Assembly: GCF_017255295.1 (NCBI RefSeq)
Contig: NZ_JAFKDE010000007.1
Span: 124,001 to 188,000, forward strand
Length of the DNA: 64,000 bases
Direction of reading: 5' to 3'
Source of the DNA: Nitratireductor aquimarinus
GTDB taxonomy: Bacteria; Pseudomonadota; Alphaproteobacteria; Rhizobiales; Rhizobiaceae
The translations under genes and the position numbers were made by a program. Under the pieces are notes generated by a model that saw only the letters and a program-made list of their open reading frames with translations, had not been told where the DNA came from and did no database searches. Below are positions 1-64,000 of the stretch, one piece after another. Every line of letters begins with the position of its first letter. Positions within the stretch are counted from its first letter, which is position 1.

Positions 1-47
1 GGATCATTCCGATGCTCCATCAATAAATCAGATCGCAGAAACGAAGA

Positions 48-78
48 GAGGCGCGACCGAAAGGCCGCGCCTCCTTTG
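48..78. terminator. Hairpin terminator downstream of the HbpS-like gene
   Basis: Perfect 8-bp arms GAGGCGCG (48-55) and CGCGCCTC (66-73) around a 10-nt loop, followed on the plus strand by a short T-rich run. It lies just past the stop of the minus-strand gene at 97-579 and probably ends transcription from that gene, perhaps also from a plus-strand gene outside the window. Confidence 0.5.
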
Positions 79-96
79 TTCAACCCGTAGGGGTGA

Positions 97-579
97 TTAT
101 TCGGCGCCGATTGCGTCGAGACCGGCGCGGGCGCAGGTGGCGTCAATGTCGCCCGAAGGCGCGCCGCCGACACCGATGCCCGCCACCAGAGCGCCACCGA
201 TGCGCACCGGCAGACCACCGGCCTGGATCACCAGACGGGAATCCATGTCGCGCAGGCCGTCATTCTGCGGGTTCTCACCGATGAAGTTGGCCAGACCAGC
301 CGTGTCGCGGCCAAGGCTTGCGGAGGTGAAGGCCTTGCCGACGCTGCTGCCGGTCGTGTGCGGGCCGGAATTGTCGGCTTTCACGAGAACCTTGGTTGCG
401 CCGCTGCGCTCCACCACGGCAACGCTCACCGCGTAACCTTCAGCGGCACAGGCGTCGAGTGCAGCCTGAGCAGCCTTCTGCGCCATGTCGAGCGGCAGGT
501 AGGGAGCGGTGGGCAGGTCCTGAGCCGAAACGGCGGTCGCGGCCAGAAGCGAGGCGGAAAGAACAATCGAACGGATCAT
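97..579 (-). CDS. Secreted GlcG/HbpS-family heme-binding-like protein
   Basis: A 160-aa protein with a Sec signal peptide (hydrophobic residues 4-18, cleavage probably after AVSA). The mature part matches the GlcG/HbpS (DUF336) fold: a 'DMAQKAAQAALDACAAEGY' start, 'VAVVERSG', and a C-terminal 'GGLPVRIGGALVAGIGVGGAPSG' region typical of the family. Members bind heme or corrinoids, and in Streptomyces HbpS is the extracellular accessory of the SenS/SenR two-component system. Here the gene lies 87 bp downstream of, and on the same strand as, a histidine kinase/response regulator pair, so a sensing role is plausible. A heme ligand cannot be proven from sequence. Confidence 0.8.
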   Translation of the reverse strand: MIRSIVLSASLLAATAVSAQDLPTAPYLPLDMAQKAAQAALDACAAEGYAVSVAVVERSGATKVLVKADNSGPHTTGSSVGKAFTSASLGRDTAGLANFIGENPQNDGLRDMDSRLVIQAGGLPVRIGGALVAGIGVGGAPSGDIDATCARAGLDAIGAE

Positions 580-666
580 CGGGAACTCCTTGGGTTTGGA
601 TGATCCGTTTCTAGCAAGCTGCCCCGCTCCACCGCATCGGTAGCGCTGGCGGGGGGCTCCGTAGTT

Positions 667-1278
667 CTACGGATGCCTGTTCGCCTGCAGCCAGAGCCGC
701 GTCATTTCCGCCGCCGATGTCGTGCCGAGCTTTGCGCCGATGGAAGCGCGATGGCTTTCCACCGTGCGTGGCGAAACGGCCATGGAAGCGGCAATCTCCT
801 TGGTGGTGAAGCCGCCGGCAATGCGCTCCAGAACCTCGCTTTCACGGCCCGTCAGGCTCGCCAGAAGATCCGCCGTTTCGGCGTGTTCGGCCGCTTCCCG
901 CTCAGAGCGGTCCAGCATGTCCTGCGCCTTCTGGATGGCGTCGATCAGATCCTGCTCATCGACGGGCTTGCTCAGAAAATCCACCGCGCCATTGCGGAAA
1001 GCCCGGCGGCAGGCCTCGATATCACCATGGCCGCTGATCACCACGGTCGGCCAGTCTATGCCCTGCGCGATCAGGCGCTCCTGAAGCTTCAGGCCCGAGA
1101 TCACGGGCATGCGAATGTCGAAGATCAGACAGCCGGGCGGCAGCTTGCCGAGCGCGGCCAGAAAACTCTCCGGGTCGGGAAACGATTTCACGTCGACGTC
1201 GACCGTGCTCAAAAGCAGCACCAGAGCGCGGCGCACGGCTTCGTCGTCATCCACCAGATAGACCGGCCTGCCACTCAT
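667..1278 (-). CDS. FixJ/NarL-type response regulator
   Basis: 203 aa. The N-terminal receiver domain has the acidic cluster DDD at 10-12, phospho-acceptor Asp54 in 'LIFDIRMP', and a C-terminal conserved Lys in 'LSKPVDEQDL'. A LuxR-type helix-turn-helix (about 142-185, 'LTGRESEVLERIAGG...TVESHRASI') follows. The architecture matches FixJ/TodT/StyR regulators, which activate transcription after phosphorylation. Its start overlaps the stop of the kinase gene by ATGA, so the two are translationally coupled and almost surely cognate. Likely targets are the adjacent TRAP transporter or the HbpS-like gene; that is inference from position. Confidence 0.93.
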   Translation of the reverse strand: MSGRPVYLVDDDEAVRRALVLLLSTVDVDVKSFPDPESFLAALGKLPPGCLIFDIRMPVISGLKLQERLIAQGIDWPTVVISGHGDIEACRRAFRNGAVDFLSKPVDEQDLIDAIQKAQDMLDRSEREAAEHAETADLLASLTGRESEVLERIAGGFTTKEIAASMAVSPRTVESHRASIGAKLGTTSAAEMTRLWLQANRHP

Positions 1279-2870
1279 GCCGAAACCCTCCCCTCATCGT
1301 GCTTGATCTCGTGCCGTTGGCTCGCCAGAGGGAGGCGCACCTGAAAGCGGGCGCCTCCTTGCGAGGGCAATAGCTCGATCTCGCCATTCATGCGCTCGAC
1401 GATGCGTTGCGAGAGCGAGAGGCCAAGCCCGGTGCCCTGCTCCTTGCCGGTCACGAAAGGCTCGAACACCTGCCCCGCCAGCGCTTCATCCACGCCCGGC
1501 CCATTGTCATACACGTCCAGAATGGCGAGCCCCGCCTCGCGGCGGCTTGTGACGCTCACCTGCCCGTCCTGCGTTTCTTCCAGCGCCTCAAAGGCGTTGC
1601 GCACGAGATTGAAAATCACCTGTTCGAGCTCCGTCCGGTCGGCGCGCACGGCCAGCGCCTCATCGGCAAGGTCCAGCTTCAGCTTCACCGAACGCTTGCG
1701 CGCCTCGGGCGCAAGGAGCGCCTCAACGCCGCCGATGGCCGCGTTCAGGTCGGTCATGCCGGTCTCACCGCGCGGCGGACGGATCCACTGGCGCAGATGC
1801 GAGAGAATGTCCGCGCCGCGCCGTGCCTGCGCGACAAGTTCGTCCAGCACGGACGCCACGGCCTGCGTATCGCCCTTGGCAAGCAGGCGGCGGCCCGCCT
1901 GCGCCTGTGTCAGAATGGCGGTGAGCGGCTGGGTCAGTTCATGGGCGATGCCGCTTGCCATCTCGCCCAGCGAATTGACCCGCGAGGCATGGGCCAGCCG
2001 CGTCTCGCGCGCGCTGAGCTTCGCTGCACGTTCCGCCTGCATGCGCCCGGCCCATTGCTGCCACAGCGCCAGACCGGCCAGGAACAGCACCGACATCACG
2101 ATCAGCGCCGGAACGATCTTCGACATGGGGAACAGCGCCGCCATGTGCTGGGTGACTGCCGTGCGCAGCACAAGCGGCTGCGAGGCGCTGCCCAGCGTTC
2201 TCTCGAAAGCGGGTGGCCCGACGATTTCATCGCCGATCAGAAGCGCGCCATCGGGAAAGACAAGCGACTGGCTTGCCGAAGCGGTCTGCCAAAAGTCGCG
2301 ATCACTATCCAGAAGTCCCTGCGCGTCGATCTCAAGACCCAGACCATAGATCGCCGCATCGCTGTTCGGGCTGCGCTTGACCAGAAGATAGTGCCCCGGC
2401 ACACCGCCGGGCATTGGACCCAGAACCAGCGACCCATCGGTTGCCTGAACCGCTGCGCGGATCGCCGCATCGACCGCCGGATCGGCTGAGGCGCGGGTCG
2501 TCACGCCTTTGCCGTCCTCATCCACGGGCACGAGATCGACAGCCTCAATGCGTGGATAGAACCGGCGGAGCGCATTGGCCACGTCGAGAAAGAGATCGAA
2601 CCCGCTTTCACCGCCGGCAAGCGCCACCGCCGAGAGCGCCGTCATATGCGCGTCGTGCTGGCCGGCCCGCTGCGAGGCAAGGCGATGCAGCGCCGCACTC
2701 TCATCATCGAGTTCCGAGAGCAGCCGCCAGCGCTCATTGGCGGCAATCGCGGCAATGGTTGCGAGCGCCAGCACGAACCACGCGGCGACAAACCAGACCG
2801 GCCGGCCGAAGCCCCGAAAGCCCCCATGGCCCCCAGGGCCCATGCGATTGTCGGAAGAATTCTGTTTCAT
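1275..2870 (-). CDS. Membrane sensor histidine kinase (DctB-like topology)
   Basis: 531 aa from the ATG at 2870; the open frame extends upstream to 3167 but that part overlaps the LysR gene and is not protein-like. TM1 (about 24-45) and TM2 (about 252-270) flank a roughly 200-residue periplasmic sensor region. The cytoplasmic part has an H-box 'GIAHELTQPL' with His310, an N-box 'LVRNAFEAL' and G-boxes 'DNGPGVDE' and 'GTGLGLSL', the layout of DctB/FixL-class kinases. Coupled by ATGA overlap to the FixJ-type regulator. With a TRAP dicarboxylate-type transporter 1.3 kb away, it may sense that transporter's substrate; heme via the neighbouring HbpS-like protein is an alternative. Confidence 0.92.
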   Translation of the reverse strand: MKQNSSDNRMGPGGHGGFRGFGRPVWFVAAWFVLALATIAAIAANERWRLLSELDDESAALHRLASQRAGQHDAHMTALSAVALAGGESGFDLFLDVANALRRFYPRIEAVDLVPVDEDGKGVTTRASADPAVDAAIRAAVQATDGSLVLGPMPGGVPGHYLLVKRSPNSDAAIYGLGLEIDAQGLLDSDRDFWQTASASQSLVFPDGALLIGDEIVGPPAFERTLGSASQPLVLRTAVTQHMAALFPMSKIVPALIVMSVLFLAGLALWQQWAGRMQAERAAKLSARETRLAHASRVNSLGEMASGIAHELTQPLTAILTQAQAGRRLLAKGDTQAVASVLDELVAQARRGADILSHLRQWIRPPRGETGMTDLNAAIGGVEALLAPEARKRSVKLKLDLADEALAVRADRTELEQVIFNLVRNAFEALEETQDGQVSVTSRREAGLAILDVYDNGPGVDEALAGQVFEPFVTGKEQGTGLGLSLSQRIVERMNGEIELLPSQGGARFQVRLPLASQRHEIKHDEGRVSA

Positions 2871-2907
2871 GCGCGCGATCTTGAGGAAGGGCGGGGCTTT
2901 TGCAAGC

Positions 2908-3819
2908 TCATTGTGCCGGAAACATCTCGGCCACGATGTCCGCCAGATGCTGCAGCGCCGCGCCGGCCCCGGCCTCACGCCACGCAAAACCGATCTCGAT
3001 TTCCGGCTGCACGCCGGCAAGCCGGAAATAGGCAACACCCGGTCGCACCATTCGCCGCATCGTGCTCGGCACGAAGGCGACGCCAAGCCCGCCGGAGACC
3101 AGATTGATGATGGTCTGCATCTGCATGGCCTGCTGCCCCGGAAGCGGCGCAGCGCCCCGCTCCGCATAATAGCGGGTCACGAGATCGTGCAGCACCGGCG
3201 CGCCATGCCGGGGAAAGAGAATGACCGGAAGGTCGCGCAGGGCTGCAAAGTCAAGCTTGCCGCCACGGGGCCGCACGCGACCGGAGATCACCCACTCCTC
3301 CGGCACGGCGACCACCAGCCTGTCCTTCTCCACCGGGCGGTATCGCAGGGGCGAATGCAGCGCGCCGCGCGGCGGGGTGATGACAATGCCCGCATCCAGA
3401 GTGCCGTCGAGCAATTCGGCGATCTGCACATCGCACGTCGCCTCGCTCAGAACCAGTTCCACCTCGGGAAACCGCGCCTTGAAGCGGCTGACCAGCTCCG
3501 GCAGGAAACTGTAGCTGACGAAACTGATGAAGGAGAGCCGCACCGTGCCGATTTCGCCGCGCGACAGACGCTGCGCCACCTGCGGCAAATCGCCGGCCTC
3601 CTGCAGCACACGCCGCGCATGCGGCAGCCACTCGCGCGCCACGGGCGTCAGCGCCACGCTACGCCTCGTGCGCTCGAACAGCGGCAGGCCGAGCTCCGCC
3701 TCCAGCGCCTGAATGCTCTGGCTGAGAGGTGGCTGGGTCATGCCGAGACGTTCTGCGGCACGACCGAAATGCAGTTCCTCGGCAACGCTGACAAAGTGCC
3801 GTATCTGGCGGATGTCCAT
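2908..3819 (-). CDS. LysR-family transcriptional regulator
   Basis: 303 aa, normal length. N-terminal winged HTH: 'MDIRQIRHFVSVAEELHFGR' then 'RLGMTQPPLSQSIQALE', followed by 'PLFERTRRSVALTPVA'. The rest is a two-lobed periplasmic-binding-protein-like effector domain. It diverges from the dctPQM TRAP genes at 4146, the usual layout for a LysR regulator of an adjacent transporter. The effector is unknown. Confidence 0.93.
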   Translation of the reverse strand: MDIRQIRHFVSVAEELHFGRAAERLGMTQPPLSQSIQALEAELGLPLFERTRRSVALTPVAREWLPHARRVLQEAGDLPQVAQRLSRGEIGTVRLSFISFVSYSFLPELVSRFKARFPEVELVLSEATCDVQIAELLDGTLDAGIVITPPRGALHSPLRYRPVEKDRLVVAVPEEWVISGRVRPRGGKLDFAALRDLPVILFPRHGAPVLHDLVTRYYAERGAAPLPGQQAMQMQTIINLVSGGLGVAFVPSTMRRMVRPGVAYFRLAGVQPEIEIGFAWREAGAGAALQHLADIVAEMFPAQ

Positions 3820-4145
3820 GCGCTTCTCATCTGCAAAGCAACTTAATTCAATACGATATATATATTTCTCATATCACACAAACACCCATAGCCTCGGCCC
3901 GGATGGTGGCGCATCGCCTGAAACGGCGCTTGAGGACGGGTCCCGGAACAGCGCCGCCGGCGCTCGGTCCGGCGATGCAGCGGCGCGGATAATCGCAAGG
4001 GGGACATGGCCATTTCCGCAAATCCCGCCGCCCCGGCGAACAGTGTCAGATTGAATAATTGGGGACCGAATGGGTTTGACACGCCCGATCCTTTGGGCGA
4101 ATGGGAGAAAACAATCGCAATGAAATTCCATAAAGGGAGAGAGTG
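3820..4145. promoter_or_regulatory. Divergent control region between lysR and the TRAP operon
   Basis: About 325 bp without a gene. The lysR-proximal end is AT-rich and contains GATAT (3855-3859) and ATATC (3871-3875) with an 11-nt spacer, an inverted repeat of T-N11-A form typical of LysR sites. A TTGACA hexamer at about 4075 is a possible -35 element for the TRAP operon, but no convincing -10 follows at 17 bp. The TRAP start is preceded by an AGGGAGAG ribosome-binding site. Confidence 0.45.
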
Positions 4146-5144
4146 ATGAAACTTTTCGCAAGAAATCTTGCGTCTGCGGCAGCGTTCGCTGCGGCACTGG
4201 GCATTTTGGCTGGTGCGCAGTCCGCGCAGGCTCAGCAGGAAATCAAGCTCGGTTACGCGCTTGCGCCGAACTCGCATTACGGCGTCGCCGCCGACAAATG
4301 GCAGGAAGAAGTCGAAGCCAAGACCGATGGCCGCTATTCCTTCCGTCACTTCCCCTCCTCCGGCCTCGGCGGTGAGCGCGAAGTGATCGAAGGCCTGCAG
4401 ATCGGCACGATCGAAGCCACCATCGTCTCCTCCGGCACGCTCAGCAACTTCGTGCCCGAGACCGGCGTGTTCGACATCCCCTTCCTGTTCCGTGACCTCA
4501 ATCACGCACGCGACGTGCTCGACGGCGAGATCGGCCAGAACATCCTTGCCAAGTTCGATGATGTCGGCCTGGTTGCGCTTGCATGGGGCGAGCAGGGCTT
4601 CCGCCACATCACCAACAACCGCAACACGATCGGCAAGCCCGAAGACGTCGCCGGCCTGAAGCTGCGCACGATGGAAAACCCGATCCACATCACCGCCTTC
4701 GAGACGCTCGGCGCCGCGCCGACCCCGATGGCATGGCCGGAAGTCATCAGCTCCCTCCAGCAGGGCACGATCGACGGCCAGGAGAACCCGCTCTCCGTCA
4801 TCACGTCGACCAACCTCTCCGAGGTCCAGAAGTATCTGACGCTTTCCGGTCACGTCTATTCGCCGGCCATGCTGCTCGTCTCCAAGCAGCTCTGGGAAGG
4901 CATGTCTGACGAAGACAAGCAGGCGTTCCAGACGGGTGCGACCGAAGCCGCAAAGGCGATGCGCGCCTTTGTCGACAATGTCGAGACCTCCGGCGTCGCA
5001 CAGCTCAAGGAAGAAGGCATGGATGTCGGCGAACTCACCGCCGAGCAGAAGGCCGCCTTCCAGCAGGCCGTCCAGCCTGCCTATGAGCAGTACTACGAAC
5101 AGTATGACAAGGCGCTGATCGACCAGATCATCGCGACGAAATAA
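4146..5144 (+). CDS. dctP: TRAP transporter solute-binding protein (DctP family)
   Basis: 332 aa from the ATG at 4146; a GTG one codon earlier is in frame but less likely given the ribosome-binding-site spacing. A Sec signal peptide ends at about 'AQSAQAQ'. The mature protein is DctP-like: 'IKLGYALAPNSHYGVAADK' and the conserved 'VAGLKLRTMENPIHI...LGAAPTPMAWPEVISSLQQGTIDGQENP' block containing the carboxylate-binding Arg. Family members bind C4-dicarboxylates, sugar acids and similar organic acids in the periplasm. First gene of a dctPQM operon; the exact ligand is unknown, though a lactonase gene lies just downstream. Confidence 0.94.
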   Translation: MKLFARNLASAAAFAAALGILAGAQSAQAQQEIKLGYALAPNSHYGVAADKWQEEVEAKTDGRYSFRHFPSSGLGGEREVIEGLQIGTIEATIVSSGTLSNFVPETGVFDIPFLFRDLNHARDVLDGEIGQNILAKFDDVGLVALAWGEQGFRHITNNRNTIGKPEDVAGLKLRTMENPIHITAFETLGAAPTPMAWPEVISSLQQGTIDGQENPLSVITSTNLSEVQKYLTLSGHVYSPAMLLVSKQLWEGMSDEDKQAFQTGATEAAKAMRAFVDNVETSGVAQLKEEGMDVGELTAEQKAAFQQAVQPAYEQYYEQYDKALIDQIIATK

Positions 5145-5164
5145 GCGCTTCGCGCCATCACGTC

Positions 5165-5192
5165 CGGACGGCGGCCCCGTGGTCGCCGTCCG
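5165..5192 (+). terminator. Intercistronic hairpin between dctP and dctQ
   Basis: Perfect 9-bp arms CGGACGGCG (5165-5173) and CGCCGTCCG (5184-5192) with a 10-nt loop and no long T-run. Such hairpins after a binding-protein gene usually protect its mRNA or partly end transcription, so that the binding protein is made in excess over the membrane subunits. Confidence 0.5.
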
Positions 5193-5310
5193 AATTCTGT
5201 TTCAGAATGTAATTTTTCGGGCCAGACGGTTCCCACCGCTCGTGGGGATGGGCTAAACAAAGCCCGTTCAACGGGCTGCGGCGCAACCGGCCGCCAGGCG
5301 GGGAAGATCG

Positions 5311-5856
5311 GTGAAAACGTTCGAGCGATATTTTGTTGCCCTCAACAAGTGGGCGCTGGTGCTGCTTCTCGGCGCCATGGCGGTCATCGTCTTCGCCAAT
5401 GTTACGCTGCGCTACCTGACGAATTACTCGATCACCTGGTCCGAGGAAGTCGCCCGCTACCTGATGATCTGGATGACCTTCATCGGCGCCGGCCTTGCCC
5501 TGCGCACCGGTGGCCATGTGGCGATCAGCAATTTTCAGGAAATGCTCGGCAAGTATGGCCAGCGCGCAGTGCGCATTCTCATCCTGCTTCTGCTTCTGGC
5601 CTTCTTCTCGCTCATGATCTGGATGGGCCTGAACTACATGGAGCGCGCCCGTTTCCAGCTTACGCCGGCAACCCGCATTTCCTTCCGTTACATCTACGCC
5701 GCGATGCCGATCGGCTTCAGCCTGCTCATCGTGCATCTGCTTCTGGTCGCGCGCTCCTTCGTGATGGAAAACCGGTTTGTCGACATCGAGACCGACACCC
5801 CATCCGCCGCGCTCGCCGAGAGCGGTGACACCCATATCGCAGCCAACCGGGACTAG
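5311..5856 (+). CDS. dctQ: TRAP transporter small permease (DctQ family)
   Basis: 181 aa, GTG start. Four predicted membrane helices (about 13-35, 48-70, 87-110, 128-150) and the DctQ signature 'RYLTNYSITWSEEVARYLMIWMTFIGAGLALRTGGHV' (shown in part: 'WSEEVARYLMIWMTF'). The small subunit pairs with DctM in the inner membrane. It sits between dctP and dctM, six bases before the latter. Confidence 0.93.
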   Translation: MKTFERYFVALNKWALVLLLGAMAVIVFANVTLRYLTNYSITWSEEVARYLMIWMTFIGAGLALRTGGHVAISNFQEMLGKYGQRAVRILILLLLLAFFSLMIWMGLNYMERARFQLTPATRISFRYIYAAMPIGFSLLIVHLLLVARSFVMENRFVDIETDTPSAALAESGDTHIAANRD

Positions 5857-5862
5857 ACGGCC

Positions 5863-7146
5863 GTGGCGCTGATCCTCTTTGCATCCTTCTTCCTCCTTCT
5901 CATCATCGGCATGCCGGTGGCCTTCGCGCTGGCGCTTGCCGTCTGGGCCGCGATCAGCCTCGGCAGCACCTATCCGCAGATCGTCATCGTCAAGGAGATG
6001 TTCTCGGGGCTGGACAGTTTCCCGCTCATGGCGGTGCCGTTCTTCATTCTGGCGGCCGAGCTGATGTCCAGCGGCGCGATGACGCAGATCCTGCTGCGTT
6101 TCGCCTCACAGTTTGTCGGCCATCTGCGTGGCGGGCTGGGCTACGCCAATGTGGTGTCGTCCACCATGTTCGCCGGCATCTCCGGCTCCGCGCTCGCCGA
6201 TGCCGCCGGCCCCGGCGCAATGATGATCCGCATGATGGAGAAGGACGGGTACGACAAGTCCTATGCCAGCGCCCTCACGGCGTCGGCCTCGGTGGTCGGC
6301 CCCATCATCCCGCCATCGATCATCATGATCCTCTACGCCATGCAGGACGAGCGGGTTTCCGTGATCGCCCTGTTCATGGCGGGCCTCATTCCCGGCGTCG
6401 TGATCTCGCTCGCGATGGCCGCGACCAACTGGTATGTCTGCCGCAAGCGTGGCTTCAAGAGCAGCGCCCCGCGCCCCTCCGCGCGCGAGATGCTGCGCAC
6501 CAGCTTTCAGGCACTGCCCGCAATCTTCCTGATCGTGCTGATCATCGGCGGCATTCGCAGCGGCATGTTCACGCCCACCGAAGCCTCGGTTGTGGCCGTG
6601 TTCTACGCCCTTCTGTGCGGCATGTTCGTCTACCGCTCGCTGCGGATTCGCGACCTGCCGGACATCATCTATCGCTCCGCGCTCGTCACCGTCGCCATTC
6701 TGCTCATCCTGGCAGCGGCCCGCGCTTTCGCCTGGATCATCATCATCGAGGGCATCCCGCAGAGCATCGCGGCCACCATCGTGGCATGGGACCTCAGCCC
6801 CATCGTGTTCCTGCTGGCGGTCAACGTGCTGCTCCTGGCTTTCGGCCTGTTCATGGACCCGCTTCCGGGCGTCATGATCCTCGTGCCGATCCTCAGCCCC
6901 ATCGCCTATTCGCTGGGCATCGACCCCATCCACTTCGCCATCGTGGTGATCGTCAACCTGACGCTGGGGCTTTTGACGCCCCCGGTCGGGGCGTTGCTGT
7001 TCGTCGTGTCGTCAGCGGTGAAGATCCGGGTCAGCGACATGATCCGCGAGATGCCGCCCTTCCTGATCGTGCATCTGATCGTGTTGCTGTCGCTCACCTT
7101 CATCCCGGCGCTCTCGACCTGGCTGCCGAGCCTCAGCGGCTACTAA
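5863..7146 (+). CDS. dctM: TRAP transporter large permease (DctM family)
   Basis: 427 aa, GTG start six bases after dctQ; about 12 predicted helices. DctM hallmarks: 'GMPVAFALALA', 'FSGLDSFPLMAVPFFILAAELM', 'SGSALADAAGPGAMMIRMM', 'VVGPIIPPSIIMILYA' and 'LTLGLLTPPVGALLFV'. It is the Na+-coupled transport subunit. Usual length, complete. Confidence 0.95.
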   Translation: MALILFASFFLLLIIGMPVAFALALAVWAAISLGSTYPQIVIVKEMFSGLDSFPLMAVPFFILAAELMSSGAMTQILLRFASQFVGHLRGGLGYANVVSSTMFAGISGSALADAAGPGAMMIRMMEKDGYDKSYASALTASASVVGPIIPPSIIMILYAMQDERVSVIALFMAGLIPGVVISLAMAATNWYVCRKRGFKSSAPRPSAREMLRTSFQALPAIFLIVLIIGGIRSGMFTPTEASVVAVFYALLCGMFVYRSLRIRDLPDIIYRSALVTVAILLILAAARAFAWIIIIEGIPQSIAATIVAWDLSPIVFLLAVNVLLLAFGLFMDPLPGVMILVPILSPIAYSLGIDPIHFAIVVIVNLTLGLLTPPVGALLFVVSSAVKIRVSDMIREMPPFLIVHLIVLLSLTFIPALSTWLPSLSGY

Positions 7147-7214
7147 AGCAATCCCAGGAAAAGCGGGCATGCTCTAACTTCAGCCCCCGCTGGCGTCAGC
7201 CGGTCAGACCAGCG

Positions 7215-8132
7215 TCAGCCGATCAGAACGTCGGGTTCAAACTTGCCCGTCGGCACACCAAGATCGACAAGAAACACGCCCCCGGCCGCATCCGCGCCGG
7301 GGCTTTCAGGGTCGATGTTCACTAAGGCCGATGTCACGAGAAGGCGCTCCGCCTCAGGCCCGACAAAGGCCGGGCAGGTGGTCAGGGCGGCCGGCAGCGC
7401 GATCTTGCGAAGAAATGCGCCATCTGGCGCGTAGACCTGCACCCCGTGCCCTCCCCAGCACGCCACCCAGAGATTGCCCTGCGCATCCACCACCGCGCCA
7501 TCGGGCATGCCGTCCTCGAAGGGTGCGCCGAATGGCGTTGGCGCGCCAATGGGCAGACCGGTCCCGGCGTCGAGCGCGACCTGCATGATCTGCCGGGTCG
7601 GCGTATCCGTGAAATAACCCAGGCGGCCGTCCGGCGAAAAGCAGATCGCGTTGCTGACCGTGATGCCTGAAAAGAGGCGGCGCAGCGCGCCCTTGCGATA
7701 CCAGTAGATCGAGCCCGCGCCTTCCTTCTCGTCCTTGCCCATCGTGCCGATCCAGAAGGCGCCGGACGGATGCACGCGGGCATCGTTGGAGCGGGTCTGC
7801 GGCTGATCTGCCTCAAGCGGCATGTGCAGGCTGAGACTGCCATCGGCGATGCTGCGCAGGTAAAGACCGCTCTCCGTCACCAGCAATTGCCGCTCGCTGT
7901 CGATCCGCGCAAGCGCGCTGGAGAGTTCGGGCAAGCCATGCCGGCGCGTTACGCCGCCTGTAAAGCAATGCTCAAACAACACCCTGCCGGGTATGTCGAA
8001 CCACCAGACCGTATCCGTGTGCCGGTCATAAGTCGGCCCCTCGCCCAGCGTGCAGCGGAAACCTTCAAGCCGCTCCCAAACCGTTCCGGTCAAATGCCCC
8101 TCCTTTGCCCATATGCCCCTCAGCGCAGACAT
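7215..8132 (-). CDS. SMP-30/gluconolactonase-family lactonase
   Basis: 305 aa six-bladed beta-propeller of the SMP-30/regucalcin family. Visible family motifs: 'LGEGPTYD' (metal-ligand Glu), 'TRSNDARVHPSGAFWIGTMG' (Asn/Asp metal site), 'SNAICFSPDGRLGYFTDT' and 'PDGAVVDAQGNLWVACWGG'. These enzymes hydrolyse sugar lactones such as glucono- or arabinolactone. It converges on the TRAP operon, so a sugar-acid pathway served by that transporter is plausible but not proven. Confidence 0.88.
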   Translation of the reverse strand: MSALRGIWAKEGHLTGTVWERLEGFRCTLGEGPTYDRHTDTVWWFDIPGRVLFEHCFTGGVTRRHGLPELSSALARIDSERQLLVTESGLYLRSIADGSLSLHMPLEADQPQTRSNDARVHPSGAFWIGTMGKDEKEGAGSIYWYRKGALRRLFSGITVSNAICFSPDGRLGYFTDTPTRQIMQVALDAGTGLPIGAPTPFGAPFEDGMPDGAVVDAQGNLWVACWGGHGVQVYAPDGAFLRKIALPAALTTCPAFVGPEAERLLVTSALVNIDPESPGADAAGGVFLVDLGVPTGKFEPDVLIG

Positions 8133-8310
8133 AGCGCTGCCACCGGATCGCCTTCAAGCGGAATGCACCGGAAGGAGTCCTGACCCAGACTTGATCACAT
8201 TTTGGAGAGAATGCCGCCTGGCACACCGTCAGAAGCCGTCAACATATTGATATACCGGCGATCTTTCACTTAAAAAGGCGTGGGGGCCCTACATCAAGGC
8301 GAAGCATACG

Positions 8311-9084
8311 GTGAAAGCACGGATAGAAGACGGGAATAGCAGCACAGTCGCATTGCAGAACGGTCTGGAATTGGTTCGCCGTCTCTCCGACGAAGGTCCG
8401 ATGACCAGTGAGGAATTGGCACAGAGCCTTTCCCTGAGAAGCGACACGACCGCCAAACTTCTGAAAACGCTGGAAATGCACGGTTTTGTCGAACCCGCGC
8501 GGTTCGCCAAACGCTTCCAGCCAGGCAGAATGGCTGGAACCCTTTCAGAGAAATTTCTTGGCGATACGCCCGTCACCGACATCGCCCGCCCCGTTCTTCA
8601 GGCGCTTGCCGACCAGCATGACGGAATCGGAACGCTCGTGGTGGCGGACCGTGACGAAGCCCTTCTTCTGGTCACCTGCAGCGGCCCGACCCGCCAGAAT
8701 GCCCATGAATGCCATGTGGGCTCGACATACCCCCTGCCATTCACGGCGGGCGGACACGCCCTGCTCTTCACCATGCACAATGCAGCAGACGAACCGATTG
8801 CAGAGCGCGGCTACAACGAGGTCGAAACCAGGGCGCTCGAAGAGAGCTTTGCGTTCTTCTGTGCATCAGGGTGCTTCCGGACGCCGCTTCCCGAATGCGA
8901 TCTGCTTTTGCTCGGCGCGCCGCTTCATCTCAGCAATGCCGTTCTGGCGCTGGAACTTGCCATTCCCACCGGATCGAGCGCCAGCCAGGACACGACAGCG
9001 GCGGTCAAGGATCTTCTGGCGGCCGTCGAGCTGATCCAGCGCAAATGCTCGACACTCGGTGTGCGCTATCTGGAAGATTCCTGA
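8311..9084 (+). CDS. IclR-family transcriptional regulator
   Basis: 257 aa, GTG start. N-terminal winged helix ('VALQNGLELVRRLSDEGPMTSEELAQSLSLRSDTTAKLLKTLEMHGFV') and an IclR-type GAF-like effector domain with 'LPFTAGGHALLF'. It diverges from the SMP-30 lactonase gene (178-bp gap), which is its best candidate target. The N-terminal HTH is a little shorter than usual. Confidence 0.87.
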   Translation: MKARIEDGNSSTVALQNGLELVRRLSDEGPMTSEELAQSLSLRSDTTAKLLKTLEMHGFVEPARFAKRFQPGRMAGTLSEKFLGDTPVTDIARPVLQALADQHDGIGTLVVADRDEALLLVTCSGPTRQNAHECHVGSTYPLPFTAGGHALLFTMHNAADEPIAERGYNEVETRALEESFAFFCASGCFRTPLPECDLLLLGAPLHLSNAVLALELAIPTGSSASQDTTAAVKDLLAAVELIQRKCSTLGVRYLEDS

Positions 9085-9139
9085 AACGGCATCGGTTTCT
9101 GCGTCAGGCGGACACGCCTGACGTCGGCAGGGCCTCGCC

Positions 9140-9958
9140 TCAGACGGCGTGCTGGTGAAACTGGGTGTTCTGGGCGCGGGTCGATAAGGCAGCAGACAGA
9201 TGCAGGAGTTCCTGCCCCAGCTCCCTGAGACGCGATGGTGGCGTATGGGCGCGCGGCGCACCGCAGGCGATAGACATGGCGTTCAGCTGGCCCGAAGGTC
9301 GCAGTGGCACCGCCACGCCATGCACATCTTCATGCCAGTTGCCCAGCGACAGCGCAAAGCCCTGCTCCTCTATCTCCGAGAGCCCCTGCTCGACATGCTG
9401 CGCCAGGTGCGACCAGTCCCCACCGTGATGCCGCTCTAAAGCCGCCATCAGGTGTCCAAGCTGTGTTTCTTCAAGACAGGAAATCAGCGCGTGGCCGATG
9501 GGCGAGGCGGCAAGCGGAATGCGCGAGCCGGCCTCCAGGCGTAAGGTGACCAGCGTGGCGCTGCTGTGGCACACTTCCAGATGCAGCGCGTCGGTGCCGT
9601 CGATTACGGCAAGAGCGGTGTGAACCCGAAAATTGTCCGCAATCTCCTGCAGATAGGGGCGCGTCAGCTCGACGATCTGCGCTTCGCTGCGCGCACCATA
9701 TCCAAGCCGCACAACCCCAGGAGCCAAGCGAAAGCGACGACGGCTGGCGCTGTAATGCAAAAGCCCCATCAACGCGAGGGATTTGGTCAATCGTGCAACG
9801 GTAGCAGCCGGCAGATGCGTGCGCTCGACAATGTCGGAATTGCTCATCCAGACGGGCGCTTCGGCAAAAACGGAGAGAAGGCGCAGTCCCCGGGACAGCG
9901 CGGTTGAAACAGGCGGCGTCTTGCGCCCTTGCCGCTTGAGTATACCCGCGCCTGCCAT
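9140..9958 (-). CDS. IclR-family transcriptional regulator
   Basis: 272 aa. HTH in residues about 18-75 ('STALSRGLRLLSVFAEAP', 'THLPAATVARLTKSLALMGLLHY'), then the IclR effector domain: 'RPYLQEIADNFRVHTALAVIDGTDALHLEV', 'GSRIPLAASPIGHALIS', 'HGVAVPLRPSGQLNAMSIA'. Convergent with the other IclR gene. Its own upstream region holds a perfect palindrome (10035-10054) that could be an autoregulatory site. Confidence 0.92.
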   Translation of the reverse strand: MAGAGILKRQGRKTPPVSTALSRGLRLLSVFAEAPVWMSNSDIVERTHLPAATVARLTKSLALMGLLHYSASRRRFRLAPGVVRLGYGARSEAQIVELTRPYLQEIADNFRVHTALAVIDGTDALHLEVCHSSATLVTLRLEAGSRIPLAASPIGHALISCLEETQLGHLMAALERHHGGDWSHLAQHVEQGLSEIEEQGFALSLGNWHEDVHGVAVPLRPSGQLNAMSIACGAPRAHTPPSRLRELGQELLHLSAALSTRAQNTQFHQHAV

Positions 9959-10034
9959 TCTCCCCCCTTGGTGTGATGTTGAACCCTTCGGAAAAAGGGA
10001 ACCAAAACTAGCAACACTGAGGCTCCACAGGCAA

Positions 10035-10054
10035 CGATAAACATGCGTTTATCG
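10035..10054. promoter_or_regulatory. Palindromic operator candidate upstream of iclR
   Basis: Arms CGATAAAC (10035-10042) and GTTTATCG (10047-10054) are perfect reverse complements around ATGC. It lies 77 bp upstream of the iclR start and about 190 bp upstream of the MOSC gene. Arm length and position fit a dimeric regulator site. Confidence 0.5.
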
Positions 10055-10186
10055 CAAACATTCTATGGCAAACTGCAATTTCAAAACCGGGTTTAGTTCT
10101 GAAACACTGCGTCAACACGCTAGTTCACATGAAACCCTAAACTGGCTCACAACGCCGGCCTCTTCCGCCTCTATGTACTGACCGGA

Positions 10187-10220
10187 CCTGAAGCACATCT
10201 TTTCGATCCGATGCTTCAGG
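10187..10220 (+). other. Leader hairpin before the MOSC gene
   Basis: CCTGAAG (10187-10193) pairs with CTTCAGG (10214-10220), with an inner CATC/GATG extension across a bulge. It lies just upstream of the AGGAGG ribosome-binding site of the MOSC gene. Its function is unknown. Confidence 0.35.
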
Positions 10221-10244
10221 ACACCAAACTCAGGAGGCAACCAC

Positions 10245-10949
10245 GTGCCCCACGCGACAAACACCCCACTGAAAGCCCTCCTGATCGGCGAAATCGCGCC
10301 GCTTGGAGAGAAGCAGGCGCCAAGCGGCATCAACAAGAAGCCCGTCGAAAGGGCTCTTTTCCTCAGCCACACCGGCTTCATCGGCGACAATCAGGCAGAC
10401 ACCAAACATCATGGCGGCCCCGATAAGGCCGTTCACCACTATCCCCGCGATCACTATGACGCCTGGCGGGAAGAGATCGGTGACAACACCCTTCTCGACA
10501 GCCCCGGCGCGTTTGGCGAAAATCTCTCAACCCTTGGCCTCAATGAAGAGACCGTGGCGCTGGGCGATGTGTTTCGCCTCGGCAACGCCATTCTTGAAGT
10601 ATCCCAGGGACGGCAGCCATGCTGGAAGCTGAACAGCCGCTTCGGCGTCAGGGACATGGCGCTCAGGGTACAGAAAAGCGGCCGCACCGGCTGGTATTAC
10701 CGGGTCTTGCAGGAAGGTCAGGTGGCGCCGGGCGACGCGCTTGAACGGATCGACCGCCCCCTGCCCGAATGGCCGCTGAAACGGCTCTGGCAGACGCTCT
10801 ACGTCAAGACGCTTGACCGCAGTGAGCTGGAAGAGATGGCGGCGCTGGAGAAGCTGCCCGATGGCTGGCGGCGCTATGCACAGCGACGCCTTGAATCCGG
10901 CAAGGTCGAGAGCTGGAACCGCCGCCTGCGGGGCGACAAAGCCGACTGA
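10245..10949 (+). CDS. yiiM: MOSC-domain protein, YiiM-like
   Basis: 234 aa, GTG start after an AGGAGG site. The MOSC core is recognisable: 'KHHGGPDKAVHHYPRDHYDAW', 'GAFGENLSTLGL', 'GDVFRLGNAILEVSQGRQPCWKL' with the conserved Cys that ligates the molybdenum cofactor, then a C-terminal 3-alpha domain. YiiM-type enzymes are molybdoenzymes that reduce N-hydroxylated bases such as 6-hydroxylaminopurine. Monocistronic by position. Confidence 0.88.
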   Translation: MPHATNTPLKALLIGEIAPLGEKQAPSGINKKPVERALFLSHTGFIGDNQADTKHHGGPDKAVHHYPRDHYDAWREEIGDNTLLDSPGAFGENLSTLGLNEETVALGDVFRLGNAILEVSQGRQPCWKLNSRFGVRDMALRVQKSGRTGWYYRVLQEGQVAPGDALERIDRPLPEWPLKRLWQTLYVKTLDRSELEEMAALEKLPDGWRRYAQRRLESGKVESWNRRLRGDKAD

Positions 10950-11038
10950 GGAACAGGGCCGACTGAAGAACACGAACACGCGCGCTCCGACAGCACGCGG
11001 GGCGCGCACTCAAGCCCGGGTGGTCATCTTCCAGAGTG

Positions 11039-11059
11039 GAGAGAGAGAGAGAGAGAGAG
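11039..11059. repeat. (GA)10 dinucleotide microsatellite
   Basis: Twenty-one bases of alternating GA touch the base that encodes the CCA end of the tRNA. On the tRNA strand it reads as a CT run directly after CCA. Such long dinucleotide tracts are uncommon in alphaproteobacterial genomes and prone to slippage. Confidence 0.95.
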
Positions 11060-11135
11060 TGGTGCCGCTTGTCAGACTCGAACTGACGACCTCCGCATTA
11101 CGAATGCGATGCTCTACCAACTGAGCTAAAGCGGC
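11060..11135 (-). tRNA. tRNA-Thr (anticodon CGU)
   Basis: Complete 76-nt cloverleaf on the minus strand with encoded CCA. The acceptor stem GCCGCTT pairs with AAGCGGC, discriminator A, then CCA at 11062-11060. The D-arm contains AGCTCAGTTGGTAGAGC, the anticodon stem is GCATT/AATGC-like around CGT, and the T-arm contains GTTCGAGTC. Anticodon CGU decodes the Thr codon ACG. Confidence 0.97.
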
Positions 11136-11190
11136 CCTTTCGCCATGGTCGGAACCCCGCCATGACCAGCTTGCTTCGCCATCCGCTCTG

Positions 11191-11260
11191 GACAATTGCG
11201 GCGCGAAGCACTTTCCCAGTGCACATACCCGCCTCTGCGAGCTTTCGCAACCCAATTGTC
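11191..11260. repeat. Imperfect 70-bp inverted repeat in the tRNA-Thr upstream gap
   Basis: GACAATTG (11191-11198) and CAATTGTC (11253-11260) are perfect complements, and the adjoining GCGAAGC and GCTTTCGC continue the pairing with bulges. An inner hairpin GCACT/AGTGC (11208-11222) sits at the centre. It could be a small palindromic repeat or a structured RNA; no gene is visible from 11140 to 11490. Confidence 0.5.
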
Positions 11261-11364
11261 GAGCTAGAACGCCGTTTGGAGAGGGACATTTTCGGTCCGC
11301 AATCACCAAGGCAGCAAGCGGCGTCCTGATAGCGGCAATCTCCCAGGAGATCAAGCGGAAATGG

Positions 11365-11500
11365 CACAATCAGAGCAACCTAAAAAAAGCCATGTAGATT
11401 TGATAGTTAACAAACAATAATTCAGTAAATCATTTTAAGTATAAATACAAATTACTTGATAAACAAATAGATATGATTTTTAATTTGCGCATTGGAGGAA
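11365..11500. other. AT-rich stretch before the orphan secreted protein
   Basis: This segment is far richer in A+T than its surroundings, with runs such as TTAACAAACAATAATTC. No ORF or RNA gene is recognisable in it. It probably holds the promoter of the small gene at 11507, and its composition suggests a different origin from the neighbouring DNA. Confidence 0.5.
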
Positions 11501-11506
11501 TATACT

Positions 11507-11803
11507 ATGAAAAATTTTGCACCAATTATAATTGCTGCAGCGGCGTTTCTGCCCGTGAATGCCCACGCCGACGCAAATGCGTATCAGTGCAGGACCAACA
11601 GTTACCTCACGCATGTGAGAACCGACACACCATGGCGTGCCCATGTGGTGACCTACATCCACCTGACCGACAGGAAAAAGTTCCCGTCAGGCGGCGCAAC
11701 CGTCAACAAGATCAGGTGTAGACTACACCCGAAGAGGACGCTGACCGAAAGCCGCAGACCTCCCGCGCAAATCCGCGGAAACGGCGGGGAGCACAGCCAG
11801 TAG
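11507..11803 (+). CDS. Small secreted protein of unknown function
   Basis: 98 aa from the ATG at 11507, chosen over an in-frame TTG at 11492 because a GGAGGA site (11494-11499) sits 7 nt upstream. A clear Sec signal peptide ends at 'PVNAHA'. The mature part is short, basic and has only two cysteines ('YQCRTN', 'KIRCRL'), which could form one disulfide. No family recognised. The first codons use AT-rich triplets, unlike the neighbours, and the gene lies after an AT-rich stretch. Confidence 0.6.
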   Translation: MKNFAPIIIAAAAFLPVNAHADANAYQCRTNSYLTHVRTDTPWRAHVVTYIHLTDRKKFPSGGATVNKIRCRLHPKRTLTESRRPPAQIRGNGGEHSQ

Positions 11804-11926
11804 AAAGTACCCGTGGCAGCGGCGTCCGGCCCCTTCTTTCACACGGCAGGCATGGACACCGCTGCTGCATTCGCTAAGTTGGCGATCATCACAATAGCCA
11901 CCGAAAATTCCAGTAGGCAGGTACCC

Positions 11927-12415
<489 letters not shown>

Positions 12416-12430
12416 GCGAGGAGAGCGACC

Positions 12431-13231
12431 ATGTATGACGTCAATTATCACCGCGCCGGCTCCCTCGAAGAAGCCCTCAAGCTGTTCAAGGCGGCGGAAG
12501 ACGGCAAGTTCATCGCCGGCGGCCAGACCCTCATCCCGGCCATGAAGACGCGGCTCGCCGCTCCGTCCGACCTCGTGGACCTGCGCCATATCGCCGATCT
12601 GAAGGCGATTTCCGTTTCCGGCAAGACCGTCACCATCGGTGCGGGCGTCACCCATGCCGAGGTCGCCGCCAGCGCTGACATAGCAGCCGCCTGCCCGGCG
12701 CTCTGCCATCTGGCCGGTCTCATCGGCGATCCGCAGGTGCGCCATATGGGCACGATTGGCGGCTCGCTCGCCAACAATGATCCGGCGGCAGACTACCCCG
12801 CCGCCATGCTGGCGCTTGCCGCCACCATCATCACCAGCACCCGCGAAATCGCCGCCGAAGACTTCTTCACCGGCCTGTTTGAGACGGCGCTGGAAGAAGA
12901 CGAGATCATCACCGCCGTGCGCTTCGACGCGCCGGAAAAGGCCGGCTACGCCAAGTTCCCGAACCCCGCTTCGCGCTATGCGATGGCCGGTGTCTTCGTT
13001 GCCGTGGATGGCGGCGCAGTCCGTGTGGCCGTAACGGGGGCCGGCGATGACGGCGTTTTCCGCAGCGCCGAACTCGAAGCCGCACTCGCCGCCGAGTTCA
13101 GCGCATCGGCGCTCGAGGCCGTGGCCGTCCCTGCGGACGATCTCATGACCGACATCCACGCATCGGCCGAATACCGCGCCGGCCTGGTCGTTGCCATGGC
13201 CAAGCGCGCCGTTGCAATGGCAACGAGCTGA
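12431..13231 (+). CDS. coxM: Aerobic CO dehydrogenase-type FAD-binding medium subunit
   Basis: 266 aa. Family motifs: 'FIAGGQTLIPAMKTRLAAPSDLVDL' (FAD pyrophosphate loop), 'TIGAGVTHAEV' and 'GDPQVRHMGTIGGSLANNDPAADYPAA' (second FAD loop); C-terminal CO-dehydrogenase flavoprotein domain. It accepts electrons from CoxS-type clusters. Normally S, M and L subunits are encoded together; here only S and M are present. Confidence 0.93.
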   Translation: MYDVNYHRAGSLEEALKLFKAAEDGKFIAGGQTLIPAMKTRLAAPSDLVDLRHIADLKAISVSGKTVTIGAGVTHAEVAASADIAAACPALCHLAGLIGDPQVRHMGTIGGSLANNDPAADYPAAMLALAATIITSTREIAAEDFFTGLFETALEEDEIITAVRFDAPEKAGYAKFPNPASRYAMAGVFVAVDGGAVRVAVTGAGDDGVFRSAELEAALAAEFSASALEAVAVPADDLMTDIHASAEYRAGLVVAMAKRAVAMATS

Positions 13232-13233
13232 TC

Positions 13234-13284
13234 CTCCAGCGCACGCGATAAAGCGCGGGCCTGTCCGCAGGCCCGCAGCTGGAG
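13234..13284. terminator. Nested hairpin between convergent genes
   Basis: A perfect 9-bp hairpin GCGGGCCTG (13255-13263)/CAGGCCCGC (13268-13276) with a 4-nt loop lies inside outer arms CTCCAGC (13234-13240)/GCTGGAG (13278-13284). It sits between the ends of coxM and the convergent hydrolase gene and probably serves as a bidirectional terminator. Confidence 0.6.
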
Positions 13285-13316
13285 CGCTCCCGCTTTTCCT
13301 GGATGTGCTCCAGGGC

Positions 13317-14969
13317 CTACTTCTTCAGCTTTTCCTTGAGACGCTCGATCTCCGCCGGCGACCAGCCTTCCGGCTGGGTCACGGCCACCCACGCATCGAT
13401 ATAATGCTGCGGAGCATAGAGATGCCCGTATCCGATGGGCGCCGTGGTCGCCATCGCCATGTCCAGCGCAAGTTGCAGGAAGGTGACGATCGGATACCAG
13501 CGCAGGTCCGGCGAAACGTCAGGCCCGCGCTCCCCCACCAGCCATGCCGGTCGCCGATACCAGGCGAGCGGATCGAAAAAGACGACCGGGTCGCTCGCAT
13601 ATTGCAGATAGACGATCCGCAGCGGACCCCACTTTGCGCCGGGAATGTCGAGCGAATTCTTCTGCGCCGTGAAGCGCACCACGGATCCATCCCCCAGACG
13701 CGGCAGCCAGGCCGGCGTGCCGGGGTTGCGGTCGCGGGTGAAATTGCTCCACAGGCGGCTGTTGAAGGGCGGCCCGGCCCACAGCGCCCCCTGGAAGGGA
13801 TCCGCCAGAATGTTGTAGATCTCGGTCGACTGCTCCGAACTCAGTGCGCCAAGGCTCAGACCGTAGAGATAAAGCTCCGGCCGGTCGTCTTTCGGCAGCG
13901 TGGTCCAGTGACCATAGACCTTGCGGAACAGCGCATGCGCGGCTTCCGCCCCGTAGCTCGGCTCGATCAGCAGCGAAAGCCAGCTCGTGAGGTAAGAATA
14001 TTGCTGCGCGACCATCACCGTGTCGCCGCCATGCAGATATTCCAGTGTCACGCTCGCTTCCGGGTCGATCCAGCCAGTGCCGGTGGGCGCCACCACCGCC
14101 ATGACCTTGCGCTCGAACGCGCCGATCCGCTTCAGCTCTTCCAGCGCCAGCTCGGCGCGCTCATCTGCAGTCTCCGCCGAACGCAGCCCCACGTAAACGC
14201 GCATCGGCTCCAGCGCCTCGCGACCGGTAAACGCAGCAATCGCTTCCCTGCTGTCACCGCCGACAACGAACTGGCGTCCGGTACGCCCCAGCGTGTCCCA
14301 TGGGATCAACGATCCCGGCCCGCCCGTGCGCAGCCCGCTTTCAGGCTGCTCGATACCGTCCTCAAACAGCGCATCGAGCTCCGCATAGGCGGAATCGGCA
14401 ACCCGCAGCGCATAGCGCAGCAGCACGCGGTCGACCAGCGATGCCAGCACGAGACCGACAATGACAATGCCGATCACATTGGCCACGCGGCGCGGCACAT
14501 AAGGCTTCAGCCGGCCTGAAATGAAGGTGAAAGCACGCCCGATGCCACGCCCCATCACGACAAATAGAAGGAACAGAACCAGCGCGATGCCGCCCACCTT
14601 GAAGGGATGCGCGGTATCAACCGGCTCAAGCTGCATCAGCGCACGAATGGAATTCTGCCATTCGGCCGCTTTCCAGAGGAAGAAGATGGCGACAGCCACG
14701 CACAGCGCGGCCATGGCGAATTTGCCATAAATGCGCGGACGGCGCGGCGGCTCCGGCAGTTCCAGATAACGCCACAGCCAGACGCAGAAAACGCCCAGCC
14801 CATAGCCAACCGCTGCCGAAACGCCAGACAGAACACCCTGCAGCAGAAAGTCCCGCGGCAGCAGGGTGGGCGTAAGCGATGCTGCGAAAAGCAGTGTTCC
14901 AAGGCAAAGCCCCAGAACGGAGAATGAATGCCAGACGCGCACGTCGCCCTGCTCCAAGGTATCGGTCAT
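13317..14969 (-). CDS. Membrane alpha/beta-hydrolase family protein (Abhydrolase_9-like)
   Basis: 550 aa. The N-terminus has four to five hydrophobic helices beginning 'LFAASLTPTLLPRDFLLQG', a pattern typical of this family. The C-terminal half is a hydrolase domain with nucleophile elbow 'LYGLSLGALSSEQ' (GxSxG) and later acidic and His residues ('WYPIVTFLQLALDMAMA', 'GYGHLYAP'). It is probably an inner-membrane hydrolase with its catalytic domain outside the membrane. The substrate is unknown. Confidence 0.8.
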   Translation of the reverse strand: MTDTLEQGDVRVWHSFSVLGLCLGTLLFAASLTPTLLPRDFLLQGVLSGVSAAVGYGLGVFCVWLWRYLELPEPPRRPRIYGKFAMAALCVAVAIFFLWKAAEWQNSIRALMQLEPVDTAHPFKVGGIALVLFLLFVVMGRGIGRAFTFISGRLKPYVPRRVANVIGIVIVGLVLASLVDRVLLRYALRVADSAYAELDALFEDGIEQPESGLRTGGPGSLIPWDTLGRTGRQFVVGGDSREAIAAFTGREALEPMRVYVGLRSAETADERAELALEELKRIGAFERKVMAVVAPTGTGWIDPEASVTLEYLHGGDTVMVAQQYSYLTSWLSLLIEPSYGAEAAHALFRKVYGHWTTLPKDDRPELYLYGLSLGALSSEQSTEIYNILADPFQGALWAGPPFNSRLWSNFTRDRNPGTPAWLPRLGDGSVVRFTAQKNSLDIPGAKWGPLRIVYLQYASDPVVFFDPLAWYRRPAWLVGERGPDVSPDLRWYPIVTFLQLALDMAMATTAPIGYGHLYAPQHYIDAWVAVTQPEGWSPAEIERLKEKLKK

Positions 14970-15082
14970 GTCTGCCCCACTGTCTCACCAATCCCGTGCA
15001 TGGCATCGGGATGGCCACAGTGAAGCGTCATGGCAGGCAAGGCAACAGCCCTGTCTGCCACGTCGTTAAAGATCGGTCAGGA

Positions 15083-16078
15083 TCAGTCCAGCGCGTCGAC
15101 CAGACGGCCAGCACCCTGGCGGAACGGATCGATGGTCGGCAGCCCCATGCGGCTCTCGATTTCCTCGAGGCAGGCTTTCGCCTCCGCATCGTTGAGGGCA
15201 GCGGTGTTGACCGAGATGCCCACCACCTTGACGTCCGGATTGACCACGCGCGCGGTTTCCAGAGACAGGTCGCGCAGCGCCTCGAGCGTGGGCAGCTGAT
15301 AGTGCGGCAGGCCGCGCATGTGGGTGCGGGTCGGCTCGTGGCACAGCACCAGCGCGTCCGGCTGACCGCCATGGATCAGCGCCATCGTCACGCCGGAGAA
15401 GGAGGGATGGAACAGGCTGCCCTGCCCTTCGATCAGATCCCAGTGATCGGCGTCATTGTCAGGCGTGATGTGCTCCACGGAACCGGCCATGAAATCGGCA
15501 ACGACCGCGTCGAGCGGCACCCCGGAACCGGTGATCAGAATACCGGTCTGGCCGGTTGCGCGGAACGAGGCCTTCATCTCGCGCTTGTGCATCTCGCGCT
15601 CCATGGCGAGCGCGGTGTACATCTTGCCGACCGAACAGTCGGTGCCCACGGCCAGGCAGCGCTTGCCCGCACGCCTCTTGCCATCGGCAATCGGGTATTC
15701 TTCCTGAGGCACACGCACGTCATAAAGATGCGTGCCGGCCTTTTCGGCCGCCGCCACAAGGGCGGGCTGCGCCGTCAGGCGATTGTGCAGACCGGAGGCG
15801 ATGTCCATGCCCGCTTCGGCAGCTTCCACCAGCGTCGCGACCCAGCTCTGCGATATCACACCACCGCGGTTGGCCGCGCCCACAACCAGCGTCTGCGCAC
15901 CGGCTTCCCGGGCTTCCGCGATGGTCATGTCCTTGAGACCCAGATCAGCCTTGCACCCCTCAAGGCGCAACTGCCCCACGCAAAACTCGGGTCGCCAGTC
16001 CTTGATGCCTTGCGCGACCTTTGCGGTCAGCGCGTCCGGCGCATCTCCAAGAAACAGCAGATAGGGCGTTTTCAGCAT
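15083..16078 (-). CDS. dgcN: DUF1611 protein, DgcN-like putative D-glutamate N-acetyltransferase
   Basis: 331 aa. It has the DUF1611 layout: an N-terminal Rossmann-like domain ('TLVVGAANRGGVIS', 'GMDIASGLHNRL') and a C-terminal P-loop domain ('AVGTDCSVGKMYTALAM', 'FRATGQTGILITGSGVPLDAVVADF', 'EGQGSLFHPSFSGVTMALIHG'). Members studied in marine bacteria acetylate D-glutamate, usually beside the epimerase/oxidase gene dgcA. No dgcA is present here, so the function is assigned by family only. Confidence 0.75.
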   Translation of the reverse strand: MLKTPYLLFLGDAPDALTAKVAQGIKDWRPEFCVGQLRLEGCKADLGLKDMTIAEAREAGAQTLVVGAANRGGVISQSWVATLVEAAEAGMDIASGLHNRLTAQPALVAAAEKAGTHLYDVRVPQEEYPIADGKRRAGKRCLAVGTDCSVGKMYTALAMEREMHKREMKASFRATGQTGILITGSGVPLDAVVADFMAGSVEHITPDNDADHWDLIEGQGSLFHPSFSGVTMALIHGGQPDALVLCHEPTRTHMRGLPHYQLPTLEALRDLSLETARVVNPDVKVVGISVNTAALNDAEAKACLEEIESRMGLPTIDPFRQGAGRLVDALD

Positions 16079-16221
16079 CGGTGGGTCGCTCCCTTATAAT
16101 TGGTTTATCGGCTCATCAATGATGAAAGCCCCGCTTGTCAAGCTGTGGTTCGGCAACCAGAGCCCTCTGGATCAACCGCCGCCACAACGATTGAGCCAGA
16201 GCGCGCCGCACCTGAAAGCGC

Positions 16222-17400
16222 CTATGCCATCACTTCTTTCAGCAACTTCAACGCGTCTGCACAGCGTGTCGTCAGCGTGTCGAGTTCCTCATCCGTCAGT
16301 CCCGAATGAACCGATAATCGCACCAGGCAGTGGTTGCGCGGCGTCGCTGGCGGGCAGAAAACCGCGCCGAACACACCCGATCCCTGCAGTGCATCGCGCA
16401 TTTTCAGCGTGTCCGGCTCATTGCCGCTCTCAATCGCGATGATCTGCTCCGTGCCGCCGCCCACATCGAAGCCAAGCTCGTCCAGCCGCCAGCGCACGAT
16501 GTCCGACACCTCGCGCAGGCGCTCGCGTCGATCATCAGCCCTGCGGATCAGCGCCAGCGCTTCCAGGAACCAGACATACTCATGCTCCAGCAGTCCGGAG
16601 CTGAAGATCGCGGGGTTGGACTCCATGCGAAAATACTCCTTGAAGCGGCGTGAGCAGACAATCAGTCCGGCGCGGCCGGCAAACGTCTTGGCCAGAGAGG
16701 CCGTGCGAAAGTCGATCCGGTCTGCCAGTCCCAGCGCCACGGCAAGCCCCGCACCACCGGGACCGTGCGTGCCAAGCGAATGGGATTCATCGACAACGAG
16801 AACACAGCCCGTGCGCGTTGCGACATCCACGATTGCGGCCAGCGGGCAGAGGCTTCCATCCGTACTGTAAACCGTGTCGACCACCAGCACACCGGGCCCA
16901 TACCGCCGGATCAGGCGCTCGGCATGGTCCGGGCTGTTGTGGCGAAAGGGAATGCCCCGCGCGCCTGCTGCTTTCACCCCTTCCCAAAGGGACGCATGCG
17001 CATTCATGTCCAGATAGACCGGAACCGAAGGGCTGGCGATGGACTGAAGCAGCCCCACATTGGCGGTGAAGCCCGACTGGCAGATGATCGCCTCTTCGCC
17101 CTGCATGTAATCGGCGAACGCCGCCTCCAGCTGCTGCATCGGGCTGCCCTTCATGGTGAAGACGCTCGACATCAGCAGATCGGTCTTGCTGTTCAGAAGG
17201 GCCTCGGCCTGCGCTTCTCTCAGCGCCGGCTCGTTCTGGATGCAAAGATAATCATTGCTCATGAGCTGGAGGTCGCCGCTGCCCGGCTCACGCCCCCTCA
17301 GGAGATGGCCCCCGCTCCATAATCGTTCCACGCGCTGGATATGGAACGCGTCTTCGCGTTCACGCAGCTGTTCTTTGGGACACGCAGCGAGCTCGGCCAT
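16222..17400 (-). CDS. cqsA: CqsA-like alpha-hydroxyketone autoinducer synthase
   Basis: 392 aa from the ATG at 17400, which has a GGAG site nine bases upstream; an in-frame TTG at 17454 has none. A PLP-dependent alpha-oxoamine-synthase-fold enzyme: 'LMSNDYLCIQ', 'CQSGFTANVGLLQSI', 'MNAHASLWEGVKAAGA', 'YGPGVLVVDTVYSTDG', Asp204 in 'VVDESHSLGTHGPGGAG', PLP Lys238 in 'TASLAKTFAGRAG', and 'GVFGAVFCPPATPRNH'. From memory these blocks resemble Vibrio CqsA (389 aa) much more than KBL, BioF or HemA. CqsA makes the CAI-1 signal from acyl-CoA and SAM/aminobutyrate. No cqsS/lqsS-type sensor lies nearby. Confidence 0.85.
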   Translation of the reverse strand: MAELAACPKEQLREREDAFHIQRVERLWSGGHLLRGREPGSGDLQLMSNDYLCIQNEPALREAQAEALLNSKTDLLMSSVFTMKGSPMQQLEAAFADYMQGEEAIICQSGFTANVGLLQSIASPSVPVYLDMNAHASLWEGVKAAGARGIPFRHNSPDHAERLIRRYGPGVLVVDTVYSTDGSLCPLAAIVDVATRTGCVLVVDESHSLGTHGPGGAGLAVALGLADRIDFRTASLAKTFAGRAGLIVCSRRFKEYFRMESNPAIFSSGLLEHEYVWFLEALALIRRADDRRERLREVSDIVRWRLDELGFDVGGGTEQIIAIESGNEPDTLKMRDALQGSGVFGAVFCPPATPRNHCLVRLSVHSGLTDEELDTLTTRCADALKLLKEVMA

Positions 17401-17460
17401 AAGCAAATTCTCCAAAACAGTTTCGCGAGCCCCGGTCGCGCCATGAAATCGCAACGCCGT

Positions 17461-17640
17461 GCAGCACCCCCCATTCTGAAAGGCTTATAAGCAACAATAT
17501 TAGGGCTTCACCTACAAAAACAGTATCAGCATATGTATATGACGAAGGGATTTCAATTCTGAATAAAATAGAATTGTAACCGACGCTTTACATAAATTCT
17601 CTACTTATACGCGCAGCATTAATACAATCATTAAGATAAA
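17461..17640. other. AT-rich intergenic region upstream of cqsA
   Basis: Roughly 180 bp between the cqsA-like gene and the TRAP terminator. It is notably AT-rich and has several hexamers resembling -10 boxes (for example TATATG, TATTAG). It likely holds the cqsA promoter, but no operator could be assigned. Confidence 0.4.
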
Positions 17641-17671
17641 TAAAAGCAGATATTCGCGTCAGAATATCTGC
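17641..17671 (-). terminator. Intrinsic terminator of the hut-TRAP operon
   Basis: On the minus strand, perfect 10-bp arms GCAGATATTC and GAATATCTGC (plus-strand 17646-17655 and 17662-17671) with a 6-nt loop are followed by TTTTATTT. The upstream arm overlaps the last codons of dctM, so the stop codon lies in the hairpin loop. Confidence 0.85.
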
Positions 17672-19209
17672 GCCGGAAGCCATGTGGAAATCGACGGCAG
17701 AAGCCAGATAACGCCCATGCCCACGAGCTGCAGAATGATGAAGGGAATGACGCCGCGATAGATCTGTCCCGTCGTGATTTCCTTTGGCGCAGCCGCGCGC
17801 AGATAGAACAGCGAGAACCCGAAGGGCGGCGTCAGGAATGACGTCTGCAGGTTGATCGCGATCAGGATCGCGAGCCAGAGCGGGTCATGTCCCATCAGGA
17901 TCAGAATGGGAGCGACCAGTGGCAGGACGATCACCGAGATTTCCACGAAATCGAGGAAAAAGCCGAGCACGAAGATCATCGCCATCACAAAGATGAGCGC
18001 CCCCTGCGGACCGCCGGGCATGGAGTGCAGGATGTCCTCAACCCGCGCATCACCACCCAGTCCACGGAACACGAGCGAGAACACGCTGGCCGTGAGAATG
18101 GTGGCGAAGATCATTGCCGTCACCGTCATCGTGTTGGTGACAATCGGCGTGAGAATGCCGCGCTGGCGCGCCTTGTCGATGGAAATGACGATGGCGAGGA
18201 CGCCGAGCGCCAGAAGCCCGGTTGTCAGCCCCGCGATGAGCCATTCGAAGAGGCCCACATCGCTGCGCTGCAGACGCACCGGAAAGATACCGGCCAGCAC
18301 CGCGACAGCACCCAGCGCCGCCGCGCCCAGAACGATCAGACGGCCATTTCCTTCGCTGCGCACACCGGCGAGTAGCAATGCGCCAATGGCGCCCACGCTT
18401 GCCGCCTCGCTTGGCGTTGCAATGCCGCCGAGGATGGAGCCCAGAACGGCAACGATGAGCAGAACCGGCGGCAGAACGGCGCGCTGCACCTCCTGCCTGC
18501 TCGGCCGGTCGCCGACCGCAACCAGCGCCGGAGCGCTGTCCGGCTTCAGGGCTGCCCGCGTCATCAGGTAGGCGATGTAGACCGCCACAAGCGTCAGGCC
18601 CGGCAGAAGCGCTGCGGCGAAAACCTGACCGACGGAGATCGTCTCGATGGTGAATTTGCCCTGCTCATACTGCGCCTGCTGATAGGCGGTCGACATCACG
18701 TCGGACAGGATGATGAGCAGCGTCGAGGGCGGAATGATCTGGCCCAGCGTACCGGAGGTGCAAACCACGCCGGAAGCAAGCTTCGGATCATAGCCGTTGC
18801 GCACCATGGTCGGCAGCGCGATCAGGCCCATCGCCACCACGGTTGCGCCCACAATGCCGGTCGAGGCCGCCAGAAGCGCGCCGACCAGCACGACGGAAAC
18901 CCCGAGACCGCCGCGTATGCCGCCGAAGAGACGGCCCATCGTCTCCAGAAGCTCTTCCGCGATGCGGCTCTTTTCCAGCACCACGCCCATGAAAACGAAC
19001 AGCGGAATGGCGATCAGAACCTCATTGGTGAGGGTTCCGAAAACCCGCTGCCCGAGCGCGCCCAGAAGCCCGACATCGAACTGGCCTGTCATCCAGCCAA
19101 GAAAGGCGAACAGCGCAGCCGTTCCCGCCAGCATGAAGGAAACGGGATAGCCGATCAGAATGGCGACGATCAGCGCCGCAAACATGAGGATGTCGAGCGG
19201 TAAGGTCAT
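17659..19209 (-). CDS. dctM: TRAP transporter large permease of the hut operon
   Basis: 516 aa, longer than the ordinary 430-aa DctM, as is usual for the larger subclass with extra central helices. Signatures: 'IGYPVSFMLAGTAALFAFLGW', 'LIAIPLFVFMGVVLEKS', 'ASTGIVGATVVAMGLIALPTM', 'TSGTLGQIIPPSTLLIILSDVM', 'GFFLDFVEISVIVLPLVAP', 'NLQTSFLTPPFGFSLFYLR'. Its ATG overlaps the dctQ stop (ATGA). Last gene of the hut-TRAP operon. Confidence 0.94.
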   Translation of the reverse strand: MTLPLDILMFAALIVAILIGYPVSFMLAGTAALFAFLGWMTGQFDVGLLGALGQRVFGTLTNEVLIAIPLFVFMGVVLEKSRIAEELLETMGRLFGGIRGGLGVSVVLVGALLAASTGIVGATVVAMGLIALPTMVRNGYDPKLASGVVCTSGTLGQIIPPSTLLIILSDVMSTAYQQAQYEQGKFTIETISVGQVFAAALLPGLTLVAVYIAYLMTRAALKPDSAPALVAVGDRPSRQEVQRAVLPPVLLIVAVLGSILGGIATPSEAASVGAIGALLLAGVRSEGNGRLIVLGAAALGAVAVLAGIFPVRLQRSDVGLFEWLIAGLTTGLLALGVLAIVISIDKARQRGILTPIVTNTMTVTAMIFATILTASVFSLVFRGLGGDARVEDILHSMPGGPQGALIFVMAMIFVLGFFLDFVEISVIVLPLVAPILILMGHDPLWLAILIAINLQTSFLTPPFGFSLFYLRAAAPKEITTGQIYRGVIPFIILQLVGMGVIWLLPSISTWLPAQIF

Positions 19210-19715
19210 GCGGCGGGGGCTTCTTCACGAAGACGCGCGAGATCGCGCAGGATGCAGGCAAGGCCCTGGATGATGAGCAGCGCACAGAAGGCGGGGATCA
19301 ACGATTTGAGCAGGAAGGAGGCGGGAATGCCGCCCACCGAGATGGCTCCTTCCATGATCGACCAGGAATTGCGCACGGAAGGCCAGGAGAACCAGGCGAT
19401 CATGAACATGGACGGCATCAGGAAGCACAGCGCACCGAAAATATCGATGCGCGCCCTGCCGCGCGGGCCGAACAGCCCGTAGAAAATGTCCACGCGCACA
19501 TGCCCGTCGACCAGAAGCGTGTAGCCTCCGGCCAGCATGAACAGTGCTGCGTGCAGGTAGAGAACGGTCTCGTTCATGAAGATGAAGCTGACGCCATAGA
19601 CATAGCGCAGCACCACCGTGCCGAATTGCACCAGCACCATGGCCAGCGCCAGCCAGCGCACAACAGCGCCCACTGCCCGGTTGATCCGGTCAAGTTTGTC
19701 CGCAAGCTCAAGCAT
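19206..19715 (-). CDS. dctQ: TRAP transporter small permease of the hut operon
   Basis: 169 aa from the ATG at 19715 ('MLELADKLDRI'), preceded by GGGGA; the open frame extends further upstream into the dctP 3' end. Four hydrophobic segments and DctQ-like 'LRYVYGVSFIFMNETVLYLHAALFMLAGGYTLLVDGHVRVD'. It lies between dctP and dctM of the same system. Confidence 0.92.
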   Translation of the reverse strand: MLELADKLDRINRAVGAVVRWLALAMVLVQFGTVVLRYVYGVSFIFMNETVLYLHAALFMLAGGYTLLVDGHVRVDIFYGLFGPRGRARIDIFGALCFLMPSMFMIAWFSWPSVRNSWSIMEGAISVGGIPASFLLKSLIPAFCALLIIQGLACILRDLARLREEAPAA

Positions 19716-19770
19716 GCCGAGCGTTCCCCGAAAGAAACGGGCCGAGCGCGAGCCCGGCCCGGTCGTGTTG

Positions 19771-20862
19771 TCAGCCGCCGTATTTGTAGTCCATCGCACG
19801 GGCGTTCATCTGCCCGTTGTCTGCGTAGACCATGTATTCGGCGATGCCTTCGCGGTAACCGAGGAAGCTCTCGACGATGCGCTTGACCAGCTCGTCATCG
19901 TCTTCGCGCAGTTCCGCGATCACTTCGCCTGCGGCATTGCCCATGGCGACGATCACGTCATCCGGCAGCTTCTTCACCTGAACGTCCTGCTCTGCCACGA
20001 GCTGCTTCAGCGCTGCGGCATGCTTGGTCGTGTATTCGGTCCAGACCGGATTGTAGAGCGATTCACAGGCATAGGCGACGGCCTGCTGCAGATCTTCCGG
20101 CAGCGCATCATAGGCCGCCTTGTTCACCGCACACTCCTCGGCCGAAGACGGCTCGCCGACACCCGGCCAATAGTAGTTCTTGGCTACCTGATAGAAGCCA
20201 AGCGCCGAATCCGTCCACGGACCGATGAACTCACCGGCGTCGATCGTGCCGGACTGCAGGCCCTGGAACATGTCGCCGCCGCCCATGGCCTGAACGGCCA
20301 TGCCAAGCTTGGCGCACATTTCAGACGCAAGACCCGTGGTGCGGAAGCGCAGGCCCTTCAGATCGTCGACCGAGTTGATCTCGTTGCGGAACCAGCCCTG
20401 CCACTGCGGACCGGAATTGCCGCAAAGGAACGGCTTCAGCCCGAAACGGCCATACATTTCGTCGTAAAGCGCCTGTCCGCCGCCATGCACGAGCCAGCCC
20501 AGCTGCTCGTCAGCGCGCAGACCGAAAGGCTGCGAACCGAACAGCAGAATACCGCGCGACTTGGAGCCCCAGTAGGAGGGAACCGCGTGGTAGAGTTCAG
20601 CCGTGCCTTCCGACACCGCGTCGAACACGCCATTGCCCGGCACAAGCTCGCCGGCAGCGTAAAGCTTCACTTCCAGCCGGCCGCCGGACAGAGCCGTGAT
20701 TCGGTCGGCAAGCATCTGCGCCGCCACGCCCGGTCCGGGCAGGTTCTTCGGCCAGGCCGTGACCATTTTCCAGGTGATCTTGTCCTGTGCGATGGCCGGA
20801 GCCGCTAAGCCCGTCGCCACACCGGCAACACCTGCCGCTTTTAGAAATTGACGCCTTTTCAT
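19771..20862 (-). CDS. dctP: TRAP solute-binding protein of the hut operon, Tat-exported
   Basis: 363 aa. The N-terminus 'MKRRQFLKAAGVAGVATGLAAPAIAQ' carries a twin-arginine signal (RRQFLK). The mature protein resembles the TakP subgroup: 'WKMVTAWPKNLPGPGVAAQMLADRI', 'GLKPFLCGNSGPQWQGWFRNEI', 'DDLKGLRFRTTGLASEMCAKLG', 'GTIDAGEFIGPWTDSALGF'. TakP-type proteins bind 2-oxo acids or aromatic/organic carboxylates. It starts 27 bp after hutU, so histidine, urocanate or imidazole derivatives are the inferred ligands. Confidence 0.9.
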   Translation of the reverse strand: MKRRQFLKAAGVAGVATGLAAPAIAQDKITWKMVTAWPKNLPGPGVAAQMLADRITALSGGRLEVKLYAAGELVPGNGVFDAVSEGTAELYHAVPSYWGSKSRGILLFGSQPFGLRADEQLGWLVHGGGQALYDEMYGRFGLKPFLCGNSGPQWQGWFRNEINSVDDLKGLRFRTTGLASEMCAKLGMAVQAMGGGDMFQGLQSGTIDAGEFIGPWTDSALGFYQVAKNYYWPGVGEPSSAEECAVNKAAYDALPEDLQQAVAYACESLYNPVWTEYTTKHAAALKQLVAEQDVQVKKLPDDVIVAMGNAAGEVIAELREDDDELVKRIVESFLGYREGIAEYMVYADNGQMNARAMDYKYGG

Positions 20863-20889
20863 GGAAAACCCCTCTGAATTGTTCGGTTA

Positions 20890-22563
<1,674 letters not shown>

Positions 22564-22566
22564 GGT

Positions 22567-23376
22567 TCAGTTCCCCTTCAAGGATGGCGCGATCTTTGAA
22601 AGACGCGTCAGAATGGCTTTGAGATGCGGTCGCAGGCGCGCCGCTTTTTCTTCGTCATAGTCAAACGGCACGGCCTCGCCCTGAAGATGCGTTGCCTGCG
22701 CCAGTTCCATCTGGATGCCATGCACGCCGGTCCCGGGCCGGCCGTAATGCCTGGTCGTCCATCCGCCGACAAAACGGCCGTTGAGCACGCTGGAAAACCC
22801 GTCCGCACCGGCACAGACATCAACCGTCGCCTGCTCGATTTCCCGCGCACAGGTCTCGCCGTGATTGGTGCCGATATTGAAATCGGGAAGCTGCCCTTCG
22901 AACAGGAACGGGCAGTGCGAGCGGATGGAATGGCAGTCATAGAGGATCGCCACGCCATGCAGCGCCTTCACCCGCGCGATCTCGGCCTCCAGCGCGGCAT
23001 GATAGGGCGCGTGAAAGGCATCAAGCCGCTCGGCTACATCCTGAGCCGTCGGCTCCTCCCCCTCGCGCCAGATCGGGCGGTTGTCGAAATCCGTCAGCGG
23101 CACCAGACCGGTCGTGTTCTGCCCCGGATAAAGGCTCTCGCCGGAAGGGTCGCGATTGGCGTCGATCAGATAGCGATGAAAGGTCGCCCGCACGGTGGTC
23201 ACACCATCGAGCAGACCGTCATAGAGCCGATGCACGTGCCAGTCCGTATCGGTCAGAAGCCGGCCCTGTTCATTGAGCCGGGCCTTGACCGCCTCCGGCA
23301 CAAAAGTGCCCGTGTGCGGCAGCCCCAGAATGACGGGCGAGGAGCCCTGATGCACTTCGACGGGGTTCATGCGCAA
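22567..23376 (-). CDS. hutG: N-formylglutamate amidohydrolase
   Basis: 269 aa of the formylglutamate deformylase (DUF/N-formylglutamate amidohydrolase) family: 'VILGLPHTGTFVPEAV', 'TDWHVHRLYDGL', 'FHRYLIDANRDPSGESLYPGQNTTGLVPL', 'ILYDCHSIRS', 'DFNIGTNHGETC'. It releases formate and glutamate from N-formylglutamate. Together with hutF this is the five-enzyme version of the histidine pathway. Confidence 0.96.
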   Translation of the reverse strand: MRMNPVEVHQGSSPVILGLPHTGTFVPEAVKARLNEQGRLLTDTDWHVHRLYDGLLDGVTTVRATFHRYLIDANRDPSGESLYPGQNTTGLVPLTDFDNRPIWREGEEPTAQDVAERLDAFHAPYHAALEAEIARVKALHGVAILYDCHSIRSHCPFLFEGQLPDFNIGTNHGETCAREIEQATVDVCAGADGFSSVLNGRFVGGWTTRHYGRPGTGVHGIQMELAQATHLQGEAVPFDYDEEKAARLRPHLKAILTRLSKIAPSLKGN

Positions 23377-23395
23377 ATCTCCAGTGTTGGCGTCC

Positions 23396-23507
23396 GCCCC
23401 TCACCCTTACCCTCTCCCCGCAGGCGGGGAGAGGGGGGCGTCAACGTTGCGGCCATCGTCCTTCTCCCCGCGAGCGGGGAGAAGGTGCCGGCAGGCGGAT
23501 GAGGGGC
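23396..23507. repeat. Rhizobiales-type palindromic repeat between hutG and hutH
   Basis: Two GC-rich hairpins in tandem: CCTCTCCCCG/CGGGGAGAGG (23411-23434) and CCTTCTCCCCG/CGGGGAGAAGG (23460-23485), both with 4-nt loops, enclosed by outer arms GCCCCTCA (23396) and TGAGGGGC (ends 23507). This composition is familiar from short intergenic repeats in rhizobial genomes. Lying inside the hut operon, it may affect mRNA stability or readthrough between hutH and hutG. Confidence 0.85.
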
Positions 23508-23539
23508 AGTCGCCACATCCAAAAAAGACACGCTCCCGA

Positions 23540-25081
23540 TCAAGGCTCACTCCTCAATTCAGGCAGAATGTTCCCGGGAATGCTGGCGTTCAGATCGCCG
23601 GAGCGCACGAGCGCGATGGCGTTTTCCAGATCGGGGGCCAGATAACGGTCTTCCTCCAGATCCGGCACCGCGTTGCGGATCGCCGCATGGGCCTGCGCAA
23701 GCTCCGCACTCGTTTTCAGCGGCGCGCGGAAATCGACGCCCTGCGCCGCCGTCACGGCTTCAATGCCGATAATGCCGAACAGGTTCTCCGTCATCGGAAT
23801 GAGCCGCCGCGCGCCGTGACAGGCCATCGACACATGGTCTTCCTGATTGGCGGAAGTGGGCGTCGAATCCACGGAGGCCGGATGCGACATCTGCTTGTTT
23901 TCCGACATCAGCGCAGCCGAGGTCACTTCGGCAATCATCAGGCCGGAATTCAGGCCCGGCTTCTTCGCCAGAAACGCCGGCAGGCCAAACGACAGCGCCG
24001 GGTCGACCAGAAGCGCAATGCGCCGCTGCGCAATTGCGCCGATCTCACAAATGGCAAGCGCAATCTGGTCGGCGGCAAGCGCCACCGGCTCAGCGTGGAA
24101 ATTGCCGCCCGAAACAACCGTCCCGTCGGAGAGAACCAGCGGATTGTCGGTCACTGCATTGGCTTCGATGGTCAGCGTGCGCGCCGCCTGGCGCAGAAGA
24201 TCGAGACACGCGCCATCCACCTGCGGCTGGCAGCGGATGCAATACGGATCCTGCACCCGCTCATCGCCTTCCAGATGGCTCTCGCGGATCTGCGAGCCCT
24301 CGAGCAGCGCCCACAGTGCTGCCGCCGTGTCGATCTGGCCCTGATGGCCGCGAAGCGTGTGAATTTCGGGGTGGAATGGCGCGGAAGAACCCATTGCCGC
24401 ATCGGTCGACAAGGCCCCGGTGATGAGCGCCGACCGCGCCGCGCGATGCGCCCGGAACAGCCCGGTCAGCGCCAGCGCGGTGGAAACCTGCGTGCCGTTG
24501 ATCAGCGCCAGCCCTTCCTTGGCCTTCAGCACGACCGCCGTAAGCCCGGCCCGGCGCAGCGCCTCGCCGCCGGAAAGCCGCTCGCCGTCGAAGAAAGCCT
24601 CGCCCTCGCCCATCATGGCAGCCGCCATATGCGCGAGCGGCGCGAGGTCGCCGGATGCACCGACCGAGCCCTTTTCCGGGATCACCGGCACGACACCGCG
24701 CGCCAGCATTTCCTCGATCAGCTTGACCACCTCCATGCGCACGCCGGATGCGCCACGGCCCAGCGAGAGCAGTTTCAGCGACATGATCAGCCGCACAATG
24801 GCTTCGTCAAGCGGCGCACCAACGCCGCAGCAATGCGAGAGGATGAGGTTGCGCTGCAGCGTCTCCACATCCTGCGGCGGGATGCTCACACTGGCGAGCT
24901 TTCCAAAGCCGGTGTTGACGCCATAGATCGCTTCATTGCCACGTGCGATCTGGTCGATGCGCGCAGCCGCCGCCTCAATGCCGGGATAGCAGGCCGGATC
25001 AACGCGCACGGCAACGCCATCACGCCAGATACGCTCCAGATCCTGGATCGTGACCGCACCGGGGGTCAGAACAAGCGTCAT
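23540..25081 (-). CDS. hutH: Histidine ammonia-lyase
   Basis: 513 aa. It deaminates histidine to trans-urocanate. The MIO prosthetic group forms from Ala-Ser-Gly in '[17 protein letters not shown]'. Other family blocks: '[13 protein letters not shown]', '[13 protein letters not shown]', '[17 protein letters not shown]', '[15 protein letters not shown]', '[22 protein letters not shown]', '[10 protein letters not shown]'. Its ATG overlaps the hutI stop (ATGA). The first enzyme of the pathway is second in the operon. Confidence 0.98.
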
Positions 25082-26286
25082 GCAAAATCTCCTGCAATGC
25101 GGCGATGGAGCGGGTTGAAGCCGATGCGATAGGCAAGTTCCGCCGGGTGCTCCACGTCCCAGATGGCGATTTCGGCGCGCTTGCCGGCCTCGATGGTGCC
25201 GATTTCCTCGGCCAGCCCGAGCGCCCGCGCGCCTTCGCGCGTGGCTCCCGCCAGCGCCTCTTCGGGCGTCATGCGGAACAGCGTGCAGGCCATGTTCACG
25301 GTCAGAAGGAGCGAGGCAAGCGGCGATGAACCCGGATTGCAGTCGGTCGCGACCGCAATCCGCACGCCATGTTTGCGCAGCGCCGCAAGCGGCGGATACT
25401 GCGTCTCGCGCAGCGTGTAGAATGCGCCCGGCAGGAGAACGGCCACCGTCCCGGAAGCGGCCATCGCCGCAACGCCTTCCTCGTCCAGATATTCGAGATG
25501 ATCCGCCGAAAGCGCGCCATAGGAGGCCGCCATCTTCGCGCCGCCCAGATTGGAAAGCTGCTCTGCATGCAGTTTTACCGGCAGGCCGAGTTCGCGCGCC
25601 CGGTCGAAGACGCGCGCCATCTGCACCGGCGAGAAGGCAATGCCCTCGCAGAACCCGTCAACCGCATCGACCAGACCTTCGGCACGGGCAGCATCCATGC
25701 CCGGCAGCACCACCGCGTCGATATAGGCGTCTTCACGCCCGCGATATTCGGCTGGAACCGCATGGGCGGCGAGATAGCTCGTCTTGATCCGCACGGGCCG
25801 CAGCTCTGCCAGACGGCGCGCGGCGCGCAGCATCTTGAGCTCGTCCTCGACGGTCAGCCCATAACCGGATTTGACCTCCACCGTCGAAACGCCTTCGGCA
25901 AGAAGCGCATCGAGCCGCTTCAGCGCGTCTTCGACCAGCGCATCTTCATCCATGCCACGCGTTGCAGAAACGGTGGAAACGATGCCGCCGCCGGCCCGCG
26001 CCACTTCTTCGTAGCTCGCGCCTTCAAGCCGCATCTCGAATTCCCTGGCGCGATTGCCGCCAAACACCAGATGCGTGTGGCAGTCGACAAGCGCCGGCGT
26101 GGCGAGGCGACCGCCGAAATCGGTCCGCTCCCATCCGGAAAAACGCTCCGGCAGGTTGCTCATTGCACCTGCCCAGACAATCATATCACCCTCGATGGCG
26201 ATGCCGGCATCCTCGACAAGCCCATAGGGCGCGCCGCCTTCGCACATGCTCGCCAAGCGGATACCGCTGATGACACTCTGCTTCAT
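25078..26286 (-). CDS. hutI: Imidazolonepropionase
   Basis: 402 aa amidohydrolase-superfamily enzyme that opens the imidazolone ring to give N-formimino-glutamate. Metal ligands are seen in '[13 protein letters not shown]' and in '[14 protein letters not shown]' and '[12 protein letters not shown]'; substrate-binding '[32 protein letters not shown]' is typical of HutI. Leading gene of the leftward hut operon, divergent from hutF. Confidence 0.97.
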
Positions 26287-26343
26287 AACAGGAAGATTCC
26301 TCCCTACCCACTGCAGGCCTCCCCATACAGGGCATATTGCCTA

Positions 26344-26386
26344 AGACAGAATTTTTGTCTACGATTATTCTTATATGTATAGACAT
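26344..26386. promoter_or_regulatory. Putative HutC operator region between hutI and hutF
   Basis: The 123-bp divergent gap contains the near-perfect palindrome ATGTATAGACAT (26375-26386) and a looser inverted repeat AGACA/TGTCT (26344-26348, 26356-26360). The first resembles the TGTATA-type sites of HutC repressors, and hutC itself is the last gene of the rightward arm. One repressor could thus control both arms. Confidence 0.6.
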
Positions 26387-26409
26387 AATTAAGCCGGGAA
26401 CAACGCCTC

Positions 26410-27795
26410 ATGCAAGCGATTTTTGCTCAGAATGCACTCACGCCAGGCGGTTGGCAAAAGGACGTGCTTGTGGAGCTCACCAGTGCGGGGCGCATCAAAA
26501 GCGTGACGGCCGGGGCCGCGCCCGCAGATGACAAGTCGGGGGATGCCAAGACAATACGTGTTCCCGTTCTCCTGCCCGCCATGTCCAACCTGCACAGCCA
26601 CACGTTTCAGCGCGCCATGGCCGGGCTGGCCGAGCGGCGGGGTCCGGCCGGGCGCGACAGTTTCTGGACATGGCGCGAAATCATGTACCGCTTTCTCGAC
26701 CTGCTTTCGCCGGAAGACATCGAGGCGGTCGCCGCCTTCGCCTTCATGGAAATGCAGGAGGCGGGTTTTGCCGCCGTCGCGGAGTTCCACTACGTCCACC
26801 ATCAGCCCGGCGGCGTTGCCTATGACGATGTGGGCGAGCTTTCTGCGCGTATCGCAGGCGCTGCGGACCAGACGGGCATCGGCCTCACCCTCCTTCCCGT
26901 TCTTTACCGCCATGGCGGCGTGGACCAGCGACCGCTGCAGGGCGGCCAGCAGCGTTTCGGCAACGATCTGGACCGGTTCCAGAAGCTGCTTTCACGCGCT
27001 GAAGCATGCATTGGAAATCTCGCCGCCGACGCCCGGCTTGGCGTTGCACCACACTCGCTGCGCGCGGTGGGGCTGGATGATCTGCGTGAAGCGCAGACCA
27101 TGCGTCCCGATGCGCCGCTGCACATGCACATCGCCGAGCAATTGCCGGAGATCGACGAGGTTCTGGCGGCCTATGGCCAGCGTCCGGTGGAGTGGCTGCT
27201 CGACAATTGCGATGTGGATGCGCGCTGGTGCCTGATCCACTGCACCCACATGACCGACGAGGAGACCGGCAATCTGGCCGACACCGGAGCGGTCGCCGGG
27301 CTTTGCCCCGTCACCGAGGCCAATCTGGGCGACGGCATCTTCAACGGGCTTCACTACCGTCAGGCAGGCGGTGCACTTGGCATCGGCTCCGATTCCAACA
27401 TCCGCATCACCGTCGCCGAAGAGCTGCGCCAGTTCGAATACTCCCAGCGCCTGCGCGACACGGCCCGCGTGGTTCTGGCTGCGCACGGCCAGTCCTGCGG
27501 GCGCACGCTTTACGATGCAGCCCTTGCCGGCGGCGCTCAGGCTCTTGGCCGCGATTCCGGCGCGATCCAGCCGGGACACTGGGCCGATCTGGTGGCAATC
27601 GATCAGGACGATTTCGCAGGTGCAGCATTCGACGATGGTGTATTAGACGGCTGGCTTTTTACCGGCGACAATGGCGCCGTATCCGAAGTGTGGTCGGCAG
27701 GACGCCACTGTGTCCGTCAGGGCCGCCACATCGAACGTGAAACGATCGCCGCACGCTACACGCGCACGATCAGAAAACTGATGGAGTTGCTGTGA
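26410..27795 (+). CDS. hutF: N-formimino-L-glutamate deiminase
   Basis: 461 aa amidohydrolase-family enzyme. Metal-binding 'MSNLHSHTFQRAMAGLAER', later His in 'VAPHSLRAV', 'PLHMHIAEQLPEID', 'HCTHMTDEE', and Asp in 'LGIGSDSNIRI'. It converts N-formiminoglutamate to N-formylglutamate and ammonia, feeding HutG. Its stop overlaps the start of hutC (GTGA). Confidence 0.97.
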   Translation: MQAIFAQNALTPGGWQKDVLVELTSAGRIKSVTAGAAPADDKSGDAKTIRVPVLLPAMSNLHSHTFQRAMAGLAERRGPAGRDSFWTWREIMYRFLDLLSPEDIEAVAAFAFMEMQEAGFAAVAEFHYVHHQPGGVAYDDVGELSARIAGAADQTGIGLTLLPVLYRHGGVDQRPLQGGQQRFGNDLDRFQKLLSRAEACIGNLAADARLGVAPHSLRAVGLDDLREAQTMRPDAPLHMHIAEQLPEIDEVLAAYGQRPVEWLLDNCDVDARWCLIHCTHMTDEETGNLADTGAVAGLCPVTEANLGDGIFNGLHYRQAGGALGIGSDSNIRITVAEELRQFEYSQRLRDTARVVLAAHGQSCGRTLYDAALAGGAQALGRDSGAIQPGHWADLVAIDQDDFAGAAFDDGVLDGWLFTGDNGAVSEVWSAGRHCVRQGRHIERETIAARYTRTIRKLMELL

Positions 27796-28490
27796 CCAGC
27801 GAACGCGCCTCATTCCGCACCATCCGCGACGAGCTCTCCCGACGCATCGCAGAACGGGTCTGGCTGCCGGGAGCCCTGATCCCCGGCGAAGAAGCCCTGG
27901 CGGAGGAGTTCGGGGCGGCGCGCGCGACGGTCAACCGCGCGCTTCAGGAGCTTGCCCGCGCCGGCATTCTCGAACGCAAGCGCCGCGCTGGCACCCGCGT
28001 CGCCCTTCATCCGGTACGCGAGGCGCGCTTCGTCATCCCCCGCATCCGGCAGGAGATCGAAGCGCGTGGTTCGGAATATCAGTACCGCTTACTGAGCGCT
28101 GACATTACCGATGCACCGGAGGTCATCTGCGCCCGGCTCAGCCTCCTGTCCAGATCCAACATGATGCATGTGCGATGCCTGCACCTGGCCGACCGCGTCC
28201 CCTACCAGTACGAAGATCGCTGGATCAATCTGAACACGGTTCCCGGTGCCCGCGATGCTGATTTCGCGACCATGGGGCCGAATGAATGGCTCGTCGGCCA
28301 CGCCCCCTTCTCCAATGCGGAGTTCACCTTCATGGCGGCGGCCGCCAGCCCCGACGAGGCATCCCTGCTGCAGATCCGGGAAGGTGATCCGGTCTTCATC
28401 GGCGAACGCATCACATGGATGGCGGGCGAGCCGATCACGCTGGCTCATCTGGTGCATCCCGCATCGCACCGCATGGTGACACATCTGTGA
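27792..28490 (+). CDS. hutC: HutC histidine-utilisation repressor (GntR family)
   Basis: 232 aa, GTG start overlapping the hutF stop. N-terminal GntR winged helix ('TIRDELSRRIAERVWLPGALIPGEEALAEEFGAARATVNRALQELARAGILERKRRAGTRVA') and a C-terminal UTRA effector domain ('LSLLSRSNMMHVRCLHLADRVPYQYEDRWINL'). Urocanate is the usual inducer of HutC repressors. It probably controls both divergent hut arms, including the TRAP transporter. Confidence 0.93.
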   Translation: MTSERASFRTIRDELSRRIAERVWLPGALIPGEEALAEEFGAARATVNRALQELARAGILERKRRAGTRVALHPVREARFVIPRIRQEIEARGSEYQYRLLSADITDAPEVICARLSLLSRSNMMHVRCLHLADRVPYQYEDRWINLNTVPGARDADFATMGPNEWLVGHAPFSNAEFTFMAAAASPDEASLLQIREGDPVFIGERITWMAGEPITLAHLVHPASHRMVTHL

Positions 28491-28566
28491 GGCGTCCCGC
28501 CCGCGCCTCGACAAGGCGCGGAGAAGACGTTAGGGCAAGCCAGTCTCATCGTTACGGAAAACCGTC

Positions 28567-29238
28567 ATGACCGCGCGCAACACGCTCATCGCCCCCTCCA
28601 TCCTCGCTTCCGACTTCTCGCGCCTCGGCGACGAGGTCGAAACCGTCGCCAAAGCAGGCGCTGACTGGATCCACCTCGACGTGATGGACGGCCATTTCGT
28701 GCCCAACATCACTTTTGGCCCGCCCATCATCAAGGCAATCCGCGACCGCACCGACAAGGTGTTCGACTGCCACCTGATGATCACACCGGCAGATCCCTTC
28801 CTCGCCGCCTTTGCGGATGCGGGCTGCGACATCATCACGGTTCACGCGGAAGCCGGTCCGCACCTGCACCGCTCGCTGCAGACCATTCGCAATCTCGGCA
28901 AGAAGGCCGGCGTCTCGCTCAATCCGTCGACGCCCGAAAACGTCATCGAATACGTGCTCGACCAGGTCGACCTCGTGCTTCTGATGACGGTCAATCCGGG
29001 CTTTGGCGGCCAGGCTTTCATTCCGTCCGTGGTCGAGAAGGTGCGCCGCGTGAAGGCAATGATCGGCGACCGTCCGATCGACATCGAGATCGATGGCGGC
29101 GTGTCGCCCGACACGGCCGGTGAGTTGGTTGCCGCCGGCGCCAATGTGCTCGTCGCCGGCTCCGCCGTCTTCAAGGGCGACGGCGAAGAAGCCTATGCGA
29201 AGAACATCGAGGCCATCCGCAAGGCCGCGCAGGGCTGA
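28567..29238 (+). CDS. rpe: Ribulose-phosphate 3-epimerase
   Basis: 223 aa TIM barrel of the pentose phosphate pathway that interconverts ribulose-5-P and xylulose-5-P. Signatures: '[17 protein letters not shown]', '[19 protein letters not shown]', 'FDCHLMI', 'ITVHAEA', '[13 protein letters not shown]', '[29 protein letters not shown]'. Metal ligands His/Asp are present. Ends at a strong hairpin terminator. Confidence 0.98.
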
Positions 29239-29265
29239 CGCCTACGTCTTTCAAATTCAGCCAAC

Positions 29266-29308
29266 AAAAAAAGCCGCGCGGACATTGTCCAGCGCGGCTT
29301 TTCTTTTC
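29266..29308. terminator. Bidirectional terminator between rpe and pal
   Basis: AAAAGCCGCGC (29269-29279) pairs with GCGCGGCTTTT (29292-29302), with an inner GGAC/GTCC extension. It is preceded by an A-run and followed by a T-rich tract, so it can end both convergent units. Confidence 0.9.
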
Positions 29309-29323
29309 TTGTATGCAAAATGC

Positions 29324-29827
29324 TTAGCTGCTGCCGCCGTTCAGAACGGTGACCGCGCGGCGGTTCTGCGACCAGCAGGAGATGTCGTCACAGGTCGCGA
29401 CCGGACGCTCCTTGCCGTAGGAAATCGTGCGGATGCGGTTTGCCGCAACGCCACGGGCCACCAGGAAGTCACGGGCCGAAGCCGCACGGCGTGCGCCGAG
29501 CGCGAGGTTGTACTCGCGGGTGCCGCGTTCGTCGGCATGGCCTTCCACGGTGATCGTGTAATTCTGGTACTTGTTCAGCCACTGCGCCTGGCGGGAAAGA
29601 ACCTGCTGCGCATCGGCGCGGATCGACGACGAGTCGAGGTCGAAGAAAATCCGGTCGCCCACGCTGACGGTGAATTCCTGCTGCGATCCGGGAGGACCGC
29701 CCGCACCGCCCAGCCCGATATCGGCTGCACTGTTGGGAACCTGCTTGTTGGCGCAACCGGCCAAAGCAAGAGCCGCTACCAGGGCGATGCTAACCGGGTG
29801 TTTGGCGATCGCTGCAATCGACAGCAT
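29324..29827 (-). CDS. pal: Peptidoglycan-associated lipoprotein
   Basis: 167 aa from the ATG at 29827, which has AGGAG at good spacing; an in-frame GTG two codons upstream is less likely. A lipoprotein signal with lipobox 'LALAGC' (acylated Cys) is followed by the OmpA-like domain 'IFFDLDSSSIRADAQQVL...VEGHADERGTREYNLALGARRA' that binds diaminopimelate of peptidoglycan. Last gene of the tol-pal cluster; the usual following cpoB (ybgF) is not present. Confidence 0.97.
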   Translation of the reverse strand: MLSIAAIAKHPVSIALVAALALAGCANKQVPNSAADIGLGGAGGPPGSQQEFTVSVGDRIFFDLDSSSIRADAQQVLSRQAQWLNKYQNYTITVEGHADERGTREYNLALGARRAASARDFLVARGVAANRIRTISYGKERPVATCDDISCWSQNRRAVTVLNGGSS

Positions 29828-30009
29828 TGCCACCTCTCCTTCAAATTAGAGAAATTTTGTTCAATGATCAGTAACCACGTTGCCGTTAAGGACCCCTCAA
29901 GAAACGCGGTTAACGAAGACTTACCGGTACCAACCAGAACCGTTATTTCGCGCAAACTAGCTTAAAATACGGCGGAAACGCGGCGAATCCGGCAGGAACC
30001 GGCCCGCCG

Positions 30010-31323
30010 CTACTCGAGTAGCGGCGACCATGCCGGATCCGAACCGTAATTCGCGGTCGGGATCTTCTGCTCGTTGCGGCCCGTCAGATCGATGGAATAG
30101 AGCTGCGGTCCGGCAGAGCCCGCCGGCTGACGGAAGAACATCACAACGCGGCCATTGGGCGACCAGGTCGGACCTTCCTGCAGGAAGCCGGAGGACAGGA
30201 TGCGCTCGCCCGAACCATCGGTGCGCATCACGCCAATCTGGAACTCGCCGCGCGTCTGCTTGGTGAAGGCGATCAGATCGCCGCGCGGCGACCAGACCGG
30301 CGTCGAATAGCTGCCGTCACCGAACGAAATACGCTTGGGATCGCCACCGCTCGCGCTCATCACATAGATCTGCGCGCGACCGCCACGGTCGGAGGTGAAC
30401 ACGATCTGCGAACCATCCGGCGAATAGGACGGCGAGGTGTCGATCGCATTGGCCGTCGTCAGGCGCGTTGTGTTGCGGCTGCGCAGGTCCATCGCGAAGA
30501 TGTTCGAGTTGCCGTCATCGCGCAGAAGGCTCATCACGATCTGCTGGCCATTGGGCGAAAAGCGCGGCGCAAACGTCATGCCGGGGAAATTGCCGACCAG
30601 CTCACGCTGTCCGGTCTCCAGCTGCAGGAGATAGACCTGCGGCTGACCGCCCTCATAGGACATGTAGGTGATTTCCTGACGCGTCGGCGAGAAGCGCGGC
30701 GTCAGAACGATGGCGCGGCCATCGGTCAGGAAACGCTGGTTGGCGCCGTCCTGATCCATGATCGCAAGCCGCTTCACGCGGTTGTTGCGCGGGCCGGACT
30801 CGTCCACATACACGATGCGCGTGTCGAAATAGCCGCTCTCACCCGTCAGGCGCTGATAGATGGCGTCGGCGATGATGTGCGCCACGCGCCGCCACTTGTC
30901 CTTGCTGGTGAAGAACTGCTCGCCGATGAGCTGCTGGCCCGCATAGGTGTCCCACAGGCGGAATTCGGCCTTCAGCCGTCCGTCCGCCGTCTCGGAAACC
31001 TTGCCCGTCACCAGCGCCTGCGCGTTGATCACGGTCCAGTCCTGAAAACGCGGGGCCGCATCCGGGTTGGAGATCTTCTCGATGAAGGCCCCCTTCTCGA
31101 TCGGTGCGAACAGGCCGGACCGCCTCAGATCGGCCTCAACGACGCTGGCAATTTCCGCGCCGGTGCCATCGGCGGAGATGAACTCCGTGATGGCGATCGG
31201 CAGCGGCTCGACCACGCCCTTGTTGATGTCGATCTCGACCACTGCCCTTGCCGGCAGCACTGCAACGCCAAGCCCGGCGACAAGCGTCGCGATCAGGAAG
31301 GTCGCTCTCAAGATTATCTGCAT
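30010..31323 (-). CDS. tolB: Tol-Pal system beta-propeller protein
   Basis: 437 aa. Signal peptide to about residue 27 ('[10 protein letters not shown]'), an N-terminal anticodon-like domain ('[33 protein letters not shown]') and a WD40-like propeller with repeated '[15 protein letters not shown]', '[10 protein letters not shown]', '[10 protein letters not shown]'. A periplasmic partner of Pal and TolA in outer-membrane constriction at division. 64 bp after tolA. Confidence 0.97.
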
Positions 31324-31387
31324 TTGCTCCTGCCTCTCCCCATTTGGTTAGGCTCAAGCCCCCATCGCCATATGGATGGTGCCCGGG

Positions 31388-32449
31388 TTAAAACATGTCG
31401 CTTGGATCGAAGTGGACGATGACTTCAGACCAGGTGTCGTACTTCGCCGCCGGCAGATTGTAGGGCGCGCACTGGAGGACGGCGCGGCGTGCGGATTCTG
31501 CCGCTGCCCGCTCGACCATGGACCCGCTGCCGCCGGAAATGATGCGCGGACTTCCCTCGATATTGCCACTCGCATCCAGGTTCATCTGGATGGAGACCTT
31601 CAGATTGTCGGCCTCGAGCGCGCCAGCCGGCACGTTCCAGCACCGCTGGATCTGACCGCGCAGCGCATCCATCTCGCTCTGCGAAAGCTTCTCGCCGGGC
31701 GTGTTGCGGCTGCCACCAAGCGACGCCTGCTCCTGCGAGCGCTTCGCGCCGCCGCCAGAGGCCTTGTCCTTGTTCAGAAGCGCCGCCACCTCGTCGAACA
31801 GTTCGTCGGATTTCTCCGACTTCTGCTTGGCCGCGGTCTTCTGCGCCGGCTTTTCGGCATCCTTGCGGTCGGGCGCCTTGGCCGTGCTCGCCTTTGGCGG
31901 CTGAGGCCGCGACTGTGGCACCGGCGCGCTGTTGGGCAGGGAAACGCTCTCTGCCTCGGGCGCTTCGGCCACGACCGTCTCTTCAGGCGCGGGGTCCGGC
32001 TGCACATCCTGCTTGGGCTGCGGCTCGGGGCGCACCTCCGTCGCCGGCACCGGGGTCGGCTCCGCCTCGGCCTGTCTGGGCTCGGGCTCCGGCTTCGGTT
32101 CGGGTTTGGGCGTCGGCTTCGGCGCAGGCGGCGGCTCCGCCGTCTTCTGCACTTCGCGCTTGCTCGGCTCCGGCGTCGGCGGCGTTTTCAGGTCGACATC
32201 ATTGTCGCCCGTGTTCTGCGCGTTCTCGACCGGGTCAGGACGCTTGGTTGGCGTGGGCGCAGGCTTTTCGGAAAGCTCGGCTTTCTTGTCGCCCTCCTGC
32301 ACCTGCGTCATCGATTCGATGGGAATGATGTCGACGGGCAGGGATTCGACATCCGCCACCTCATAGGCGCGCGGCGCCGACAGCGAAACCAGGCCAAAGC
32401 CCAGAAGCGCCGCGTGCATGCCCGCCGATATGACGATACCCGCCTTCAT
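31388..32449 (-). CDS. tolA: TolA-like cell envelope protein
   Basis: 353 aa from the ATG at 32449, four bases after the tolR stop; the upstream extension lies inside tolR. One N-terminal membrane helix ('GIVISAGMHAALLGFGLVSL'), a long Pro/Lys/Glu-rich linker (about 60-210, 'PKPTPKPEPKPEPEPR') in place of the Ala-rich helix of enteric TolA, and a C-terminal TonB/TolA-type domain ('SEMDALRGQIQRCWNVPAGAL', 'LKVSIQMNLDASGNI'). Links TolQR to TolB/Pal. Confidence 0.9.
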   Translation of the reverse strand: MKAGIVISAGMHAALLGFGLVSLSAPRAYEVADVESLPVDIIPIESMTQVQEGDKKAELSEKPAPTPTKRPDPVENAQNTGDNDVDLKTPPTPEPSKREVQKTAEPPPAPKPTPKPEPKPEPEPRQAEAEPTPVPATEVRPEPQPKQDVQPDPAPEETVVAEAPEAESVSLPNSAPVPQSRPQPPKASTAKAPDRKDAEKPAQKTAAKQKSEKSDELFDEVAALLNKDKASGGGAKRSQEQASLGGSRNTPGEKLSQSEMDALRGQIQRCWNVPAGALEADNLKVSIQMNLDASGNIEGSPRIISGGSGSMVERAAAESARRAVLQCAPYNLPAAKYDTWSEVIVHFDPSDMF

Positions 32450-32453
32450 TCGG

Positions 32454-32909
32454 TCAGTTGCCTTCTTCCTGCAGCGTGACCAGGCCAAGATTGCGATAGC
32501 CGGCAGCCGAGATACGCGCCATCACGCGCATCACCGTGCCGTAATCAGCCGCGCGGTCACCGCGCACATAAATACGTTCGTCATAGCCCGAACGCGCAAT
32601 CGCCTGCAGCTTCGCGACCACCTCTTCGATGGGCACTTCGGTCTCCTGCAGATAGATCTGGCCGTCGCTGTTGACGGAAACCGTGATCGGCTGCGTTTCG
32701 GAGTTGAGCGCCTTGGCCTGCGTTTCCGGCAGGTCGATGGGCACACCGACGGTCAGCAGCGGGGCGGCCACCATGAAGATGATGAGCAGCACCAGCATCA
32801 CGTCCACGAAGGGCGTCACGTTGATTTCGGAGATCAGGCCCGAGCGCGAACCCCGGCGACCGCGCCGCCGTCCGTTTCTTCCGCCCGCCGAGCCGACTGA
32901 CATACCCAT
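32454..32909 (-). CDS. tolR: TolR proton-motive-force transducer
   Basis: 151 aa of the ExbD/TolR family. After a basic N-terminus, the single helix contains the proton-relay Asp: '[21 protein letters not shown]'. A periplasmic dimer domain follows ('[15 protein letters not shown]'). Works with TolQ in the inner membrane. Confidence 0.97.
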
Positions 32910-32918
32910 TGCGTTCTC

Positions 32919-33632
32919 CTAAGCCGCCTTGGCGGCGACCTTCTCGTCGATCTGCCGCGAGAGGATGGTCGAAAACTCGTCCGCGAAGCCTTCCATGCGT
33001 CCGGCGAGCTTGCCCGCATCCGATGACAGCTTGTTGTAGGCAATAACAGCGGGAATGGCGGCCAGAAGGCCGATGGCCGTGGCCAGAAGCGCCTCGGCGA
33101 TGCCCGGCGCGACAACGGCCAGATTGGTCGACTTGGAACCGGCAATGGCCTGGAACGAGGTCATGATGCCGACCACCGTGCCGAACAGGCCGATGAACGG
33201 CGCAGCCGAACCGATGGAGGCGAGGAAGCCCAGCCGGCTCTCCAGACGCTCCATCTCGCGCGTCAGCGCCAGATCCATGGCCTTGTCGATGCGGTTCTGA
33301 AGGCCGATCGGCGAACGCGCGCCCTTCTCGAAGCTCTTCTTCCACTCGCGCATCGCAGCCACGAAGATCGACCCCATACCGGTCGTCTTGCGCTCCGAGA
33401 GCGCGCGGTAAAGTTCTTCAAGAGACTGGCCGGACCAGAACGTCTTCTCGAAACGATTGAGAGCAGAGCGCATGCGGGCATAGGCAATCGATTTGTCGAT
33501 AATGATGGCCCAGGTCCACACGGATGCCGCCAGAAGGCCGATCATGACCAGCTTGACGACCCAACCGGCCTGCCAGAACAAAGCCCAGATCGACAACTCC
33601 CCACCTGGTGCGGCGAGCGTAACACTTTCCAT
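32919..33632 (-). CDS. tolQ: TolQ proton channel subunit
   Basis: 237 aa, MotA/TolQ/ExbB family. Three helices: '[26 protein letters not shown]', '[24 protein letters not shown]' and '[19 protein letters not shown]'. The second and third carry the conserved channel motifs. First gene of the tolQRAB-pal run. Confidence 0.97.
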
Positions 33633-33939
33633 GGATCAAAATCCTCTTAAGATCAGGGCGGCGTACATCTCGGCTTCGGTCTCGCCCCTGCTTGCGTGCC
33701 GTTGCCTTCGTCCGATCCGAGGCGTCCCCGCAAGATGCTTCAAGGCCCCTTTATCCGGTAAAATTTGGTGAAAGGAAGGCGCACGGATTCGCTACGGATT
33801 TCATGATTTTCTTCATGAACCGTTATGGTTAATTAAGCGTTAGGAAACGGAGCGCCAACCAGGCTGCGGCAAAGAGAATCGCTTACGGGGCAAGACAATG
33901 CGCCTTCGGCACGCCCCTCATCGCAGCGAAACCCGCGAA
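33633..33939. promoter_or_regulatory. Gap upstream of tolQ with inverted repeat
   Basis: 307 bp between ybgC and tolQ without a gene. It contains TTCATGA (33800-33806) and TCATGAA (33813-33819), a perfect inverted repeat with a 6-nt spacer, and TTAA-N7-TTAG (33829-33843), one base from the CtrA full-site consensus. Probably the tolQ promoter region; the regulator assignment is only suggestive. Confidence 0.35.
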
Positions 33940-34410
33940 TTAGCCGCCTTTCGGCTTGAAGGCCTCGATCCATTCTTTCGGGAACCGGCGCGGCTTGCCG
34001 GACGCGCCAATGATCGCCGCCTCCACCTTCGCCTCCACCAGCACATCGTCACCACGCAGGAGACGCTGCGCCATATAGATGCGCGCGCCCGAAATCGCCT
34101 CGGTGCGCGTTTCCACCGTCACGATGTCGTCCACGCGGGCCGGCTGGCGAAAGTCGATTTCCATGCGCCGCACGACCCAGGCCAGCACCTCGCCATGCTT
34201 GCCGTCGGCAAGCTCGGTATGGTGGACACCCGCAAGACGCAGGAAATCCGACCGGCCGCGCTCCAGAAACTCCAGATAGCGGGCGTGATAGACCACACCG
34301 GTAAAATCGGTATCGGCAAAATAGACCCGCGCCACGAGACGGTGACCGAATTCGGTCAGTTCGCCCGAAAGCCCGACCGTCAGGTCTTCGCCTGCGCCGC
34401 CGCCGCTCAT
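33940..34410 (-). CDS. ybgC: YbgC-family acyl-CoA thioesterase
   Basis: 156 aa from the ATG at 34410 that overlaps the ruvB stop (ATGA); the longer frame lies inside ruvB. Hot-dog fold with catalytic Asp in '[31 protein letters not shown]'. Hydrolyses short-chain or hydroxybenzoyl-like CoA esters and is commonly linked with tol-pal genes. Confidence 0.95.
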
Positions 34411-35453
34411 TCCTTGTCTCCCTGCTGGAACAGGCTGATCTGCGCCTCGGCCAGCGCCTTGGGCGGCTGAAGCCCCATGTGACGCCATGCCTTCGCGGCC
34501 AGAACGCGCCCGCGCGGCGTACGCTGGATGAAGCCCTGCTGGATCAGATAGGGCTCGATAATGTCTTCAATCGCGTCGCGCGGCTCCGAGAGCGCCGCCG
34601 CAATGGTCTCGATGCCCACCGGGCCGCCGCCGAAATTTTCCACGATCATGCTGAGGTAACGCCGGTCGAGCAGGTCGAGGCCAAGCGCATCCACTTCAAG
34701 CCGCGACAGCGCCTCATCGGCAACCTTGCGCGTCACCTCGCTCGCCCCCGCCACGGTGGCGAAATCGCGGACCCGGCGCAGCAGGCGTCCGGCAATGCGC
34801 GGCGTGCCGCGCGCGCGACGGGCGATTTCCTCAGCGCCATCGGTGGCCAGCGGCATGCCCAGAATGCGCGAGCCGCGCGTGACGATGGATTGCAGTTCTT
34901 CGGTCGTATAGAAATCGAGCCGCACCGGAATGCCGAAACGGTCGCGCAGCGGCGTGGTCAGAAGGCCAAGCCGCGTCGTCGCGGCCACCAGCGTGAACTT
35001 CGCCAGGTCAATCTTCACCGAACGCGCCGCCGGCCCCTCGCCGATGATCAGGTCGAGCTGAAAATCTTCCATCGCCGGATAAAGGATTTCCTCCACCGCC
35101 GGGCTCAGCCGGTGAATTTCGTCGATGAAAAGCACGTCGCGCTCTTCAAGATTGGTGAGAAGGGCCGCCAGATCGCCGGCCTTTGCGATCACCGGACCGG
35201 AGGTGGAGCGGAAATTCACGCCCAGCTCCCGCGCCATGATCTGCGCCAGCGTGGTCTTGCCGAGGCCAGGCGGGCCAACGAACAGCACGTGGTCCAGCGC
35301 CTCGCCGCGTCCGCGCGCCGCCTCGATGAAGACCTTCAGATTGGCGCGCGCCGCCTTCTGGCCGACGAAATCGTCCAGCGATTGCGGCCGCATGGTCGCG
35401 TCCAGATCCTCACCGCGCTTGTCGGCCGAAATGAGCCGTTCGGCATCCGTCAT
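34407..35453 (-). CDS. ruvB: Holliday junction branch-migration helicase RuvB
   Basis: 348 aa AAA+ ATPase. '[21 protein letters not shown]', Walker A '[19 protein letters not shown]', Walker B 'LFIDEIHRL', sensor '[18 protein letters not shown]', and the C-terminal winged helix '[16 protein letters not shown]'. Drives branch migration with RuvA. Confidence 0.98.
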
Positions 35454-35500
35454 CCGCAGAAATCCACTTCACTACCCAGCTTGGCGCCCATGCCTGTTGC

Positions 35501-36121
35501 CTAGCGCGCCAGTTCCTTCAGGCCAAGCCTGATCAGCGTTCCGGCCTCGGCGCTCTCGCCGGCTTCCTTCAGCGCCGCCGCAACCGCATTGGCTGCGACA
35601 TCGCGCGAATAACCGAGATTGGCAAGCGCAGAAACCGCATCGGCCACCGCCGAAGGCGCTGCGCCCTCGCCCAGTTCCTGTTTGAGACCGATCGTGTCGC
35701 TGGCCTCGCCGGCATAGGCGGGGGCCTTGCTCTTGAGCTCCGAGACAATGCGCTCGGCCACCTTCTTGCCCACGCCCGGCGCGCGCGCCACCGTGGCGGC
35801 ATCCTTCAGCGCAATGGCGTTGGCGAGTTCCGAAGCCGAAAGCGTGGAAAGCACCGAAAGCGCCACCTTTGCGCCCACGCCCTGCACATTGTTCTGCAAA
35901 AGGCGGAACCACTCGCGCTCCAGCGCGGAGCGGAAGCCGTAGAGACGGATCATGTCCTCGCGCACATAAGTCTCGATAAACAGCGTCACCGCCGTCCCCT
36001 CGCCCTCAAGTGCGGCCAGCGTGCGCGCCGGGCAGTAGGCCACATAGCCAACCCCGCCCACATCGACGATGCAGTGATCTTCGGCGATCTCGTCGATGAT
36101 GCCCTTCAGTTTGCCAATCAT
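35501..36121 (-). CDS. ruvA: Holliday junction DNA-binding protein RuvA
   Basis: 206 aa. N-terminal OB fold ('[31 protein letters not shown]'), helix-hairpin-helix region ('[19 protein letters not shown]', '[19 protein letters not shown]') and a C-terminal RuvB-binding domain. Its ATG overlaps the ruvC stop. Confidence 0.98.
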
Positions 36122-36633
36122 TTCAGTGCTTCCATTGCCAGTCGGGAGGTGACGGACTGCCGGTGATGCGCGTGGCAGATGGCGATGGCAATCGCATCCG
36201 CCGCATCATGCGTGTCGAAATGCGCCTTCGGCATCAGCACCTTCACCATCAGATGAATCTGCTTCTTGTCGCCGTGACCGACGCCGATCACGGCCTTCTT
36301 GACCGCATTGGGCGCGTATTCGGCAACGCGCAGGCCGGCCCTTGCCGGCACCAGCATGGCGATGCCGCGCGCCTGACCCAGCTTCAGCGTGGCCGATGCG
36401 TCCTTGTTGACGAAAGTGGCCTCCACGGCGGCCTCCTCCGGCCGGTGCTGGTGCAGAACCGCCTCCAGCCCCTCATGCAACTGGCACAGGCGCGAGGCGA
36501 GGTCAGCCTTGGCATCGGAAGAGACCGAGCCTGCGTCAACGAAGCGAAGGGAGTTGCCCTGCGTCTCGATGACGGCCCAGCCGGTGCGGCGAAGCCCCGG
36601 GTCGATGCCCATAATGCGAATCGGTGTGTTCAT
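36118..36633 (-). CDS. ruvC: Holliday junction resolvase RuvC
   Basis: 171 aa from the ATG at 36633 ('[21 protein letters not shown]'). RNase H-like nuclease with catalytic acids in 'GIDPGL', '[11 protein letters not shown]' and '[18 protein letters not shown]'. First gene of ruvCAB. Confidence 0.98.
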
Positions 36634-36725
36634 GGCTCTACCATAGCGGTGGGCAGGCCCATTGCCACGCGTTAGGATGCGGCTGCATTCCTGTCCCGGC
36701 ACACCGACTGCCTGGAGGCGAAATC

Positions 36726-37511
36726 CTGCCCGAACTCGATCTCAGTCTTGCCCTTCTCACCCTCACCGTTCTGGTGGCGGGGGTGGTGCGCGGCCTGTCC
36801 GGGTTCGGCACGGGGCTCATCGTCGCGCCGATTGCAGGCGCGCTCTACGATCCCGTGACTGCTGTGGTTCTGCTGGTCATCATCGATTCGCTGCCCACGC
36901 TTCCGGTCGCCCTGCCGGTGGTGAAGCTCGCCCGCTGGCGCGAGGTGCTGCCGGTTCTCGCCGGGCTGGCGCTGTTCGTGCCGCTTGGCGTCTACATTCT
37001 CAAGAATGGCGACGAAACCGCGCTGCGCTGGATCATCTGCATCGTCATTCTGGGCTGTGCGCTGGTGCTGCGCAGCGGCTGGCGCTACCACGGGCCGCGT
37101 GGCTTTCCCGTATCCTTCGGCATTGGCGGCATTTCAGGCACGCTGTCGGGCATCGCCGCCATTCCCGGCCCGCCGGTCATCATCTACTGGATGGCGTCGG
37201 CGCTGCCGGTCTCCGTGGTGCGCGCCAATCTCATGACGCTGTTTCTGATTTCGGAGATCTTTTCCGCCGGCAATCTGTGGGCGGCCGGCCTGTTCGATGA
37301 GCCGCGCGTGATGCTCGGCCTGATTATGGTCCCGCCCTATGTGGTGAGCCTGCTCATCGGCGGAAAGCTGTACGGGATCGCCAGCGACACGACCTATCGG
37401 CGGCTCGCCTTCACGCTCATCATCGCGTCTGCGCTGATTGCGCTTCCGCTTACGCAGACGCTGTTTCAGTGGGGAATCAGCGGTGCCCGAACGCTGTTTT
37501 CAGCAGGGTGA
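36726..37511 (+). CDS. TSUP-family (TauE/SafE) permease
   Basis: About 261 aa if translation starts at a CTG at 36726, the only plausible initiator 7 nt after a strong GGAGG; in-frame ATG/GTG/TTG codons are absent from this stretch, and the upstream frame overlaps ruvC. Eight or so helices with the two TSUP motifs: '[18 protein letters not shown]' and '[23 protein letters not shown]'. Likely exports or imports a sulfur-containing or organic anion. Its end overlaps the convergent rcdA gene by 35 bp. Confidence 0.85.
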
Positions 37512-38010
37512 TCTGCTCGAAGACCGGGTTGTGGCTGTAGAGATCGGCATCGTTCGCTGCAGCCGGCGCACCGCCATAGATCTCTTCGTCCATACGCCGC
37601 ACGATGTCCTGCAGGCGCACCGAGCGCATGACCAGATCCTGGAAATTCTCCGGCAGATCGGACCAGCCGTCGGCCTGCTCCTGCGGCGAATGCGTGTCGA
37701 GACGCACTTTGGACTTCTCGGCAGCCACCTGCTCGCGCGTCATCTCGCCGGAATTGGCGGCGCGCTGCAGAAGAAGCCACGAGGCAAGCTGCATCAGACG
37801 TGTGGTCAGCCGCATGGATTCGGCCGCATAAAGCGCAGCGCCGGCCCGCGTCAGGCCCTTGGCCTCGATGCGTCCTTCGCCATCCAGATACTCCGCGGCC
37901 TCTTCAACCAGGCTCATGCCCTGATTGTAGAGAGGCTTGAAAGAATCCGAGAACACGCGATGCTCGGCCAGCTTGATCGTAGTCGCGCGACCGTTCCCGC
38001 CTTCAATCAT
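37477..38010 (-). CDS. rcdA: DUF1465 protein, RcdA-like
   Basis: 177 aa, DUF1465 family. In Caulobacter, RcdA is the adaptor that helps deliver CtrA to the ClpXP protease at the cell pole. Family blocks: 'FSDSFKPLYNQGMSLVEEAAEYLDGEGR', 'AESMRLTTRLMQLASWLLLQRA', 'LPENFQDLVMRSVRLQDIVRRMDEEIYG'. Helical, no signal peptide. Predicted to act in cell-cycle control here too. Confidence 0.88.
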   Translation of the reverse strand: MIEGGNGRATTIKLAEHRVFSDSFKPLYNQGMSLVEEAAEYLDGEGRIEAKGLTRAGAALYAAESMRLTTRLMQLASWLLLQRAANSGEMTREQVAAEKSKVRLDTHSPQEQADGWSDLPENFQDLVMRSVRLQDIVRRMDEEIYGGAPAAANDADLYSHNPVFEQITLLKTAFGHR

Positions 38011-38174
38011 TGTGCTTACGCCCCACCATTATACGAAACTGCGGCCACCGCCGGCTGATGCGTTCAATCACAAGTGAGCCTGACTCTCAATGCCAAGAAC
38101 TCAATGCAAGGATGAGCCTGTGCACAGCTGTTGGCAAGTTCTTACTTAATGAAAGGTTAATGCTCATTTTGTCG

Positions 38175-38272
38175 AAAAAAAGAGCCGCAAACGCGGCTCT
38201 CAGGAGTTTAAACAGGGAGGCGTCAAACAGAATGGCTCCAGCCACTCGGTAAGAATCCAGATCACTGGATGT
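38175..38272 (-). ncRNA. Candidate small RNA, alpha-r14/suhB-motif-like
   Basis: Minus-strand segment with three consecutive hairpins: ATCCAG/CTGGAT (38255-38270), TGGC/GCCA (38233-38244), and a terminator AGAGCCGC/GCGGCTCT (38181-38200) followed by a run of seven T. Between the second and third lies an unpaired GCCTCCCTG (anti-Shine-Dalgarno CCTCCC at 38215-38220), the hallmark I recall for the rhizobial alpha-r14/MmgR (suhB motif) RNAs. The gap has no gene. The 5' end is estimated. Confidence 0.45.
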
Positions 38273-38357
38273 ACACAGTAAACGCATGTAAAGCTTAATG
38301 CTTGGTTAACGCCGCCACCGATAATTGCATCGAATGCCAGCGTTCGCCCTCTTTTCC

Positions 38358-40007
38358 CTACAGCGCCCGGGCCTGATCCCGCAGCCGGAACTTTTGAATC
38401 TTCCCCGTCGAAGTCTTTGGTATTTCAGAGAAAATGATGGTTCTCGGGCACTTGAAATGCGCGAGCAGAGAGCGGCAGTGCGCGATGATCTCTTCGGCTT
38501 CCGCACTTCTGCCCGGCTTCAGTTCAACGAAGGCCACCGGCGTTTCACCCCACTTCGCATCCGCCTTCGCGACCACCCCGCAGGCCGCAATGGCGGGATG
38601 TTTGTAGAGCGCATCCTCCACCTCGATGGAAGAGATGTTCTCGCCGCCTGAAATGATGATGTCCTTGGAACGGTCCTTCAGCTGGATGTAGCCATCGGGG
38701 TGCATCACACCCAGATCGCCCGAATGGAACCAGCCGCCGGCGAAAGCCTCTTCCGTCGCCGCCCTGTTCTTCAGATAGCCCTTCATGACGATGTTGCCGC
38801 GGAACATGACCTCGCCAATGGTCTCGCCATCGCGCGGGGTTTCCTCCATCGTCTCCGGGTCCATCACGGTCAGCCCCTCGAGCGCCGCATAGCGCACACC
38901 CTGACGCGCCTTGCGCGCGGCCTGCCCGGCGCCGTCGAGCGCGTCCCACTCGCCCTTCCATTCATTGACCACGGCCGGTCCGTAGGTTTCCGTCAGGCCA
39001 TAGAGATGGGTCACCGCAAAACCTGCCTCGGCCATGGCCGAAAGCACGGTTTCGGGCGGCGGAGCCGCTGCCGTGTTGAACGTCACCGTGTGCGAGAAAT
39101 CGCGTTTTTCCTCATCCGGCGCATTGAGCAGCGCCGACATCACGATCGGCGCGCCGCACAGATGCGTCACCCCGTGATCGGCAATCGCGTCATACATGGG
39201 CTTTGCGCGCACCCAGCGCAGGCAGACATGCGTTCCCGCCGTCAGCGCCAGCGTCCACGGAAAGCACCAGCCATTGCAGTGGAACATCGGCAGCGTCCAC
39301 AGATAGACCGATCCGCGCGTCAACCCCGCATGCACCGTGTTGGCATAGGTCATCAGCGCCGCACCGCGGTGATGATAGACCACGCCCTTGGGATTACCCG
39401 TCGTGCCGGAGGTATAGTTCAGCGCGATGGCGTCCCATTCGTCATCGGGCATGGACCAGGCAAACCCGGCATCGCCCGAAGCCAGGAATTCCTCGTAATC
39501 GGCGCTGCCGATGCGCTCGCCCTTCGGATAGGGCGCATCGTCCGCATAGTCGGGATCGTCATAATCGATGACCAGCGGCTTGACGCTCGCCAGCGCCAGC
39601 GCCTCCTTCATCACGCCGGAGAACTCCCGGTCGACGATCACCACCCGGCTCTCCGCATGGTCGAGCTGAAAGGCGATGATCGCGGCATCAAGGCGGGTGT
39701 TGAGCGAATGCAGCACCGCCTTCGTCATCGGCACGGCGTGGTGCGCCTCCAGCATGGGCGGCGTGTTGGACAGCATCACCGTCACCGTATCGCCCTTGCC
39801 GATCCCGTGGCTGGCGAGCGCCGATGCGAGTTTCAGCGAGCGCTCCCAGAAGGTCGCATAGGTGATGCGCTGGCTGCCATGGATGATCGCCACGTCATCG
39901 GGAAACACCTTCGCCGCGCGCTCCAGAAGCACAAGCGGCGTCAGCGGCTGGTGGTTGGCGGGGTTCTTGTCCAGATCCCGTTCGAAAGCATTGCCGGTCA
40001 CAAACAT
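38358..40007 (-). CDS. Acyl-CoA synthetase (AMP-forming)
   Basis: 549 aa from the ATG at 40007; a GTG two codons later (40001) sits better relative to GGGAGG and is an alternative start. Adenylation-domain motifs: 'LNYTSGTTGNPKGVVYHH', 'HLYGLTETYGP', 'GWFHSGDLGVMHPDGYIQLKDRSKDIIISGGENIS', C-terminal catalytic Lys in 'KTSTGKIQKF'. Activates a medium- or short-chain carboxylic acid to acyl-CoA (DmdB/FadD-like group). Exact substrate unknown. Confidence 0.93.
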   Translation of the reverse strand: MFVTGNAFERDLDKNPANHQPLTPLVLLERAAKVFPDDVAIIHGSQRITYATFWERSLKLASALASHGIGKGDTVTVMLSNTPPMLEAHHAVPMTKAVLHSLNTRLDAAIIAFQLDHAESRVVIVDREFSGVMKEALALASVKPLVIDYDDPDYADDAPYPKGERIGSADYEEFLASGDAGFAWSMPDDEWDAIALNYTSGTTGNPKGVVYHHRGAALMTYANTVHAGLTRGSVYLWTLPMFHCNGWCFPWTLALTAGTHVCLRWVRAKPMYDAIADHGVTHLCGAPIVMSALLNAPDEEKRDFSHTVTFNTAAAPPPETVLSAMAEAGFAVTHLYGLTETYGPAVVNEWKGEWDALDGAGQAARKARQGVRYAALEGLTVMDPETMEETPRDGETIGEVMFRGNIVMKGYLKNRAATEEAFAGGWFHSGDLGVMHPDGYIQLKDRSKDIIISGGENISSIEVEDALYKHPAIAACGVVAKADAKWGETPVAFVELKPGRSAEAEEIIAHCRSLLAHFKCPRTIIFSEIPKTSTGKIQKFRLRDQARAL

Positions 40008-40050
40008 CCTCCCGCTGTTTTCATCTTTTAAGCACAGGCTCCCGAACCCG

Positions 40051-40824
40051 TCACCACCCCATAAGGTCAAAGACCCCGTCATGGATGAGCTTGAGGGAAA
40101 CGATCAGGACCATGACATACATGAACGGATAAAAGACCGTCGGCTTCATGCGCTTGATCACCCAAACGCCGGCCAGCGTGGCGAGCGGCGCAAGCGGTAT
40201 CAGGATCAGCGACGCCGTCAGGTTGGAACGGTCGAACTGCCCGAGCGCGAAATAGGGAACGAGCTTCACCGCGTTGACGATGGCGAAAAAGACCACGCTC
40301 GTTCCCGTGTAAAGGCGCGGATCCTGCCCAAGCGGCAGCGCATAGACCTGATAGGGCGGCCCGCCCGCATGCGCGACAAAGCTCGTGAAGCCCGCAACCG
40401 CGCCCCAGAAAGTGCCGCGCGGGCGGCTTTGGCTGGCGATCCGCACATTCCCTGCGATCTTCTCGAACGCCCAGCGCAGGAAGAAGGCCAGCGTCACCAG
40501 ACCGACGATCAGGCGCACATGCCCTTCCGTCACGACGGCCGCCGTCGCCCAGCCGATGGCGATGCCGATCAGCGCGCCGGGCAGCATGATGGAAAGCGTC
40601 CTGCGGTCCATGTAACCACGCCAGGCCCAGAGCGAGACGATGTCCATGACGATCAGGATCGGCAGCAGGATCGCCGCCGCCTGCACCGGCGACACGACCA
40701 GAGAAAGCATCGGCACGCCGAGCAGCGCCATCGCGCCGCCGAAGCCCCCCTTCGACAGGCCGACCAGCAGAACGGCCGGAATCGCTGCAAGATAAAAAGC
40801 TGGATCGGAAAGCAAAGGTGTCAT
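40051..40824 (-). CDS. TSUP-family (TauE/SafE) permease
   Basis: 257 aa, eight helices. 'LVGLSKGGFGGAMALLGVPMLSLV' and 'GAVAGFTSFVAHAGGPPYQVYALP' are the two TSUP motifs. Probably an organosulfur or sulfite-type anion transporter. The gene sits immediately upstream of the acyl-CoA synthetase gene on the same strand, so an operon is likely and the two may handle the same acid. Confidence 0.92.
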   Translation of the reverse strand: MTPLLSDPAFYLAAIPAVLLVGLSKGGFGGAMALLGVPMLSLVVSPVQAAAILLPILIVMDIVSLWAWRGYMDRRTLSIMLPGALIGIAIGWATAAVVTEGHVRLIVGLVTLAFFLRWAFEKIAGNVRIASQSRPRGTFWGAVAGFTSFVAHAGGPPYQVYALPLGQDPRLYTGTSVVFFAIVNAVKLVPYFALGQFDRSNLTASLILIPLAPLATLAGVWVIKRMKPTVFYPFMYVMVLIVSLKLIHDGVFDLMGW

Positions 40825-41017
40825 GAAATTCGTCTGGATCGCCCGACGGCCGGGCGTCGCCAGTCATAATCCTTATGACCGCACTTGGCGAGCGTCCGGC
40901 AGGAAGGACCAATTTTCCTTGTCCATCCCCCCGTGCTTCGTCTATGCCGCATTCAAACCAAAATGACGGGTCAGAAACGAACCGGGTCGGTTCCGTCGAG
41001 ACGCCAGGAGTTCCTAC

Positions 41018-41665
41018 ATGACCAATCGCTGCCGCCTCGTATTGATTGCACCGCCGCCGGAACTGGCTGCCAATGACGAAGCACATCTGGAAGCAGCCCT
41101 CGCCGCCGGCGATGTCGCTTCCCTCATCATTCCCGATTACGGGCAGGACGAGGTCAGCTTCCAGGCCCGTGCCGAGCGCCTCACCCCCATCGCGCAGGCG
41201 CACGGCGTCGCCGTGATGATCGCCGGCGCGCCGCGCATCGCCACGCGGGTGAAGGCAGACGGCATCCATTTCGACGGCTCGCTCGAAGAGCTGGCCGAAA
41301 TCATCGAGAAATACCAGGATCGCATGATGATCGGCGCAGGCGGCGTGAAAACCCGCGACGACGCGCTTCAGCGCGGCGAAATGCAGCCCGATTATCTGTT
41401 CTTCGGCCGTTTCGGATACGACAACAAGCCGGAACCGCACCCGCGCAACCTCACACTGGGCGAATGGTGGTCGGAAATGGTCCAGATCCCCTGCATCGTG
41501 ATGGGCGGCAATGCGGTCGCCTCGGCAGAACCCGTGGCGCAGAGCGGCTGCGACTTCATTGCGCTCGGTGCGGCCGTCTTCTCTGACGAGATCGACGCCG
41601 CCGCCGCCGTGAAGGAAGCCAACGTCATTCTCGAGAAGACCTCCCAGAACGCTCAAGGAGCCTGA
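41018..41665 (+). CDS. Thiamine-phosphate-synthase-like protein (ThiE family)
   Basis: 215 aa TIM-barrel of the ThiE/TenI superfamily: 'RLVLIAPP', 'GVAVMIAGAPRIATRVKADGIHFDGS' (in place of the HLGQ motif), 'YLFFGRFGYDNKPEPHPRNL', 'PCIVMGGNAVASAEPVAQSGCDFIALGAAVF'. The usual 'GADGVHLGQ' is replaced by 'ADGIHFDG', so it may be a non-thiamine paralogue. Two bases before the Sel1-repeat gene, so likely cotranscribed. Confidence 0.8.
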   Translation: MTNRCRLVLIAPPPELAANDEAHLEAALAAGDVASLIIPDYGQDEVSFQARAERLTPIAQAHGVAVMIAGAPRIATRVKADGIHFDGSLEELAEIIEKYQDRMMIGAGGVKTRDDALQRGEMQPDYLFFGRFGYDNKPEPHPRNLTLGEWWSEMVQIPCIVMGGNAVASAEPVAQSGCDFIALGAAVFSDEIDAAAAVKEANVILEKTSQNAQGA

Positions 41666-41667
41666 TC

Positions 41668-42720
41668 ATGCGCGCGCGCCTCCAGCCGGTAGCATTGCTT
41701 GCCGCCCTGTTCTGCGGGCTTGCCGCGACAGCGCAGGCAGCCGGCGACGCCGGCCCGGAAAAGGCCGCAGAAACGGCACCCGCCACAACCGGAACTGAAA
41801 AGCAGGCGCCCCGGGCCGACCGGCTGCAACCGGTCGGCGACAGGCCGCTTTCCGCCCCCACGGTGGATCAGGTGGACCCGGACCGCTTCGGCAAGCTGCC
41901 GGACGCCGCCTATGGCGCCTTTCAGCGCGGCTACTATCTGACCGCGCACAATCTGGCCCTGCCCCGCGCAGAGGCGGGCGACCCGGCTGCGCAGACCCTC
42001 ATCGCAGAGATCTATGCCCGTGGCCTTGGCATGGCGCGCGACGCAAAGAAGGCCGCCGAATGGTATTCAAAGGCAGCGCAGCAGGGCGTTCCCGAGGCGC
42101 AGTTCCAGTATGCGCTGATGCTGCTTGATGGCGGCTTCGTCGAGAAGAACACCGACCGCGCCTTCGAACTCATGCAGGTGGCGGCCGACAATGGCAACCG
42201 GCTCGCCCAGTTCAACCTCGCGCAGATGATCCTCGACCGGCAGTCGAGCTTCGAAAGTCGCGAACGCGCTGTCTCCTATTACGAGAAGGCCGCCAATGCC
42301 GGGCTGGCCGACGCGCAGTATGCGATGTCCCAGGTCTATGCCAACGGGTTTGGCGGGCGCGAGGCCGATGACAAGGTCGCCCGTTCATGGCTTGATCGTG
42401 CAGCCAGGCAGAATTACGACACCGCACAGCTCGATCTGGGCACGTGGATGGTCGAAGGCCGTGGCGGGGAGCGCAATGCGGAAACCGGGTTCGCCTGGCT
42501 CAAGCGCGCAGCCGAAGGCGGCAACATCGCCGCGCAGAACCGCCTCGCCAAGCTCTATCGCGCCGGCGTCGGCACCGACCCGGACACGATTGAAGGCGCT
42601 GCATGGTATATCTCCGCGCGCCGCGCCGGGTTGATCGATCCGGAGATGGAAGACTTTCTGGCCGGCCTCACGCCGGAAGAAATGAAGGAAGCCATCCAGC
42701 GCGCAAATCGGCTCCGCTAG
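41668..42720 (+). CDS. Secreted Sel1-repeat (TPR-like) protein
   Basis: 350 aa. Signal peptide ending 'ATAQAAGD', a Pro/Ala-rich linker, and six or so Sel1-like repeats (about 85-320) with the consensus 'A-x-W-Y-x-K-A-A-x-x-G' ('AAEWYSKAAQQGVPEAQFQYALMLLDGGF', 'AVSYYEKAANAGLADAQYAMSQVYANGF'). Sel1 repeats mediate protein contacts in the periplasm; the rhizobial ExoR is of the same type, but this is not clearly ExoR. Partner unknown. Confidence 0.85.
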   Translation: MRARLQPVALLAALFCGLAATAQAAGDAGPEKAAETAPATTGTEKQAPRADRLQPVGDRPLSAPTVDQVDPDRFGKLPDAAYGAFQRGYYLTAHNLALPRAEAGDPAAQTLIAEIYARGLGMARDAKKAAEWYSKAAQQGVPEAQFQYALMLLDGGFVEKNTDRAFELMQVAADNGNRLAQFNLAQMILDRQSSFESRERAVSYYEKAANAGLADAQYAMSQVYANGFGGREADDKVARSWLDRAARQNYDTAQLDLGTWMVEGRGGERNAETGFAWLKRAAEGGNIAAQNRLAKLYRAGVGTDPDTIEGAAWYISARRAGLIDPEMEDFLAGLTPEEMKEAIQRANRLR

Positions 42721-42989
42721 CATTTTTCGGACGCCCCCAAAGGCCGCATGACTTGCCTTGGACCGCTTTTTATGGTCTTGGAAGCGCCGAATTGCGCGCC
42801 AGTGGAATGAACTCGCCATTCGAAATCCGCAATGCGGTCTTGAGATCGGATGTCGAATTCACTCCACTGGAAACATAAACTTGCTGGCGGTTTTGCTGTT
42901 TCCAACCTTTGCTCTCGCGGCCGATGCAACCGGGATGCAAATGCAGGACGTGAACCGCTGGCGCGCTCAAGACCCGCAGGACGATCCAT

Positions 42990-43553
42990 ATGAAAATCAA
43001 CGGCAATGAAATTCGCCCCGGCAACGTCATCGAACACAATGGCGGCCTCTGGGTTGCGGTGAAGACCAACGCTGTGAAGCCCGGCAAGGGCGGCGCATAC
43101 AACCAGGTCGAACTGAAGAACCTGATCGACGGCACGAAGCTGAACGAGCGCTTCCGCGCCGCCGAGACCGTCGAGCGCGTTCGCCTCGAGCAGAAGGACT
43201 TCAGCTTCCTCTACGAGCAGGAAGACGCTCTGGTGTTCATGGACTCCGAGACCTATGAGCAGCTCGAGCTGCAGAAGGACTTCGTCGGCGACCGCGCCGC
43301 ATTCCTTCAGGACGGCATGACCGTCACGGTCGAGCTCTACGAAGAAAAGCCGATCGGCATCTCCCTGCCGGATCAGGTCACGCTGACGATTGCCGAGGCC
43401 GACCCGGTGGTGAAGGGCCAGACGGCTGCTTCTTCCTACAAGCCGGCAGTTCTGGAGAACGGCGTGCGCGTGATGGTGCCGCCCTTCATCGAGGCTGGCG
43501 AGCGGATCGTCGTCGACACCAACGAACTCACCTATCTGCGCCGCGGCGAATAA
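42990..43553 (+). CDS. efp: Elongation factor P
   Basis: 187 aa, three beta-barrel domains. Relieves ribosome stalling at polyproline. The modification loop '[19 protein letters not shown]' retains the Lys that is beta-lysylated in many bacteria; C-terminal '[30 protein letters not shown]' is diagnostic. 269-bp leader upstream holds no gene. Confidence 0.98.
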
Positions 43554-43598
43554 ACCCGGCGCTTCCGCGAAACACACACTTACGAAAGCTTACATCCC

Positions 43599-44402
43599 AT
43601 GGCCCGTTCGGCGATTATCAACGTCATGGTTCAGGCTGCCATGAAGGCAGGCCGCTCCCTCGCTCGCGATTTCGGCGAGGTCCAGAACCTGCAGGTTTCG
43701 CTCAAGGGCCCTGGCGACTATGTGAGCCAGGCCGACCGCAAGGCGGAAGACATCATTCACGCCGAGCTGTCGCGCGCCCGTCCGGGCTACTCCTTCCTGA
43801 TGGAAGAGAGCGGCACGGTGGAGGGTGACGACCCGCAGCACCGCTGGATCGTCGATCCGCTCGACGGCACCACGAACTTCCTGCACGGCATTCCGATCTT
43901 CTCGATCTCGATTGCCCTGGAACGTCAGGGCCAGATCGTCGCCGGCGTTATCTACAACCCGGCCATGGACGAGCTCTACACCGCCGAGCGCGGTGGCGGC
44001 GCGTTCCTCAACGACCGTCGTCTGCGTGTCGCGGCGCGCACCAAGCTGTCCGACGCCGTTGTCGGCACCGGCATTCCGCATCTGGGTCGCGGCCACCACG
44101 GCACGGCCCTGCTCGACCTGCGCAATGTCATGGGCGAGACGGCGGGCATCCGCCGGCTTGGCTCTGCGGCGCTCGACCTCGCCTATGTGGCAGCGGGCCG
44201 GATGGACGGTTTCTGGGAAGATTCGCTTTCACCCTGGGACATTGCCGCCGGCATCATCCTCGTGCGCGAAGCCGGTGGTTTCGTCAGCGACAAGTCGGGC
44301 CGCGACAAGATGTTCGACAGCGGCCAGATCGTCGCCGGCAACGAGGCCATTCACCGCGCACTGGTCAAGACGCTCGGCAAGCCGGCCGCAAAAAAAGCCT
44401 GA
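43599..44402 (+). CDS. suhB: Inositol-1-monophosphatase family protein SuhB
   Basis: 267 aa. Mg2+-dependent phosphatase with 'FLMEESGTVEGDDPQHRWIVDPLDGTTNFLHGIPIFSIS' (catalytic Glu, 'DPLDGT' metal site) and 'WEDSLSPWDIAAGIILVREAGG'. In enterobacteria SuhB also assists rRNA transcription antitermination. Followed by a hairpin terminator. Confidence 0.97.
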   Translation: MARSAIINVMVQAAMKAGRSLARDFGEVQNLQVSLKGPGDYVSQADRKAEDIIHAELSRARPGYSFLMEESGTVEGDDPQHRWIVDPLDGTTNFLHGIPIFSISIALERQGQIVAGVIYNPAMDELYTAERGGGAFLNDRRLRVAARTKLSDAVVGTGIPHLGRGHHGTALLDLRNVMGETAGIRRLGSAALDLAYVAAGRMDGFWEDSLSPWDIAAGIILVREAGGFVSDKSGRDKMFDSGQIVAGNEAIHRALVKTLGKPAAKKA

Positions 44403-44437
44403 TTCAACTCCGTCCCGCACGGTGTTTCAGAACCAGC

Positions 44438-44467
44438 AAAGCCCGGGATCGAAAGGTCCCGGGCTTT
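44438..44467 (+). terminator. Terminator of suhB
   Basis: Perfect 11-bp arms AAAGCCCGGGA (44438-44448) and TCCCGGGCTTT (44457-44467) with an 8-nt loop, 36 bp past the suhB stop. Confidence 0.8.
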
Positions 44468-44606
44468 GTCGTTGCGACATCAAAAAGCTGATGCGCTCAT
44501 AACCGGATACTGTCTGCGGCTTTCAATTTCGTCATATTTACGATTAGAATCCTGCGCCATACAGGAATCAATACTGGTTCTGCGGCGCAGTGGACACGAG
44601 GAGCAG

Positions 44607-45617
44607 ATGGCCTTGCTGAAATCGCGTGGGGACGACGAACCATCCTACGGGCTCGATTACGACCCGCACACCTTGTCGAGCCCCCAAGTCTTCCTCTTTT
44701 CCATGCTGGTGTTTCTGGCGATTGCCGGCTTCGTTGCGGCAATCCTTTACCGGCAGATCGCTTCCGCCTTTCAGACCAATCCGGGGCTGAACGGGCTCAT
44801 TCTCGGCGTTCTGCTGATCGGCATCCTGCTCGCTTTCATGCAGGTGATCCGCCTGTTCCGCGAGGTACGGTGGGTCAATTCCTTCCGCGCCGGCACGGAT
44901 GCGGCCGATCCGGTCCTTCTCGCACCGATGAAGGCGCTTTTGAGCCGGGCCTCTTCGATGGCGCTGTCGACCAGCTCCATGCGCTCGATCCTCGATTCCA
45001 TCGCCACCCGCCTCGACGAGAGCCGCGACATTTCGCGCTACCTGATCGGCCTTCTGGTCTTTCTCGGCCTGCTCGGCACGTTCTGGGGCCTGTTGCAGAC
45101 CATCGGGTCCATCGGTGACACCATCCAGTCGCTCGACCCCGCATCGGGCAATGCCAACGACATTCTCGACGCGTTGAAATCCGGCCTGTCAGCCCCGCTG
45201 GAAGGCATGGGCACGGCGTTCTCCTCCTCGCTGTTCGGTCTTTCAGGCTCGCTGATCCTGGGCTTCCTCGACCTTCAGGCGGGCCGCGCGCAGAACCGTT
45301 TCTATACCGAGCTGGAAAACTGGCTTTCGTCCGTCACCGACCTTGGCTCCGACATCGCAGACAGCCGCAGCGGCGCGTCCAGCGAAATGCAGCAGCTGGC
45401 CGACAAGCTGCGCGCGGTTCAGGAGGATGGAACCTCCAATCCGCGCCTTGCGGCCTCCATGGCCAATCTGGCCGAGGGCATTTCCGGTCTTGTGAAGAAC
45501 ATGCGCAGTGAACAGCAGATGATGCGCGACTGGGTGGAATCCCAGGCGGAAGAGCAGCGCGCCATGCGCGCCACACTTGAAAAGCTGGCGACGACGCTGA
45601 AGAAGCGGGACAGCTGA
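44607..45617 (+). CDS. MotA/TolQ/ExbB-like proton-channel protein
   Basis: 336 aa from the ATG at 44607 (GAGGAG upstream); earlier in-frame codons are not conserved-looking. Helices at about 27-50, 62-85, 150-180 and 200-225. The third has 'GLLGTFWGLLQTIGSIGDTI', the fourth 'APLEGMGTAFSSSLFGLSGSLILGFLDLQAG', the MotA/ExbB channel signature. Long cytoplasmic C-terminus with coiled-coil character. The pair with the next gene resembles a stator complex not tied to flagella. Confidence 0.85.
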   Translation: MALLKSRGDDEPSYGLDYDPHTLSSPQVFLFSMLVFLAIAGFVAAILYRQIASAFQTNPGLNGLILGVLLIGILLAFMQVIRLFREVRWVNSFRAGTDAADPVLLAPMKALLSRASSMALSTSSMRSILDSIATRLDESRDISRYLIGLLVFLGLLGTFWGLLQTIGSIGDTIQSLDPASGNANDILDALKSGLSAPLEGMGTAFSSSLFGLSGSLILGFLDLQAGRAQNRFYTELENWLSSVTDLGSDIADSRSGASSEMQQLADKLRAVQEDGTSNPRLAASMANLAEGISGLVKNMRSEQQMMRDWVESQAEEQRAMRATLEKLATTLKKRDS

Positions 45618-45618
45618 C

Positions 45619-46650
45619 ATGGCGCTTGCCCGTGGACGCCGCAACGACCGCCACGTCGACTACTGGCCGGGTTTCGTGGACGCCATGGCGACGCTTCTGC
45701 TCGCCATCATGTTCCTGCTCTCGGTCTTCGTGCTGGCGCAGTATTTTCTGAGCCAGGAGATCACCGGCAAGGACGCCGTGCTCGACCGGCTCAATGCCCA
45801 GATCAACGAGCTGACGCAGCTTCTGGCGCTCGAACAGGCCAACAGCCAGGACGCCGAGGACACCATTGCCAGCCTGCGCGCCTCGCTGGAAGACATCCGC
45901 GCCGACCGTTCCCGGCTGGAAACGCTGCTGGCCAGTGGCAGCGGCCAGAGCGAGCAGGCGGAAGCCCGCATTGGCGAGCTTTCGGGCGCGCTCGACGAGG
46001 AGCGCCTGGTCAGCCAGCGGGCGCTTTCGCAGGTGGAGCTGCTCAACCAGCAGATTTCGGCGCTGCGCAAGCAGATCGGCGCGCTGGAAGCCGCGCTTGA
46101 GGTTTCCGAAGCGCGCGACCGGGAGTCCCGCACCAAGATCGCCGATCTTGGCCGCCGCCTGAACGTGGCGCTGGCGCAGCGCGTGCAGGAACTGAACCGC
46201 TATCGCTCGGATTTCTTCGGCCGGTTGCGCGAAATCCTCTCCGACCGCGAAAACATCCGCATTGTCGGCGACCGTTTCGTCTTCCAGTCCGAGGTTCTGT
46301 TCCCGTCGGGTGCGACGGAGATCAATCCGAACGGGCAGGACGAGATGCGCAAGCTTGCCGACGCCATTCTCGAACTGCAAAAAGAGATCCCGCCGGAGAT
46401 CAACTGGGTTCTGCGCGTCGACGGCCATACGGATGACGTGCCGCTTTCGGGCACCGGTCGCTTCCGCGACAACTGGGAGCTTTCCACGGCCCGCGCCACG
46501 GCGGTCGTCAAGTTTCTGATCGAGAACGGCGTCCCCGCCAACCGGCTCGTTGCGGCCGGTTTCGGCGAGTATCAGCCGCTCGACACGGAAGACACGCGGG
46601 AAGCGCGTGCCCGCAATCGCCGCATTGAGCTGAAGCTCACCGAGCGCTGA
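45619..46650 (+). CDS. MotB/OmpA-like peptidoglycan-binding partner
   Basis: 343 aa, starting one base after the MotA-like gene. N-terminal 'HVDYWPGFVDAMATLLLAIMFLLSVFVLAQYFL' is a MotB-like helix with a proton-path Asp ('FVDAMATLL'). A coiled coil (about 55-190) leads to an OmpA-type peptidoglycan-binding domain ('LRVDGHTDDVPLSGTGRFRDNWELSTARATAVV...EARARNRRIELKL'). Envelope-anchored partner of the MotA-like channel. Confidence 0.88.
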   Translation: MALARGRRNDRHVDYWPGFVDAMATLLLAIMFLLSVFVLAQYFLSQEITGKDAVLDRLNAQINELTQLLALEQANSQDAEDTIASLRASLEDIRADRSRLETLLASGSGQSEQAEARIGELSGALDEERLVSQRALSQVELLNQQISALRKQIGALEAALEVSEARDRESRTKIADLGRRLNVALAQRVQELNRYRSDFFGRLREILSDRENIRIVGDRFVFQSEVLFPSGATEINPNGQDEMRKLADAILELQKEIPPEINWVLRVDGHTDDVPLSGTGRFRDNWELSTARATAVVKFLIENGVPANRLVAAGFGEYQPLDTEDTREARARNRRIELKLTER

Positions 46651-46700
46651 CGACACGGCTTGCGAAGCCGCCCGGCTTCGTGTCCCCTCCTTCAAACAAT

Positions 46701-46724
46701 CGACGCCTGCATCTGCGGGCGTCG
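46701..46724 (+). terminator. Hairpin between the MotB-like and M32 genes
   Basis: A 10-bp stem (one G-T pair) from CGACGCCTGC (46701-46710) and GCGGGCGTCG (46715-46724) with a 4-nt loop. Only weakly T-rich afterwards, so it may be a partial terminator. Confidence 0.5.
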
Positions 46725-46753
46725 TTCCTCCCAATGCCCCGACGAGGTGTTCC

Positions 46754-48238
46754 ATGTCCTTTCAGAAACTCGATGAACTCGGCCACAGGATCGAAGCGCT
46801 CAATCACGCGCTGGCGATCCTCGGTGCGGATGAGGCGACGCATATGGCGCCCGGTGGCGGCGAGGCCCGCGCCGAAGCCATGTCTGCCCTTGCCGGCATG
46901 GCCCACCGTCAGGCCGCAGCACCCGAGATTGCCGACTGGATCGACGCCGCCGAACAGGAAGACCTGAACGCAGAGCAAAAAGCGGCAATTTCCGAATTTC
47001 GCCGAAATTACGTCAACCTGACCTGCCTCCCGGCCGATTTCGTGGAGCGCCAGACGCGCACCCGCATGCGCTGCGAACAGCTGTGGCGCGAGGCCCGTGG
47101 CAAGGGCGACTGGGCGGGTTTTCTGCCGGCGCTGGAAGGGGTTATCGAGCTGGCGCGGGAGGAGGCGCAGATGCGCGCCGAGGCGCTTGGCCTTGCGCCC
47201 TATGATGCTCTGATGGAGCAATTCGACCCCGGAAACAGAACGGCGGAAATCGCCCCCGTTTTCGAGGATTTGAAATCGTTTCTGGTGGATTTCGTGCCAA
47301 ATGCGCTGGAAATCCAGAGAACGAAACGCGCGCAAAATCCCCTGCGCCCGCTCTCCGGACACTACGCCGTCGAGAAGCAGCGCGAGCTTGGTCTCGCCAT
47401 GATGGCGGCGGTCGGTTTCGACCTGACGCGCGGCAGCCTGTCGGTCTCGCATCACCCGTTCTGCGGCGGCGTTCCGACCGATGTGCGGATCACCACGCGC
47501 TACCGTTCGGACGAGTTTCTCTCTTCGCTGATGGGCATTCTGCACGAGACCGGCCACGCGCTCTATGAACAGAACCTGCCGCAGGCCTGGGCGCACTGGC
47601 CGCTTGGCAAGGCGCGCGGCATGGCAATGCATGAAAGCCAGAGCCTGTTCGTTGAAAAGCAGATCGGCCGCAACCCCGCCTTCTGGGAATGGGCGCTGCC
47701 GGTGGTGGCGAAGCATCTGGGCGAAGACTGGTCGATGGACGAGATCCTGCCCCATGTGCACCATGTGGAGCGCGGGCTGATCCGCGTCGATGCCGACGAG
47801 GTGACCTATCCGCTGCACGTGATCCTGCGTTTCGAGCTGGAGCAGGACCTGATCGCCGGCAAGCTGGAAGCCGCCGACCTGCCGGAAGCCTGGGACGCGA
47901 AGATGAAGGCCTATCTGGGCCTGTCGACCATCGACACGCCGCAGGACGGCCCGATGCAGGACGTGCACTGGCCATCCGCCGCCTTCGGCTATTTCCCCTC
48001 CTACACGCTCGGCGCGATGATCGCGGCGCAGCAATGGTCGGCCATCGAGAAGGATATCCCGGACGTGAACGCGCAGTTCGCCAAGGGCCAGTTCGATGCG
48101 GTGAACGACTGGCGGCGTGAACGGATCTGGTCGCAGGGCTCGCGCTGGTCGACCCCGGAGCTGATCGAACGGGCCACCGGCGAGTCGCTCAATGCCGCGC
48201 ATTTCAAGAAGCATCTGGAAGCGCGCTACGGCCAATAG
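46754..48238 (+). CDS. Carboxypeptidase Taq (M32 family)
   Basis: 494 aa zinc metallocarboxypeptidase. Active site HExxH in 'LHETGHALYEQNLP', second-zone 'MAMHESQSLFVEKQIG', and 'HPFCGGVPTDVRITTRY' that shape the S1' pocket; C-terminal 'IETPQDGPMQDVHW'-type block ('IDTPQDGPMQDVHWPSAAFG'). Removes C-terminal residues from peptides in the cytoplasm. Confidence 0.96.
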   Translation: MSFQKLDELGHRIEALNHALAILGADEATHMAPGGGEARAEAMSALAGMAHRQAAAPEIADWIDAAEQEDLNAEQKAAISEFRRNYVNLTCLPADFVERQTRTRMRCEQLWREARGKGDWAGFLPALEGVIELAREEAQMRAEALGLAPYDALMEQFDPGNRTAEIAPVFEDLKSFLVDFVPNALEIQRTKRAQNPLRPLSGHYAVEKQRELGLAMMAAVGFDLTRGSLSVSHHPFCGGVPTDVRITTRYRSDEFLSSLMGILHETGHALYEQNLPQAWAHWPLGKARGMAMHESQSLFVEKQIGRNPAFWEWALPVVAKHLGEDWSMDEILPHVHHVERGLIRVDADEVTYPLHVILRFELEQDLIAGKLEAADLPEAWDAKMKAYLGLSTIDTPQDGPMQDVHWPSAAFGYFPSYTLGAMIAAQQWSAIEKDIPDVNAQFAKGQFDAVNDWRRERIWSQGSRWSTPELIERATGESLNAAHFKKHLEARYGQ

Positions 48239-48321
48239 CGCCAAAGGTTCGGTCCTGTCTTGAAAACGAACCGGTGAGGTCGGGCTTGTCAGGACCATTG
48301 CCTGCGCACACTCTGACGGAC

Positions 48322-49035
48322 ATGGAAGAAACCGATTCCCGATCCACTGTAGAGACCGTGGCCGACGCGCTGACGGAAGCCGTGCGCGACGGGCGGCTGG
48401 CGCCAGGCCAGAGACTGACGGAGAACGCCTTCACCAGCCGGCTGGGCGTTTCGCGCTCCTCGGTGCGGGAAGCCTTTCGACGCCTGACGGCAGACGGGCT
48501 TTTGACGGCGGAACCGCATCGCGGCGTGATGGTGCGCCAGCTCTCGCGCAACGAGGTGGATAACCTCTTCCAGGTGCGCGGGGCGCTGGAAACGCTGGCG
48601 GTGAAGCTCGCCCTGCCAGTGCTTCACCAAGTACCCGAAACGCTTGTCGCGCTGCAGGCGGATCTGGATACCGCAGCCGAACAGGGCGACATGAACCGGT
48701 TCTCCGAACTCAACGCCCGTTTCCACCGGCTGTTTCGCGAGACAGCGGACAATCCCCTTCTGAACGAGACGCTGACGCGGCTTTCCAACTCGCTCTACTG
48801 GTTGCAGTTTCGCGTGCTGGTGGACCGGCGTGATGTGTTCGACACCAACCGGCAGCACAGGCAGCTGACGGATTGCGTGGTGGCCGATGACACGGCAGGC
48901 GCGGAAGCTGCGATGCTCGATCATGTGGAGAATGCGCGGCAGCTCATCCAGTCGCTGCCTGACGATCATTTCGCCGCACCGCCAGCGCCCGCAAAAAGCA
49001 AAGCAAAGGGCAACCAGCGCAACGCCAAGGCTTGA
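48322..49035 (+). CDS. GntR-family (FadR/VanR type) regulator
   Basis: 237 aa from the ATG at 48322 ('[21 protein letters not shown]'); the open frame extends to 48274. Winged helix ('[53 protein letters not shown]') and an FCD-type all-helical effector domain ('[13 protein letters not shown]', '[22 protein letters not shown]'). Probably binds the inverted repeat just before the nitroreductase gene. Effector unknown. Confidence 0.88.
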
Positions 49036-49056
49036 CGCCGGAACCAGCCCATCTAG

Positions 49057-49082
49057 ATTGTCCGACAATCTTATCGGACAAA
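49057..49082. promoter_or_regulatory. GntR operator candidate before the nitroreductase gene
   Basis: ATTGTCCGACAAT (49057-49069) is a perfect palindrome of the GntR/FadR type. It overlaps a larger repeat, TTGTCCGA (49058-49065) with TCGGACAA (49074-49081). The site lies between the gntR stop and the ribosome-binding site of the downstream gene, so it can block translation-proximal transcription of that gene. Confidence 0.7.
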
Positions 49083-49099
49083 ATGGAGGAGACGTCCGC

Positions 49100-49789
49100 A
49101 TGAGCGAAAAGGCCACACAGGAATACCGTCCGGTTCCACTTCCCGATTACAGGGAGCTTCCGGTCGAGGAGATGCGGGCCCGCGCACAGGCCTTCTATGA
49201 CGAGATCCGCACACGCCACACCGTGCGCGACTTCTCCACCCGCCCCGTGCCGCGCGACATCATCGAAACCTGCATCAAAGCAGCAGGCACCGCGCCCAAT
49301 GGCGCAAACCACCAGCCCTGGCACTTCGCGGTGATCGGTGATCCGGCGGTAAAGAAACAGATCCGCGAGGCGGCGGAGGCCGAGGAGAAAGCGTTTTACG
49401 AAGGACGCGCGGGTGAAGAATGGCTTCATGCGCTGGCCCCGCTCGGCACCGATGCAAGCAAGCCGTTTCTGGAAGAAGCGCCCTGGCTCATCTGCGTTTT
49501 CGGCGAACGCCGCAGCCGCTCGGCCGATGGCGTGAAGCGCAAGAACTACTACGTTCCAGAGTCCGTGAGCATCGCAACCGGCTTTCTGATTACAGCCCTG
49601 CACAAGGCAGGTCTGGCAACTCTTACGCACACGCCGAACCCGATGAGCTTTCTAAACGAGCTGTGCGGTCGCGACCCGCATGACAAACCCTATATCCTGA
49701 TGGTGGTCGGCTATCCAAAGGAGGACGCCACCATTCCCGAACACGCAATGGAGAAGAAGCCGCTGGAGGAAATCGCCACGTTCATCTGA
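49100..49789 (+). CDS. Nitroreductase-family flavin oxidoreductase
   Basis: 229 aa from the ATG at 49100 with GGAGGAGA upstream. FMN-binding '[47 protein letters not shown]', '[13 protein letters not shown]', '[28 protein letters not shown]' (Gly-rich end). Uses NAD(P)H to reduce nitro or quinone-like groups, or acts in halotyrosine/BluB-like reactions. Regulated by the upstream GntR by position. Confidence 0.9.
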
Positions 49790-49824
49790 GCGTCGTCTCC
49801 AACGCGTACAGGCATCAGACAACA

Positions 49825-50105
49825 GAGCCATTCGGGGCGTTTCGGCTTTCCCGAAAGGCTCTTAACGAACATGGGTCCTCTCTTTGAGGATGACGAAAAG
49901 CGACGTGCAGGCTTCGCATCGAATGGCTGGCAAGGGGCTCGTGCCAGCCGCTCGATGGAACGGTGCACATGCCGCCTTTCGCCATGCCCGGCATGTCCGG
50001 GCACCCATGCCCTTCTCCAGAAGCAGGCTGACACCGGAGCCGATTTCCACTTCTTTGCCCGATGCAATAGGGTCAGCCCGTTTCTACGAAGCAATTCTGG
50101 AGGGA
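49825..50105 (+). other. Hairpin-rich leader of the cupin gene
   Basis: Three consecutive strong hairpins: AGAGCC/GGCTCT (about 49825-49861), GGCTGGCA/TGCCAGCC (49925-49949) and TGCCCGG/CCGGGCA (49985-50003). No gene is supported in this region. It is either a terminator cluster for the nitroreductase unit or an untranslated leader of the cupin. Confidence 0.4.
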
Positions 50106-50600
50106 ATGGTTTTGAGCACGACATATCTCGTTAAAAGCAGCGAAATTGCCGAGATGGAGGGTTTGAAGAAGACCCACTTTCTCAACCCCAATGCGCAGCG
50201 TCTGAACAAGTCTCTTGGCGACCTCACGGGTCTGAGCGGCTTCGGCTTCCACATCATCGAAGTGGAGCCCGGCTATGAAACGACGGAACACCACTGCCAT
50301 TACCACGAAGACGAATGCGTGTTCGTGCTGGCGGGTTCCGCCACGGCCTTTATCGGCGATGAAGAGCACGCAATCGGCCCCGGAGACTTCATTGGCTACA
50401 GAAAGGGCGGGCTGGCCCATTCAATCAAGAACACGGGAAATGAAATGCTGCGCTGCATCGTCGTTGGCGAGCGGCTTGCGCATGATGTGGGCGATTACCC
50501 GAGGCTGGGCAAACGCATTTTCCGCGACAGGCAGATGCCCTGGGGGCTGGCCGACATCGACAGGATCGATGCGGTCGGCGGCAAGGTCGGCAAGAAGTAG
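50106..50600 (+). CDS. Cupin-domain protein
   Basis: 164 aa from the ATG at 50106; a TTG two codons later (50112) is an alternative with better ribosome-binding-site spacing. Single cupin barrel: 'GYETTEHHCHYHEDECVFVLAGSATAFIGDEEHAIGPGDFIGYRKGGLAHSIKNTG' with the metal-binding His/Glu set. Unknown substrate. Residues upstream of the start are not protein-like and lie in the structured leader. Confidence 0.78.
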   Translation: MVLSTTYLVKSSEIAEMEGLKKTHFLNPNAQRLNKSLGDLTGLSGFGFHIIEVEPGYETTEHHCHYHEDECVFVLAGSATAFIGDEEHAIGPGDFIGYRKGGLAHSIKNTGNEMLRCIVVGERLAHDVGDYPRLGKRIFRDRQMPWGLADIDRIDAVGGKVGKK

Positions 50601-50621
50601 AGCCGACCCCGCCCTCCGCGA

Positions 50622-52439
50622 CTATTCCGCAGCGTCTCCGAGAGCCTCTGCGCCCGCCTGGAACTGAAGGCTGGCGAGTTCGGCATAGATGCCGCCCTTT
50701 GCCACGAGAGCGGCGTGTGTGCCCTCCTCGACGATGCGCCCCTCTTCCATGACGAGAATGCGGTCGGCTTTCAGAACCGTTGAGAGACGATGTGCGATGA
50801 CGAGCGTGGTGCGGCCCTTCATCAGGTGCTCAAGCGCCTGCTGCACCAGCGTCTCGCTTTGCGAATCGAGGGCGGAGGTGGCTTCGTCGAGCAACAGGAT
50901 CGGTGCATCGCGCAGGATCGCGCGCGCAATGGCCATGCGCTGCCGCTGACCGCCCGACAGGGTGACGCCGCGCTCGCCGACCGGCGTGTCGTAGCCTTCC
51001 GCCAGATCGGTGATGAAATCATGCGCAAGCGCGGCGCGGGCCGCAGCCTCGATCTCGGCGCGGGAGGCGTCAGGACGGCCAAAGGCGATATTCTCGGCCG
51101 CGCTGGCGGCAAAGATCGTCACGTCCTGCGGAACGATGGCCATGCGTCCGCGCAGCGCCAGCGGATCGGCCTCGCGCGCATCGACACCATCGACGCGCAC
51201 CGCCCCGGAATCGGGATCGTAATAGCGCAGAAGCAGCGAGAAGACGGTGGTTTTGCCCGCGCCCGAAGGACCGACAATGGCGACGGTCTCGCCCGGTTTT
51301 ACGGTGAAGGACAATCCATGAAGCGCAGAGCGATCCGGCCGCGTCGGATAGGCGAAGGAGACATTGTCGAACGCCACTTCGCCGCGCGCCGGCTGCGGCA
51401 GCGCTACGGGGCTGGCGGGCGCGGTGATGGCGGGCTCTTCCGACAGGAGCTCGCTCATGCGCTCGGCAGCGCCGGCGGCCTGCGAAAGCTCGCCCCAGAC
51501 CTCTGACAGGGCGCCGAGAGCGCCAGCTGCCAGAACCGAGTAGAGCAGGAACTGACCGAGCGTGCCCGGCGTCATCTCGCCGGACAGAACGGCCCGCGAG
51601 CCGAACCAGAGAACGGCCACGACCGAACTGAAGGTCATGAAGATGGCGAAGAAGGTGAGGAAGGACCGCGCGAAGATGGATGCGCGTGCAGCAGAGAACG
51701 CCGTCTCGATGGCATCGGAGAATTTCTTGCGCACCACGTTCTCGCCGGTGAAGGCCTGAAGCGTGCGCACCGCGCCGATCTGCTCGCCCGCATAGGCGGT
51801 GGCATCGGCCAGCGTGTCCTGCGCAAAACGCGAGCGACGGCGCACCGAGCGGCCAAACGCAACCAGCGGCAGAACGATGACGGGGATGGCCGCCACCACG
51901 AGCAGGGAAAGACGCGGGCTGGTGACGACCATCATACCGACAGCGCCAAGCCCCATGATGACGTTGCGCAGCGCCTGGGAAATGGTGGCCCCGACAGCCG
52001 ATTTGACCTGCGTGGCGTCGGCCGAAATGCGCGAAACGATTTCACCGGACTGGACCGTATCGAAGAAGCCGGGGGAAAGGCGCGTGACGTGATCGAAGAC
52101 ATCGCGCCGCAGGTCGCTGACAACACGCTCGCCCAGCGTGATGACGAAGAAATAGCGCCCCGCCGAGGCGGCTGCGAGGACTGCGGCGATGACCACCAGC
52201 ATCGAGAAGTAATTCGCGATGAAGATGGAATCGGAATGGGAAAACCCGTGATCGATCATGCGGCGCACGGCCAGCGGCAGCGTGAGGGTCGCGATGGCTG
52301 CGAGCACCAGGAAAAAGGCCGCGCCAAGCGCCAGACCGCGATAGCGGCCGATATAGGGAAAGAGGCGTTTGAGCGGCTTTAACGACCGCCGCTTCGCCGC
52401 CTGTTCCCGCTCTTCGGACGCCCTTTGCCTGCGCGCCAT
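50622..52439 (-). CDS. ABC exporter, fused permease/ATPase (MsbA-like)
   Basis: 605 aa from the ATG at 52439. Six-helix transmembrane domain followed by the ATPase: Walker A 'GPSGAGKTT', Q-loop 'VPQDVTIF', signature 'LSGGQRQRMAIARAIL', Walker B 'ILLLDEATSALD', H-loop 'AHRLST'. Exports lipids, drugs or peptides; the substrate cannot be told from sequence. Convergent with the cupin gene. Confidence 0.94.
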   Translation of the reverse strand: MARRQRASEEREQAAKRRSLKPLKRLFPYIGRYRGLALGAAFFLVLAAIATLTLPLAVRRMIDHGFSHSDSIFIANYFSMLVVIAAVLAAASAGRYFFVITLGERVVSDLRRDVFDHVTRLSPGFFDTVQSGEIVSRISADATQVKSAVGATISQALRNVIMGLGAVGMMVVTSPRLSLLVVAAIPVIVLPLVAFGRSVRRRSRFAQDTLADATAYAGEQIGAVRTLQAFTGENVVRKKFSDAIETAFSAARASIFARSFLTFFAIFMTFSSVVAVLWFGSRAVLSGEMTPGTLGQFLLYSVLAAGALGALSEVWGELSQAAGAAERMSELLSEEPAITAPASPVALPQPARGEVAFDNVSFAYPTRPDRSALHGLSFTVKPGETVAIVGPSGAGKTTVFSLLLRYYDPDSGAVRVDGVDAREADPLALRGRMAIVPQDVTIFAASAAENIAFGRPDASRAEIEAAARAALAHDFITDLAEGYDTPVGERGVTLSGGQRQRMAIARAILRDAPILLLDEATSALDSQSETLVQQALEHLMKGRTTLVIAHRLSTVLKADRILVMEEGRIVEEGTHAALVAKGGIYAELASLQFQAGAEALGDAAE

Positions 52440-52494
52440 CGCCTGCCCCTTCTCAATTCTCGTTCGGGAGCGGCAAAATGTGCGCCGCTCAAGC

Positions 52495-52570
52495 CTTGTC
52501 TTGTCGTCGTACCTGATGTATAGGCTCGCCAACCAATTCCGAAGCCGTAGCCTTCCTTGGCCGCGGCTTC
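52495..52570 (+). promoter_or_regulatory. Promoter and leader of rpmE
   Basis: CTTGTC (52495-52500) and TATAGG (52519-52524) with 18 bp between resemble rhizobial sigma-70 elements. The leader carries a stem GAAGCCG/CGGCTTC (52541-52547, 52564-52570), which could be the site of ribosomal-protein autoregulation. Confidence 0.4.
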
Positions 52571-52643
52571 AAGTTTTCAAGATGGGTGCAATTGCCGCAA
52601 GTGCGGATCAGATTGCCATCCCGCCAGAACTCAGGACAAGACG

Positions 52644-52865
52644 ATGAAAGCCGAAATTCATCCCGACTACCACATGATCAAGGTCGTCATGACGGACGGC
52701 ACCGAGTACGAGACGCGCTCCACCTGGGGCAAGGAAGGCGAGACCCTTCAGCTCGACATCGACCCGTCCACGCACCCGGCATGGACCGGCAACCAGCAGT
52801 CCCTGATGGACCGCGGCGGCCGCGTTTCCCGCTTCAAGCAGCGTTACCAGGGCCTCGGCATCTAA
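52644..52865 (+). CDS. rpmE: 50S ribosomal protein L31
   Basis: 73 aa: '[68 protein letters not shown]'. It is the Zn-free type, without the CxxC pairs. The upstream part of the open frame is not conserved. Confidence 0.97.
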
Positions 52866-52877
52866 GGTATCCTGCGG

Positions 52878-52979
52878 CCGGATGGCGTCATCCGGCATTT
52901 GCGGACACCGAGAGGCAGAGCCGACCGGAACGCAAAAGCGTTTTTACAGAGACCCGTCTCATCAAGGCGGGTTTTTTGT
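52878..52979 (+). terminator. Two hairpins and terminator after rpmE
   Basis: CCGGATG/CATCCGG (52878-52895) lies just past the stop. Further on ACCCGTC (52952-52958) pairs with GGCGGGT (52966-52972) and runs into T6, a typical intrinsic terminator. Confidence 0.75.
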
Positions 52980-52990
52980 TGTCTGCTTGC

Positions 52991-53266
52991 CTACTTGTCT
53001 ATGTGGCCAAGATCGCGCTCGGGGTCGATCACGTCGCGCACACGCTGCTTCAGCGCCTTGGCGTCAGGAAAGCCGCCATCGTGCTTGCGCTCCCAGATGA
53101 GGATGCCGTTGCACGTGATCTCGAACACCCCGCCCGTGCCCGGACGCAGCGCGACTTCCGACAGTTCTGTGGAAAAAGTGGAGAGAAGCTCCTGCGCGAG
53201 CCATGCGGCGCGCAGGAGCCATTGGCACTGGGTGCAGTAGGTAATCGCGATACGATGCTGTTTCAC
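52991..53266 (-). CDS. SelT/SelW/SelH-like thioredoxin-fold protein
   Basis: 91 aa. CxxC motif 'ITYCTQCQWLLRAAWLAQELL' near the N-terminus and 'RPGTGGVFEITCNGILIWERKHDGGFPDAKALKQRVRD' are diagnostic of the Rdx family. The first Cys replaces selenocysteine of animal homologues. Probable redox role; substrate unknown. Confidence 0.9.
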   Translation of the reverse strand: MKQHRIAITYCTQCQWLLRAAWLAQELLSTFSTELSEVALRPGTGGVFEITCNGILIWERKHDGGFPDAKALKQRVRDVIDPERDLGHIDK

Positions 53267-53331
53267 GAGAACCTGTCCTTTGTTGCCAGACAGCCGAAAA
53301 CTGCCGGGCCTGAAGCCCGGCAGAAGCGCAA

Positions 53332-54081
53332 TCAGGCTGCGCTGAGTTTCGCGAGCGTTTCGTCGTCCACCTCGAAATTGGCGTAGACGTTCTGCACGTC
53401 ATCGTCGTCTTCGAGGGTTGCAACGAGCTTGAGGATCGACTGGGCGCGCTCCTCATCGACCGGCGTGCCGGTCTGGGGACGCCAGATCGCCTTGACGGAC
53501 TCGGCTTCGCCCAGAGCGCCTTCCAGCGCCGTGGTGACATCGCCGATATCTTCGAAGGCGCAGGTGATGACGTGGCCGTTTTCGTCCGACTGGACATCTT
53601 CGGCGCCGGCCTCGATGGCGGCTTCCATCACCGTGTCGGCATCGCCCTTGTCAGCCGGGTAGATGATTTCGCCAACGCGGTCGAACATGAAGGAAACGGA
53701 ACCGGTTTCGCCAAGCGATCCGCCTGCCTTGGTGAAGGCGGCGCGGATGTTGGAAGCGGAACGGTTGCGGTTGTCGGTCAGCGCCTCGACGATGACGGCG
53801 ACGCCACCGGGACCATAACCCTCGTAACGCACCTCGTCATAGTTCTCCGCATCACCGCCCGACGCCTTCTTGATGGCGCGTTCGATGTTGTCCTTCGGCA
53901 TGGACTGGGCCTTGGCGTTCTGGATGGCCAGGCGCAGGCGCGGATTCATCGCCGGGTCGGGCATTCCCATCTTGGCAGCGACTGTGATTTCGCGCGCCAG
54001 TTTGGAAAACATCTTCGAGCGAACGGCGTCCTGCCGGCCCTTGCGGTGCATGATGTTCTTGAATTGGGAATGACCGGCCAT
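53332..54081 (-). CDS. yebC: YebC/PmpR-family protein
   Basis: 249 aa from the ATG at 54081 ('[32 protein letters not shown]'). Three-domain YebC fold with '[33 protein letters not shown]'. Family members regulate transcription or help translation of polyproline stretches. Confidence 0.97.
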
Positions 54082-54177
54082 GGGGCTCCTTCTCACGGTC
54101 TTTTGAAAGCAATGGAATACCGGGGCCTTATAGTGAAAATGCCGGCCAACGTCCAGAACCCGCGCACTGCAGCGATG

Positions 54178-54223
54178 GGGGCGGACATGTCGAGAGACAT
54201 GGGGCCGACATGGGGCGGACATG
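54178..54223. repeat. Short direct repeats upstream of yebC and the MBL gene
   Basis: GGGGCGGACATG occurs at 54178 and 54212, and a one-base variant GGGGCCGACATG at 54201. They sit in the divergent gap and may be an iterated regulator site or a simple slippage product. Confidence 0.5.
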
Positions 54224-54277
54224 GCGCAGAGCCGCGCTTTGCCCTACCATGGGCTCTTGCACACACGGGAGATGCCG

Positions 54278-55096
54278 ATGACCGCCTTCCGACTGACCGC
54301 AGCCATTCTGACTTTATTGCTCGCTCCGCTGCCTGCAGCCCTTGCACAGACAAACGGGCAGATCGAGCGACCAAGCACCTGCCTCGCCATGGCGCAGGCG
54401 CTGCCAGGCGTGATCTACGCCTCGCTGATGATACCGGCCGCCGTGAGGGCCGACCCGGTGACCATCACCTATGCGGGCCATTCCACCTATCTGATCGAGA
54501 CGCCCGCCGGCGTGACCATCGCCACGGACTTCGCGGGCATTTATGGCGCGAACCCGCCACCGCGCGTCGTGACCATGAACAGGGCGCATGGCACGCATTT
54601 CACGCGCAATCCCGACCCCGCCATAGAGCATGTTCTGCCAGGCTGGAACGAAGAGGGCGGGCCGGTGAAACACTCTCTGCTGGTTGAAGACGTCTATATC
54701 CGCAATGTGACCACCGACATCCGCCGCTATGGCGCGATGGAGCCGGACGCCAATTCGATCTTCATCTTCGAGGTGGCGGGGCTGTGCATCGGGCATCTGG
54801 GCCATCTGCATCACCGGCTGGACGACAGCCATTATGCGGCGATCGGCAGGCTCGACGTGCTGATGGTGCCCGTCGATGGCGGGCTGACGCTGTCGCTTGA
54901 CGGGATGAGCGAGATTGCGCGCCGGCTTTCCTCGTCGATGATCCTGCCGATGCACCGGCATTCGACACCGCTCAGCGCCTTCACGGGCCGTATGGGCGGT
55001 GGGTTCGAACTGGATTTTCGTGAGGGACGGTCGATCACCGTGGCGCTGGATAACCTGCCACGGCGACCGACAATCGTTATTCTCGACGGGGTTTAG
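54278..55096 (+). CDS. Secreted metallo-beta-lactamase-fold hydrolase
   Basis: 272 aa from the ATG at 54278, six bases after a GGGAG; an ATG two codons earlier is too close to it. Signal peptide ending 'PAALAQ'. Metal-site candidates in 'TITYAGHSTYLIETPAGVTIATDFAG' (instead of HxHxDH), 'GHLGHLHHRLDD' and 'PMHRHST'. Resembles UlaG/YycJ-like secreted MBL-fold hydrolases; substrate unknown. Confidence 0.8.
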   Translation: MTAFRLTAAILTLLLAPLPAALAQTNGQIERPSTCLAMAQALPGVIYASLMIPAAVRADPVTITYAGHSTYLIETPAGVTIATDFAGIYGANPPPRVVTMNRAHGTHFTRNPDPAIEHVLPGWNEEGGPVKHSLLVEDVYIRNVTTDIRRYGAMEPDANSIFIFEVAGLCIGHLGHLHHRLDDSHYAAIGRLDVLMVPVDGGLTLSLDGMSEIARRLSSSMILPMHRHSTPLSAFTGRMGGGFELDFREGRSITVALDNLPRRPTIVILDGV

Positions 55097-55098
55097 GG

Positions 55099-55866
55099 CT
55101 ACTTGCCCGCCCCGCCCTGCAGCGCCTTGGCGCGCGCCCGCTTGCGGCGCGCCAGCATGTTGAGCGACTCGACCAGCGCCGAGAAACCCATGGCCGCGTA
55201 AATGTAGCCCTTGGGCACGTGGAAGCCCATGCCATCGGCGATCAGCGTCATACCGATCATCAGCAGGAAGGCGAGCGCCAGCATGACCACGGTCGGGTTG
55301 GCCGCGATGAAGCGCGACAGCGGCTCGGCGGCGATGAGCATGACGGTCACGGCCGAGATGACGGCGATGAACATGATGGCGAGCTCGTTGGTCATGCCAA
55401 CGGCGGTGATGATGGAGTCGATGGAGAACACCAGGTCGAGCAGCAGGATCTGGACGATCGCCGCACCGGCGGACATCGTGACCTGACCCATCATGTTTTC
55501 CTTGCCATCGTCGGGATCGACCGAATGGTGGATTTCCTTCGTGGCCTTCCATACGAGGAAGAGGCCGCCGGCGATGAGGATAAGGTCGCGCCAGGAGAAG
55601 CCATGGCCGAACAGCTCGAACACCGGCTCGGTGAGCTGGACGATGATCGAGATCGTGCCCAGAAGCGCCAGACGCAGGATCAGCGCGGCGCTGATGCCGA
55701 TGCGCCGCGCACGCGCCTGCTGCTCTTTGGGCAGCTTGTTGGTGAGGATGGAAATGAAGATCAGGTTATCGATGCCGAGAACGATCTCGAGCACCACCAG
55801 GGTCACGAGCGCGACCCAGGCTTCCGGGTGGGAGACAAACTCAAAGTGACCGGCAAGCCATTCCAT
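55099..55866 (-). CDS. TerC-family integral membrane protein
   Basis: 255 aa from the ATG at 55866; the frame starts slightly upstream. Seven to eight helices with acidic intramembrane motifs '[21 protein letters not shown]' and '[23 protein letters not shown]'. TerC/Alx/MeeF-type proteins export manganese or other metals. Tail-to-tail with the MBL gene. Confidence 0.93.
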
Positions 55867-55936
55867 GGCAGCACCCCTCGCTGGCAATTGTTCAAAATAT
55901 AGCGTTTTGCAGAGTTATGCGCAGCCGCGCCCAGCG

Positions 55937-56761
55937 TCAACGCCAGAAGGCGGGAACGGTTTCCTCAAGGCGCGCACCAAGCCTGAGCGGGGCGATCTTC
56001 TCGCAAAGGCCCGTGCGGTCGGAGATTTCGAGCCCGACGCCGCAGATCGTTGCAGGACCGCTGGCCGCCTCGAACCGCCCTTTGGGCACCTTGGCGGTGA
56101 ACCGGTTGAGGGGCTCTTCCTTGTCCATGCCAAGGGAAGAATCGTAATCGCCGCACATGCCGGCATCGGACAGATAGCCCGTGCCGCCGTTCAGGATCTG
56201 ATGATCGGCCGTCGGCTGGTGCGTGTGGGTGCCGACGACAAGGCTCGCGCGGCCATCAACGAAATGGCCAAAGCACATCTTCTCGGACGTGGCCTCGGCA
56301 TGGAAATCGAGAATGACGGCATCGGCCTGCTCGTCCAGCGGACAGGCGGCCAGCACATCTTCGACACAGGCGAAGGGATCGTCGAGCTCGGGATGCATGA
56401 ACACCCGGCCCATGATGTTGGACACCAGAACCCGCGCGCCATTGCGCGCGATGTAGACGCCGGAGCCGCGACCGGGCGTGCCTTTCGGGAAATTCGCCGG
56501 GCGCAGGAAACGCTCCTCGCGCGGCGCAAAGGCCAGCGCCTCGCGCTGGTCCCACACGTGGTTGCCCGTGGTCACCACATCGGCGCCGGCATCCAGCGTG
56601 TTGCGGAAGATCTCTTCGGTGATGCCGAAACCGCCTGCCGCGTTCTCGCCATTCACGACCACGAAATCGAGCCGGAAATCAGAAATAAGGCCGGGAAGCT
56701 TTTCCCAGACCGCCGTGCGGCCGGCGCGACCGACCATATCGCCAAGAAACAAAAATCTCAT
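55937..56761 (-). CDS. YmdB-type metallophosphoesterase (TIGR00282)
   Basis: 274 aa. 'MRFLFLGDMVGRAGRTAV', 'VVVNGENAAGGFGITEEI', 'DVVTTGNHVWDQREAL' and 'VGTHTHQPTADHQIL' give the binuclear metal site. Homologue of Bacillus YmdB, a cyclic-nucleotide phosphodiesterase. Usually close to 5-formyl-THF cyclo-ligase in rhizobia, as here. Confidence 0.93.
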   Translation of the reverse strand: MRFLFLGDMVGRAGRTAVWEKLPGLISDFRLDFVVVNGENAAGGFGITEEIFRNTLDAGADVVTTGNHVWDQREALAFAPREERFLRPANFPKGTPGRGSGVYIARNGARVLVSNIMGRVFMHPELDDPFACVEDVLAACPLDEQADAVILDFHAEATSEKMCFGHFVDGRASLVVGTHTHQPTADHQILNGGTGYLSDAGMCGDYDSSLGMDKEEPLNRFTAKVPKGRFEAASGPATICGVGLEISDRTGLCEKIAPLRLGARLEETVPAFWR

Positions 56762-56773
56762 GGGCCGCTTCTA

Positions 56774-56862
56774 GCGCATCGGTCTGAAAATCGGAATCGA
56801 TTTTCGGGCCGTTTCGCAGATTCAACAAGGTAGTGCGTCCGAATGGACGCACGGCGCTCTAA
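56774..56862 (+). repeat. Dispersed two-palindrome repeat, copy 1
   Basis: First palindrome GAAAATCG/CGATTTTC (56786-56805) and second GTGCGTCC/GGACGCAC (56833-56852), both with loop GAAT. Copy 1 of a family with further copies at 60214 and 61977, in the gap between the phosphoesterase and cyclo-ligase genes. Confidence 0.9.
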
Positions 56863-56863
56863 A

Positions 56864-57481
56864 TCAATTTTTCTGCGCGTGAAAACCGGAAATCTGCCGC
56901 AGGCCGCTTTCGGTGAGCATCTCGGGCAAACGCTCGTCATGCGGCTCGTCGGGCACGCCCCCGACCTCCTGGCAATCGAAGGCGATGCCGATAAGCCGGG
57001 GCGAAAGCCCCCGCGCCTTCAGCCGCGCGATTGCCCGGTCGTAATAGCCCGCGCCATAGCCGATGCGGTGGCCCCGCGCGTCGAAGGCTGCAAGCGGCAC
57101 GAGCATGATTTCGGGGTCAAGGACCGCCGCCCTGTCATCCGGTCCCCATGTGCCGAACCCCATATCGACCAGAGGCGCGTCGGGGCGGTATTCCCGGAAA
57201 ACTATGGTGGTCCTGTCGAGGATGGCGGGAAGCGCGATCCGCGCCCCGCGCGCAGCCAGCACCGCCATCAGCGGGCGCACATCCATTTCAGAGCGCATTG
57301 GCCAGAAGCCCGAGACGACCGTGCCGGACCCGACTGCGATCCGCTGCGCCTGCGAGGCCAGCGCCTCGGCCACTTCCGCACGCCAGTCGGGATCGAGCGC
57401 GTTGCGGCGGGCCAGCGCCTCGCGGCGCAACTGCTTCTTCTGTGAGGCCTGATCGTTCATCATGTCGCTCATGCGGCTCAA
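56864..57481 (-). CDS. ygfA: 5-formyltetrahydrofolate cyclo-ligase
   Basis: 205 aa. ATP-dependent conversion of 5-formyl-THF to 5,10-methenyl-THF. Blocks: 'KKQLRREALARRNALD', 'VVSGFWPMRSEMDVRPLM', 'IMLVPLAAFDARGHRIGYGAGYYDRAIA'. Several in-frame Met codons near the start make its exact beginning uncertain. Follows the 6S RNA gene, the usual linkage. Confidence 0.95.
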   Translation of the reverse strand: MSRMSDMMNDQASQKKQLRREALARRNALDPDWRAEVAEALASQAQRIAVGSGTVVSGFWPMRSEMDVRPLMAVLAARGARIALPAILDRTTIVFREYRPDAPLVDMGFGTWGPDDRAAVLDPEIMLVPLAAFDARGHRIGYGAGYYDRAIARLKARGLSPRLIGIAFDCQEVGGVPDEPHDERLPEMLTESGLRQISGFHAQKN

Positions 57482-57534
57482 TCACCATGAATGAAGCACG
57501 GAAGGAAGCGTGCTGACGACATCTGAAAAAAGAA

Positions 57535-57695
57535 AGCTGCGATCCACGGCGACCGATGGAATGCACGATCCCGGGAACCTACAACGTAGGTGGGCGCCGT
57601 GTAACCAAGCCCACGGGCGAGGTCAGGGACAGCTCCCTTAAGGATCGATAAGGCCCCGGGGAAAAAGATTCCTGTCGGGAAGCGCAGATCGCTGC
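57535..57695 (-). ncRNA. ssrS: 6S RNA
   Basis: Minus-strand gene, about 160 nt. The -10 box TATATT (plus-strand 57700-57705) places the start near 57695. End sequences GCGATC and GATCGC pair to close the helix. The body holds the alphaproteobacterial 6S elements I recall, including TCCCTGACCTCGCCC and the ACCTACGTTGTAGGT hairpin near 57570-57590, and ends before a T-rich run. Sits directly upstream of the cyclo-ligase gene, the classic ssrS-ygfA arrangement. Regulates sigma-70 RNA polymerase in stationary phase. Confidence 0.85.
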
Positions 57696-57775
57696 GCGCA
57701 ATATAGGGACGAGCCCCGGCCCGCGCCAGAGATATTCTGACGCCGGGCGCACAAGTTTCACAACCAAGTGTGACG

Positions 57776-58603
57776 TCAGTCGAGCGTGAAATCGAAACGG
57801 TAGGTGGAGGACAGACCAATCGTGAACTGATTGCGCGAGCCGCGCTCGCGAACGAGGCTGGAATCGGCTGCCGCGCCCTTCAGGGACGCGTATTCGGCAA
57901 AGACGCTGGAGGTGAAGGCGTCGGTCACCTTCCATGTCACCGCACCGCCCACACCAAGCGATTTGAGGCCGCCGCCATCAGGCTGGTACTCGCTCAGTCC
58001 GGAGGCCGCAGCCTCTCTGGCGTTAACGCCGTAATAGGTCTCGAAATAGTCCTTGCTGGCGAACGAGGCGCGCGGGCCACCCGAGATGCGGATATGCGGG
58101 GTCACATCGTAGAAGGCGTCTGCCGCCACATCGGCAACGAAACCGCTATGGGCGCGGAAACCGTGGCGCAGCTCGCCACGCACCCGCAACCAGTCGGTCG
58201 GGTAGACCTCGGCGAAACCGCCGGCTTCCACGCCCCATTTGACCGGGTCGAGGCCCTTCAGGTCATTGGCGTCGTCCGCGTCGCGCTTGAAGAGAAACTT
58301 GCCGGTGAGGCCCGCCTCAAAGCCATAGCCCCCGAACAGGGCGAAGGAGCCATTGTCGTTGCGCGAGGAGAAACGCCTGTCATTGCCCTGACGGCCAACG
58401 GAGACCAGCGGCACCAGGCTGAAAAGATGACTCCTGGAGCCCTCGAACTCCGGCCGGAAAGCGCCACTTGCGCCAACGGTCACCGACCAGTCGCCCGACC
58501 AGAAATTCTTGCCGGACCCGCCTTCCTGTGCGGAAGCGGGGGCGAGAGCGAGGGACGCCGCAACCAGAGGCGCGGACAGAATGGCGGCTAAATGTGGACG
58601 CAA
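57776..58603 (-). CDS. MipA/OmpV-family outer membrane protein
   Basis: 275 aa from a TTG at 58603, which gives a signal peptide 'LRPHLAAILSAPLVAASLALAPASAQ' (first residue Met when initiated); the longer frame reaches 58753 but its added part is arginine-rich and unlikely. MipA-like beta-barrel strands throughout, ending in an outer-membrane type aromatic-rich C-terminus ('STYRFDFTLD'). May scaffold murein synthesis or form a channel. Confidence 0.8.
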   Translation of the reverse strand: MRPHLAAILSAPLVAASLALAPASAQEGGSGKNFWSGDWSVTVGASGAFRPEFEGSRSHLFSLVPLVSVGRQGNDRRFSSRNDNGSFALFGGYGFEAGLTGKFLFKRDADDANDLKGLDPVKWGVEAGGFAEVYPTDWLRVRGELRHGFRAHSGFVADVAADAFYDVTPHIRISGGPRASFASKDYFETYYGVNAREAAASGLSEYQPDGGGLKSLGVGGAVTWKVTDAFTSSVFAEYASLKGAAADSSLVRERGSRNQFTIGLSSTYRFDFTLD

Positions 58604-58799
58604 CGCAGAACTCCGAGAACCGGGAAAGCCGAAATGCCTAAAATACCCTCTTTTCCGTAAAGACCGGCTTAACGCTCTGTGAACCCTTGTCGAAACCGGC
58701 GCGTGCAGCCGGTAGAGCGCACAGATTGGCCGGCCGATGCTTGCGCTTGCCATGCCGCGCCAATAGGTTCACTGCGCACGGGAACAGGGAAGAGATTGC

Positions 58800-59636
58800 A
58801 TGCGCTTCGAAGGCACGGCGGATTATGTCGCCGACAAGGATCTGATGGTGGCGGTGAACGCGGCGATTGCGCTGGAGCGGCCGCTTTTGGTGAAGGGCGA
58901 GCCCGGCACCGGCAAGACCGAGCTTGCCAAGCAGATGGCCGCCGCACTGGGGCTGGACCTGATCGAATGGCATGTGAAATCCACCACACGCGCCCAGCAG
59001 GGGCTTTATGAATATGACGCCGTGTCGCGCCTGCGTGACAGCCAGCTCGGCGACGAGCGCTTCAACGACATCAAGAACTACATCAAGCGCGGCAAGCTGT
59101 GGGAGGCCTTTGCGGCGGACCGCAGGACCGTTCTTCTGATCGACGAGATCGACAAGGCCGACATCGAGTTCCCCAACGATCTGTTGCAGGAAATCGACAA
59201 GATGGAGTTCTATGTCTACGAGACCGGCGAGACGGTGCGGGCGATCCATCGGCCCATCGTGATCATCACCTCGAACAATGAGAAGGAACTGCCGGACGCC
59301 TTTCTGCGCCGCTGTTTCTTCCACTATATCCGCTTTCCCGACGCCGAGACGCTGGCCGACATTGTCGAGGTTCACTATCCGGGTATCAAGAAGAAACTGG
59401 TGTCTGCCGCGCTCAGCCAGTTTTACGAGATCCGCGACGTGCCGGGGCTGAAGAAAAAGCCCTCGACCTCCGAGGCGCTGGACTGGATCAGGCTTCTCGT
59501 TTCCGACGATGTGCAGCCGGAGGATCTGCGCGGGGATGCGAAAAGCGCCCTGCCCCGCCTGCACGGCGCGCTCCTGAAGAACGAACAGGACGTGCACCTC
59601 TTTGAAAAGCTCGCCTTCATGGCGCGGCGGCAATAG
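58800..59636 (+). CDS. MoxR-type AAA+ ATPase
   Basis: 278 aa. Walker A 'GEPGTGKTELAKQMAAALG', Walker B 'VLLIDEIDKAD', sensor 'ITSNNEKELPDAFLRRC'. The CoxD/MoxR subgroup works with VWA proteins to mature or insert metal cofactors, for example in CO dehydrogenase. Its partner CoxE-like gene is 1.1 kb downstream, separated by two unrelated genes. Confidence 0.93.
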   Translation: MRFEGTADYVADKDLMVAVNAAIALERPLLVKGEPGTGKTELAKQMAAALGLDLIEWHVKSTTRAQQGLYEYDAVSRLRDSQLGDERFNDIKNYIKRGKLWEAFAADRRTVLLIDEIDKADIEFPNDLLQEIDKMEFYVYETGETVRAIHRPIVIITSNNEKELPDAFLRRCFFHYIRFPDAETLADIVEVHYPGIKKKLVSAALSQFYEIRDVPGLKKKPSTSEALDWIRLLVSDDVQPEDLRGDAKSALPRLHGALLKNEQDVHLFEKLAFMARRQ

Positions 59637-59749
59637 ACGGGCGGCTTTACCAGGCGCAAAGCCTTCATTTTTCTGGCCCTTGCCGGCGAAACCGCTACGC
59701 CGAACAGTGCGGGGCCGGACAGTGCGGGAAAGAGGAGGACGAGACCCGA

Positions 59750-60196
59750 ATGACCGAAATCACCATCCGCCCGCTTGCCAGAAGCGACGAGCCCGAATGG
59801 CGCAGGCTCTGGACCGCCTATCTGGAGTTCTACAAGACCAGCGTTCCCGAAGAGGTCTATGCGACCACATGGGAGCGGCTTTTCGACGATGGCGACTATG
59901 AGCCGAACGGGCTGATTGCCGAGGTGGACGGGAAACCGGTCGGGCTGGTGCACTACATGTTCCACCGCACGTGCTGGACCGTGGGCAACAATTGCTATCT
60001 GCAGGATCTCTATGCCGACCCCGCGATACGCGGCAAGGGCATTGGCCGGGCGCTGATCGAGGCGGTTTACGAGAAGGCGGATGCGGCGGGCGCCGCCAAT
60101 GTCTACTGGATGACGCAGGACTTCAACGAGACCGCCCGCAAGCTCTATGACCGGATCGCGAAACTGACGCCGTTCATCAAGTACCAGCGGGGCTAG
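59750..60196 (+). CDS. GNAT-family N-acetyltransferase
   Basis: 148 aa with the acetyl-CoA site 'LQDLYADPAIRGKGIGRALIEAVYEKA' (R/Q-x-x-G-x-G/A) and 'MTQDFNETARKLYDRIA'. The acceptor is unknown. Located between the MoxR and VWA genes. Confidence 0.92.
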   Translation: MTEITIRPLARSDEPEWRRLWTAYLEFYKTSVPEEVYATTWERLFDDGDYEPNGLIAEVDGKPVGLVHYMFHRTCWTVGNNCYLQDLYADPAIRGKGIGRALIEAVYEKADAAGAANVYWMTQDFNETARKLYDRIAKLTPFIKYQRG

Positions 60197-60213
60197 GACG
60201 CCGCGACTGGTTA

Positions 60214-60284
60214 CGCTCCAACCCATTGAATCTGCGCATCGTGCTTTCCGAAAATCGATTCCGGTTTTCGGGCCGATGCTCTAG
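60214..60284 (-). repeat. Dispersed two-palindrome repeat, copy 2 (partial)
   Basis: Reverse-oriented copy carrying only the first palindrome, with one mismatch, and the flanking GCGCAGATTCAA segment. The GTGCGTCC palindrome is absent. Lies between the GNAT and HNH genes. Confidence 0.85.
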
Positions 60285-60688
60285 CCTGCAACGCGCCTTG
60301 AGCCGCGAGCCTTTTGAGCGATCAATTCGCTTTTTCGGAAATAGGCGAGGCCGGCCACAAACCAGAGATGGGCGAGCGGCCACTGGTTGCGGTGCTTCTT
60401 CATTCGTTTCTGATTGAAATATGGCCCCGACAGGAACTCCGGCAGCGACTGCTTACCCTTGGCCTGATTGCACTCCAGACAGCAAGGAAGGGTCAGCAGT
60501 CCGCTGGCGTGAACACGCGGAACCACATGATCGCGCGTTGCCTTGGTGGGTGGCAAACGGGTACCCGTTGCCGCCCGACGACGCATGGGAATGCCGCAAT
60601 AGGCACACCAGTTCCTGCGGTCATCCTGCCACCAGAGACCGATAATGGACTCCGCCGAGCGAACGAGGGAATGCAGTTGGTCTGTTTC
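60281..60688 (-). CDS. HNH endonuclease-family protein
   Basis: 135 aa from the ATG at 60688 ('METDQLHSLVRSAESIIGLWW'); the frame extends to an ATG at 60763 that overlaps the divergent VWA start. Zinc-finger-type HNH: 'CAYCGIPMRRR...ATRDHVVPRVHASG...CCLECNQAKGKQSLPEF' with His-Asn-like core 'DHVVPR' and 'CNQAKG'. DNA target unknown. Its insertion on the opposite strand separates MoxR/GNAT from the VWA gene. Confidence 0.85.
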   Translation of the reverse strand, partial: ETDQLHSLVRSAESIIGLWWQDDRRNWCAYCGIPMRRRAATGTRLPPTKATRDHVVPRVHASGLLTLPCCLECNQAKGKQSLPEFLSGPYFNQKRMKKHRNQWPLAHLWFVAGLAYFRKSELIAQKARGSRRVAG

Positions 60689-60755
60689 CATGACATCCCG
60701 TATATGAGAGACATTCCAATAGATCCCAAATGCAATCGGTAAGATTCTAAGCAAG

Positions 60756-61946
60756 ATGTTCATCCCCTTCTTCCTTGAACTGAAAGCCGCGCGCGTTCCG
60801 GTGTCGCTGCGCGAATATCTTTCGCTGCTGGAGGGGATGGAGAAGGGGCTCGTCGCCTATGACGTGGAGGGATTTTACTATCTCGCGCGGGCGGCGCTGG
60901 TGAAGGACGAGCGGCACATCGACCGTTTCGATCAGGTTTTCTCGCAGGTCTTCAAGGGCGTGGAGGCGGTGTCGGGCGGCGATGGCGTCGACCCGCAGGC
61001 GATCCCCGGGGAATGGCTGAGGAGGCTGGCGGAAAAACACCTCAGCGACGAGGAGAAGAAGCTGGTCGAGGCCATGGGCGGTTTCGAGAAGCTGATGGAG
61101 ACGCTGAAGGAGCGGCTGGCCGAACAGAAGGACCGCCACCAGGGCGGCAACAAGTGGATCGGCACTGCCGGCACCTCTCCCTTCGGGGCCTATGGCTACA
61201 ACCCGGAAGGCGTGCGCATCGGTCAACACGAATCGCGCCACCGGCGGGCGGTGAAAGTCTGGGACAAGCGCGACTTCAAGAATTTCGATGATGCGGTGGA
61301 GCTGGGCACGCGCAACATCAAGGTTGCGCTGAAGCGGCTGCGCCGCTGGGTGCGCGAGGGCGCGGTGGAGGAATTCGACCTGCCCGGCACGGTGCAGGCG
61401 ACGGCCGAGCACGGCTATCTGGACGTGAAAACGCGGCCCGAACGGCGCAATGCGGTGAAGCTTCTGATGTTCTTCGACGTGGGCGGCTCGATGGACGACC
61501 ATATCCGCATTGTGGAGGAGCTGTTTTCGGCGGCGCGCGCCGAGTTCAAGCACATGGAGTATTTCTACTTCCACAATTGCCTCTATGAAGGCGTGTGGAA
61601 GGACAATCGGCGGCGCTATTCCGAGGTGACGCCGACCTTCGACGTGCTGCACAAATACGGGCCTGACTACAAGGTGATCTTCGTCGGCGACGCCTCGATG
61701 AGCCCTTACGAGATTGCCTATGCAGGCGGTTCGGTGGAGCACTGGAACGAGGAAGCCGGCCATGTGTGGCTGAACCGCGTGCTCCAGCAATGGCCGAACG
61801 CGGTGTGGCTCAACCCCGTGCCGGAAAAGCACTGGCGTTACACGCACTCGGTCCAGATGCTTCAGGAGATCTTTTCCGGGCGCATGTACCCGATGACGCT
61901 GGCCGGGCTTGAAGCCGCCACGCGGGAACTTTCACGCAAGCACTGA
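60756..61946 (+). CDS. VWA-domain CoxE-like protein
   Basis: 396 aa. Helical N-terminal region (about 1-220), then a von Willebrand A domain with MIDAS 'LLMFFDVGGSMDDH', 'GVWKDNRRRYSEVTPTFD' and 'VIFVGDASMSPYE'. The first MIDAS element is DVGGS rather than DxSxS. Partner of the MoxR ATPase; such pairs assemble metal sites or complexes. Confidence 0.9.
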   Translation: MFIPFFLELKAARVPVSLREYLSLLEGMEKGLVAYDVEGFYYLARAALVKDERHIDRFDQVFSQVFKGVEAVSGGDGVDPQAIPGEWLRRLAEKHLSDEEKKLVEAMGGFEKLMETLKERLAEQKDRHQGGNKWIGTAGTSPFGAYGYNPEGVRIGQHESRHRRAVKVWDKRDFKNFDDAVELGTRNIKVALKRLRRWVREGAVEEFDLPGTVQATAEHGYLDVKTRPERRNAVKLLMFFDVGGSMDDHIRIVEELFSAARAEFKHMEYFYFHNCLYEGVWKDNRRRYSEVTPTFDVLHKYGPDYKVIFVGDASMSPYEIAYAGGSVEHWNEEAGHVWLNRVLQQWPNAVWLNPVPEKHWRYTHSVQMLQEIFSGRMYPMTLAGLEAATRELSRKH

Positions 61947-61976
61947 GGTGGCGCGGCGTCGGTTAGGCGAGGCCCA

Positions 61977-62081
61977 GCGCATCGGCCCGAAAATCGGAAT
62001 CGATTTTCGGAAAGCACGATGCGTAGATTCAATAGGTTAGAGCGTCCTTTGTGCGTCCGAATGGACGCACGGCGTTCTAAG
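61977..62081 (+). repeat. Dispersed two-palindrome repeat, copy 3
   Basis: Most complete copy. CCGAAAATCG (61987-61996) and CGATTTTCGG (62001-62010) form the first palindrome and GTGCGTCC/GGACGCAC (62051-62070) the second; both have loop GAAT. It lies in the gap between the VWA gene and the amidotransferase, just touching the latter's 3' end. Confidence 0.92.
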
Positions 62082-62862
62082 CCAAGCCACGACGCCCCAC
62101 CATGCGGCGGCCGGCGGGGTGCTGGCCCGTGGCCTCGTCGCCGCTGTGCAGAGCGCCTTTGCATTCGCAATCGAAGATCAGTTCCAGAAAATCGACCAGC
62201 CAGGCTTTCAGGTGCCGGTCCCAGATGAGACGGCCACCCAGATGATCGCGGCCCTGCTGTGCGCCGGGCATGACGAAACGCTGCGCGCCGCGCACCACCC
62301 AGCGCTGCATCATGGCGCGGGTCAGCTCGGCGTGGAACTGCACGCCCCAGGCGTTTTCGCCATAGCGGAAGGCCTGATTGGGATAGTGTTCGGCAGTGGC
62401 CAGAAGGGTTGCGTCCTTCGGCAGCGAAAAACCTTCGCGGTGAAACTGGTAGACCATCTCGGGCCAGTGCAGGAGCTTGCGCCCGGCCTCGGTGGCGCGC
62501 AGCGGATACCAGCCGATCTCGACCAGCCCGTCATCATGGCTTCTCACCTGCCCGCCCAGATGCCTGACAAGCAATTGCGCGCCGAGGCAGATGCCGAGAA
62601 AGGGCTTGTTCTCCCGCAGGGGAACGGACAGCCAGTCCGTCTCGCGCCGCACGAACTCATCATGGTCGTTGGCGCTCATCGGGCCGCCGAACATGACGAC
62701 GCCGGCGTGATTTTCCAGCGTTTCCGGTAAGGGATGACCGAGCGGCGGGCGGCGAATGTCGAGCGAAAAGCCGCTCGCCTGCAAAACCTGACCAACACGC
62801 CCGGCGCTGGACGTTTCCTGATGCAGGACAATGAGGATCTTGCGGCTCGGGTCTGTCTCCAT
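62077..62862 (-). CDS. Class-I glutamine amidotransferase
   Basis: 261 aa, GMP-synthase-like triad domain. Nucleophile Cys in 'PFLGICLGAQLLVRHLGG', catalytic His/Glu in 'AWGVQFHAELT', oxyanion region 'GVVMFGGPMSANDHDEF'. Stand-alone; substrate to be aminated unknown. The last few residues overlap repeat copy 3. Confidence 0.9.
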   Translation of the reverse strand: METDPSRKILIVLHQETSSAGRVGQVLQASGFSLDIRRPPLGHPLPETLENHAGVVMFGGPMSANDHDEFVRRETDWLSVPLRENKPFLGICLGAQLLVRHLGGQVRSHDDGLVEIGWYPLRATEAGRKLLHWPEMVYQFHREGFSLPKDATLLATAEHYPNQAFRYGENAWGVQFHAELTRAMMQRWVVRGAQRFVMPGAQQGRDHLGGRLIWDRHLKAWLVDFLELIFDCECKGALHSGDEATGQHPAGRRMVGRRGLA

Positions 62863-62866
62863 GGGG

Positions 62867-63331
62867 CTAGGACTTGCTGTACTTCTCTTGCATTTCCTGG
62901 CGCAGAACCACCCGGTCGCGATTGTCGACGCCGATCAGCTCCGCAACGCGCCAGACGAGATTGTCTTCCAGCTCGTGCATCTCGCCATCGGCGAAGACGA
63001 TGCCCCACATGAGACCGATGAAGGACTTGCGCGCATCGGCATCGAGATGCCGCTTCAAAACGCTGGTGAAGGCGTAGAGGTCGATGGCCTCCTGCTCGGC
63101 CTTTTCACCGGCTTCAAGGAGGTTTTCCAGCTCCGCGCCCGTGACATTGTAGGTCTGGGAGAGGGTCTCCTTGAGCTTCTCGACTTCGGAAGCCTCGCGG
63201 ATGCCGTCGGCATCGAGCACGTGGAAGAGCAGCGCGGCAGCGGCGACGCGCGGGTCGTCCTCGGGCCTGAGGGTGGTCTGCCGGCTACCGCCGGGAAGGT
63301 CTTTGAGAAAGGACAGAATGCTGTCGAACAT
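62867..63331 (-). CDS. TerB-family (tellurite-resistance-like) protein
   Basis: 154 aa, all-helical TerB domain: 'VAAAALLFHVLDADGIREASEVEKLKETL', 'FIGLMWGIVFADGEMHELEDNLVWRVAELIGV' with the acidic residues of the family. Four bases before the amidotransferase gene, so probably cotranscribed. Function outside tellurite resistance is usual. Confidence 0.9.
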   Translation of the reverse strand: MFDSILSFLKDLPGGSRQTTLRPEDDPRVAAAALLFHVLDADGIREASEVEKLKETLSQTYNVTGAELENLLEAGEKAEQEAIDLYAFTSVLKRHLDADARKSFIGLMWGIVFADGEMHELEDNLVWRVAELIGVDNRDRVVLRQEMQEKYSKS

Positions 63332-63403
63332 GAGCGTGATTGCGATCCGGTGCCTGGGAGAAGCGCGATCCGCCCCGCAAGGGCGAATCGCAGTGCATGA
63401 TCA

Positions 63404-64000
63404 TTAGAATAGGCGGAAGCGGCCCGACGTCGAGGCGTCCTTGTCATCCGGCTCCACACCGGGGTCATCCGGGATGGGCGGTTTGACGGGCTCTTCGGCC
63501 TCCTCCGGCGCAGCTTTCTGCCCGTTGACCGGCGCTGGATTTGCAGGCGGTTCGGGGGGCTGCGGCGGGGTTTTTGCCGTTTCCGGGGAAGGTTCCGAGG
63601 GCTTTTCCGGTTCCTGAGGCTTTGCGGCGGGTTCCGGCTTTACCGTTTCGGCCTCGATCACCACGGTTTCGGCTTCTGCCGTTTCAGGCTCTTCCTTCGG
63701 CGCGGGAATGGAGGGAGCGGGCGAGAAATCCTCCTCGCTCTCCACGACCTGCGCCAGCCGCTCCATCGGCATGCGCCATTCGAACGCGTCGAGCTTGCCG
63801 GTGACGGGCGAGATGGGCGCCCAGCGTTCGGCCACATAGCCATCGGCCACCCAGGCGGGATCGCGCGGCGCGCGCAGGGCCTTGGCGAGCCACTGGCGCA
63901 CACGCCCCTGATCGCCGGTCTCGGCCTCTTCGATGTCGGCCATCAGCAGATAGACGCTCTCGCGCGGGCCGAGACGGGCTGCGGCCTCGCAGGATTCGCG
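63404..64000 (-). CDS. hemY: HemY-like protein, C-terminal part (runs off the window)
   Basis: The frame is open to the right edge; only the C-terminal 198 residues are visible. 'RESCEAAARLGPRESVYLLMADIEEAETGD' and 'DPAWVADGYVAERWAPISPVTGKLDAFEW' match the HemY (TPR-containing, heme biosynthesis-associated) family. The tail (about 90 aa) is Pro/Glu/Ala-rich and low complexity, ending 'GRFRLF'. The internal ATG at 63943 is not the true start. Confidence 0.85.
   Translation of the reverse strand, partial: RESCEAAARLGPRESVYLLMADIEEAETGDQGRVRQWLAKALRAPRDPAWVADGYVAERWAPISPVTGKLDAFEWRMPMERLAQVVESEEDFSPAPSIPAPKEEPETAEAETVVIEAETVKPEPAAKPQEPEKPSEPSPETAKTPPQPPEPPANPAPVNGQKAAPEEAEEPVKPPIPDDPGVEPDDKDASTSGRFRLF

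Follow-up and report, generated by a model that had tools for sequence, protein, structure and literature searches.

Two Nitratireductor genomes carry a conserved gene for an α-hydroxyketone (AHK) autoinducer synthase which, judged from sequence, was probably acquired horizontally, is nearest to the synthases of Burkholderiaceae and is accompanied by no recognisable receptor. Taken as a whole, the best explanation, which we hold with moderate confidence, is a working synthase that was acquired from another lineage and kept by selection, in a producer without a canonical receiver. Its family membership, residues, insert site, selection and lack of a recognisable sensor were computed; the transfer and its direction, the product, expression, release and target are what we infer. 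The window analyzed here is a 64-kb stretch of DNA from Nitratireductor aquimarinus, whose genome comprises 4.57 Mb in 28 contigs and is 99.99% complete.

The first-pass annotation had described a gene of 392 amino acids at positions 16222–17400. An open reading frame check of the window found a full-length frame of this size spanning exactly these positions, and placed it on the minus strand with its start at 17400. The gene and its surroundings contain the following features:

15083..16078, minus strand: dgcN (DUF1611), right flank of the insert (family model, congener comparison)
16177..17658, no strand assigned: segment missing from congeners that lack the gene (only cqsA with its AT-rich leader), approximate extent (comparison with congeners)
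16222..17400, minus strand: cqsA/lqsA-type AHK autoinducer synthase, 392 aa (P0001), PLP lysine K238 (family model, structure match, residues, tree)
17410..17413, minus strand: putative ribosome-binding site GGAG, nine bases upstream of the ATG at 17400 (by eye; also in the second carrier gene, L005)
17528..17556, minus strand: putative σ70-like promoter TTGAAA-17-TATGCT in the AT-rich leader (consensus scan, 1 found against 0.7 expected in shuffles; weak alone)
17646..17671, minus strand: terminator-like hairpin and T-run where the DctM gene ends, upstream of cqsA (2 found against 1.6 expected; weak)
17659..19209, minus strand: TRAP transporter DctM, left flank of the insert (congener comparison)

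The window protein scores 517.7 bits against the NCBIfam model NF005526 (alpha-hydroxyketone-type quorum-sensing autoinducer synthase equivalog) and thereby passes its cut-off of 428. Its best match among solved structures is CqsA of V. cholerae, the CAI-1 synthase (E 8e-97, residues 29–384), with serine palmitoyltransferase in second place (E 3e-37). CqsA, BioF, KBL and HemA all belong to one superfamily, and an ordinary paralogue could in principle have been taken for CqsA, but this reading has next to no probability. The protein remains far below the cut-offs of the models for BioF (8-amino-7-oxononanoate synthase; 221.8 bits, cut-off 426), KBL (173.9 bits, cut-off 460), HemA (5-aminolevulinate synthase, ALAS; 147.1 bits, cut-off 338) and serine palmitoyltransferase (SPT; 193.1 bits, cut-off 500). 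A profile search of the genome returned one AHK-type synthase and three weaker superfamily matches: a separate KBL (600.8 bits, cut-off 460), a separate HemA (568.4 bits, cut-off 338.55) and a BioF-like protein (179.7 bits, below the cut-off of 426). In a tree of 42 CqsA-type rows and these three paralogues, which have long branches, the CqsA set is split from the paralogues at 98/98 and includes the window protein; the root serves for drawing only. The tree contains no row named LqsA or JqsA and leaves out L012 (a 105-residue match), L061, H4–H7 and L085 (same replicon as G940).

Conservation of individual residues agrees with this placement. The PLP lysine of CqsA, K236 according to the available part of PMC3376566, corresponds to K238 of the window protein. 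For the acyl pocket, the portion of PMC3285556 at hand lists H30, V32, F79, F257, I263, F264, C346, P348 and A349 in V. cholerae CqsA. With this numbering carried over by the structure-match alignment, the window protein has H32, L34, F81, M259, I265, F266, C349, P351 and A352, that is, seven of nine identical residues and two changes (V32 to L34 and F257 to M259). The first-pass annotation had singled out the residues lining the CqsA pockets as a check, and those of the acyl pocket are thus largely retained. Among 59 positions that are near-invariant in CqsA (conserved in 95% or more of the remaining 40 CqsA rows), 58 are kept, V229 to I being the sole departure, as are all nine CqsA-specific positions (near-invariant and shared by no paralogue row). 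The protein therefore is a genuine member of the CqsA/LqsA-type AHK synthase family by model score, structure match, residues and tree, in agreement with its original description as CqsA-like rather than KBL, BioF or HemA.

The two pocket changes raise the question of a changed role, in which the enzyme would supply an α-aminoketone for metabolism (e.g., a pyrazine or lipid precursor), using another amino acid or acyl-CoA. Such a role would also suit a stand-alone locus without a recognised sensor. We nevertheless consider it improbable, given that 9/9 CqsA-specific positions are kept, that pocket position 259 varies across the family (M in 5 of 42 rows, the window included) and that the neighbouring genes (TRAP transporter, urocanase, DgcN, hydrolase) form no obvious biosynthetic cluster.

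The closest relative of the window gene is L005 (87% identity; 100/100 in the tree), found in G682, an uncultured Nitratireductor metagenome bin. This pair belongs to a clade of nine rows (100/98) together with Cupriavidus, Ralstonia, two genomes of one family and G1192. Eight other rows from the order make up a separate clade without the window gene (100/99), a third clade contains nine other class-level rows (97/99), and the window gene groups with neither of these alphaproteobacterial sets. Its closest relatives outside Nitratireductor are the Cupriavidus/Ralstonia proteins L006–L008 and L087 and the G1192 protein L079, at about 53–57% identity. Since the gene lies outside both alphaproteobacterial sets, its placement is most naturally read as horizontal acquisition from a Burkholderiaceae-like donor, although both the transfer and its direction are what we infer. 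Base composition gives no hint of a transfer, the GC content (0.62) and GC3 (0.75) of cqsA being near those of the neighbouring genes. A single gain followed by losses and a later exchange are indistinguishable, because the window genome, G682 and G678 are mutually unresolved in a tree from two flanking genes.

The synthase is present in two of the ten Nitratireductor genomes examined, a sample of a genus for which NCBI lists further species. In a family-level sample, a single genome out of 297 drawn has it, namely the window's own. These counts, like those for higher ranks below, refer to genomes drawn, evenly from larger groups, with at most 4–5 candidates per genome scored in the NF005526 searches and with a contig scan for related genes that detects close relatives only. 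In seven of the eight non-carrier congeners the site is empty, with dctM and dgcN as neighbours about 120–163 bases apart. The exception is G136, where dgcN is immediately preceded by the end of a urocanase-like frame and the piece examined yielded no TRAP genes. Both carriers have the same TRAP-dgcN site occupied by an insert of about 1.5 kb that contains only cqsA and its AT-rich leader. The first-pass annotation was thus right in describing the synthase as standing alone, a single-gene insert without a sensor cassette in both carriers, and in placing it beside a DUF1611 gene, which passes NCBIfam NF041892 (N-acetyltransferase DgcN; 563.5 bits, cut-off 480) and is now named DgcN. Mobile-element ends were looked for as 9-mers common to the two insert ends (110 and 140 bases), and none occurred in either direct or inverted orientation. 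In G678, an 86%-complete congener genome, dgcN is split with an internal stop (L097, L098; G678:C206:41667-42658).

The leader (17401–17658) extends from the DctM stop codon to the cqsA start and has a GC content of 0.40, compared with 0.63 for the window. In an alignment of both carriers, inspected by eye, the L005 leader shows TTGAAA-17-TATAGT at the place matching the putative promoter. Of the AT-rich promoter region proposed earlier, the AT-richness is clear, while the promoter-like pair is common to both carriers but near chance by consensus scan. Transcription of cqsA probably starts at a promoter of its own.

Between the two carriers, cqsA shows a dN of 0.072 and a dS of 1.09; the dN/dS of 0.066 is rough, as a dS of about 1 is near saturation. 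The dgcN and hydrolase genes have a similar dS, and the corresponding dN/dS values of the flanking genes are 0.041 (dgcN), 0.037 (dctM) and 0.119 (hydrolase gene). Protein changes are evenly split between the carrier lineages (e.g., 12 versus 10 with L079 as outgroup). The branch of the window protein appears longer in the tree (0.12 versus 0.05), a difference unconfirmed by relative-rate counts against seven outgroup rows. The patchy occurrence within the genus might indicate a decaying relic of a past transfer, but the intact frame, the low dN/dS, the conserved catalytic residues and the lack of a relaxed rate make this highly improbable. As the substitution pattern indicates, the synthase is maintained as a protein under purifying selection in the two carriers.

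No CqsS/LqsS-like gene was found in the 64-kb window, in agreement with the first-pass annotation: the sensor queries match a single histidine kinase (1275–3167, minus strand), and only in its kinase part. The genome-wide search suggested there extends this orphan status to the whole genome. A six-row profile of full-length sensors gave 23 matches in the window's genome, none of which starts before profile position 197 and all of which lie in the kinase part. A 22-row profile of the CqsS/LqsS sensing domain matched in none of the ten Nitratireductor genomes, including the window's own (G000), at E values up to 10. The same profile detected the sensors of the positive controls G480 (9e-57), G683 (2e-53) and G384 (1e-51), which are not among its rows, G480 sharing its genus with two of them. 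With filters off, its best E value against 20 own-genome stretches holding all 23 kinase matches was 1.5. An LqsR profile likewise revealed no LqsR in this genome, the best match (2.9e-8) covering only profile positions 105–180, a part of the receiver domain; the controls gave 7.9e-128 (G480, itself a profile row) and 5.2e-121 (G325, same genus). LqsR is present in the lqs and jqs clusters and absent from V. cholerae. A search for LuxI-type synthases, whose 14 control genomes gave no match either, returned none in the window's genome. As far as homology searches go, the window's genome is without a recognisable CqsS/LqsS receptor. LuxI-type AHL synthases occur in four of the ten genus genomes (L120–L123; G682:C69, G678:C158, G136:C12 and G255:C53), among them the second cqsA carrier.

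A complete system whose sensor was missed, through an assembly gap or extreme divergence, appears very unlikely to us. The genome is split into 28 contigs, and in the Tistrella-type genome G940 a sensing domain is located about 35 kb from the synthase, which would both be compatible with a missed sensor. However, the completeness is 99.99, the second carrier also lacks the sensor (0/10 genus genomes), and the sensing-domain profile recovers sensors absent from its rows.

Carriers outside the genus show how such synthases are usually arranged. At the phylum level, 15 of 15 inspected carriers (16 other carriers drawn) have a CqsS/LqsS-type sensor in the synthase gene cluster, either adjoining the synthase or with lqsR alone in between; the inspection did not include G1249 (L061, a partial match) and the plasmid matches H4–H7. 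The same holds for L006–L011 (6/6) and for two loci of the plasmid collection, L086 and L087. The order-level sample of 397 genomes contained eight other carriers, seven of them over the family cut-off, and synthase, sensor and LqsR occur together in all eight. AHK synthases in Hyphomicrobiales, an order for which the first-pass annotation suggested signaling of this kind, are accordingly not new: in addition to these eight cassettes, Rhodomicrobium vannielii (Hyphomicrobiales) is included in a CqsA tree published in 2013 (PMC3566124, available part). A cqsA gene in Nitratireductor was not reported in the openly licensed PMC literature that we searched.

The class-level carriers are mixed, with nine synthases in seven other genomes and a canonical sensor beside only one of them (L068). 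In two genera, CqsA-type genes (L063:9098-10480, L067:9597-10994 and L069:9708-11123) lie divergently to histidine kinases that share a conserved hydrophobic N-terminal domain unlike that of CqsS/LqsS and are candidate alternative AHK receptors. The L067 kinase aligns weakly (23.5%) with an LqsS-like sensor, and the sensing-domain profile matches nothing in its genome. G683 harbors two AHK-type synthases, L068 beside the canonical sensor and L063 beside the other kinase type. Three Tistrella-type synthases have no adjacent LqsS-like sensor (loci L064–L066 and L085); on the replicon of the G940 synthase, a 315-aa frame contains the CqsS-like sensing domain (L111, G940:C4:323634-324131, minus strand) and is too short for a full kinase. 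Two tandem synthases in G961 have no canonical sensor beside them. At L062, an MMPL-family transporter of 1191 aa (10939-14514, plus strand) has a CqsA-type domain (Aminotran_1_2, residues 823–1157) as a C-terminal fusion. It lies directly downstream of a second CqsA-type gene (L062:9524-10939) that is itself preceded by an AcrB-type gene, an arrangement that possibly couples synthesis to export. The window synthase thus is not unique in lacking a canonical sensor neighbor, but within the nine-row clade this situation is confined to the two Nitratireductor genes.

The receptor might also have been replaced, so that the cell makes an AHK and responds to it by way of a receiver with no sequence relationship to CqsS/LqsS, for instance a histidine kinase or adenylate cyclase equipped with another membrane sensing domain. 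We regard this as unlikely, though the kinases next to L063, L067 and L069 illustrate such a pairing and the 23 LqsS-like matches in the window's genome, all in the kinase part, would offer material for it. The available part of PMC4821796 describes 6TM anchors of adenylate cyclases that resemble CqsS and mentions alphaproteobacterial CqsS-type 6TM domains. On the other hand, the N-terminal domain of the L063/L067/L069 kinases has no significant match in the 20 stretches holding all 23 own kinase matches (best E 0.052), and in neither carrier does a histidine kinase resembling LqsS lie beside cqsA.

Returning to our preferred explanation, a producer without a canonical receiver, we propose the following sequence of events. 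A lineage close to the Burkholderiaceae synthases would have been the source of a horizontal transfer, and in both Nitratireductor carriers the gene now stands alone between the TRAP gene and dgcN, with no sensor cassette. As a CqsA/LqsA-type PLP enzyme, the encoded protein is expected to link an amino-acid-type substrate, which in Vibrio is S-adenosylmethionine, with a medium-chain acyl-CoA, and the resulting α-aminoketone or enaminone would become an α-hydroxyketone. Purifying selection keeps the synthase despite the lack of a recognisable CqsS/LqsS, LqsR or LuxI in the window's genome, and it is this conservation that leads us to a producer without a canonical receiver. The molecule may be released to act on neighbors, or may be used by the cell without the need for CqsS/LqsS. 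More specifically, we tentatively suggest, while rating it below an even chance, that selection has retained the synthase, now separated from its receptor, as a one-way emitter, whose AHKs would act on other bacteria or eukaryotes or would be perceived by a class of receptors not previously linked to AHKs.

AHK synthases are described as always linked to, and located beside, their sensor in the available part of PMC3566124, and a conserved synthase without a recognisable sensor genome-wide is an exception. Nitratireductor lends itself to a clean test of whether selection can favor AHKs in the absence of their usual receiver, and may lead to new AHK receptors. With the single-gene insert and the mapped empty site, carrier and non-carrier species can be compared in a straightforward way.

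Compared with known systems, the window protein resembles V. cholerae CqsA (PDB 2wk8, 3hqt) in length, core, PLP lysine and, for the pocket residues published in the part available, 7/9 acyl-pocket positions. In Vibrio, cqsA adjoins cqsS (V. campbellii, L086), whereas no sensor was found for the Nitratireductor window gene. JqsA of Janthinobacterium HH01 is a member of the same synthase family and is 59% identical to a Cupriavidus necator homologue, but jqsA adjoins jqsS and jqsR, as stated in the accessible text of PMC3566124. The cassettes of the order (L026–L033) share enzyme family and order with the window gene, yet their synthases are only 37–48% identical to it, form a separate clade and are accompanied by sensor and LqsR in 8/8 cases. 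Cupriavidus/Ralstonia (L006–L008, L087) and G1192 (L079) share the clade of the window protein, but all of them have an LqsS/CqsS-type sensor beside the synthase.
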